Source: Paracoccaceae bacterium
GTDB taxonomy: Bacteria > Pseudomonadota > Alphaproteobacteria > Rhodobacterales > Rhodobacteraceae
Direction of reading: 5' to 3'
DNA length: 41,067 bases
Assembly (NCBI GenBank): GCA_030625695.1
Contig: DAOUQK010000003.1
Coordinates: 1-41,067 of the forward strand
A model generated the notes under the pieces. It made no database searches. It saw nothing but the letters and a program-made list of their open reading frames with translations, and had not been told where the DNA came from. The position numbers and the translations under genes were made by a program. Below, one piece after another: positions 1 through 41,067 of the stretch. The stretch's first letter is position 1. Each line of letters opens with the position of its first letter.

Positions 1-1239
1 CACGCTGGATTGCATCAACTCCGAGTCTCGCCACGGTGGCGGCGTTTCCGGCTTGGCCAAAGCAGGGTCAAACGGGCGTCCGATCCGCTCGGCCGCCAGC
101 AATCCGTAAAACGATGTCTGATGCTGCGCCCCCAAAGCATACGCCTTTTGCGCCTCTTCGGCATTGCCCAATGCCTCATATGTCCGACCTATCCAATACC
201 CGCCACGGCCTTTGGAAATCGGCGATTCAACCGACGCATCAAACCGCTGAAAATGCCGCAGCGCCGTGGTTGGGTCATTCAGTTTACGCAATGCGATAAA
301 CCCGGCCAACCACTCCAGATCGGAATATCCATAGCCGACATCCGGCTCTGCATAATGGCGCGCCGCAATGCGATACGCCCGCGCCGCACTCCCGGTGCGC
401 ATCTCAAGCCGCGCCAGATCCCGCCGTCGTCTGGTCCACTTTCCGGGTTCCCCGAGTGAGGCCACGCTGGTGCTGCGTTCAAGCAGCAGCACAATGGCAT
501 CCTCATCCCGCCCCTTACGGTCACGCCAGACAAACCGCTCAAACGCCAGCCCCGGATTGCCCTGCAATTCATCCGGTACTGCGGCAATCTTTGCATCGAC
601 CCCGGCCGCGCGGTCTATCAAGGTTATCCGTGCCTCGGCCAACAGACGATGACCATCATCAACCAGCCCCAACATACGGCGCGCACTGGACATATGCCCA
701 TCCCACAACATCCGGTCGAGACGTGCAACATGGTGTGGCTGCAACAGCTTCTTATAAGATTTCAGATACGCCGCTTGCAGCCCCGTGCCCATCGCCAAGG
801 TCCGCCAGGCCACCACAACACTGGCAAATGCATCGCCCTCATGTCCGTCAGCAATCAGCGCCTTGGCATGGATCAACACACCTTCCGCCCCCTGTGGTGG
901 CTGATCCTTGAAATAGGCCAGAATCCGCGCCGTGCCTGCGTCGTTAAAAGCGGCCTCGCTCTTTTGCCGCAACCAGGCCAATCCGGGCCAATCGGACCGC
1001 CGCTCGAGAAACGCGCTAACCTGATCCGCCGTGCCCCGACCGGCTCTCAGCCGATGCCATTCGATCACATCACTGGCCAGCGATCCATCGGGCCCGGCGG
1101 CCTTGACCGCTCCGGCCCAATCACCTTTGCGTAACTCGATCATCGCTTGGGTTAAACGATCAGCCTCAGACGCGCCTGCCGCCATCGGCAGCCAGACACA
1201 GCACAAAATCAATACACCAAACGCCACAATTCGCGTCAT
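1..1239 (-). CDS. slt: Soluble lytic murein transglycosylase, N-terminal portion (truncated by window edge)
   Basis: Reverse-strand reading from CAT at 1237-1239 gives an open frame to the window edge: [41 protein letters not shown]... with signal peptide and helical-repeat U-domain style; divergent from dapA, typical of Rhodobacterales. Not in the ORF track because it is incomplete. Confidence 0.75.
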
Positions 1240-1292
1240 TGCAGCGTTTCGCACTCGCATTGGATCACTGCATCGCTTCGAGAGGCGAGGCA

Positions 1293-1312
1293 GTGTTTGG
1301 TGAGACAAACAC
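1293..1312. promoter_or_regulatory. Perfect 7-bp dyad GTGTTTG-N6-CAAACAC in the slt/dapA divergent intergenic region
   Basis: Direct reading: gtgtttg gtgaga caaacac. Confidence 0.3.
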
Positions 1313-1497
1313 GTTCGCTGGTCAAAGCGATTCAATATGAACGTGAAACGCATTTACTTGCAATTCCCGGGCAACAACGGCTAGAGCCTTTGACGATACC
1401 CTGTGTCAGCCCGGATCGAAACAACAATTTCCGTGCGCCTCAGGGATTCAGCGGCAAATTGCCCGCATTCGAAACGTCAAAACTAAGGATTTACCCC

Positions 1498-2370
1498 ATG
1501 TTCAAAGGCTCTATGACAGCCCTCGTCACCCCTTTCCGCAACGGTGAACTGGACCTGGATGCATTGAAAAAACTGGTCGACTGGCAGATTGAAGAAGGCA
1601 CCACCGGCCTCGTCCCGGTCGGCACCACCGGCGAAAGCCCGACGCTTAGCCATGAAGAACATGAAACCGTGGTCGAAACCGTGGTCAAAGCCTCTGCTGG
1701 CCGTGTCCCGATTATTGCCGGCGCCGGCTCCAACAACACGGCCGAAACCATCCGCTTTACCCAATTTGCCCAGTCCGTTGGCGCTGATGCGGCCCTTGTG
1801 GTCACCCCGTATTACAACAAACCCACACAGCGTGGGTTGATCGCCCACTTCACAGCGGCGCACGACTGCGCCGATATCCCCATCTTCATCTACAACATTC
1901 CCGGTCGTTCGATTGTCGACATGACCCCGGCCACCATGGGCGAACTGGCCCGTTTGCCGCGCATCATCGGCGTCAAGGACGCCACCGGCGATGTGGCCCG
2001 CGTCTCGCAACAACGCAGCAGCTGTGGCGCGGATTTCATCCAGCTTTCCGGCGAAGACGCGTCTGCACTGGGATATAATGCCCATGGCGGAACGGGATGC
2101 ATCTCGGTCACCGCCAACGTCGCCCCCCGCCTTTGCGCCGACTTTCAGAAGGCAACGCTGGCCGGTGACTACACCCAGGCTCTCGCCTTTCAGGATCGCC
2201 TGATGCCGCTGCACGAAGCCATCTTCATCGAGCCAGGCCTGGTAGGTGCCAAATACGCGCTGGAAAGACTGGGTCTGTGCTCAACCGAAGTCCGCTCGCC
2301 CCTGACAGGCCTGGAAGACAGCACCAAAGCAGCCATCGACGCGGCAATGGCCCACGCAGGCATCCTATAG
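1498..2370 (+). CDS. dapA: 4-hydroxy-tetrahydrodipicolinate synthase
   Basis: [23 protein letters not shown]...[14 protein letters not shown]...[13 protein letters not shown]...YNIPGRS; start trimmed from the ORF-track start at 1297 to ATG 1498. Confidence 0.96.
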
Positions 2371-2408
2371 AAACACCCGCTCATCTTTGGTCAATAAATA
2401 TTCCGGGA

Positions 2409-2433
2409 GGTGTGGGGGCTGGCCCCCCACCTT
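2409..2433. terminator. Strong hairpin between convergent dapA and soeC
   Basis: AGGTG-t-GGGGG-CTGG-CCCCC-CACCT, 10-bp stem with a single bulge, between convergent 3' ends. Confidence 0.7.
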
Positions 2434-2435
2434 AC

Positions 2436-3308
2436 CTATAGTTTGCCGTAATACAGACCGACAACATGCTCGGCCTCCGCAAAGAACAACCACCGTGATG
2501 CGGCCACTCCGCCCAGATGGCTCAGCACCGCCACAAAAGCCGAGAAATGATGAAATGGCAGCATCAAAAGCAACACCGGCACGCCGACCATCAGAGCCAG
2601 CGAAATCACCCGCAGCTTAAGCGCATGCTTTCTTGCCACCACATAGGCAAATTCCCGCAGCAGATAGTTGCTCCCGGTATGGGGCGGCTCAAACGCTTTC
2701 AGCGTGCCCATGTCCCCAAGACCTGTCGCCGTCGCCAGCGTCGTCCCTGACCCGGCCAGTGCCTTATCTCCAAGCACCCAGTGCGCCACCTGAACGATCC
2801 CGGCCAGGATCAACAGCCCCAACGCCCAGTCAACCTGACCCGCCAGCAACGCGCCACCCGCCAGCGAAAAGCTTACAAACATCACCGGTGTCAGCGGCAT
2901 ATTCCAGCGCGGCACAGTCTTAAGCTGACCATAAATCATCGACGTGGTGAACACCGTAGCAATGCTCAGAACCGCGCCCAATAACCCCAGCACCGTCCAG
3001 AACTCACCCAAAAACACCAACCCTGCGCCAAACCCGGCCATCACCAGCAATGCGGCAACCGCGGCCAGTCCTTCGCGGCTTAACCACGAACTGCGCCACT
3101 GTGTAAACGCCTTCAAGGCGCGCTCCGGATGTCCCAGATGGAAGGTCGAAGCCAAAAGCCCACCAACCGCCAACAGATAGGCAATGGCGAAAAATGCAAA
3201 CGCCACCCAGCCTGTCACATCAGGATACCCAAGGCCCAACCAGAACAACAACCCAAACCCAAGCCCGGACAGGGTCGAAAACAATATTACAGACGGTGCC
3301 GGATGCAT
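2436..3308 (-). CDS. soeC: DmsC/SoeC-family membrane anchor subunit of molybdopterin oxidoreductase (putative sulfite dehydrogenase SoeC)
   Basis: 290 aa polytopic protein, 'HLGHPERALKAFTQWRSSWLSREG' typical of DmsC-like anchors; 3' of Fe-S and Mo subunits. Confidence 0.7.
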   Translation of the reverse strand: MHPAPSVILFSTLSGLGFGLLFWLGLGYPDVTGWVAFAFFAIAYLLAVGGLLASTFHLGHPERALKAFTQWRSSWLSREGLAAVAALLVMAGFGAGLVFLGEFWTVLGLLGAVLSIATVFTTSMIYGQLKTVPRWNMPLTPVMFVSFSLAGGALLAGQVDWALGLLILAGIVQVAHWVLGDKALAGSGTTLATATGLGDMGTLKAFEPPHTGSNYLLREFAYVVARKHALKLRVISLALMVGVPVLLLMLPFHHFSAFVAVLSHLGGVAASRWLFFAEAEHVVGLYYGKL

Positions 3309-4072
3309 CAGATCTTCTCCAGTGTTTTATCAAGCCAGGCCATAAAGCCAGTCGCTTCTTCAGCCACAGGCGTAAGCAACGGCGCCAGCAGATCAATTTT
3401 GCCGGCCATTTGGTCCTTAGGCCGGGGCGGCAGATACTTGTTGACCGGGCTAGTGCCCATCTCAGGCATCAGATCCATCCCGCCGCGTTCCGCCACCAAC
3501 TTACTGACGTCACTGTCAGGATCACCCAGATCGCCAAAATGCCGCGCGCCCGCAGGGCAGGTGCGTACACAAGACGGGATACGATCCACCTCAGGCAGGT
3601 TTTCGTTATAAATCCGGTCAACACAAAGCGTGCATTTCTTCATCACGCCCTCGGCGACGTCCATTTCCCGCGCCCCATAAGGGCAGGACCAGGCGCACAA
3701 CCCGCAGCCAATGCAATTGTCCTCATTGACCAGAACAATCCCATCCTCGACTCGCTTGTAACTGGCACCCGTCGGGCAAACCGTCACACAAGGCGCATCT
3801 TCGCAATGCAGGCAGGACTTGGGGAAGTGCACCAACTGCGCCGGGCCATCTTTGGGTTTGGCCTCATACGAATGCACCCGGTTCAGGAACGTGCCCGACC
3901 CGGCCCCGCCATAAGGGTCCTGATCCGACAAAGGCGCGCCATAGTTTTCAGTGTTCCAGCCTTTGCAGGATATCACGCAGGCATGACAGCCCACACAAGT
4001 ATCAAGGTCAATAACCAGCCCAAGTTTCTTTTGCGTGGTTTCGGGAAGCTGTGTCATTTGCCAACCTTCCAT
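3308..4072 (-). CDS. soeB: 4Fe-4S ferredoxin subunit (DmsB/SoeB-like)
   Basis: Four cysteine clusters: CVGCHACVISC, CLHCEDAPCVTVC, CIGCGLCAWSC, CTLC...CVRTC. Probable start at MTQLPETT (second Met). Confidence 0.75.
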   Translation of the reverse strand: MEGWQMTQLPETTQKKLGLVIDLDTCVGCHACVISCKGWNTENYGAPLSDQDPYGGAGSGTFLNRVHSYEAKPKDGPAQLVHFPKSCLHCEDAPCVTVCPTGASYKRVEDGIVLVNEDNCIGCGLCAWSCPYGAREMDVAEGVMKKCTLCVDRIYNENLPEVDRIPSCVRTCPAGARHFGDLGDPDSDVSKLVAERGGMDLMPEMGTSPVNKYLPPRPKDQMAGKIDLLAPLLTPVAEEATGFMAWLDKTLEKI

Positions 4073-6867
4073 TTCAGTTCTTTGGGTCCGGTCGCGACCG
4101 GCGATTTGATCGCCGGAAAGGCCGGTTGCGATTCCGTCACTGCGGCAACCTTCTCGATCTTCACCTTCAAATCAAACCAGGCGGCCTGTCCCGTCACCGG
4201 GTCAGAATTGGCCCAACGCATCCCGTCGCCCTTCGCAGGCAGCAGTTCGTGAATGAGATGGTTCAGCAAGAACCCTTCATTTGCCTCGGACGCGTCCGTA
4301 TCCAGCGCCCAGGCTCCCTTACGCTTGCCAATCGCGTTCCAGGTCCAGACCGTATTGTCATTCAGCGCCGCCATCTCCATCACCGGCACGGTGATCTCGC
4401 CGTGCGGTGACGTGACGCGTGCCCAATCACCATCCTCAAACCCATGTTCCTGCATCAGCTTGGTCGGCAGATACAGCGGGTTACGCCCGTGCAGCTGACG
4501 AAGCCAGGCGTTTTGCGTGCCCCAGCTATGATACATCGCCATCGGTCGCTGGGTCAGGGCATTAACGGTAAACCCGTCATTTCCATGCTGATCGGTCTCA
4601 TACCAGATCGGTAAAGGGTCCATCTTCGACTTGATCTGCTCACGCAGATGATCCGGCGGCTGACGATCGCCATGCCCTTCGGCGGCCAGTTGGAATTTAC
4701 GCATCGGTTCGACGTAAAGCTGGAACAGATACGGCTGAGGACTGTCGAACAACCCGGTTTCAACCGCCCAGTCCTGATAGGCATTGTTCCACGGCTTGTA
4801 ATAATTCGCGCCCTCAGGAATATGACTGACCGCAAAGCCGCCATTCTCGATATAACGATCCAACTGCTCCGGGTTCACGTCGCCGCGCCCAAACTCAGTC
4901 CCGTCACCGCGGAACCCGGCCAACGGGCCAACCCCGGGTCGGCGCTCATGGTTGACAATATAATCGGCGTAATCGGCGAATTTCTGGCTGCCATCCTCGT
5001 TGACAAATCCCGGCAGGTTCAGTTTCGCACCCAATTCGCACAGAACTGACTGAAACCCGCGCACATCGCGGTCCGGTTCAATCACCGGCCAGCGAATTGC
5101 ATCCGCTGCCGCATCCGCTTCGCAAATTGGCCGGTCCAGCAGCGATATACAATCGTGCCGTTCCAGATAGGTGGTATCAGGCAGGATCAGGTCGGCATAG
5201 GCGACCATCTCGGACGAATAGGCATCGGAATAGATGATCCTTGGAATCACATATTCGCCGTCCTCACCCTTGTCGGTCAGCATCTCCATCACACCTTTGG
5301 TGTTCATGGACGAATTCCACGACATGTTGGCCATATACATGAACAACGTGTCGATTTTGTACGGGTCGCCCGCGTGGGCGTTGGAAATCACCATATGCAT
5401 CAAGCCATGGCTCGACATCGGATTGTCCCAGGTAAACGCCTTGTCGATCCTCGCCGGGCTGCCATCCTCTTTCAGCATCAGATCATCCGGCCCGTGTACA
5501 AACCCCAGATGCGGCCCGTTTAGGGGCGCGCCGGGGGTGACACCACAATGCGGCTTTGGGTGTGCTTCGGCGGGTTTGGGGTAGGGGGGTTTGAACCGAA
5601 AGCCACCCGGCACCTCGACGGTGCCCAGAATGATCTGCAACACATGCAACGCACGCGCCGTCTGAAACCCGTTGGCATGGGCCGAAACGCCCCGCATTGA
5701 ATGGAAGCTGACCGGGCGACCAGTCATGGTCTTGTGCTTTTCACCCCGGAAATCGGTCCATTCGTGGTCCAACTCAATCGCCTCGTCAAACGCGACACGA
5801 GCAATCTCACCAGCAATGGCGCGGATTTGCTTGGCCGGAATGCCACAGCGTTCAGCCACGGCCTCGGGGGCATATTGCTCGTCCAGATAGCGTTCGGCCA
5901 TCATGTGGAACACAGGTTTGTGGGTGATACCCGCTGCACGGTGGGTGGCCGACAGGTCCGGCTTGACCCCCGGCTTGTCAAACGCGGTCAGTTTGCCGGT
6001 TTTACGGTCCACCACCAAAGGTTTGCCATCGTCGTCCCGCAAGAACAGTCCATGCTCAGGCGAGGTTTCATCGCCATTGACCAAAACCGGCGCGTTAGTA
6101 TAACGCGCCAGATAATCCAGATCAATCTTGCCCGCCTTCATCAGCAGATGGATCAGCGACAGAATGAACAAGCCATCCGTGCCCGGCGTAATCCCAACCC
6201 ATTCGTCGGCAATGGCGTTATAGCCTGTGCGGATCGGGTTGACGCCGATCACCTTGGCCCCGCGCGCTTTGATCTTGCCCAGACCCATCTTGATTGGGTT
6301 GCTGTCGTGGTCCTCGGCCACGCCGAACAGCATGAACAGCTTGGTATGGTCCCAATCGGGTTGACCAAATTCCCAGAACGCGCCGCCCATAGTATAGATG
6401 CCGGCCGCCGCCATGTTGACCGAACAGAACCCACCGTGGGCCGCATAGTTCGGCGTGCCAAAATGCTGGGCCCAAAAGCTGGTAAAGGACTGCGATTGAT
6501 CGCGACCAGTAAAAAACGCCAGCTTTTCCGGGTTCTTTTCCCGAATCGGCGCAAGCCATTCGGTGGCGATGTCCAGCGCCTCGTCCCAGCTGATTTCTTC
6601 GAACTCGCCCGATCCGCGTGGACCAACCCGCTTGAGCGGCGCCTTTAAACGTGACGGCGCATTGACCTGCATGATGCCAGCCGAGCCTTTGGCGCAAAGC
6701 ACACCCTTGTTGACCGGATGGTCTCGATTGCCTTCGATATAGGCAACTTTACCATCTTTCATATGCACATTGATGCCACAGCGGCAGGCGCACATGTAAC
6801 AGGTTGTCTGGCGTATCTCGTCCGATACTTTTGGCGATGTATCGACGTTTGGCTGCTGGTAACCCAT
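4054..6867 (-). CDS. soeA: Molybdopterin oxidoreductase catalytic subunit, SoeA-like cytoplasmic sulfite dehydrogenase
   Basis: 937 aa; N-terminal CYMCACRCG...GVLCAKG 4Fe-4S motif; no Tat twin-arginine leader; followed by soeB and soeC and adjacent to xsc/pta. Confidence 0.7.
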   Translation of the reverse strand: MGYQQPNVDTSPKVSDEIRQTTCYMCACRCGINVHMKDGKVAYIEGNRDHPVNKGVLCAKGSAGIMQVNAPSRLKAPLKRVGPRGSGEFEEISWDEALDIATEWLAPIREKNPEKLAFFTGRDQSQSFTSFWAQHFGTPNYAAHGGFCSVNMAAAGIYTMGGAFWEFGQPDWDHTKLFMLFGVAEDHDSNPIKMGLGKIKARGAKVIGVNPIRTGYNAIADEWVGITPGTDGLFILSLIHLLMKAGKIDLDYLARYTNAPVLVNGDETSPEHGLFLRDDDGKPLVVDRKTGKLTAFDKPGVKPDLSATHRAAGITHKPVFHMMAERYLDEQYAPEAVAERCGIPAKQIRAIAGEIARVAFDEAIELDHEWTDFRGEKHKTMTGRPVSFHSMRGVSAHANGFQTARALHVLQIILGTVEVPGGFRFKPPYPKPAEAHPKPHCGVTPGAPLNGPHLGFVHGPDDLMLKEDGSPARIDKAFTWDNPMSSHGLMHMVISNAHAGDPYKIDTLFMYMANMSWNSSMNTKGVMEMLTDKGEDGEYVIPRIIYSDAYSSEMVAYADLILPDTTYLERHDCISLLDRPICEADAAADAIRWPVIEPDRDVRGFQSVLCELGAKLNLPGFVNEDGSQKFADYADYIVNHERRPGVGPLAGFRGDGTEFGRGDVNPEQLDRYIENGGFAVSHIPEGANYYKPWNNAYQDWAVETGLFDSPQPYLFQLYVEPMRKFQLAAEGHGDRQPPDHLREQIKSKMDPLPIWYETDQHGNDGFTVNALTQRPMAMYHSWGTQNAWLRQLHGRNPLYLPTKLMQEHGFEDGDWARVTSPHGEITVPVMEMAALNDNTVWTWNAIGKRKGAWALDTDASEANEGFLLNHLIHELLPAKGDGMRWANSDPVTGQAAWFDLKVKIEKVAAVTESQPAFPAIKSPVATGPKELKWKVGK

Positions 6868-6951
6868 CTGCTCTCCCTCGGGAATTTTGTCGGCAAGTTA
6901 GTGGAACATATACAAATATGCGAATACTTTTTTGAATGTGTGAATATGTCG
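6868..6951 (-). promoter_or_regulatory. AT-rich putative promoter/operator region of soeABC
   Basis: Local AT-rich island with TGCGAATA (6919-6926) and TGTGAATA (6939-6946), 20 nt apart start to start. Confidence 0.35.
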
Positions 6952-8088
6952 CTATTTTCGCGCGTCAATCGCCACGTATTCCCGTGGCTCCGGCCCTTCA
7001 TACAGCGTCAGAGGACGGATCAGGATGTTGCGCCTTTGCTGTTCGATACATTGGATGACCCAGCCGGGCACGCGGCCAATGGCAAAGATCGGCACATAAA
7101 GGTCCATGGGCACGCCATGCAACTGATAGATCACCCCGGAATAGAAATCGACGTTCACGTTCAACCCATGACGCGCGTATGGCTGCATCGCGTCGACTAC
7201 GGCTTGCAGAATGGCGTACCATTCCGGCGCGCCCATTTCTTCGCCCAACTGACGCACGCCGTCACGCATATGTCGCGCACGCGGGTCTTCGCGCCGATAG
7301 ACCCTATGGCCAAACCCGGTAACAGCCTCGCGATTCTTGCGTTTTGCGGCGACGTAAGCAGCGGCGTTTTCCGGTGTGCCAATTTCCTGCACCATTTTCA
7401 TCACGTCCTCGGCAGCACCGCCATGAGCCGGCCCCGCGAGGGTGGAAAGCGCGGTGACGATGGCACCATGCAGATTGGCCTCGGTGGCAATGGTGACACG
7501 GGCGGCAAAGCTTGAGGCGTTGCTGCCGTGTTCGGCATGCAGGATAAAATCCACATCGGCAAGACGGGCAGCACTGGGGCTGGGTTTTTCGCCTTTCAGC
7601 ATCCACAGCCAGTTTGCGGCATGCGACAGGGCAGGGTCGGGGGCGATGGGTGTGCGACCGTTGCGCAGGGCCTCATGCGCGGCGATGATCATTGGCACTT
7701 GCGAAATCAGCCGGATGCCATTGGCAATAAATGCCGGTTCGCCCAAGGCCTGGCTGTCCGGTTCGATCGCGGCAAGGGCCGAAACGCAGGTTCGCAGCAC
7801 ATCCATCGGGTGACCGCCCTTGCACGCGGTGATGATGTCGGTGATCTGTGGCGGCAGGGTGCGGGCGGTTTTCAGTGCGGCGTCGAAGGTGGCCAGATCC
7901 TGAGAACTGGGCAATTCGCCGTATATCAGCAGATAGGCCACTTCCTCGAAGGTGGATTTGGTCGCAAGATCGTCGATCGAATAGCCACGGTAACTCAGGG
8001 TGCCTGCCGCCCCGTCAATATCGCTGACGCCGGAGCGTTCGAAATAGATGCCTTTCAGACCTCTGTTGATCTTGACCTTATCGTTCAT
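6952..8088 (-). CDS. Citrate synthase / 2-methylcitrate synthase family protein
   Basis: MNDKVKINRGLKGIYFERSGVSDIDGAAGTLSYRGYSIDDLA...EHGSNASSFAARVTIATEANLHGAIVTALSTLAGPAHGGAAEDV...GFGHRVYRREDPRA; AGGAG RBS before the ATG. Confidence 0.9.
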   Translation of the reverse strand: MNDKVKINRGLKGIYFERSGVSDIDGAAGTLSYRGYSIDDLATKSTFEEVAYLLIYGELPSSQDLATFDAALKTARTLPPQITDIITACKGGHPMDVLRTCVSALAAIEPDSQALGEPAFIANGIRLISQVPMIIAAHEALRNGRTPIAPDPALSHAANWLWMLKGEKPSPSAARLADVDFILHAEHGSNASSFAARVTIATEANLHGAIVTALSTLAGPAHGGAAEDVMKMVQEIGTPENAAAYVAAKRKNREAVTGFGHRVYRREDPRARHMRDGVRQLGEEMGAPEWYAILQAVVDAMQPYARHGLNVNVDFYSGVIYQLHGVPMDLYVPIFAIGRVPGWVIQCIEQQRRNILIRPLTLYEGPEPREYVAIDARK

Positions 8089-8106
8089 TGCTGGCTCCTA
8101 TCGGGC

Positions 8107-8982
8107 ATGTCTGTTCTTGATACCGCATTTTCCACGGCAAAGGCACGCGCGTCACGCGTAGTGTTCCCTGAAATGTCCGATACGCGCGTGGCTGAGGCGG
8201 CAGAGATCTTGGCGACCCGCGGATTGTGCCAGCCTCTGGCGTTGGCCGACCCTTCCGAGCGCCAAGTGGCGGCAATCATCCGCACACGCGGCTGTCGGGA
8301 GGCGTTTGCACGCAAACTGGTGCAAAAGCCGCTATACCGCGCCGCTGCCATGGTTGCGGCAGGCGAGGCGGATGTGCTGGTGGCCGGGGCTGATGCCCCG
8401 ACGCGCGAGGTGATCAAGGCGGCAGGCATGGCCATCGGGCTGGCCCCGGGCGTGAGCACGCCGTCGTCATTTTTCCTGATGCTGTTCCCGGACGGGCGCG
8501 AATTGGTATTTGCCGATTGCGCGGTGAATGTCGCCCCGGACGCGGCCACCTTAGCCGACATCGCGCGGGCCTCATCGGCCTCTGGCGAGGCTCTCTTCGG
8601 GGCTTCCAGGGTTGCGCTGTTGTCGTTTTCCACCGGGTCTTCGGGGGGTGGCGGCAGTGTCGATATGGTCCGGGAGGCCGCTTTGCTTAGCGGGTATGCC
8701 GGACCGGTGCAGGCGGACGCCGCACTGAATGCGCGGATCGCGGGGATCAAGGGGATTGAATCGGTGGATGCCAATGTGCTGATTTTCCCTTCGCTGGATG
8801 CGGGTAACATTGCCTATAAGCTGTGTCAGGAACTAGGGGCTGCGCAGGCACTGGGCCCGTTCCTGCAAGGGTTTGCCCGCCCGGTCTGTGATCTTAGCCG
8901 GGGGGCGAGCGTTGACGATATCGTCAACGCCACTGTTATAAGCATCGCAATGGGTGAACGGGCCTGCTCACTCAATCGCTAA
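8107..8982 (+). CDS. pta: Phosphate acetyltransferase (short, PTA domain only)
   Basis: MSVLDTAFSTAKARASRVVFPEMSDTRVAEAAEILATRG...SVDMVREAALLSGYAGPVQADAALN...NVLIFPSLDAGNIAYKL; start trimmed from the ORF-track start at 7528, which would overlap antisense to the citrate synthase. Confidence 0.88.
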   Translation: MSVLDTAFSTAKARASRVVFPEMSDTRVAEAAEILATRGLCQPLALADPSERQVAAIIRTRGCREAFARKLVQKPLYRAAAMVAAGEADVLVAGADAPTREVIKAAGMAIGLAPGVSTPSSFFLMLFPDGRELVFADCAVNVAPDAATLADIARASSASGEALFGASRVALLSFSTGSSGGGGSVDMVREAALLSGYAGPVQADAALNARIAGIKGIESVDANVLIFPSLDAGNIAYKLCQELGAAQALGPFLQGFARPVCDLSRGASVDDIVNATVISIAMGERACSLNR

Positions 8983-8993
8983 ACTTCCAACTG

Positions 8994-9059
8994 TGTCGTA
9001 GGGCGGGGTTTCACCCCGCCATCCCCTGAGGCGGCGGGGTGAAACCCCGCCCTACGACA
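8994..9059. repeat. REPIN-like element A: two GTAG-headed REP hairpins in inverted orientation, perfect 27-bp arms, 12-nt spacer
   Basis: tgtcGTAGggcggggtttcaccccgcc (8994-9020) / ggcggggtgaaaccccgccCTACgaca (9033-9059); each arm is itself a 7-bp stem with 5-nt loop. Between convergent pta and xsc. Confidence 0.85.
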
Positions 9060-9071
9060 AACCTTTGGCGT

Positions 9072-10847
9072 TCAAATGTTCTGTTCCTGCATGTCGCCCG
9101 CATCAATCCCGGCCACTTCCACAGGGTTTTTCATCGCGTCACGGCGGAACGGTTCGCCTAGTTCCTGGTTGATCATCGCCTCGATCAATGTGGTGATGCC
9201 GTTATTCATCTGGTCCTTGATCGCCTGATCAAGTGCAGCCGTCAGCTCCTCCATTGAATGGACCACAACACCTTTCAATCCGCAGGCATTGGCGATCCCG
9301 GCATACGACACCCCAGTTCCCAACTCAGTGCCAACAAAGTTGTCATTATACCAAAGCGTCGAGTTACGCTTTTCCGCGCCCCACTGATAGTTGCGAAACA
9401 CCACTTGCGTCACAGCGGGCCATTCGTCCCGGCCAATCGCCGTCAGTTCGGTCACGGCAATGCCAAACGCGCCATCACCGGAAAACCCGACAACCGGCAC
9501 ATCCGGACAGCCGATCTTGGCCCCGACCACCGAGGGCAGGCCATAACCGCAAGGGCCGAACAGGCCCGGTGCCAGATACTTACGCCCCTCTTCGAACGAT
9601 GAATAGGCATTGCCGATCGCACAGTTGTTGCCAATGTCCGAGGAAATGATTGCCTCACCCGGCAGGCCCGCCATGATCGCTCTCCAGGCTTTTCTCGGGC
9701 TTAGCCAATCCGGCTTGTCCGCACGGGCGCGCTGGTTCCAGGTGGTGCCCGGGTCGTCCTCTTCGTGGTCCATGCTGGACAGTTCCTGGGCCCAGGCCGA
9801 TTTGGTCTGTGCAATCAACCCTTCGCGGTCGGACCGTCCGGCGTCTCCCGCACTCTCGCTTAGCTTTTCAAGGATCGAACGGGCCACCTTGCCTGCATCG
9901 CCAACGATGCCAACGCTCACCGGTTTGGTCAGGCCAATCCGATCCGGGTTCAGATCAACCTGAATGATCTTCGCCTGCGTCGGCCAATAATCAATGCCAT
10001 AGCCCGGCAGGGTAGAAAACGGGTTCAACCGCGACCCCAGTGCCAACACCACATCAGCTTTGGAGATCAACTCCATCCCCGCCTTGTTGCCATTGTACCC
10101 CAATGGCCCGGCAAACAAAGGGTGCGAGCCGGGAAAGGCATCATTATGCTGATAGCCGACACATACCGGCGCCGACAGGCGTTCGGCCAACGCAACCGTG
10201 TCGCCAATTGCGCCCGACAGGATCACCCCGGCACCGTTCAGGATCACCGGGAACTTGGCACCGGACAACAAGTCAGCCGCCTGTTGCAACGCAGTCTCGC
10301 CGCCACCGGGGCGTTCAAACCCGACGATGGCCGGCAATTCGATGTCCACCACTTGCGTGAACATATCGCGTGGCACGTTGATCTGCGCCGGGGCAGACGC
10401 ACGGCGCGCTTTCATGATCACCCGGTTCAGAACCTCGGCCACACGGGTCGGGTCGCGCACTTCTTCCTGATAACACACCATGTCTTCGAACATCTTCATC
10501 TGTTCGACTTCCTGAAACCCGCCCTGACCGATGGTTTTGTTGGCGGCCTGCGGTGTCACCAGCAACAGCGGTGTGTGGTTCCAATAGGCGGTCTTGACTG
10601 CGGTCACAAAGTTGGCAATCCCCGGACCGTTCTGGGCAATCATCATGCTCATTTTACCGGTGGCGCGGGTGTACCCGTCCGCCATCATCCCGCCCGACCC
10701 TTCGTGGGCGCAATCCCAGAAATTGATGCCCGCCTTGGGAAAAATATCCGAGATTGGCATGAACGCCGACCCAATGATGCCAAACACCTCACTGATCCCG
10801 TGCATCTGCATGGTTTTGACAAAGGCTTCTTCGGTGGTCATTTTCAT
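9072..10847 (-). CDS. xsc: Sulfoacetaldehyde acetyltransferase (ThDP-dependent)
   Basis: 591 aa; MKMTTEEAFVKTMQMHGISEVFGIIGSAFMPISDIFPKAGINFWDCAHEGSGGMMADGYTRATGKMSMMIAQNGPG; matches the Xsc family pattern. Confidence 0.95.
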   Translation of the reverse strand: MKMTTEEAFVKTMQMHGISEVFGIIGSAFMPISDIFPKAGINFWDCAHEGSGGMMADGYTRATGKMSMMIAQNGPGIANFVTAVKTAYWNHTPLLLVTPQAANKTIGQGGFQEVEQMKMFEDMVCYQEEVRDPTRVAEVLNRVIMKARRASAPAQINVPRDMFTQVVDIELPAIVGFERPGGGETALQQAADLLSGAKFPVILNGAGVILSGAIGDTVALAERLSAPVCVGYQHNDAFPGSHPLFAGPLGYNGNKAGMELISKADVVLALGSRLNPFSTLPGYGIDYWPTQAKIIQVDLNPDRIGLTKPVSVGIVGDAGKVARSILEKLSESAGDAGRSDREGLIAQTKSAWAQELSSMDHEEDDPGTTWNQRARADKPDWLSPRKAWRAIMAGLPGEAIISSDIGNNCAIGNAYSSFEEGRKYLAPGLFGPCGYGLPSVVGAKIGCPDVPVVGFSGDGAFGIAVTELTAIGRDEWPAVTQVVFRNYQWGAEKRNSTLWYNDNFVGTELGTGVSYAGIANACGLKGVVVHSMEELTAALDQAIKDQMNNGITTLIEAMINQELGEPFRRDAMKNPVEVAGIDAGDMQEQNI

Positions 10848-10893
10848 TTTGGGACAGCTCCTGCGCGTAGGGTGATTCCGGCGGATCGCCGAC

Positions 10894-11009
10894 TAGAGCG
10901 AAACCAATCTAATCAGAGTCATGCATTCATCCTCCAGCCCGAGGCAGCGTTTTCTTTTCCAAACGCGTTCGGGCCGGAGAGTGAATTCAATTGGATTGGA
11001 TTCGCTCTA
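10894..11009. mobile_element. 116-bp palindromic MITE-like element, copy 1 (TAGAGCG...CGCTCTA)
   Basis: Terminal inverted repeats TAGAGCGAAaCCAAT/ATTGGaTTCGCTCTA; reverse complement aligns without gaps to copy 2 at 22920-23035 (about 84/116 identical by hand count). Confidence 0.75.
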
Positions 11010-11088
11010 ATTCGGTGTAGGCAGGCAAACAAACCGCCAATAGGGCCAGATTGCCATACTGGATGAATCCAGGCGCTACACAAACCCC

Positions 11089-11126
11089 GCGAAGAAAGCC
11101 ATTCATGGCTTGATGAGCGGCCCCTC
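11089..11126 (-). terminator. Intrinsic terminator module downstream of tauR (repeated after gshA)
   Basis: Minus strand GAGGGGCCGCTCATCAAGCCATGAATGGCTTTCTTCGC; AAGCCA-TGAA-TGGCTT stem followed by T-rich tail. Confidence 0.75.
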
Positions 11127-12585
11127 AACAGGCATCCAACACCTCAGCAACGCGGGCGATTCCGGTGGCAATTCTCTCAACCGGGATCGACGAATACCCC
11201 AACCGGTAATAATTCAACGGTCTGGAGCCCCGGGCAAAAAACGGCCCCCCCGGTTCGACCACAACACTTTTGTCCCGAAACGCCCCGGTCAATCCGGCAA
11301 TATCCGCCCCCTCAGGGCCCCGCATCCACAACGACGACCCCCCATAAACTCCGCGCCCGGCAATGTTCAGCCCATGCTCGGCCACCGCAGTTTCCAGCGC
11401 CACCCTTCGGTCATGCAGGGCCACACTCATGCGTTTGATCTGTGCATCATAATGCCCAAGACTCAGAAAATAGGCCGCCGTCCTTTGAATATGCCCCGGC
11501 GGATGGCGCAGAATCACGGCCCTCAGGGCGCGTGCCTGACGGATAAACGCCTCTGACCCGACCAGATATCCCAGCCTTAACCCCGGAAACAGCGACTTGG
11601 AAAAACTGCCGACGTAAATCACCCGCCCGTCGAGATCCAACGACTTCAACGCCGGGGACGGGGCGGCCAGAAACGACATTTCAAATTCGTAGTCGTCTTC
11701 GATGATCAGCGCATCCAATTCGCGCGCCCGCTCCAGCAAAGCCTGGCGGCGCGCCAGCGGCATGGTCGCTGTGGTCGGGCTTTGATGGCTTGGGGTTGTG
11801 AAAATCACATCGGCCCGGTCGGGAATATCCTCGGGCGGCAACCCGTCATCATCCACTTTCACCAGATCCAGATTGCCCTGGATATTCAACAGCAAATCGC
11901 GTTGCGCGTGATAACACGGATCCTCCATCACCACGTTCTTCCCGCGCCCCAGCAAGATTTGCGCGCTTAACCACATGGCATTCTGCGCGCCCATAGTGAT
12001 CAGAATCTCTTCGGGTCTGGCCGTAATCCCCCTTCGGGGCAAAGTATGGCGGGCGATATATTCGATCAGCAATGGGTCATCCTGATCAAAGTAATCTCCG
12101 GTCAGCGCTGCAAAATCCTTTTGTCCCAGCGCGCGCAACGCGCACAACCGCCAATTGGCGTGATCAAACAGGCCCGGGTCGGCCTGCCCGTAAATGAAAG
12201 GATAGCGCATTTTCCGCCAGTCCGCAGGCTTGACCGGCGTATCCCCACCAGTGAAATCGTGACTGATTACCCGGTTCCAATCGATCTTGTCCTCGCCCCG
12301 TGGGGCGGGCGAATAAACCGGCGGCACCGGCGCGTTTTCGGACACGAAGTATCCCGACCGCCCGCGCGCATCCAGATAGTCATTGGCCACCAGTTCGGTA
12401 TAGGCTAGCGTGACGGTGATCCTTGCCACCCCCAGATGCACCGCCATCCCGCGTGACGATGGCAGTTTTTCACCAATGTGAAACCGCCCCGACAGAATGC
12501 CTTCGGCAATCATCTGCTGTATCCGCGCCTGCAACGTACCCTGGGCATCGGCGTTCAGAAAAAAGGTTTCAACTGGAATGGACAT
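11125..12585 (-). CDS. tauR: MocR/GntR-type regulator with aminotransferase-like domain, TauR
   Basis: N-terminal wHTH (IQQMIAEGILSGRFHIGEKLPSSRGMAVHLGVARITVTLAYTELVANDYL), C-terminal PLP fold (IIEDDYEFEMSF...VIYVGSFSKSLFPGLRLGYLV), next to xsc. Confidence 0.85.
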   Translation of the reverse strand: MSIPVETFFLNADAQGTLQARIQQMIAEGILSGRFHIGEKLPSSRGMAVHLGVARITVTLAYTELVANDYLDARGRSGYFVSENAPVPPVYSPAPRGEDKIDWNRVISHDFTGGDTPVKPADWRKMRYPFIYGQADPGLFDHANWRLCALRALGQKDFAALTGDYFDQDDPLLIEYIARHTLPRRGITARPEEILITMGAQNAMWLSAQILLGRGKNVVMEDPCYHAQRDLLLNIQGNLDLVKVDDDGLPPEDIPDRADVIFTTPSHQSPTTATMPLARRQALLERARELDALIIEDDYEFEMSFLAAPSPALKSLDLDGRVIYVGSFSKSLFPGLRLGYLVGSEAFIRQARALRAVILRHPPGHIQRTAAYFLSLGHYDAQIKRMSVALHDRRVALETAVAEHGLNIAGRGVYGGSSLWMRGPEGADIAGLTGAFRDKSVVVEPGGPFFARGSRPLNYYRLGYSSIPVERIATGIARVAEVLDAC

Positions 12586-12599
12586 AGCTAAAGAATAGA

Positions 12600-12630
12600 C
12601 TGGACTTATTCCAAGCGCAAACTGGACTTG
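12600..12630 (+). promoter_or_regulatory. Putative TauR operator: direct repeat CTGGACTTA / CTGGACTTG
   Basis: CTGGACTTA at 12600-12608 and CTGGACTTG at 12622-12630, 22 nt start to start, 15 bp upstream of the tauR start codon. Confidence 0.65.
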
Positions 12631-12813
12631 TCACGAGTGCGAAGCCACCGGATGTAAGGCGTAGAAATATTTGGCAGGAACTTTTCGGCAAACATTCTAA
12701 TTCAGGTCCAGGCGCACCTGAAGCTTTACATATTCGACAAAAAACCGCTCAACAAAAAAGCGTTGGGATAACGCGCTCCCAGACGGTAGATTGATCAAAA
12801 GAGGAGGTTCAGC

Positions 12814-14550
12814 TTGGAGCGGCGACTGGTTGCCATTCTCGCCATCGACGTGGTGGGTTACTCTGCGCTGATGCGAAGAGACGAGGAAGGTACGCTTGCC
12901 AATCTTCTGGCCTGCCGTGAATTGACCGACAAACATATAGCGGCCCATACCGGGCGTATTTTTGCGACCGCGGGTGATAGTGTACTGGCCGAATTTTCCA
13001 GGCCAGTCGAGGCGGTGCGATGCGGGATTGATATTCAACAAGAGTTGGCAACCAGAAATGGGGACCGTCATGAAGACAACCGGATGGATCTGCGTATCGG
13101 TGTTAATCTTGGGGACGTCATGGAACAGGACGGCAATCTGTTCGGTGACGGGGTCAATGTGGCGGCGCGGCTGGAATCTTTATCTGAGCCGGCTGGCATG
13201 TGTGTGTCCGATTCCGTCTACGAACAGGTACGCGATCGGTTGAGTGTCCAATTCAGGGACTCTGGCGATCAGGTGGTTAAGAACATTGACCGTCCGGTGC
13301 GGGCTTGGAAATGGTCTGCACTGGAGCCCACCACGAAAACCAAAACCAAAGTGGAACCCTCGCCTCAGTCTGAATTTCCGTCAATCGCGGTATTGCCGTT
13401 CGAAAACATGTCGGGTGATCCAGAACAGGAATTTCTGGCGGACGGCATAGCCGAAGAAATCATAACGACGTTGTCCAAAGTTCCTGGCCTGCTTGTGGTC
13501 GCCCGCATTTCCACATTCAGTTACAAAGGACAGTCGATCGACGTAAAGCAAATCGGGTCCGAGCAGAATGTGCGTTATGTGTTGGAGGGCAGTGTCCGCA
13601 GGTCCGGCAACCGCGTTCGCGTCACTGCGCAGCTTGTTGACGCCGTCAGCGGGCACCATCGGTGGGCCGAACGGTATGATCGCAATATTGATGACATTTT
13701 TGAGTTGCAGGACGAGATGGCGTTGCGCGTTGCCACGGCCCTTCTGGGCGAAATGATCGGTGGCGAAATGGCACGGACCCGTGGTGCTGGGACCACAGAT
13801 GTTGAGGCCTGGGTACAGCATATAAGAGGCGTCGCGGCCATGCGTTCAATCACCCGAGATGTGCTTTTGGATTCACGGCGGCTGGTAGAGTTTGCCGCCC
13901 AGCTTGACCCGACCTATGCCGCACCCCTGAGCACCCTTGGCTTGATACATGCGATGGACGCACGGCACGGATTCAGCGATTCGCGCAGCGGCTCGATCAC
14001 CAAGGCGCGGGACTATGCCAATCGTTCTATCGCGCTGGATCCAGACAACTCAGAAGCTTATGGTGTTCTGGGCTTTGCCGACAATCTGGACGGGAATCTG
14101 AAAGCGGCGATTGAAAAGCATGAAATCTCGCTTCGGATGAACCCCAACCACGCCGAAGTCACAATACGTCATGCTTTGACTTTGGTGTTTAATGGCCAAC
14201 CGGACGACGCCGTCAGGGCTGCAGAAAAGGCCATGCGCCTTTGCCCCATTCACCCTCCGTGGTATGCTGGAGTATATGGTTTTGCGCTTCGGGCATCGGG
14301 GCGATATGACGACTCGATCAAGGAATTTGAAGAATACGGGCGTCTGGTCAAAGGTTTTGGTCATGTTGATCTGACGATTGTGTATGTGATGAAAGGTGAC
14401 ATGGAAGCCGCCCGGCAACAGGCGGGCAAAGTTATGTTACATCGCCCTGATTTTAAAGTATCCAACTGGGCGGCAACGCAACTTTATGCTGACGACCTTG
14501 GGTCGCAAATGGACAGGGACGCATTGCTCAAGGCAGGATTACCTGCTTAG
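12814..14550 (+). CDS. Class III adenylate/guanylate cyclase with TolB/FlgO-like and TPR domains (TTG start)
   Basis: RRLVAILAIDVVGYSALMRRDEEGT...TAGDSVLAEF...GDGVNVAARLES cyclase motifs, then SIAVLPFENMSGDPEQEFLADGIAEEIITTLSK, then TPR repeats. GAGGAGG RBS 6 nt upstream of TTG. Confidence 0.88.
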   Translation: MERRLVAILAIDVVGYSALMRRDEEGTLANLLACRELTDKHIAAHTGRIFATAGDSVLAEFSRPVEAVRCGIDIQQELATRNGDRHEDNRMDLRIGVNLGDVMEQDGNLFGDGVNVAARLESLSEPAGMCVSDSVYEQVRDRLSVQFRDSGDQVVKNIDRPVRAWKWSALEPTTKTKTKVEPSPQSEFPSIAVLPFENMSGDPEQEFLADGIAEEIITTLSKVPGLLVVARISTFSYKGQSIDVKQIGSEQNVRYVLEGSVRRSGNRVRVTAQLVDAVSGHHRWAERYDRNIDDIFELQDEMALRVATALLGEMIGGEMARTRGAGTTDVEAWVQHIRGVAAMRSITRDVLLDSRRLVEFAAQLDPTYAAPLSTLGLIHAMDARHGFSDSRSGSITKARDYANRSIALDPDNSEAYGVLGFADNLDGNLKAAIEKHEISLRMNPNHAEVTIRHALTLVFNGQPDDAVRAAEKAMRLCPIHPPWYAGVYGFALRASGRYDDSIKEFEEYGRLVKGFGHVDLTIVYVMKGDMEAARQQAGKVMLHRPDFKVSNWAATQLYADDLGSQMDRDALLKAGLPA

Positions 14551-15548
14551 AATCGCGTCTTAATCTCGTCCCTCACCACTTCGCGCGCCTTGTGTTTTTC
14601 ACGCAAGAATACAAACAACCCAGCACCGACGATCATTGCCATGCCGGTCCAGACCTCCCATTCGGGCAGGTCAGACCAGATCATCCAGCCCCAGAACACC
14701 GCCAGCGGCAGGCCAACATATTCATATGGCGCGATGGTGGCGGCATTCGACAACCGGTAGGCCTGAGACAGGCAATAGCCGATTATCGCCGAATTGAAGC
14801 CCAGCCCGAACAGCAGGACCCAATCGCCCTCCGCCGGCCACACCCAGGCGCGCAGCAGGAACTCGACACTGGCATTGTCGTGGCCGCCGTACCGCCCATC
14901 GCCGGCCACCAGCCAGAACAGGGACGAAACCACAACAAACGCCACCTGAATATAGATCGCCATGGCCGAGGCTTTGCTGAAGGGCCCAAGTTTGCGGGTC
15001 AAAAGTTGCATTCCGGCATAGGCCAACGCCGACAGCACTGGCAGCAGCAGCACGATCCGATCCACCTCCAGCGCCTCGTTATCGACCCAAGGCCGCTGCA
15101 TGACGACCACGCCAAGAAAGCCGAACACAACCGCGCCGATCCGCAACGGCCCGACCTTTTCGCCCAGGACCGGGATCGACAGTAACGTGATGAACAAAGG
15201 GGCCACAAAGAACAGCGCCGTGGCATCCGCCAATGGCAACACCGCGAAGGCCGCGAAAAAGCACATGTTGGCAATCACCACCAGCAATCCGCGCAAAGCA
15301 TGCAGGCCGGGTTGGTGGGTCTTCAGGATGCGCCAGCCGCCTTCGGCCTGCACCAAAAACAGGGTGAACACGATACCAATGGCCGACCGGGCAAAGACGA
15401 TCTGATGCAGCGGATAGCCGCCGGACAATTGCTTGACCAGCATATCGTTGACTGAAATGGCCAGCATTCCAAACAGAATAAAGGCAATCCCGGCAGTGGG
15501 CCCGAAAGCGGACCTGTGCGATATTGCGCCGCTCATGTGGGTCTCCAT
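14547..15548 (-). CDS. EamA/DMT-family transporter
   Basis: Two EamA-type halves, ~10 TM segments; SINDMLVKQLSGGYPLHQIVFARSAIGIVF. Confidence 0.85.
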   Translation of the reverse strand: METHMSGAISHRSAFGPTAGIAFILFGMLAISVNDMLVKQLSGGYPLHQIVFARSAIGIVFTLFLVQAEGGWRILKTHQPGLHALRGLLVVIANMCFFAAFAVLPLADATALFFVAPLFITLLSIPVLGEKVGPLRIGAVVFGFLGVVVMQRPWVDNEALEVDRIVLLLPVLSALAYAGMQLLTRKLGPFSKASAMAIYIQVAFVVVSSLFWLVAGDGRYGGHDNASVEFLLRAWVWPAEGDWVLLFGLGFNSAIIGYCLSQAYRLSNAATIAPYEYVGLPLAVFWGWMIWSDLPEWEVWTGMAMIVGAGLFVFLREKHKAREVVRDEIKTRF

Positions 15549-15713
15549 TCGTGGGATGGGATAAAGCCCGCCGCACAGACCTCAGCGTTATCACATATTG
15601 CCGGTTTGACAATGCTGCGATTTTACAATGCCTGGGCGCGGTTTTTGCGATTGGCCTTAGGCGTCAGGCCGATATACTCTGCCCCAAAACCAACATCATT
15701 TCCGAGGCCCCCA

Positions 15714-16241
15714 ATGAAGATGAGCGACCAACGCGAGATTGCCGCCGACCCGGCCACTGTTTACGCGGCCCTGCTGGACCCCGAGGTGCTCAAGGCCTGC
15801 GTGCCCGGTGCTACCGAAGTGATTGGCAACCCAGGCGATGGCTATACCGCAAGTGTTACCCAAAAGGTCGGACCGGTGAAGGCGACCTTCAAGGGACAGG
15901 TTATCATGGCCAATATGGTCGAAAACCAATCTCTGACCATATCGGGGTCTGGCAAAGGGGGGGCTGCCGGGTTTGCCAAAGGCGGGGCCGAAGTGACGCT
16001 GACACCATCCGAAACCGGCACCCTGCTTGCGTATGAGGTCGAAGCCAAAGTGGGCGGTAAGATCGCCCAGCTTGGCAGCCGCTTGATCGACGGTTTTGCC
16101 AAAAAGATGGCCGATCAGTTCTTTACCAACCTGCAACAGGCTATTGAGGGTCCGGCAGACCCCGCCGACGACGGCCCATCCGGGTCGGACAAGGCCCCCG
16201 CCAAAAAGGGCTGGTTCAAGAAAGTTACCGGACGAAGTTGA
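15714..16241 (+). CDS. CoxG/SRPBCC-family protein (carbon monoxide dehydrogenase subunit G-like)
   Basis: MKMSDQREIAADPATVYAALLDPEVLKACVPGATEV...QKVGPVKATFKGQV...SGSGKGGAAGFAKGGAEVTLTP; ATG at 15714. Confidence 0.85.
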   Translation: MKMSDQREIAADPATVYAALLDPEVLKACVPGATEVIGNPGDGYTASVTQKVGPVKATFKGQVIMANMVENQSLTISGSGKGGAAGFAKGGAEVTLTPSETGTLLAYEVEAKVGGKIAQLGSRLIDGFAKKMADQFFTNLQQAIEGPADPADDGPSGSDKAPAKKGWFKKVTGRS

Positions 16242-16301
16242 CCCAACAAACGCTATCGTTTCGATCCGCGATCTTCGTAAAGTTTATGCAACGGGCTACC
16301 C
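16239..16301 (+). pseudogene. Remnant of the N-terminus of an ABC transporter ATPase
   Basis: In-frame reading VDPTNAIVSIRDLRKVYATGYP resembles the A-loop start of ABC-2 type ATPases ('..IRDLRKVYATG..'); no Walker A follows. Confidence 0.5.
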
Positions 16302-16351
16302 CAACCCCAACCTTGGTTTATCGCAGCGCGAAGGCCGTGAAACTGTCGGTT

Positions 16352-16936
16352 TCAAGCGGTTCGCAGCAACACTTTGTTCGACCCAACTGCCTTGGCGATC
16401 TTGGAATATTGCAATGACTTGCTTCTCGAGCCAGCAGCACTGCGTAACAAAAGCGTTTCGGTCTGGGCCAGAATCGCCTGCGCTTGTTGGTTCACCTGGG
16501 CTGACGTTTCCCGAGACGTTGGCGTCAGAACCCGTGTCGTCGTTTCGGTCGTCCCCGGGCGTGTCGCTTTGCCACGCGGCAAGTCCTGACTGCGATTGCT
16601 GCGTGCCAAACTGGCCATCTGATCCGAGGCCGACTTTAAGACCCGCTGGACTTCTTCATAATCGCTGTCTTTGGGAATATCCTTTGACAGGACGCTAAAC
16701 CGCTCGGCCAGACAATCGATACGGTACGCTTCGTCAAGCGATCCGCAGAATTTTTTGGCCGCCGTCAATCCACTTACGACAACCGCAGTATATGCAACCG
16801 ACCCGAACTCTCCGGCAGGAAGGATGACGGTATAAATAATTGCACCAGGAACGCCCTGCGCCACTACGGGCACTGCGGGCAACACCATCGAGGCTATCGC
16901 CACGGCAAATAGTGGTTTCCGGAAATATGTGCGCAT
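16352..16936 (-). CDS. Hypothetical secreted protein
   Basis: Start at MRTYFRKPLFAVAIASMVLPAVPVVAQG (signal peptide); remainder unrecognised, two cysteines (FCGSLDEAYRIDCLAERF). Confidence 0.6.
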   Translation of the reverse strand: MRTYFRKPLFAVAIASMVLPAVPVVAQGVPGAIIYTVILPAGEFGSVAYTAVVVSGLTAAKKFCGSLDEAYRIDCLAERFSVLSKDIPKDSDYEEVQRVLKSASDQMASLARSNRSQDLPRGKATRPGTTETTTRVLTPTSRETSAQVNQQAQAILAQTETLLLRSAAGSRSKSLQYSKIAKAVGSNKVLLRTA

Positions 16937-17117
16937 CGGTTCGACTCCTAAATTGGCTATGCCGAAACAGATCATATTATTGCGCCCAAAACAATTGCTG
17001 TCTTATGAGCAGAGGTAATAGAAAGCGGGTTTGTGCCGCCTGATGGTTTTAAGCAAGTTGAATTAAACCTTTGCAGGCGCTAAGATTTTTTCAATCACCA
17101 ATTGATCGGAACGAATC

Positions 17118-17483
17118 ATGTCCAGACTATTCGCACTTCTGACGGCAGGAGTCTTCCTGCTTGGGTTGCCTTCAGTCGGGTCCGCACAGATCAGTAACCT
17201 GGCATTGGGGCAGGCAAAATCGCGGCTGGCTTGCGGTGCGGGCGTTGTCGTTTCTGCGGTAACGCTGCCCAATGGGTCGTTGCAGGTAACCTGCGCGCGC
17301 AATCCGGTGGAATCTTCGGCATCCTCGACAACCGCGTCAACCGTTGCGCAAACAACTGGTCTGGTCACGCCAGCCGGGATTGGGGCAGTGATCAGCGTGA
17401 CCATTGTGGTGGGCCTTACCGGTGGGGGCGACACTGGCACCACCACCACCACCAGCCAGCCGCGCCGTGGCTCCGACCGATAG
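17118..17483 (+). CDS. Hypothetical secreted/membrane-associated small protein with Gly/Thr-rich tail
   Basis: MSRLFALLTAGVFLLGLPSVGSAQ signal peptide; C-terminal hydrophobic segment then GGGDTGTTTTTSQPRRGSDR. Confidence 0.6.
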   Translation: MSRLFALLTAGVFLLGLPSVGSAQISNLALGQAKSRLACGAGVVVSAVTLPNGSLQVTCARNPVESSASSTTASTVAQTTGLVTPAGIGAVISVTIVVGLTGGGDTGTTTTTSQPRRGSDR

Positions 17484-17563
17484 GCGGCCAGGAAACCGGG
17501 CCTCGGCGTTGCAAAATTGTCTGCGACACGGGAAATGCACGCTCGCGGGTGATCAAGTTTTCG

Positions 17564-17588
17564 CGCCTGCCTTGTGAACCGGCAGGCG
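17564..17588. promoter_or_regulatory. Perfect 8-bp hairpin CGCCTGCC-N9-GGCAGGCG just upstream of the S49 peptidase gene
   Basis: Direct reading; 18 nt before ATG 17607. Confidence 0.5.
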
Positions 17589-17606
17589 ACATTCTACATC
17601 CCTTAC

Positions 17607-18404
17607 ATGAAACTCCGCCTGCCATTTATCAAAAACCCGCCCTTGGTGTCCGTTGTGCGCCTGTCCGGTGCTATTGGCATGTCGGGGCGCGGGTCGCTTA
17701 ATCACCAATACACCGCCCCGATTTTGGAAAAGGCGTTTCGGCGCGGCAAGCCGGACGCAGTGGTTCTTGAAATCAACTCTCCCGGTGGCTCTCCGGTGCA
17801 ATCGGCATTAATCGGCGGCCATATCCGGCGGTTGGCGCAAGAACTGAACGTACCGGTCTATGGCTTTGTCGAAGATGTGGCGGCCTCGGGCGGCTATTGG
17901 CTGGCGGCGGCAGCGGATGAGATATGGGCCGACGACAATTCGGTGCTTGGCTCGATCGGGGTGATATCGGCGGGCTTTGGCGCCCACGTGTTCCTGGCCC
18001 GGCAAGGGATCGAACGCCGTGTTCATACAGCGGGCGACAGCAAATCCATGATGGATCCGTTCAGCCCGGAAAAGAAAGAGGACGTGGCCCGGCTCAAAAC
18101 GCTGCTCGGCGATATCCATGACAATTTTATTGCCCACGTTCAGGCGCGGCGTGGTGACAAGCTGGCCAAATACAAAGGCATGTTCACCGGCGAAGTCTGG
18201 CTGGCGGCCCGTGCGCTTGAGTTGGGCCTGATCGACGGGATCGGCCACATGAAACCGCAGATGGTCCAGCGTTTCGGCGACAAGGTTCAGTTTCGCCGTT
18301 ATAGTTTGCGCCGCCCATTTTTGTCGCGCTTTGGCGCGCAGATCGCCCAGGATACTTTGGGCGGGATTGAGGAACGCGCCGCTTTTGCGCGGTTTGGCTT
18401 GTAA
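17607..18404 (+). CDS. S49 family peptidase (SppA/SohB-like)
   Basis: VVLEINSPGGSPVQSALIGGHIRRLA...GFVEDVAASGGYWLAAAADEIWADDNSVLGSIGVI, catalytic Ser/Lys motifs. Confidence 0.92.
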   Translation: MKLRLPFIKNPPLVSVVRLSGAIGMSGRGSLNHQYTAPILEKAFRRGKPDAVVLEINSPGGSPVQSALIGGHIRRLAQELNVPVYGFVEDVAASGGYWLAAAADEIWADDNSVLGSIGVISAGFGAHVFLARQGIERRVHTAGDSKSMMDPFSPEKKEDVARLKTLLGDIHDNFIAHVQARRGDKLAKYKGMFTGEVWLAARALELGLIDGIGHMKPQMVQRFGDKVQFRRYSLRRPFLSRFGAQIAQDTLGGIEERAAFARFGL

Positions 18405-18405
18405 C

Positions 18406-18594
18406 GTGATCGTCAAAATCATCTCATTGTTTCTGATCGGCATGGTGGTGTTGGCGATGTTTGGTCGGCTGCGTTTGCCCCGATTGCCCGGATCAAAACG
18501 GTTGGCCCGGGCCAAATGCCCCAAATGCGGACGCTTTCGCATCGGCAAGGGCCCCTGCGGTTGCGGCCATCGCGGCAAAGGTGGCCGTACATGA
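18406..18594 (+). CDS. Small membrane-anchored zinc-ribbon-like protein (62 aa, GTG start)
   Basis: VIVKIISLFLIGMVVLAMFGRLRLPRLPGSKRLARAKCPKCGRFRIGKGPCGCGHRGKGGRT; CxxC...CxC; ATGA overlap with the next gene. Confidence 0.7.
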   Translation: MIVKIISLFLIGMVVLAMFGRLRLPRLPGSKRLARAKCPKCGRFRIGKGPCGCGHRGKGGRT

Positions 18595-19541
18595 TGATGC
18601 CCTGGCTGCTGTCTGGCCTGGGGTTGTTGATTCTGCTGCTGGGCGGCGATGTCCTGGTGCGCGGCGCGGTTAATCTAAGCCTTCGACTGGGGGTGCCGGC
18701 CCTGATCGTCAGCCTGACGATTGTTGCCTTTGGCACGTCTGCCCCGGAATTGCTGATCTCGATCAAGGCGACGTTGAACAATGCGCCGGGTATCGCGTTG
18801 GGTAATGTTGTCGGCTCAAATACCGCCAATATCCTGATGGTGCTGGGTATTCCGGCGCTGCTTGCGACCATGCACACCTCGCAATGCGACAGTGCCAAAA
18901 CCTACCTGCATATGCTGGGGGCCACGGTGTTGTTCATTGCTCTGGCCTTTACCGGTGAATTCAACGCCACTGGCGGGATGGTCTTGCTGGTGGTGCTGGT
19001 GTTGATCATGGCCTCGGTCTTTCGAGAGGCGCGTGGGCATATCAGGGCAGGTGAGCCTGACGATCTGGAAGACATTGATGAGGCTGATCCGGATATGCCG
19101 TACTGGCGGATTGGTCTTTATCTGCTGCTTGGCCTGATCGGTCTGCCGCTGGGTGCCAACATTCTGGTCGAAAACGCCACCGTCATTGCCCGGGCTTATG
19201 GCGTCACCGATACGGTCATTGGCCTGACCCTGGTGGCTGTGGGCACATCCCTGCCAGAACTTGCCACCACCTTGATGGCGACGCTTCGTCAGCGGGCAGA
19301 TGTGGCGTTGGGCAATGTTATCGGCTCGAACATGTTCAATCTGCTCGCCATCATCGGCATTGCCACACTGTTTGGCCCAATCCCGGTTGATCCGTCCTTC
19401 CTGACCTTTGATCTGTGGGTGATGCTGGCCGCATCACTACTGATGATCCCATTTGTCTTTTTGGGCCGCGACATCACCCGCGCATGGGGCGTAGTGCTGA
19501 CAGCGCTCTATGCTGCCTATATCGCGGTTGTACTTTTTTAA
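18591..19541 (+). CDS. Calcium/sodium antiporter (CaCA family, YrbG-like)
   Basis: Two alpha-repeat motifs: VAFGTSAPELLISIKATLNNAPGIALGNVVGSNTANI and VAVGTSLPELATTLMATLRQRADVALGNVIGSNMFNL. Confidence 0.92.
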   Translation: MMMPWLLSGLGLLILLLGGDVLVRGAVNLSLRLGVPALIVSLTIVAFGTSAPELLISIKATLNNAPGIALGNVVGSNTANILMVLGIPALLATMHTSQCDSAKTYLHMLGATVLFIALAFTGEFNATGGMVLLVVLVLIMASVFREARGHIRAGEPDDLEDIDEADPDMPYWRIGLYLLLGLIGLPLGANILVENATVIARAYGVTDTVIGLTLVAVGTSLPELATTLMATLRQRADVALGNVIGSNMFNLLAIIGIATLFGPIPVDPSFLTFDLWVMLAASLLMIPFVFLGRDITRAWGVVLTALYAAYIAVVLF

Positions 19542-19681
19542 GGTGAAACGAGCCTGTATCATTGTCACCACGACACCTTTCAGATCAGTTTTTTAGCCCG
19601 GGCAGGCCAAAGTTTTGCACCGCTCACGAATCCGTTAACAGAAGATTGCAGAAATGCCTTTAAAATCATTAACTTGGCATG

Positions 19682-19737
19682 AGGCGTTTATTTTGTTATG
19701 CAATTGCAATGACTTACCATAACGCCTAAAAATTAGG
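19682..19737. repeat. Imperfect inverted repeat in AT-rich intergenic region
   Basis: AGGCGTT-tatttt-GTTATG ... CATAACGCCT (19718-19727), followed by GCCT-aaaaatt-AGGC alternative pairing. Confidence 0.35.
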
Positions 19738-19909
19738 CAAAATGGCGAATACCCGAAAAACTAACGGAAATTTCGACCTCGGGGAAAGTTATCATCAGTG
19801 TTATCCACAGAAACGGTGGATTTGTTTTCTCTTGATTACTGTCCGCAAATGATTGCAGCCCGCGCCAGAGAATCATATCCCTGTGATATGAACGATCAGC
19901 CAGTCGGGC

Positions 19910-19978
19910 GTAGGGTGGGCAGTTCTGCCCACCGTTCCGGTTGATCGTAAAGAAGGTGGGCAAAACTGCCCACCCTAC
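19910..19978. repeat. REPIN-like element B: inverted pair of GTAG-headed REP hairpins
   Basis: GTAGggtgggcagttctgcccacc (19910-19933) / ggtgggcaaaactgcccaccCTAC (19955-19978); arms identical except one base. Confidence 0.85.
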
Positions 19979-20022
19979 GGGCCGGTGACAGGTCATTCAT
20001 TAGGTGAATTGGGTTCAGAGAT

Positions 20023-21900
20023 ATGAATGATCAGCCAGAACAAGATAGCCCCGAACCCCCGACTGGCCACGGTGTCATTCAGGGCTATCTCAAATCTCTG
20101 GACGCCTCGCCTGGGGTCTACCGGATGCTGGACGCACAGGCGCGGGTTCTTTACGTCGGCAAGGCGCGTGCGTTGCGCGCCCGGGTTTCCAGCTATGCGC
20201 GCCCGACGGGTCACAGCCCGCGCATTTCCCGGATGATTGCCGCCACCGCGTCGATGATGTTCCTGACCACCCGCACCGAGACCGAGGCGCTGCTGCTGGA
20301 GCAGAACCTGATCAAACAGCTCAAGCCGAAGTACAACGTGCTGCTGCGCGACGACAAAAGCTTTCCCAATATTCTGGTGGCCAAAGACCAGGCGTTTCCC
20401 CAGATCAAAAAGCACCGCGGCGCGAAGAAACAAAAAGGCGCGTATTTTGGCCCCTTCGCCAGTGCTGGTGCTGTCAACCGCACCCTGAACCAGTTGCAAA
20501 AGGCGTTCCTTTTGCGCAATTGCTCGGACCCGATGTTCGAAAGCCGGACCCGCCCGTGTCTGTTGTACCAGATCCGGCGCTGCTCGGCACCTTGCGTCGG
20601 CAAGATCAGCGAAGAGGGTTATGGCCTTGCGGTTCGCGACGCCGAATTGTTCCTGTCCGGGCGCTCTACCAAGGTGCAGGAAGACCTGGCCGCCCAGATG
20701 CAGATGGCCTCGGACGCGATGGAATTCGAACGCGCCGCCGCCTTGCGCGACCGCATCCGCGCCTTGACACAAGTGCAGGGCGCGCAGGGGATCAACCCAC
20801 GTAATGTGTCAGAGGCCGATGTGATCGCGCTGCATATGGATACCGGGCAGGCCTGCGTTCAGGTGTTCTTTATCCGCGCCGGACAGAACTGGGGCAATCA
20901 CGACTATTACCCGCGCGCAGGCACCGATTTTTCCGCCGCCGAGGTGATGGAGGCATTCCTGGGCCAGTTTTATGACACCAAAGAGCCGCCGCGCCAGATT
21001 ATCCTGTCCGATGGGATCGAGAATGACGATCTAATGGCTGATGCCCTCAGTCAAAAGGCCGGGCGCAAGGTGGAAATTCTGGTGCCGCAACGCGGTGAAA
21101 AGGCCGATCTGGTGGCAGGGGCCCTGCGCAACGCGCGGGAATCGCTGGCCCGGCGCATGTCTGAAAGTGCGACACAGGCCAGATTACTGCGCGGGCTGGC
21201 CGAGGCATTTTCGCTGGATGGCCCGCCGACGCGGATCGAGGTTTATGACAACAGTCATATTCAGGGCGCGCACGCGGTTGGCGCGATGATTGTCGCGGGC
21301 CCGGACGGATTTATCAAAAACGCCTATCGCAAATTCAACATCAAAGGCGTTGACCTGACTCCGGGCGACGACTTTGGCATGATGAAAGAGGTGCTGGGCC
21401 GCCGGTTTTCCCGCCTGCTAAAGGAAGACCCGGACCGCAACAAAGGGCTTTGGCCCGACCTGTTGCTGATCGATGGCGGGGCCGGGCAGGTCAGCGTTGT
21501 GGCCGAAATCATGGGCCAGCACGGCGTGCAGGACATCCCCATGGTTGGCGTCGCCAAAGGGGTTGACCGGGACGCCGGCAAAGAGGAATTCCACCGTCCC
21601 GGCCAGCGTGCCTTTGCCCTGCGTCACAACGATCCGGTGTTGTATTTTGTCCAGCGTCTACGGGATGAAGCGCATCGTTTTGCCATCGGCACCCACCGTG
21701 CCAAACGGTCCAAGGCCATCGGGGCCACGCCGCTGGACGAAGTGCCGGGCGTTGGGGCCACGCGCAAACGCGCGTTGCTGGCGCATTTTGGTTCGGCCAA
21801 GGCAGTTTCGCGGGCTGATTTGAAGGATCTGAAGGCGGTTGACGGGGTATCGGGTGCCCTTGCCGACACCATTTACGACTTTTTCCACGATAAGGGGTGA
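20023..21900 (+). CDS. uvrC: Excinuclease ABC subunit C
   Basis: [29 protein letters not shown] (GIY-YIG), UVR motif, ...[21 protein letters not shown]-terminal HhH ([19 protein letters not shown]). Confidence 0.97.
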
Positions 21901-22011
21901 TCCAAATGACACGCCTCACGGCGTGACTGGATTCTTAAAAGATGTGGCAAGGTGACAAGATTTTGCTAACGCCTGCTTTCATGTTGAGGGTCCGCGCGAT
22001 ACTGTCGGCCT

Positions 22012-22677
22012 ATGAGATGGAATCTTCCCAATATCCTGACGCTTTCGCGTCTGTTTGCGGCCCCCGGGCTGGCGGTGATGTTCCTTTATTTCACCAGACC
22101 ATATGCCGATTGGTTTGCCCTGAGCCTGTTTGTCATTGCCTCTCTGACCGATTGGCTTGACGGCTATCTGGCGCGGGCCTGGAAACAGGAAACCAAACTG
22201 GGCACGATGCTGGACCCGATTGCCGACAAGGCGATGGTGATTATTGCACTGATGGTGATCGTCGGCTTTTCGTCGATGTCACCCTGGCTGGTCCTGCCGG
22301 CCACGTTCATTCTGTTTCGCGAAGTGTTTGTTTCGGGCCTGCGAGAATACCTTGGCGATACGGCTGGCACGTTGAAGGTGACAGCATTGGCCAAGTGGAA
22401 AACCACGGCGCAGATGGTGGCCATTGCCGTGTTGTTCGCCCAGGGCGTGTTTGAGCATTATCTGGGCATGTCGATCATCGGCATGGACAATGAACTGGTG
22501 GGGCAAATCCTGAACGGAGAAGTTGAGGACCTGCATGGATTGCACTGGAAACTGGCCGGGATGGACTGGACCGGGCGGATTGGTCTTTGGTTGTTGTGGC
22601 TTGCGGCGGCGCTGACGCTGATCACCGGATGGGATTACCTGCGCAAAGCGATGCCGTATCTGAGGGAAACATCATAA
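22012..22677 (+). CDS. pgsA: CDP-diacylglycerol-glycerol-3-phosphate 3-phosphatidyltransferase
   Basis: MRWNLPNILTLSRLFAAPGLAV...LTDWLDGYLARAWKQETKLGTMLDPIADK (CDP-alcohol phosphotransferase motif). Confidence 0.95.
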   Translation: MRWNLPNILTLSRLFAAPGLAVMFLYFTRPYADWFALSLFVIASLTDWLDGYLARAWKQETKLGTMLDPIADKAMVIIALMVIVGFSSMSPWLVLPATFILFREVFVSGLREYLGDTAGTLKVTALAKWKTTAQMVAIAVLFAQGVFEHYLGMSIIGMDNELVGQILNGEVEDLHGLHWKLAGMDWTGRIGLWLLWLAAALTLITGWDYLRKAMPYLRETS

Positions 22678-22922
22678 TGGATGTATTGTATTTTGCCTGG
22701 GTCCGCGAACGTATCGGCCTGCCCAAAGAGCGAATCGATACCAGTGCTGCAACCGTGACCGCCCTGGTTGATGAATTGCGCGCGCGCGAAGAACGCTATG
22801 CCGCTGCGTTTGCCGATCTCAGCGCGTTGCGTGTGGCGGTTGATCAGGAGTTGGTCGATTTTGACGCGCCATTGGCAGGCGCGCGCGAAGTGGCGTTTTT
22901 CCCGCCGATGACGGGCGGCTAG
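22677..22922 (+). CDS. moaD: Molybdopterin synthase small subunit
   Basis: MDVLYFAWVRERIG...VAFFPPMTGG with C-terminal GG; overlaps pgsA stop (TAATG). Confidence 0.93.
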   Translation: MDVLYFAWVRERIGLPKERIDTSAATVTALVDELRAREERYAAAFADLSALRVAVDQELVDFDAPLAGAREVAFFPPMTGG

Positions 22923-23035
22923 AGCGTGTCCAACAAACATGAATTCAGTCAGCCGCCCGAACGCGTTATGCTTTGCAAACCCTGCCTCGGGCGGCTGACT
23001 GAATACATGAGCCCTGTTAGATTGGATACGCTCTA
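22920..23035. mobile_element. 116-bp palindromic MITE-like element, copy 2, between moaD and moaE
   Basis: TAGAGCG...CGCTCTA; internal perfect 14-bp stem AGTCAGCCGCCCGA/TCGGGCGGCTGACT; homologous to 10894-11009 (reverse complement). Confidence 0.8.
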
Positions 23036-23036
23036 A

Positions 23037-23483
23037 ATGCGGATTGTGGTTCAGGAGGCCGGGTTTGACGCCGGTCAGGAACTGACCCGGTTCAGTGCGG
23101 CTGATCCTGGTATTGGTGCGATTGTCAGCTTTACCGGCGTGGTGCGCGACACCGCCGAAGGCACGCTTGATGTGATGCAGATCGAACATTACCCCGGCAT
23201 GACCGAGGCCGCATTGACCAAGATCGCACAAGAGGCAATGACCCGCTGGGCATTGGGCGATATCCTGGTGATCCACCGGTTCGGACGGCTGGCCCCGGGG
23301 GATCAGATCATGATGGTGGCCACGACATCGGCGCACCGAAAGGACGCTTTTGAAGCGGCGGAATACCTGATGGATTACCTTAAATCCCGCGCGCCATTCT
23401 GGAAGAAAGAGATTCTGCGCGATGGAGCGCACTGGGTTGCCGCGAGGGACGAAGACGAAGATGCGTTGGGGCGCTGGGACTGA
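23037..23483 (+). CDS. moaE: Molybdopterin synthase catalytic subunit
   Basis: IGAIVSFTGVVRDTAEGTLDVMQIEHYPGMTEAALTKI...VIHRFGRLAPGDQIMMVATTSAHRKDAFEAAEYLMDYLKSRAPFWKKE. Confidence 0.96.
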   Translation: MRIVVQEAGFDAGQELTRFSAADPGIGAIVSFTGVVRDTAEGTLDVMQIEHYPGMTEAALTKIAQEAMTRWALGDILVIHRFGRLAPGDQIMMVATTSAHRKDAFEAAEYLMDYLKSRAPFWKKEILRDGAHWVAARDEDEDALGRWD

Positions 23484-23485
23484 CG

Positions 23486-23809
23486 CTAAACGCCAGTTCG
23501 CTCAATATGTGCGCGCATTTCTTCCGCCTCTAGGCGCGCCTCGCGCAACCCGTCCATCGCCGCATTCAGTTCGGCTTCGCTTTGGATCAACTGATTGCTC
23601 AGCTCGGCCTCACGTTGTTGCAGATAGGTGATTGCCTGGTCGCGGGTTTCTTCGGCCTCGTGCAATTCCTGGCTCATCCGGTCCAGCTCATTGACGTCCT
23701 TCTTGTTCACCCGGGTAAAGCGATGCACCAGCCAATGGGTGAACCAGCCGGTCATGAACGCGACAAACAGGATGGTCGCGGTGGTTATGATGAACTCAAT
23801 TCTGTCCAT
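23486..23809 (-). CDS. Hypothetical membrane-anchored coiled-coil protein
   Basis: N-terminal TM (FIITTATILFVAFMTGWFTHWL) followed by E/Q/R-rich coiled coil; start overlaps the 3' end of the upstream OmpA gene. Confidence 0.7.
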   Translation of the reverse strand: MDRIEFIITTATILFVAFMTGWFTHWLVHRFTRVNKKDVNELDRMSQELHEAEETRDQAITYLQQREAELSNQLIQSEAELNAAMDGLREARLEAEEMRAHIERTGV

Positions 23810-25886
23810 TGCTGGCGTCCTCTGCGTCGGATTGCTGGGGGGCGGGTTGATCTGATTCCGGGTCTTCGCTGGTGGTGTCGTCGGTCTCGGTCGGGGCGGG
23901 GTCTTCCTCGGATTCCACTGCGGTCTCTTCTACAGCCTCTTCCTCGACTTCTTCCACAGTTTCTTGCTCTGTAGCTTCCTCGGCAACATCTTCTGTGACC
24001 TCAGGCTCTGTTCCCGCCTCCTGTGCCACACTGTCCGGCGTGGCTTCCGGCGTGGCCGTCATATCGAGCGGCAGATCGGGCCGGATCAGCCGGAATTCGA
24101 TCCGGCGGTTATCTTCGCGCCCCTGTTCGGTGCCGTTGTCGGCGATTGGCGTGCTTTCACCGTACCCCACGGCCACATAGGTTGAGGTTATTACCCGGCG
24201 CGACCGCAACTCATTCAACACCGATTGGGCCCGGGCCTGGCTTAGCGATTGGTTCATGCCCTCGCGGCCCTGACTGTCAGTATGACCTTGAATTTCCAAC
24301 CGTATCTCGCCGCATTTGTTAAGAATGTCGGCCAGCGCGTTCATCGTGTCCAACGCCCCGGCCGCAATTGTTGCCGACCCCGGTTCGAACGATATCTTGG
24401 CGTCGGTCTGAACGGCGGCCAGATCGGCCTCACACACGTCAGGGGCAGGGGTCAGATCAACCGGGTCAGGCAGCTTGCGATAGGTGATATCAAGAGCAAA
24501 TGTTCCGGCCCCGCCAAGTTTGGCCGCCAGCAGGGTGGCAATGTCGGAACTGGCCTGTTCGCGCTCGGAAATGCCGCTGATGACCAACGTATCAGCGGTG
24601 ACAATCACCGACCCGTTGACCAGATACGACAGCGCTTCCAACCCGGCCAGAACCCGCACCGGCCAGTTGGCTGGCAGGCCGTCGACAATGCGGGATGCGG
24701 TATACACCATGTCCGACCCGAAACGCGCTTTGGCATAGGCATCCGTCATGTCGCGCAAGCTTGCATCACTCACCCGGCCCCGCAATTGCACAAGGCCCTC
24801 CGGGCTTAGGGTGGCGGTGAACTCGGACGGGCCGGTGGTTCCCGCCTCGTCCACCGGTTGTGGCAGGATGGCATGCAGGGCAAAAACCGGCGGCAACGAA
24901 GTTTGCAACTCGCCGATGACCCGGTCGAACCTGGCCACATCGGTGCCATCCTGGGCCACCAGCGTGATGTCGGCGTTTGACATGGTCACCGTGCCGGCCT
25001 CAATCTTGGCCAGGGCGCGAATGGAAAGTGCTGCGGCGCGGGCCCAGGTCGGGCTGGGTGCGCCCATGCCGATGGTGCACTCTGCGGCGCGTTCCAACCC
25101 GGCTTGCTTTGCGGCCAACATGATCTGTGCTTTGGTGGCGACGCTGTCGGCGGAACAGGCATCAAACCGCGCGCCATTGCTGTCGATCAGAAAACGCAGG
25201 GTAAATGGCGTGATGACCGGGCGTGGCGCAGATATATCCAGCGCCAGTCGCAGTCCCGGCGGTGCTGCGCGGGTCAGTTCGGCCTCCAGCCGGCGTTTGG
25301 CCTCGATACTTTCCGAGATCGCCGTTATCACCACTTGCCCGGCCGTGACCGAGATTTTTGAGCGTGGCAACCGGTCAAGGGCGACCACGGCAAAACCCAT
25401 CGCGTCCTGCCAACCTCTTGGCACCGGATAGCGTGCGACCTGAAGCAGATCACTGACCTGTCCGTCGTCGTCGATCCGGCGCAGTTGCTTCATCAGCGCC
25501 AGCCGGTCAGTCGTGGACGGGATCAGACCAATGATCGAAATACCGCTGTCGTTGCGCAGGACTTCAACCGAAAACCGCGGTGCCACAATATCAGCCTGTG
25601 CTTTGATCTGCATTGCGTCGATGATCCGAGCCGCGTCGATGATGCCGCCAATAAGGCTTTTGACGCTGAACCGGACGGCTTCGTCCGGGGCGGTGCCGGA
25701 CAGGATGACTTTCAACCCGTCGGCCTGAACCTCGGCCCAGGTATGGTCGGACTTGTCGAGCAGTTCGCGCACGTCAATCTCGGTCCGGGTCTCAACCGCG
25801 GTAACGGCGAAACTGGCGGCAACAAGGCACAGACCGGCCGCCAGAAGCAGCGCGATCAATGAGATAAAAAGTGAGGACAGGCGCAT
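23796..25886 (-). CDS. OmpA-family protein with repeated BON-like region and long acidic C-terminal tail
   Basis: C-terminal ISFEPGSATIAAGALDTMNALADILNKCGEIRLEIQGHTDSQGREGMNQSLSQARAQSVLNEL OmpA domain; N-terminal signal anchor; ~85-residue E/T/D/P-rich tail. Confidence 0.85.
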   Translation of the reverse strand: MRLSSLFISLIALLLAAGLCLVAASFAVTAVETRTEIDVRELLDKSDHTWAEVQADGLKVILSGTAPDEAVRFSVKSLIGGIIDAARIIDAMQIKAQADIVAPRFSVEVLRNDSGISIIGLIPSTTDRLALMKQLRRIDDDGQVSDLLQVARYPVPRGWQDAMGFAVVALDRLPRSKISVTAGQVVITAISESIEAKRRLEAELTRAAPPGLRLALDISAPRPVITPFTLRFLIDSNGARFDACSADSVATKAQIMLAAKQAGLERAAECTIGMGAPSPTWARAAALSIRALAKIEAGTVTMSNADITLVAQDGTDVARFDRVIGELQTSLPPVFALHAILPQPVDEAGTTGPSEFTATLSPEGLVQLRGRVSDASLRDMTDAYAKARFGSDMVYTASRIVDGLPANWPVRVLAGLEALSYLVNGSVIVTADTLVISGISEREQASSDIATLLAAKLGGAGTFALDITYRKLPDPVDLTPAPDVCEADLAAVQTDAKISFEPGSATIAAGALDTMNALADILNKCGEIRLEIQGHTDSQGREGMNQSLSQARAQSVLNELRSRRVITSTYVAVGYGESTPIADNGTEQGREDNRRIEFRLIRPDLPLDMTATPEATPDSVAQEAGTEPEVTEDVAEEATEQETVEEVEEEAVEETAVESEEDPAPTETDDTTSEDPESDQPAPQQSDAEDASNGQN

Positions 25887-25974
25887 GGTTGAGTTTGATC
25901 ACAATCTCGTGAGTGTTCGGCTTGATTACAACAGGATCGGGTGGCAATCCAGTGCCCAATATGGCCGGTTTCAA

Positions 25975-26937
25975 CTAAACCAGCAAGGCGGCACTAAAGC
26001 ACATCAGCGGGATCAGGCCGGTATCGCGATTGCTGTGAAACAATTGCAACATCTTGGCGCTGTCATCAGGGTCAAACCCGCGCAACTGCCAGGCCATATG
26101 CCAACCCATGGCCCAAGGCCCGGTCAGCGCCAGAACCATCGCCAGCACGGACGCATTAGGCATCAACGCCTGAATCACCGCCAGCCCCATCAGGCCAATG
26201 GTTGCCATCAGAAAATACTTGAGCCACCGAACAGAATCGCGCCCAAACAGCAATGCGGTTGATTTGATCCCGATCAGCGCGTCGTCTTCAGTGTCCTGAT
26301 GCGCATAGATAGTATCGTAAAACAACGTCCAGGCGATGCCCGCGGCGTAAAGAATAACCGCAGGCCAGTGCAACGCGCCCGTATGCGCCGTCCAGACCAG
26401 CAACGCGCCCCAGTTGAACGCCAGTCCAAGGAACACCTGAGGCCACCAGGTGAACCGCTTGGCAAAAGGATAGATCGCCAGCGGCAGCAATGACAACACG
26501 CCCAAAGCAATTGCCGCCCGGTTAAAGGTCAGCAGGATCGCCAGCGCCAGCAACGCCTGCACCCCCATCCAGATCACCGCCCCCATCACGCTCACCTGTC
26601 CCGATGGGATAGGCCGCGAGCGGGTGCGCGCAACCTGCGCGTCAAACTTGCGGTCGGAAATATCGTTCCATGTACAGCCCGCCCCGCGCATCAAAAAGGC
26701 CCCCATGGCACAGGCCACCACCAGCCAGGCATCCTCCAGGCGTGGGCTTTGATCCCACAACATTGCCAATACCAGCCCCCACCAGCAGGGGATCAGCAGC
26801 AACCAGGTGCCAATTGGCCGGTCAGCACGGGACAGACGCAGATAGGGGCGGGCGACTGCGGGGGCGTATCTATCGACCCAATTGCCGGAAACCGCATCGG
26901 CAACCTGCCCATCCGGCCCTGTGGGAATATCTGGCAT
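25975..26937 (-). CDS. ubiA: 4-hydroxybenzoate octaprenyltransferase
   Basis: YLRLSRADRPIGTWLLLIPCWWGLVLAM...RGAGCTWNDISDRKFDAQVARTRSRPIPSG...YDTIYAHQDTEDDALIGIKSTALLFG; start placed at MPDIPTGPDG. Confidence 0.94.
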   Translation of the reverse strand: MPDIPTGPDGQVADAVSGNWVDRYAPAVARPYLRLSRADRPIGTWLLLIPCWWGLVLAMLWDQSPRLEDAWLVVACAMGAFLMRGAGCTWNDISDRKFDAQVARTRSRPIPSGQVSVMGAVIWMGVQALLALAILLTFNRAAIALGVLSLLPLAIYPFAKRFTWWPQVFLGLAFNWGALLVWTAHTGALHWPAVILYAAGIAWTLFYDTIYAHQDTEDDALIGIKSTALLFGRDSVRWLKYFLMATIGLMGLAVIQALMPNASVLAMVLALTGPWAMGWHMAWQLRGFDPDDSAKMLQLFHSNRDTGLIPLMCFSAALLV

Positions 26938-26967
26938 CTCACCATCGCCTTGCATATGTAAAACCCC

Positions 26968-27702
26968 ATGAGAGCAAAGATCAGACTGTATGTAGAGCAC
27001 CCTTTGGGTGCAGGGCAATCACTTCCCTTGAACCGGGATCAGGCGCATTACCTTTTTGGGGTGATGCGGATGGGCGTGGGCGGCCATGTGGCACTGTTCA
27101 ACGGGCGCGACGGTGAATGGCTGGCCAAAGTGGCCGAGGCGGGCAAACGCAACGGTGTTCTGAAGGTGGTCGAACAATCGACCCCGTTGCAGATGCCCCC
27201 CGACCTGTGGCTTTTGTTTGCGCCGATCAAAAAGGCCCGCACCGATTTCATCGTCGAAAAAGCGGCGGAAATGGGTGCTGCACGAATTGTGCCGGTGCAG
27301 ACCGAATTCACCAATGCTGAACGTATCCGTCAGGATCGCTTGCAGGCCCACGCGGTCGAGGCGGCGGAACAATGCGGCGGCACCTTTGTGCCAGAAGTAA
27401 GCAACCTGCAAAAACTGGACCGGGTGCTGGCCGACTGGCCCGAAGGGCGTCAGTTGATGTTCTGTGATGAGGTTCTGGCGGGCGGCTCCTCCACCCTTTC
27501 GGGTGTCCTCGCAGCTCACAAATCCGCGCCTTGGGCCATTTTGATTGGCCCCGAAGGCGGGTTTTCCGATAAGGAACGCAGCCGCCTGAACGCGCTGCCC
27601 TTCACCCACCCGATCAGTCTTGGTCCCCGCATCCTGCGCGCCGACACGGCGGCGGTCGCAGCACTGACGCTTTGGCAGTTGGCGCTGGGGGACTGGCAAT
27701 GA
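26968..27702 (+). CDS. rsmE: 16S rRNA (uracil(1498)-N(3))-methyltransferase
   Basis: KARTDFIVEKAAEMGAARIVPVQTEFTN...LIGPEGGFSDKERSRLNALPFTHPISLGPRILRADTAAVAAL. Confidence 0.95.
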   Translation: MRAKIRLYVEHPLGAGQSLPLNRDQAHYLFGVMRMGVGGHVALFNGRDGEWLAKVAEAGKRNGVLKVVEQSTPLQMPPDLWLLFAPIKKARTDFIVEKAAEMGAARIVPVQTEFTNAERIRQDRLQAHAVEAAEQCGGTFVPEVSNLQKLDRVLADWPEGRQLMFCDEVLAGGSSTLSGVLAAHKSAPWAILIGPEGGFSDKERSRLNALPFTHPISLGPRILRADTAAVAALTLWQLALGDWQ

Positions 27703-28562
27703 TCCGCAAAGCCACCCCGCAAGACCTGCCCGCACTATTGGCTTTTCTGCAACCTCGCGTCGCAACCTCGCTGTTTCTGTCCGGCAATCTGCATGATCAC
27801 GGCCTGAACGCCACGGGACACCGCACCGCGACGCAGTTCTGGATTGCTGCGGCTGGCGGCGATATTCAGGCCGTTTTTGGCAGTTCCGAAGCGGGTTATC
27901 TGATGTGTGAAGCGCCAGATTTCGATCCCGATTGGTCCGCCGATCTTCGCCGGGCGATGACCGGGAGAAAGGCGATCGGTCTAAGCGGCGAGGTCGGGCA
28001 GGCCGTGGCCTTTCGTACCGCCCTTGGGCTGGGTGATCACCCGGTTTCGTTCGAAGATGTCGAACCGCATTTTCTGCTGAATCTCGACGATCTCGTCATG
28101 CCGGACGGCGCAACAATATTGCGCGCCCCGACCGATACCGATTTGCCGAAAATTGTGGCGTGGCGTCTTGCCTATGACCGCGAGGTTTTTGGCGAGGAAA
28201 ACACCGCAGATAATCGGTACAAATCGGAACAACGCGTGTCAGGCCTTGTACAAAACGGACGATTGCGCCTTCTGACGCACGAAAACACGCCGGTGGCCAT
28301 GACCGGCTTCAACGCCGCCCTTCCGGAAATCGTCCAGATCGGCTCGGTCTATACACCCCCCGAATTTCGCGGTCAGGGCCACGCCCGCCGCGCCGTTGCC
28401 CTGCACCTGGCCGAGGCCCGCAACCAGGGTGTCAAATCCGCTGTTCTGTTCGCCGCAGGCCCTGCTGCCGTCAGGGCGTATCAAAGCATCGGCTTTACTC
28501 AAATCGGTGAATACGCGCAGGTCGCTTTCGCTAACCCCTTGATTTTGGGAGACTCCGCATGA
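27699..28562 (+). CDS. GNAT family N-acetyltransferase
   Basis: C-terminal QIGSVYTPPEFRGQGHARRAVALHLAEARNQGVKSAVLFAAGPAAVRAYQSIGFTQIGEYA; ATGA overlap with rsmE. Confidence 0.85.
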   Translation: MIRKATPQDLPALLAFLQPRVATSLFLSGNLHDHGLNATGHRTATQFWIAAAGGDIQAVFGSSEAGYLMCEAPDFDPDWSADLRRAMTGRKAIGLSGEVGQAVAFRTALGLGDHPVSFEDVEPHFLLNLDDLVMPDGATILRAPTDTDLPKIVAWRLAYDREVFGEENTADNRYKSEQRVSGLVQNGRLRLLTHENTPVAMTGFNAALPEIVQIGSVYTPPEFRGQGHARRAVALHLAEARNQGVKSAVLFAAGPAAVRAYQSIGFTQIGEYAQVAFANPLILGDSA

Positions 28563-29086
28563 GTTTTATCCGCCCCGAAGCACGCGCCGCCATCTGGCGC
28601 TGGCGCGAAGTGCTGACCGGCATCGGGATTGGCACACTGGGCCTCAGTTGGGTGCTTGGTCCCGGTGGCCTGCTTGGCTGGCTTGGCTGGGTGCTGGTCA
28701 TGGCCTGCGTGGCTTTGGTGGTGATTGGCGTGCAACGAGCACGGTTTCGCGCAGGTTTTGGAGGGGTCGGGATGGTGCAGGTGGACGAAGGGCAAGTGTC
28801 CTATTTCGGCCCGTTGACCGGCGGCTCGGCCGCGATGTCGGACCTGCGCCGCTTGTCGCTTGACCCAAGAATGAAGCCGAAGCACTGGGTTCTGGAACAG
28901 CCCAGCCAACCACCATTGTTCATTCCGGTCAATGCCGAAGGGGTCGATGCGCTGTTTGATGTGTTTGCCACCCTGCCGGGGTTGAACACCGAACGGATGC
29001 TGTCCGGGCTGGCCGAACAGGGCACCCACCCGATCGTGATCTGGCAAAAGACAACGACGCAAGGTTCTGTCACTTCCATGCATTGA
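28559..29086 (+). CDS. Conserved hypothetical membrane protein
   Basis: 175 aa, two TM segments then soluble domain; ATGA overlap with the GNAT gene. Confidence 0.65.
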   Translation: MSFIRPEARAAIWRWREVLTGIGIGTLGLSWVLGPGGLLGWLGWVLVMACVALVVIGVQRARFRAGFGGVGMVQVDEGQVSYFGPLTGGSAAMSDLRRLSLDPRMKPKHWVLEQPSQPPLFIPVNAEGVDALFDVFATLPGLNTERMLSGLAEQGTHPIVIWQKTTTQGSVTSMH

Positions 29087-29140
29087 CAGTCGCCCATTTT
29101 GACCCCACTTCTTGCCGACAGACATATCAGGAGCGCGCTC

Positions 29141-30511
29141 ATGTCCATCCCTCAGTCCGGCGGCGGACCAATTGAACATCACTCACAATTGGCCGAGTTG
29201 ATGGCCAAAGGCTGCAAGCCAAAAGAAGATTGGCGCATCGGCACCGAGCACGAGAAGTTCGGCTATTGCAAAGACACCCATCAGCCTTTGCCCTACGAAG
29301 GTGAACGCTCGATCCTGGCGGTGCTTGAAGGCCTGCGCGATCATCACGGATGGTCGCCGGTCTCTGAAGGTGGCAAACTGATTGGCCTGGAAAAAGACGG
29401 TGCCAATGTCAGCCTTGAACCCGGCGGGCAGGTGGAACTTTCCGGAGCACCGGTCGAAACCATTCACGCCACCTGTGACGAGGTGAACACCCACCTGCGC
29501 GAAGTCAAGGACATCGCTGACAAGATCGGTGTGCGGTTTATCGGCCTTGGGGCGGCGCCGGAATGGACCCACGATGAAATGCCGCTGATGCCCAAGGGGC
29601 GCTATGCCCTGATGAACGATTACATGGGCAAGGTCGGCACCATGGGCCGGACCATGATGCGCCGGACCTGCACCGTGCAGGTCAATCTCGATTTTGGGTC
29701 CGAGGCCGACATGGTCAAGAAAATGCGCGTGGCATTGGCGTTGCAGCCGGTTGCCACAGCCCTGTTCGCCAATTCTCCGTTCTTTGAGGGCAAGGTCAAC
29801 GGGTTGAAAAGCTGGCGTTCGCGCGTTTGGCGCGACCTCGACCCGGCCCGTACTGGGATGTTGCCGTTTGTGTTCGACGAAGGCTTTGGGTTTGAGTCGT
29901 GGGTCCAGTACGTGCTCGACGTGCCGATGTATTTTGTCTATCGCGATGGCACGTATATCAACGCTTTGGGCCAGTCATTCCGTGATTTCCTGAAGGGTGA
30001 ACTACCCGCCATGCCCGGTGAAAAGCCGACGCTAAGTGATTGGGCCGATCACCTCACCACCGTTTTCCCCGAAGCGCGGGTCAAGCAATATATCGAAATG
30101 CGCGGTGCAGACGGTGGTCCATGGCGCCGCCTTTGTGCGTTGCCGGCATTCTGGGTTGGGTTGATGTACGACCAAAGCTCGCTGGACGCTGCCTGGGATC
30201 TGGTCAAGGACTGGGACGCTGAAACGCGTGAAGCGTGGCGCGTCGAGGCATCGGTTCATGGGCTTCAGGCCAAAGTTGCCGGCCGACGCATGATTGATCT
30301 GGCCTCTTGGGTGCTGGATATCTCGCGCGCGGGCCTCAAGGCACGCGCACGCCCCGGTTTGGGTGGAATGGTCCAGGACGAGCGGCATTTTCTGCATGCG
30401 TTGGAAGACAGCGTCGAGACGGGCATGGCCCCGGCGGACGAGTTGCTGGAGAAGTATAACGGCGAATGGAAGGGTGATCTGAGCCGGATTTATGACGAGT
30501 TCAGTTATTGA
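29141..30511 (+). CDS. gshA: Glutamate-cysteine ligase (plant/alphaproteobacterial type)
   Basis: DWRIGTEHEKFGYCKDTHQPLPYEGERSILAVLEGL...MNDYMGKVGTMGRTMMRRTCTVQVNLDFGSEADMVKKMRVALALQPVATALFANSPFFEGK. Confidence 0.95.
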   Translation: MSIPQSGGGPIEHHSQLAELMAKGCKPKEDWRIGTEHEKFGYCKDTHQPLPYEGERSILAVLEGLRDHHGWSPVSEGGKLIGLEKDGANVSLEPGGQVELSGAPVETIHATCDEVNTHLREVKDIADKIGVRFIGLGAAPEWTHDEMPLMPKGRYALMNDYMGKVGTMGRTMMRRTCTVQVNLDFGSEADMVKKMRVALALQPVATALFANSPFFEGKVNGLKSWRSRVWRDLDPARTGMLPFVFDEGFGFESWVQYVLDVPMYFVYRDGTYINALGQSFRDFLKGELPAMPGEKPTLSDWADHLTTVFPEARVKQYIEMRGADGGPWRRLCALPAFWVGLMYDQSSLDAAWDLVKDWDAETREAWRVEASVHGLQAKVAGRRMIDLASWVLDISRAGLKARARPGLGGMVQDERHFLHALEDSVETGMAPADELLEKYNGEWKGDLSRIYDEFSY

Positions 30512-30513
30512 TC

Positions 30514-30551
30514 GAGGGGCCGCTCCTCAAGCCCTGACGGGCTTTCTTCGC
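30514..30551 (+). terminator. Intrinsic terminator module downstream of gshA (same family as 11089-11126)
   Basis: GAGGGGCCGCTCCTCAAGCCCTGACGGGCTTTCTTCGC; AAGCCC-TGAC-GGGCTT stem with T-rich tail. Confidence 0.75.
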
Positions 30552-30757
30552 AACTTCGGTGAGGGACTATCCAAGCGTGCAACGCGATTGAGTATACCTT
30601 GATACGTGCGTGTTAAGACGCTTGGCCAGAACGGGCCAGCACCGGCCCGAAACTCATATGCCCGCATTTGCCTTCGTGGTCTCCTGGCCCCATGGCAAAG
30701 CGGTGATGTTCCAGGTCGTCATACGCCTCCGTGTGATTGCCCCCAATATCAGAGCGC

Positions 30758-31798
30758 TCAGGCCACGCGCAGGACAATCTTGCCGATATGCTGCTTGCTG
30801 ACAAAGGCCTCTTGTGCGCGGTCAATGTCCGGCAAGGGATAAGTTTCAGCAACCAAAGGCGCAATCTTGCCAGTCTCGATTTGCCTGATAAGCGAGGCGA
30901 AAACGCCCGGATCCAGAACCGTACAGCCAAAGAAACTCAGGTCTTTCAGGTAAAGCGTGCGAATATCAAGCTGCACCAGCGGCCCGCCGATAGCCCCGGA
31001 AACCGCGTATCGCCCGCCGGGGCGCAGAACCTCCAGCAACTCGGGCCAGGCGTCCCCGGCCACGAGGTCGATCACCACGTCATGCGATTGTGCACCCAGC
31101 GCCTTGACCAGATTGTCACCCCTGTGAACCACCCGCGCCGCCCCCAGTTCAAGCAACCGTTCGGATTTGGCCGGGGTGGTGATGGCCGTCACAATCGCGC
31201 CGCGTGCGCGCAGCAATTGCACGGCGGCCGAGCCGACACCGCCCGAAGCTCCGGTCACCAGAACCGCCTCTCCGGATCGAACCCCGGATCGGGCGATCAT
31301 GTTTTCCGCAGTGGAATAGGAACAGGGAAACGATGCCAGTTCGACATCCCCAAGGTCGGATTTGATGGCATGTGCATGGCACGACGCAACCCGGGCATAT
31401 TCAGCAAAGCCGCCGTCACACTCGGACCCGAAATACCAGGGGTTGGCCAGAACCTGCCCGTTTGCCTGGCGGATGCAGGGTTCGACCAATACCCGTTCGC
31501 CAATACGATTGCGGTCAACTCCGCCGGCGACGTCAACGATTTCACCGCAAACATCGGCACCCTGAATGCGCGGAAATATCAGCGCCTCACCGGACCAGCT
31601 GGCATCCGACGCATCACCATCGTCTTTTGAGTACCACGCCAGCCGTGTGTTGATGTCGGTGTTGTTCACGCCCGCCGCACCAACCTTGATCAGCACATCG
31701 CCCGGTGCCAATTCCGGGATTGCCAGATCCGTCCGAAATTCTAACATCTCTGGGCCACCATGTCCGGTCAACACGATCCCCGACATCGTTTCGGTCAT
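30758..31798 (-). CDS. Zinc-type alcohol dehydrogenase / quinone oxidoreductase-like MDR family protein
   Basis: Rossmann motif AVLVTGASGGVGSAAVQLLRARGAIVTAIT; GADVCGEIVDVAGGV. Confidence 0.88.
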   Translation of the reverse strand: MTETMSGIVLTGHGGPEMLEFRTDLAIPELAPGDVLIKVGAAGVNNTDINTRLAWYSKDDGDASDASWSGEALIFPRIQGADVCGEIVDVAGGVDRNRIGERVLVEPCIRQANGQVLANPWYFGSECDGGFAEYARVASCHAHAIKSDLGDVELASFPCSYSTAENMIARSGVRSGEAVLVTGASGGVGSAAVQLLRARGAIVTAITTPAKSERLLELGAARVVHRGDNLVKALGAQSHDVVIDLVAGDAWPELLEVLRPGGRYAVSGAIGGPLVQLDIRTLYLKDLSFFGCTVLDPGVFASLIRQIETGKIAPLVAETYPLPDIDRAQEAFVSKQHIGKIVLRVA

Positions 31799-31819
31799 AT
31801 TCCTACCTCTTCGCTCAGA

Positions 31820-34800
31820 TCAAACTCGACGCACCGACGAGCGCGCGCCGACCAGCGCCGCCAGCAGATAAACCCCACCAACAAAGACCAAAGCCCCCGC
31901 GGCAAACAAGGCCAGTCCGGCCTGCATCGGATTCATTCCGGCCAATTGCGGCACCTGCGTCAGTACCAATTCGGGCAACGCCCCGGTCAGGGTGGCCCAT
32001 CCCAGCGTCGCCCCCATCCAGCCCAGCAATGCCACCCCGGTGAACCCCGTCAACCAGCGCATGCCGCCGTGCGAGCCGCGCAAGGCCCGGCGCAACGCGG
32101 TCAAAGGCCGCGAGAAATCGCGCTGGACGGCGATCAGGGCGGGTACAATCAACAGCACAAGGATCAATCCAAACCCAAGGCCATAGACCAGAGTGATCAC
32201 CGTCGGTTTCAGGAATTGCGCTTGTTGCGAGCGTTCGAACAACAACGGCGTCAGCCCCAGAACCGTGGTCAGCGTGGTCAGAACCACCGGGCGCAGCCGG
32301 TCTGCCGCCCCATCAATGATCGACGGAATAAGCCCGCGATCACGGGCGTATTCGTCGATCGTTGTCACCAGAACAATCGAATCGTTGATGATGATCCCGG
32401 TCATGCCCAACAGGCCGACCACCGTGAACATGCTTAGCGGAATGCCCCAGTAATTATGGCCCCAGATTGTCCCGACCAGCCCGAAAGGAATGATCGCCAT
32501 CACCACCAATGGTCGGGTCCAGCTGGCAAATACCCACGCCAGAACCAGGTAGATCCCGGTCAGGCACAGAGTCAGCCCGGTCCGCGCATCGCTGAGAAAT
32601 TTGTTCTCTTGCTCAGACAGACCCGCAACCCGCCATTCCACCTGCCGTTCACTGGCGATCTTTGGCAGGATTTCCTCTTCCAACGCCCGGGCAATCTCTT
32701 CTGCCTGCGCCGGATCATCCTCGGACACATCGCCTGTCACGCTGATTACCCGGATACCATTCTCGCGTCGTACGGTCGAAAACCCGGTCCTCTGTTGGAC
32801 ACTGACAATATCCGCCAGCGGCACATAGGCACCGTTGGGTGACCGCATATACGTCCGCTCCAGAAAATCTGCCGTCAACTCATCCCTCGGCAGTTCAACC
32901 CGTATCGCCGCCGACCTTGGCCCCTCAGGGTATGTCGCCGCCTCAAGCCCGTTCAATCGCGCCCGCAACGCCGACCCAAGGGCGTCAATGGTAAAGCCCA
33001 ACGCCTGGCCCTGTGGCGTCAGGTCCAAAATCAGTTCTTCCTTGTCATAGGCCAGATTGTCCTGCACCGCCGACACCTCAGGATAGCGCAGCATAGCGGT
33101 TTGTAAGTCTTCGGAGGCCGCTTTCAGGGTTTGCACATCGGCGCCAAAGAATTCCACATCCAATGCCTCCCCCCCCGGTCCCGAGCGATACCCGCGAAAC
33201 GAGACAATTTCAGCTTGCGGATGGCGGTTCACCATATCCTGCAATTTGCCCACAAAGGCAAAACTGGAATAGGGCCTCAGGTCGGCGTCAATCAGTTCAA
33301 TCGAAATCCCGCCCAGCAGGTCCTTGTCCTTGGTGTCGACCCCCGACAACCCATAGCCCGCATTGCCGCCAATCTCGGCCATTACGTAAACCAGCGGGTT
33401 CAGCCCGTGTTCGGCTTCGTATTCAGCGCCCAAAGCCTCGGTCGTACGCTGCATCTCTCGCATCATCTCAAGCGTTTCAGCCCGACTTGCCCCTTCGGCC
33501 ATGGCGAAATTACCGGTCACAGACCCGCGTTCAGGGGCATTAAAAAACCGCCATTTCACATCGCCCTGAATGAACACCGCGACTTGGGAGGCCAGCACCA
33601 CCGTCACCCCGGCCAGCACCACATACCGGCCCTTTACCACCAGCACCATCAACCGTCGGAATACTGTATCGCGGAACCAGCGAAAGCCGATATTCACCTT
33701 CCGGTTGGGCCAGTCATACCAGTGTTCTTGTGCCGTATGGGCAATCGCCGTGGACATGTGGTGCGGCAGGATCAGAAAACATTCCACCAAAGACGCCAGC
33801 AGGACAACAATCACCGTAAACGGAATATCCTTGATCAGATCGCCAAACCGCCCACCAATGGCGATCAGCCCAAAGAACGCAATCACCGTGGTCAAGGTCG
33901 CGGCAAACACCGGCATCGCCATCCGCCTTGCTGCATTCTCGGCCGCCTGCACCGGGTGTTCGCCCAACCGCCGTACCCGGAAATCGGCGTGTTCACCAAC
34001 CACAATGGCGTCGTCCACCACGATGCCCAACGTGATGATCAGGCCAAACAGGCTCACCATGTTGATGGTCAACCCCGCCACATACATTAAAGCAATCGCT
34101 GCAAACATCGCCGCCGGAATGCCCGCCGCCACCCAGAACGCAACCCGTGCGTTCAGGAACAAGAACAACAGCATGACCACAAGGCCCAGACCCATCAGCC
34201 CGTTATCCACCAGAATATCCAACCGGTCGGATATTGCTGCGGCCCGTGTGCGGATCAATTCAATCGCAACTCCTTTGGGCATGGAAAGCTGCATGGCCGC
34301 GGCCATATCTTCGACTTTTCCCTGAATACGGATTGCATCGCCACCATTGGCCCGGTCAATACGAATGGAAATCGCCGGGTTGTCGCCAACAAAATAGCTC
34401 CGATTCCGGTCCACCCCTTCAACGCTGATCGTCGCCACATCGCCAATCTTAAGCGTTGAACCATCAGCGTTTGAGCGCAAAACAATCCCGGCAATATCCT
34501 GAGGTTTGCGCTTTTCCGTGCCGGTGCGCACCCGCGCATTGGCCCCGCTCACATCCCCCGCCGGGTCTGCATCCACCTCGGCGGCAATGGCGCGGGATAT
34601 CTCGGCCATTGAAATATCGTACGCCACCAGGCTCGCCGAGGGCACCTCGACAACCGTCTGAGGGGCAGCCACACCGCGAATGGTGGTCCGCGTCACCCCG
34701 ACGCTGAACAATCGTGTGACAAACTCGTCGGCGAACAGGCCCAATTGCGCGGGCCCAACCGGGCCGGTAATCACCACGTCCGTTACCCTGTCGCGCCACT

Positions 34801-35218
34801 TGCCGCGTCTGACAACCGGGTCATCGGCCTCGGCAGGCAAGGTGGTGATCGCATCCACCGCCACCTGAACATCGTCAGCGGCGCGCGCCATATCCCAACC
34901 CGGCTCAAACTCCAGTTTGATACTTGCCCGACCCTCGCGTGATGTCGAAGACGAGGCTTCGACGCCGTCCACCCCCAATAACGCAGATCCCAGGATCTGA
35001 ACGATTGCCCCGTCCACGTCCTCGGGGCCGGCCCCGTCCCAGTTGACGGACACCCGAACATTATCGACAATCACATCAGGAAAGAACTGTGCGCGCATAT
35101 TCGGCACCGCCGCCGCGCCAAGAACCAACAGCACCACCAGCAACAGGTTCGCCGCCGTCCGGTGCCGGGTAAAATACGACAACAACCCACCGGCTGCCTT
35201 GGGAATATCACGCAGCAT
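31820..35218 (-). CDS. RND-family efflux transporter permease (AcrB-like)
   Basis: 1132 aa; LGIVVDDAIVVGEHADFRVRRLGE, GLLGMTGIIINDSIVLVTTIDEYARDRG, PVVLTTLTTVLGLTPLL. Confidence 0.95.
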   Translation of the reverse strand: MLRDIPKAAGGLLSYFTRHRTAANLLLVVLLVLGAAAVPNMRAQFFPDVIVDNVRVSVNWDGAGPEDVDGAIVQILGSALLGVDGVEASSSTSREGRASIKLEFEPGWDMARAADDVQVAVDAITTLPAEADDPVVRRGKWRDRVTDVVITGPVGPAQLGLFADEFVTRLFSVGVTRTTIRGVAAPQTVVEVPSASLVAYDISMAEISRAIAAEVDADPAGDVSGANARVRTGTEKRKPQDIAGIVLRSNADGSTLKIGDVATISVEGVDRNRSYFVGDNPAISIRIDRANGGDAIRIQGKVEDMAAAMQLSMPKGVAIELIRTRAAAISDRLDILVDNGLMGLGLVVMLLFLFLNARVAFWVAAGIPAAMFAAIALMYVAGLTINMVSLFGLIITLGIVVDDAIVVGEHADFRVRRLGEHPVQAAENAARRMAMPVFAATLTTVIAFFGLIAIGGRFGDLIKDIPFTVIVVLLASLVECFLILPHHMSTAIAHTAQEHWYDWPNRKVNIGFRWFRDTVFRRLMVLVVKGRYVVLAGVTVVLASQVAVFIQGDVKWRFFNAPERGSVTGNFAMAEGASRAETLEMMREMQRTTEALGAEYEAEHGLNPLVYVMAEIGGNAGYGLSGVDTKDKDLLGGISIELIDADLRPYSSFAFVGKLQDMVNRHPQAEIVSFRGYRSGPGGEALDVEFFGADVQTLKAASEDLQTAMLRYPEVSAVQDNLAYDKEELILDLTPQGQALGFTIDALGSALRARLNGLEAATYPEGPRSAAIRVELPRDELTADFLERTYMRSPNGAYVPLADIVSVQQRTGFSTVRRENGIRVISVTGDVSEDDPAQAEEIARALEEEILPKIASERQVEWRVAGLSEQENKFLSDARTGLTLCLTGIYLVLAWVFASWTRPLVVMAIIPFGLVGTIWGHNYWGIPLSMFTVVGLLGMTGIIINDSIVLVTTIDEYARDRGLIPSIIDGAADRLRPVVLTTLTTVLGLTPLLFERSQQAQFLKPTVITLVYGLGFGLILVLLIVPALIAVQRDFSRPLTALRRALRGSHGGMRWLTGFTGVALLGWMGATLGWATLTGALPELVLTQVPQLAGMNPMQAGLALFAAGALVFVGGVYLLAALVGARSSVRRV

Positions 35219-35224
35219 CGCGCC

Positions 35225-36670
35225 TTAACCCCCCATCCGCGCCTCAATTCGCTGGACCAGCCGCGCCGGGACCATCGCCTCGGTTAACTGCTCCAACATA
35301 TCGGCCTTCACTTCTTCGGGCATCCGTTTTGAACTTTCGACAAACGCCACCAACCTGGCCCGCCGCGCATCTGTCAGTTCCAGCAACTCGGGTTCCTCAT
35401 CGGCCTCACCCAAGGCCCGCACCCGAATACCCGCCCCCAGCAAAGGCGTGCGCCCGGCAACCACCCGGCGCCCTTCAAGTCCGGCACCGCGCACCAGAAC
35501 GTCATCGCCCTGACGTCGCACCAGTTCGACTTTTAAGGACTCCAGCCGACCTTCGTCATCCAATACCAAAACGGTCGAAGCCGCATCCAAAGCAGACGCA
35601 GGCAGTCGCGCAACCCCGGTCACTTCCGGTTCTTCAACCGTAACCGTCACAAAATCCCCCGGCTTAAACCCGCGCGCGCCTTCTAGACGGGCAAATATCA
35701 CCCGCCCCGACTGGCCCGCTCCGGTTGCCGCCGAATCCCGGCTGATCGACCCCGAAGCGGTCAAATCCGCTCCGGTTACGTTCAAAATTGCCGTAACAGG
35801 TGCCTGTACCAATGACCCAGACTGGCCCAATAACCGCGCGTATTGCGCCGTAGACACCCGAAACGACACTTCCAAAGCCGTCGGATCAATCAGTTTGGCC
35901 AGCTTCTCATTGGGCGACACCAGCCGCCCCTCAACCAATGAGACCTCACTCAGCACGCCGCTGAAACCGGCCCTCACGGTCAATTCGTCCAGATCCCGTC
36001 GCGCGGCCTCTAATGCAATTCCGGCCCGCGCCAGTCGCGTTGCCGCAAGGTCCACGCGACCCTCCGCACTCGCCACCGCCTGTCGCCGTGCCAACACCGC
36101 CGCCCGCGCGACCGCCGCCGCCAGCTCTGCCGTTTCAGCCGCCGCCGCCGTGCCTACACCACGCTCTCGCAAATCAGCCTGCCGCTGATTCGCCCGGCCT
36201 CTCAACTCTGCCTGATCCCTTGCCGCCCCAAGCTCGTCTCCGGCCAGAACCAGCCCGCGCTCGGCATCGCGCACCTCGGCGCGCGCATCCGACACATCAC
36301 TTTCGGCCCGCTGAAACGCCGCTTTGGCATCTGCCGGATCAATCTGCACCAAAACCTCGCCGGCCCGCACAACACCGCCTTCTTCAAAACTGCCCGCAAG
36401 GGTAACAATACGCCCGCCCGCAGGCGCGTGTATTTCCAATGTCCGCCTGCTTTGAATTTGCCCAAAAGCCTGCAACACTGGGGCAATCGTCTGTATCTCG
36501 GCGGTAATCGCATTGACCGCAAACACCCGTTCTTTCGCCACCGGGGCAGGGCGCTCATTGCTCATGCGCACCTGAATCGCACCGCGGATGATCTGCCCGG
36601 CATAGACCAACAGGGCCAGCGTCATTGACGCCAGCAACACCCCTACCAGACTTTGGCGTAAAAACCGCAT
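35225..36670 (-). CDS. RND efflux periplasmic adaptor subunit (HlyD/MFP)
   Basis: LEIHAPAGGRIVTLAGSFEEGGVVRAGEVLVQIDPADAKAAFQRAESDV; upstream of the RND permease on the same strand. Confidence 0.92.
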   Translation of the reverse strand: MRFLRQSLVGVLLASMTLALLVYAGQIIRGAIQVRMSNERPAPVAKERVFAVNAITAEIQTIAPVLQAFGQIQSRRTLEIHAPAGGRIVTLAGSFEEGGVVRAGEVLVQIDPADAKAAFQRAESDVSDARAEVRDAERGLVLAGDELGAARDQAELRGRANQRQADLRERGVGTAAAAETAELAAAVARAAVLARRQAVASAEGRVDLAATRLARAGIALEAARRDLDELTVRAGFSGVLSEVSLVEGRLVSPNEKLAKLIDPTALEVSFRVSTAQYARLLGQSGSLVQAPVTAILNVTGADLTASGSISRDSAATGAGQSGRVIFARLEGARGFKPGDFVTVTVEEPEVTGVARLPASALDAASTVLVLDDEGRLESLKVELVRRQGDDVLVRGAGLEGRRVVAGRTPLLGAGIRVRALGEADEEPELLELTDARRARLVAFVESSKRMPEEVKADMLEQLTEAMVPARLVQRIEARMGG

Positions 36671-36783
36671 CCTTCAAGTCACCTAAAAAGGCCCGCAGGC
36701 CATTTCTTCATCCGTCGCAGAACCTATTATGCGTCAAATATGCACAAAACGCCAAGCCACAAGGATGTTAACGCGGGATTTGG

Positions 36784-37326
36784 CTATTTCCGTCGCAAAT
36801 GTTCGTCCAATCGCGGCATTATCTCAACAAAGTTGCACGGTTGATGACGATAATCCAACTGAGGCCGCAATATTCCGTCCCACGCGTCCTTGCATGCCCC
36901 CGGACTTCCGGGCAGCGCAAACAGATACGTCCCCCCTGCCACGCCGCCTGTTGCCCGGCTTTGCACCGCACTGGTGCCGATCTTCTCCATCGAGATTATT
37001 GTGAACACCGTTCCAAACGCTTCGATCTCTTTCTCATAGACATCGCGGTGCGCCTCAACTGTGACATCCCGACCGGTCAGGCCGGTGCCGCCGGTTGAGA
37101 TTATTACATCCACATTCTTATCGGCTATCCAGTTACGCAATCGTTGTGCAATCTGATCCCGTTCATCGCGGACAATCTCGCGACCGGCCAGAACATGACC
37201 GTCGCCCAACAACCGATCAACCAGAATTTGCCCGGATTTGTCATCCTCAGGACGGCGCGTGTCAGATACGGTCAGAACCGCAATCCGAACCGGCACAAAC
37301 TCCAGGACTTTATCATTTTCGCTCAT
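36784..37326 (-). CDS. moaB: Molybdenum cofactor biosynthesis protein B
   Basis: VRIAVLTVSDTRRPEDDKSGQILVDRL...DVIISTGGTGLTGRDVTVEA...GTSAVQSRATGGVAGGTYLFALPGSPGACKDAWDGIL. Confidence 0.95.
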   Translation of the reverse strand: MSENDKVLEFVPVRIAVLTVSDTRRPEDDKSGQILVDRLLGDGHVLAGREIVRDERDQIAQRLRNWIADKNVDVIISTGGTGLTGRDVTVEAHRDVYEKEIEAFGTVFTIISMEKIGTSAVQSRATGGVAGGTYLFALPGSPGACKDAWDGILRPQLDYRHQPCNFVEIMPRLDEHLRRK

Positions 37327-37327
37327 G

Positions 37328-37921
37328 TCAAACCTCAAACCAATTGGCAAACGGCCCCAGATTGACCACTTTCGTCCGGCCAATCATACCACTTTGCCCC
37401 CAAGAATCATGAATATGCCCGCAGAAGGCCAGCTCCGGCTGCACCCGCTCAATCGCCTCATATATCGCCACTGACCCGACCGAGCTGCCCCCCGACGTTT
37501 GGTCTGCCACCCCCTTCGGGGGCGAATGCAGCACCAATATATCGGCGGCTTCGCACCCGCTCAGCATTTCGGCGGCCTTCGCTTCGCTCAGGTCACAAGA
37601 CCACGCGCCAAAGGGTGTTTCCGGTACGGCGTAGCCAAGCCCAAACAGGCGAATTCCACCAATCTCAATTCCGCGCCCGTGCAAAACGTGGCAACCAACG
37701 GGCACGGCTTCTATCAACTCCGCTTTGCTTTCGGCATTGCCCGGAACCACCACCATCGGTGCGGTGATCCCACCCAACATCCCCATTGCCTCTGGCAACC
37801 CTTCACGCATGTTACAGAAATCACCCGCGCCAATCACCAGATCGGCCGCCTTGGCCGCCTCAACAATCACCTCAGCCCGCGCCATCGAGTGATGCAAATC
37901 CGAAAACGCCAATATCTTCAT
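37328..37921 (-). CDS. Metallophosphoesterase
   Basis: MKILAFSDLHHSMARAE...VIGAGDFCNM...VVVPGNAES...LVLHSPPKG...CGHIHDSWGQ. Confidence 0.9.
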   Translation of the reverse strand: MKILAFSDLHHSMARAEVIVEAAKAADLVIGAGDFCNMREGLPEAMGMLGGITAPMVVVPGNAESKAELIEAVPVGCHVLHGRGIEIGGIRLFGLGYAVPETPFGAWSCDLSEAKAAEMLSGCEAADILVLHSPPKGVADQTSGGSSVGSVAIYEAIERVQPELAFCGHIHDSWGQSGMIGRTKVVNLGPFANWFEV

Positions 37922-38664
37922 TTCAACTTCGCCTTCAGGCTCAACAAATCCACCCAGGCCTCTCGCTTGGCCCCCGCTTGGCGCAACAAATACGCCGGAT
38001 GAAACATCGGCAACACCGGTTTGCCCCACGCCTCAACCCATGTCCCCCGCATCCGGGTAATCCCGCGCCGTCCTAAAACGGCATCACAGGCGATATTGCC
38101 CATCAACACGATGAAATCCGGGTCAGCCAGCGCCACGTGCCGCTCAAGAAAGGGTAACATTATCGCAACTTCTTCCTTACTCGGGTCGCGGTTCTGCGGC
38201 GGTCTCCAGGGCATCACATTGGTGATATACACCGACGCCTCCCGACTAAGGTCAATCGCCGCCAGCATCCTGTCCAGCAACTGTCCGGCGCGGCCCACAA
38301 ACGGCCGCCCCTCCCGGTCCTCATCGCGCCCCGGAGCCTCGCCAATGATCATTACGCGCGCGCCCGCAACCCCATCACAAAACACCAACTGCCGCGCGCC
38401 CTTCTTCATCTCGCACAACTCAAACGCCTCCAAAGCCGTCCGCAAAGCCGCCAAAGACCCAGCTCTCGCCGCCGCCGCCTTGGCAACACCCACCGGATCA
38501 ACCTCATCCTCAACCACGGGCGCAACAACCGCCTTCAAGGGCGCAGACTTCTCGGGAACCCCGTAGCGATCCACCGGCATATCGCCAATCGCCTCAGTCG
38601 CCCCCAACTCTACCTGCCACTCAAGCAAAGCCCGCGCCGTATGATATTCTTCAACCGATTCCAT
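37918..38664 (-). CDS. Uracil-DNA glycosylase, family 4
   Basis: VMIIGEAPGRDEDREGRPFVGRAGQLLDRMLAAI...VYITNVMPWRPPQNRDPSKEE...MFHPAYLLRQ. Confidence 0.93.
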   Translation of the reverse strand: MESVEEYHTARALLEWQVELGATEAIGDMPVDRYGVPEKSAPLKAVVAPVVEDEVDPVGVAKAAAARAGSLAALRTALEAFELCEMKKGARQLVFCDGVAGARVMIIGEAPGRDEDREGRPFVGRAGQLLDRMLAAIDLSREASVYITNVMPWRPPQNRDPSKEEVAIMLPFLERHVALADPDFIVLMGNIACDAVLGRRGITRMRGTWVEAWGKPVLPMFHPAYLLRQAGAKREAWVDLLSLKAKLK

Positions 38665-38821
38665 TCCTCAAACCTAAGCCTCATCGCCCGTAAGCAAAAC
38701 ACCCCTTGCGCATCTTTGACCCCTAAATATCCCCGCCGGAGGTAAAAAATCTCTTCTGGCGCAACTTGCCCACATCAACCCACCCCCATATAACGCCCCA
38801 AACCACACCGGAGTCCCGCCG

Positions 38822-39772
38822 ATGTCCTTCCTTCACCGCCACCTCCTTGGCATCGAACACCTAAGTCCGAATGACATCACCACCATCCTCGACCTTGCCG
38901 AAAGCTATGTCGACCTGAACCGCCAATCGGCCAAACACGTCGATGTCCTCTCCGGCCTCACCCAAATCAACATGTTCTTCGAAAATTCCACCCGCACCCA
39001 GGCCAGCTTTGAGATTGCCGGCAAACGCCTCGGTGCGGACGTCATGAACATGGCCATGCAGGCCTCTTCTGTCAAAAAGGGTGAAACCCTGATCGACACG
39101 GCGTTGACCCTCAACGCCATGCACCCCGACCTTCTGGTGGTGCGTCACCCCCACTCCGGTGCCGTCGACCTGCTGGCGCAAAAGGTCAATTGCGCCGTGC
39201 TGAACGCCGGTGACGGCCAACACGAACACCCCACGCAGGCCCTGCTTGACGCGCTCACCATAAGACGCGCCAAGGGACGTCTGCACCGGCTGAGTATCGC
39301 CATCTGCGGTGACATCGCCCATTCCCGTGTTGCCCGCTCCAACATCTTTCTTCTGGGCAAAATGGAAAACCGCATTCGCCTGATTGGCCCTCCAACCCTG
39401 ATGCCGTCAGAAATCGACCAATTCGGCGTCGAAGTTTACGAAGATATGGGTGAAGGCCTGCAAGGCGTGGACGTTGTGATGATGCTGCGCCTGCAAAAAG
39501 AACGCATGGACGGCGGCTTTATCCCTTCGGAACGGGAATATTACCACCGTTACGGCCTCGACGCCCGCAAGCTCAAACTCGCCAAACCCGACGCCATCGT
39601 CATGCACCCCGGCCCGATGAACCGGGGCGTTGAAATCGACGGAACATTGGCTGACGACATCCACCGCTCGGTCATTCAGGAACAGGTGGAAATGGGTGTC
39701 GCCGTGCGCATGGCGGTGATGCAGCTTCTGGCCCGAAACCTTACCGCATCCCGCGAACCAGCTGCCGTATGA
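38822..39772 (+). CDS. pyrB: Aspartate carbamoyltransferase catalytic subunit
   Basis: [32 protein letters not shown]...[20 protein letters not shown]...[18 protein letters not shown]...[13 protein letters not shown]. Confidence 0.97.
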
Positions 39773-40341
39773 CTTTTTCCAAGGATATTCCTGCCGACTG
39801 GCGCGGCATGGGCGCTCCGATTGAAATTCCGGCTAACGAACATGGGCGTCTTCGATTGTTTGCGCTTAACGACCAACTTAGTCACGAAATCGCCCACTCA
39901 GGCGTATTGGACCACCTGTACCTGGCTCTGGGCACAAACCCTTCAACTGGCCCACTACACGACCCCGACGTGCAGATCGTCCACTTGCGCACAATTGAAG
40001 ACATGGGGCTACCGGCCTTTCTGCAAGACGCTTATGACATCGACCCTGCAGAGCTTACCCCCCAAACCAACATTCTGAACGCCCAAAGTGGCACCATTGC
40101 CCTGATCCGCTCGGGTGCCTTCAACGCACGCGCCCTCCAACTTACCCCATCCGATCAGGCCGCATTGGTCGCTACTTTTACCGAGCCCCAAACCGATTGG
40201 ACCTCCAAGCCCATGCCGACTTCACCACCCATCCGCACCTCTCCCCGCGCCGCCCGCTCGCGGGCGCGCCGTATCGGACTATCCCTGTTCGCGGTGATGA
40301 TGACGCTGATCCTGCTGTTTGTTCTCTGGCTGGCAACATGA
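39769..40341 (+). CDS. Hypothetical protein with single C-terminal TM (tail-anchored topology)
   Basis: 190 aa, ATGA overlap with pyrB; C-terminus [26 protein letters not shown]. Confidence 0.65.
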
Positions 40342-40739
40342 CGCAGTTCAGGGCAGATCGCGCCGCATATCTTCGCCACAACGCATGGCTGGCGGTGTTT
40401 GGCATGGGTGGTGCCGTGGCGCTGCTCTGGCTGATGGGTAATCCGCATTTCTGGACTGGCGCGCCGGCCGGCCTGTTGGCGATTGTCCTGCGTGGTTGGT
40501 ATCTCGGCTCGGAAGAGCTTGGCGCTGTTTGGGAGATCGACGACAGGACCCAAGATCCGGCCCTTTCCGGCCCCGCCGAACGCAATATCCGCTTGACTGA
40601 AATTCAAACCGTGCGATCCATGGGCAGCTTTGTTCAGGTTATCACCCGCACCGGCGACAAACATCTGATCAAATATCAGGCCGATCCGGACGACACCATC
40701 GCCCGGATCAAGGCGGCGCAACAAACGGGGGCATCATGA
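40338..40739 (+). CDS. Hypothetical membrane protein
   Basis: [67 protein letters not shown]; start trimmed to ATG 40338 overlapping the upstream stop. Confidence 0.65.
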   Translation: MTQFRADRAAYLRHNAWLAVFGMGGAVALLWLMGNPHFWTGAPAGLLAIVLRGWYLGSEELGAVWEIDDRTQDPALSGPAERNIRLTEIQTVRSMGSFVQVITRTGDKHLIKYQADPDDTIARIKAAQQTGAS

Positions 40740-41067
40740 GTACACCGCAAGGCTGGGACAGCATCCTCGACCCGGGCGAGGAAATCCTCTGGCAAGGCCG
40801 CCCCGACGGCGCTGTCACCCTGCGCCCCCGCAACATCATGATGCTGATTTTTGGGTTGTTCTTTGCCGGCTTTGCGCTGTTCTGGATGGTCATGGCGGCG
40901 CAGTCAGGCGGCGGTGTCTGGATGTTCGGCCTGATCCATTTCTCAGTCGGCGCGGGCATCGTCTTTTCCGCCCTGTTCTGGGGCACTTTCAAACGGCGGC
41001 GCAGCTGGTACACGCTGACCAATAACCGTGCCATCATCGCCTCGGACCTGCCAATCATCGGCAAACG
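40736..41067 (+). CDS. Hypothetical membrane protein, PH-domain-like (truncated by window edge)
   Basis: MSTPQGWDSILDPGEEILWQGRPDGAVTLRPRNIMMLIFGLFFAGFALFWM...RRRSWYTLTNNRAIIASDLPIIGK; ATGA overlap with the previous gene; open to the window end. Confidence 0.6.
   Translation, partial: MSTPQGWDSILDPGEEILWQGRPDGAVTLRPRNIMMLIFGLFFAGFALFWMVMAAQSGGGVWMFGLIHFSVGAGIVFSALFWGTFKRRRSWYTLTNNRAIIASDLPIIGK

Follow-up and report, generated by a model that had tools for sequence, protein, structure and literature searches.

We analysed a window of 41,067 nucleotides from the genome of a Paracoccaceae bacterium (G000), in which the gap between the genes moaD and moaE is filled by a 116-nt hairpin element. 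The features of this junction, together with the related copies discussed below, are collected in Table 1. The moaD reading ends ...ATG ACG GGC GGC TAG with its last base at 22922, and direct reading bears out the preliminary description, in which the TAG of the element (22920-22922) was taken as the moaD stop codon. At the opposite side, the 3' edge CTCTA extends to 23035 and is followed by a single A (23036) and the moaE ATG (from 23037), so that the element does end one nucleotide from the start codon, as was also proposed. The terminal Gly-Gly, described as essential and intact, is indeed in place, the MoaD C-terminus being PMTGG, the same as in relatives. The whole element forms one hairpin, its two ends pairing to close it; the folding energy at this locus is -63.2 kcal/mol, compared with -27.9 in shuffles (z -9.3). 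As a candidate intrinsic terminator the hairpin lacks a T run on its 3' side, where AATGCGG is found instead, and a search of Rfam 15 with the hairpin gave no RNA family above the gathering threshold.

Table 1. Features of the moaD-moaE junction and copies of the hairpin family in the window and on plasmids
Feature	Record	Positions	Strand	Remarks
moaD	window	22677..22922	+	81 aa, ends MTGG
Hairpin element (IS630-type miniature element, very probable assignment)	window	22920..23035	+	116 nt, moaD-moaE gap; covariance-model E about 1e-30
TAG, element bases 1-3	window	22920..22922	+	serves as moaD stop codon
Left target-site TA copy, putative	window	22920..22922	+	TA of the moaD-stop TAG; family-wide Y-TA...TA-R flanks
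Left terminal arm	window	22920..22935	+	TAGAGCGTGTCCAACA
Covarying inner stem, 5' strand	window	22943..22960	+	
Near-invariant core	window	22957..22990	+	CCGAACGCGTT...GCAAACCCTGCCTCGG; conserved on plasmids too
Covarying inner stem, 3' strand	window	22987..23004	+	
Right terminal arm	window	23020..23035	+	pairs with left arm
Right copy of putative TA target-site duplication	window	23034..23035	+	followed by A and moaE ATG
moaE	window	23037..23483	+	148 aa
Second window copy	window	10894..11009	-	72-74% identical to the moaD-moaE copy
Third window copy	window	1240..1355	-	diverged; E 7.9e-15
virB2-virB3 copy	L289	1165-1280		
virB2-virB3 copy	L291	1165-1280		
virB2-virB3 copy	L292	979-1094		
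virB2-virB3 copy	L293	283-399		
virB2-virB3 copy	L294	283-399		
virB2-virB3 copy	L297	284-399		
virB2-virB3 copy	L300	284-398		
virB2-virB3 copy	L303	283-399		
virB2-virB3 copy	L307	283-399		

The hairpin belongs to a dispersed family. Using a covariance model (R1) built from an alignment of 20 full copies, we identified about 30-32 copies in G000, about 30 in the nearest sister species (G002), 7 matches in G001 and no copy in G003. Three copies lie in the window, and the earlier statement that the same element is repeated there thus stands (BLAST E 3.9e-13 for the second copy). The length of the family is nearly constant, mostly 113-116 nt. The family was present in 18 of 150 Rhodobacteraceae genomes, several of them with more than 15 copies, and the class-wide search outside Rhodobacteraceae yielded a single marginal match; literature searches gave nothing specific for repeats of this kind in Rhodobacteraceae or Roseobacter. 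Among 81 aligned copies, standard pairs account for 92.7% of pair cells, the outer helix formed by the terminal inverted repeats is 92.8% paired, and changes on both sides occur in 25 of the 30 stem pairs. There are 497 double-change cells, compared with 158 in shuffles and 68-124 with the partner slid. The core CCGAACGCGTT...GCAAACnCTGCCTCGG is near-invariant across the family, with positions A44 and G69 constant in all 81 copies. Shorter forms also occur: a short palindrome AGCGTGTCCAATCCAAATTGCATTGGACACACTCTAA, apparently an internally deleted derivative, adjoins a full copy at positions 1501-1616 of L161, and R1 gives several matches of 39-59 nt in G002.

The flanks of the copies are those of a transposed element. 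Across 87 copies, the base preceding the 5' TA is C or T in 79 of 86 cases, and the base following the 3' TA is A or G in 83 of 87. By searching with joined flanks, we located empty sites in G002, G003 or G001 for at least seven G000 copies, with the ends of the flanking proteins unchanged; for example, CATCTAACCCGAAGG in G002 corresponds to CATCTA[element]ACCTGAAGG in G000. The description of the element as an inserted repeat is accordingly upheld by about 30 dispersed copies and by known empty sites. Only two intact insertions are common to G000 and G002 by orthology, and at a further locus (L235) the sister species keeps an internally deleted remnant of about 36 nt of the second window copy; because just these two intact sites and one deleted derivative are shared, copies have turned over since the two species split.

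Following relatives of an IS630 transposase, we found complete elements, each about 1,057 bp long, in other genera (L274 and L276); the ends of these elements are flanked by TA. These ends (e.g., TAGAGCGTGTCGCGTTTAATTGG and TAGAGCGTGTCGCTCCTGATCAGATTCAGG) match the 5' and 3' arms of the hairpin in 20-22 of 24 nt, as compared with 18 of 24 at most for random TAR sites of the window, and the first 11 nt of the left arm at moaD-moaE, TAGAGCGTGTC, are identical to the ends of the L276 element. The IS630 loci within G000 and G002 had no usable ends, no intact IS630 element with exact hairpin ends was found in G000, and a pattern search of copy-rich genomes for paired ends 1 kb apart gave no autonomous element. 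A recognisable IS630 transposase is absent from three copy-rich genomes (G006, which is complete, G031 and G091), so the mobilising transposase is not always present. Taken together, the sequence comparisons make it very probable that the family consists of non-autonomous miniature palindromes of the IS630/Tc1-mariner type, and that the insertion of one of them at a TA rebuilt the moaD stop codon and left the two proteins unchanged. The constant length and near-invariant core nevertheless exceed the needs of a plain deletion derivative.

The core also allowed us to reach roseobacter plasmids by search. In nine aligned records, from hosts including Sulfitobacter, Phaeobacter, Paracoccus, Leisingera, and Ruegeria, type IV secretion operons have a member of the hairpin family filling the junction between virB2 and virB3 (R1 E 3e-7 to 6e-15), while in 10 other examined plasmid records this junction is 15 nt long. 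In P. inhibens, the junction is filled on pP24_b and empty on pP88_d. Identity among the plasmid copies is 91-100% in the core and mostly 82-96% in the flanking genes; most comparisons give 45-70% identity for the arms, which are still paired, and more within close groups, with 13 pairs changed on both sides. The ends of these copies are eroded, and the conservation of the core is therefore hard to attribute to transposition. Among our observations, this one hints most strongly at a function that has been retained; alternatively, new copies may have replaced older ones repeatedly. In addition, a 112-nt hairpin with similar arms occupies the virB2-virB3 gap at positions 289-400 of L308 (Yoonia vestfoldensis pSMR4r-1), where neither the conserved core nor an R1 match was found.

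These observations bear on a second reading, which we consider unlikely: that the hairpin is a functional intercistronic RNA, spread by transposition and retained since the hairpin in the transcript adjusts operon expression, either by processing or stabilising the mRNA or by bringing a downstream start to the upstream stop or Shine-Dalgarno sequence. The near-invariant core, its preservation on the plasmids against diverged arms, and the paired changes at virB2-virB3 and in the moaD-moaE orthologue of G002 speak for such a role. So does a TGTCC subfamily, which includes the moaD-moaE copy and whose four independent sites all lie 1-4 nt before an ATG; an ATG follows at this distance in only 3 of 82 other copies, in a post hoc comparison with small numbers. 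A copy between purH and lspA has AGGAGA just before and an ATG just after the element, and its hairpin could conceivably bridge the two, which we treat as a lead only. There is a precedent in phage T4, where genes 38 and 25 bridge a split ribosome-binding site by a hairpin (PMC3014915).

The distribution of the copies, however, argues against an RNA role. Their orientation to transcription shows no preference (24:21), and, once the innermost pairs are set aside, A-C mismatches (89) are more numerous than G-U pairs (51) on the modelled strand. Of 84 copies, 33 lie between convergent genes, and the insertions are mostly unshared between sister species. Template switching from arm to arm is another possible source of covariation in palindromes, and the covariation may thus reflect either this process or selection on the hairpin. 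A strand-specific RNA, first suggested by the strong covariation, was unsupported by the G-U/A-C comparison and the orientation counts. Since there is no preference for strand or orientation, a DNA element is favoured, with a retained RNA role possible. The conserved core suggests that a copy may at times come to serve a function in its host operon. A more specific version, rather unlikely but conceivable, is that the core is a functional module that is carried by IS630-type ends and recognised either in its RNA form or by a protein; by bridging to the next gene or tuning its expression, it would make insertions at tight operon junctions tolerable or useful, and it would have been domesticated at virB2-virB3 of roseobacter plasmids.

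The gene context of the copies, obtained by running a simple gene caller based on codon usage over loci of 3 kb, revealed a frequent overlap with stop codons. At least one end of the hairpin coincides exactly with the stop codon of a flanking gene in 39 of 87 copies, and both ends do so in five; the stop is supplied by either end equally (22:22). No more than 6 of 84 copies lie between divergent genes. Stop codons make up 35 of 270 (13%) non-disrupting YTAR sites, and the excess among the copies (p 3e-13) would be expected if the transposase actively targeted stop codons and the overlap were its targeting mechanism. We find this improbable, because among YTAR sites no more than 60 nt from gene 3' ends the excess falls to 1.9-fold (p 0.03), and the YTAR preference combined with purging from genes and promoters covers most of the pattern. 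Active targeting was accordingly dropped as the main cause, and the rebuilding of stop codons is a consequence of TA targeting. We likewise dropped the idea that the element truncated its flanking genes, as element-free orthologues stop at the same codon.

At moaD-moaE itself, other Rhodobacteraceae loci have 0-30 nt, mostly fewer than 10, between the moaD stop and the moaE start, and are free of the element. In G002, the nearest sister species, the element occupies this junction too, and the moaD stop is TGA; the two elements are 86% identical and their flanks 88-90%, and between the elements three stem pairs have changed on both sides while two are broken. Within the genus, G001 gave no match for this junction and the G003 contig begins inside moaE, and the empty junctions come from other Rhodobacteraceae genera. 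The comparison of sister junctions proposed in the preliminary description thus had a divided outcome, other genera being empty and the nearest sister already filled. An identical ancestral spacer with no empty site, named there as the contrary finding, is not what the other genera have. The insertion is thus derived within Rhodobacteraceae, yet older than the split of G000 and G002, because G002 shares the element. That the hairpin is simply the ancestral moaD-moaE spacer of this lineage, with no insertion, might be argued from the filled junction of G002 but is scarcely credible given about 30 dispersed copies in the genome, TA-flanked empty sites at other loci, and outgroup junctions with near-zero spacing that already contradict it.

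Removing the element and one TA would give the empty site GGC TAA ATG. The earlier suggestion that the element replaced a spacer including the moaE Shine-Dalgarno sequence does not agree with the relatives: because they are nearly spacerless, probably no such sequence was lost. Given their near-zero spacing, the moaE start probably relied on translational coupling to moaD before the insertion, which would have parted the two genes from touching to 113 nt and abolished their start-stop contact.

The ends, flanks and empty sites suggest the following course for a miniature element of the IS630 type. A transposase acting in trans would recognise the hairpin ends and insert the element at a YTAR target with duplication of the TA. 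At moaD-moaE, the element would have entered at the TA of a TAA stop codon that adjoined the moaE ATG without a gap. Because the element starts with G after the duplicated TA, the in-frame stop would be regenerated as TAG, with MoaD and MoaE unaltered; with both proteins unchanged, the insertion could be tolerated and passed down to at least two species. The hairpin would then be kept up by selection or by arm-to-arm copying, and the predicted effect on moaE translation is probably modest or bridged by the hairpin.

The analysis defines a mobile hairpin family in Rhodobacteraceae and ties it to a probable IS630 mobiliser; the family of miniature elements is new, whereas the transposon family type is already known. 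It also illustrates how even the tightest operon junctions can admit an element, with both proteins left unbroken, when the element rebuilds the stop codon that it struck. Plasmids of Phaeobacter, Sulfitobacter, Mameliella, and others, some with a filled and some with an empty virB2-virB3 junction, make it directly testable whether such a passenger became a regulator. The window contains other repeats as well. A short repeat GCGAAGAAAGCCATTCATGGCTTGATGAGCGGCCCC occurs at 11089-11126 and 30514-30551, and pieces of it match many places in G000 and G002 (query 1300-1332). An inverted repeat with GTAGGGTGGGCAGTT...AACTGCCCACCCTAC lies at 19888-20000, and similar GTAGGGTGGG repeats are found in the flanks of other loci.

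Several known systems, compared here by description, resemble the Rhodobacteraceae hairpin. The T4 genes 38 and 25 show that a hairpin between a Shine-Dalgarno sequence and an AUG could join them, as might be the case for the purH-lspA copy, although the T4 spacers of 22-27 nt (PMC3014915) are far smaller than the 116 nt here. The Caulobacter CerM-associated intergenic repeats (CIR) are likewise alphaproteobacterial, about 110 bp long and terminated by TA (PMC2229807), but they are two-armed with GANTC in the loop, whereas our element is one long hairpin lacking the two-armed RNA structure; 58 of 87 copies contain GANTC, but it lies outside the terminal loop, at position 22 or 88-89, and is absent from the moaD-moaE copy. 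The Correia/NEMIS elements of Neisseria are TA-flanked miniature palindromes as well, and are cleaved as mRNA hairpins (PMC2229807), RNA processing being a feature of the Neisseria elements. The 127-bp enterobacterial palindrome ERIC/IRU shares the stable hairpin, the approximately constant size, 5'-TA-3' termini, target-site duplication, and co-transcription within operons (PMC2229807); our family differs in being confined to Rhodobacteraceae, apart from one marginal match, and in its demonstrated IS630-type ends. The 107-bp RUP element of Streptococcus pneumoniae, for which IS630-Spn1 is the proposed mover, is similar in its size, in its TA target and intergenic dispersal, and in having ends that match those of an IS630-family element (PMC2229807). 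RUP belongs to another lineage, and the Rhodobacteraceae hairpin is distinguished from it by its covariation, its near-invariant core, and its frequent location on stop codons.
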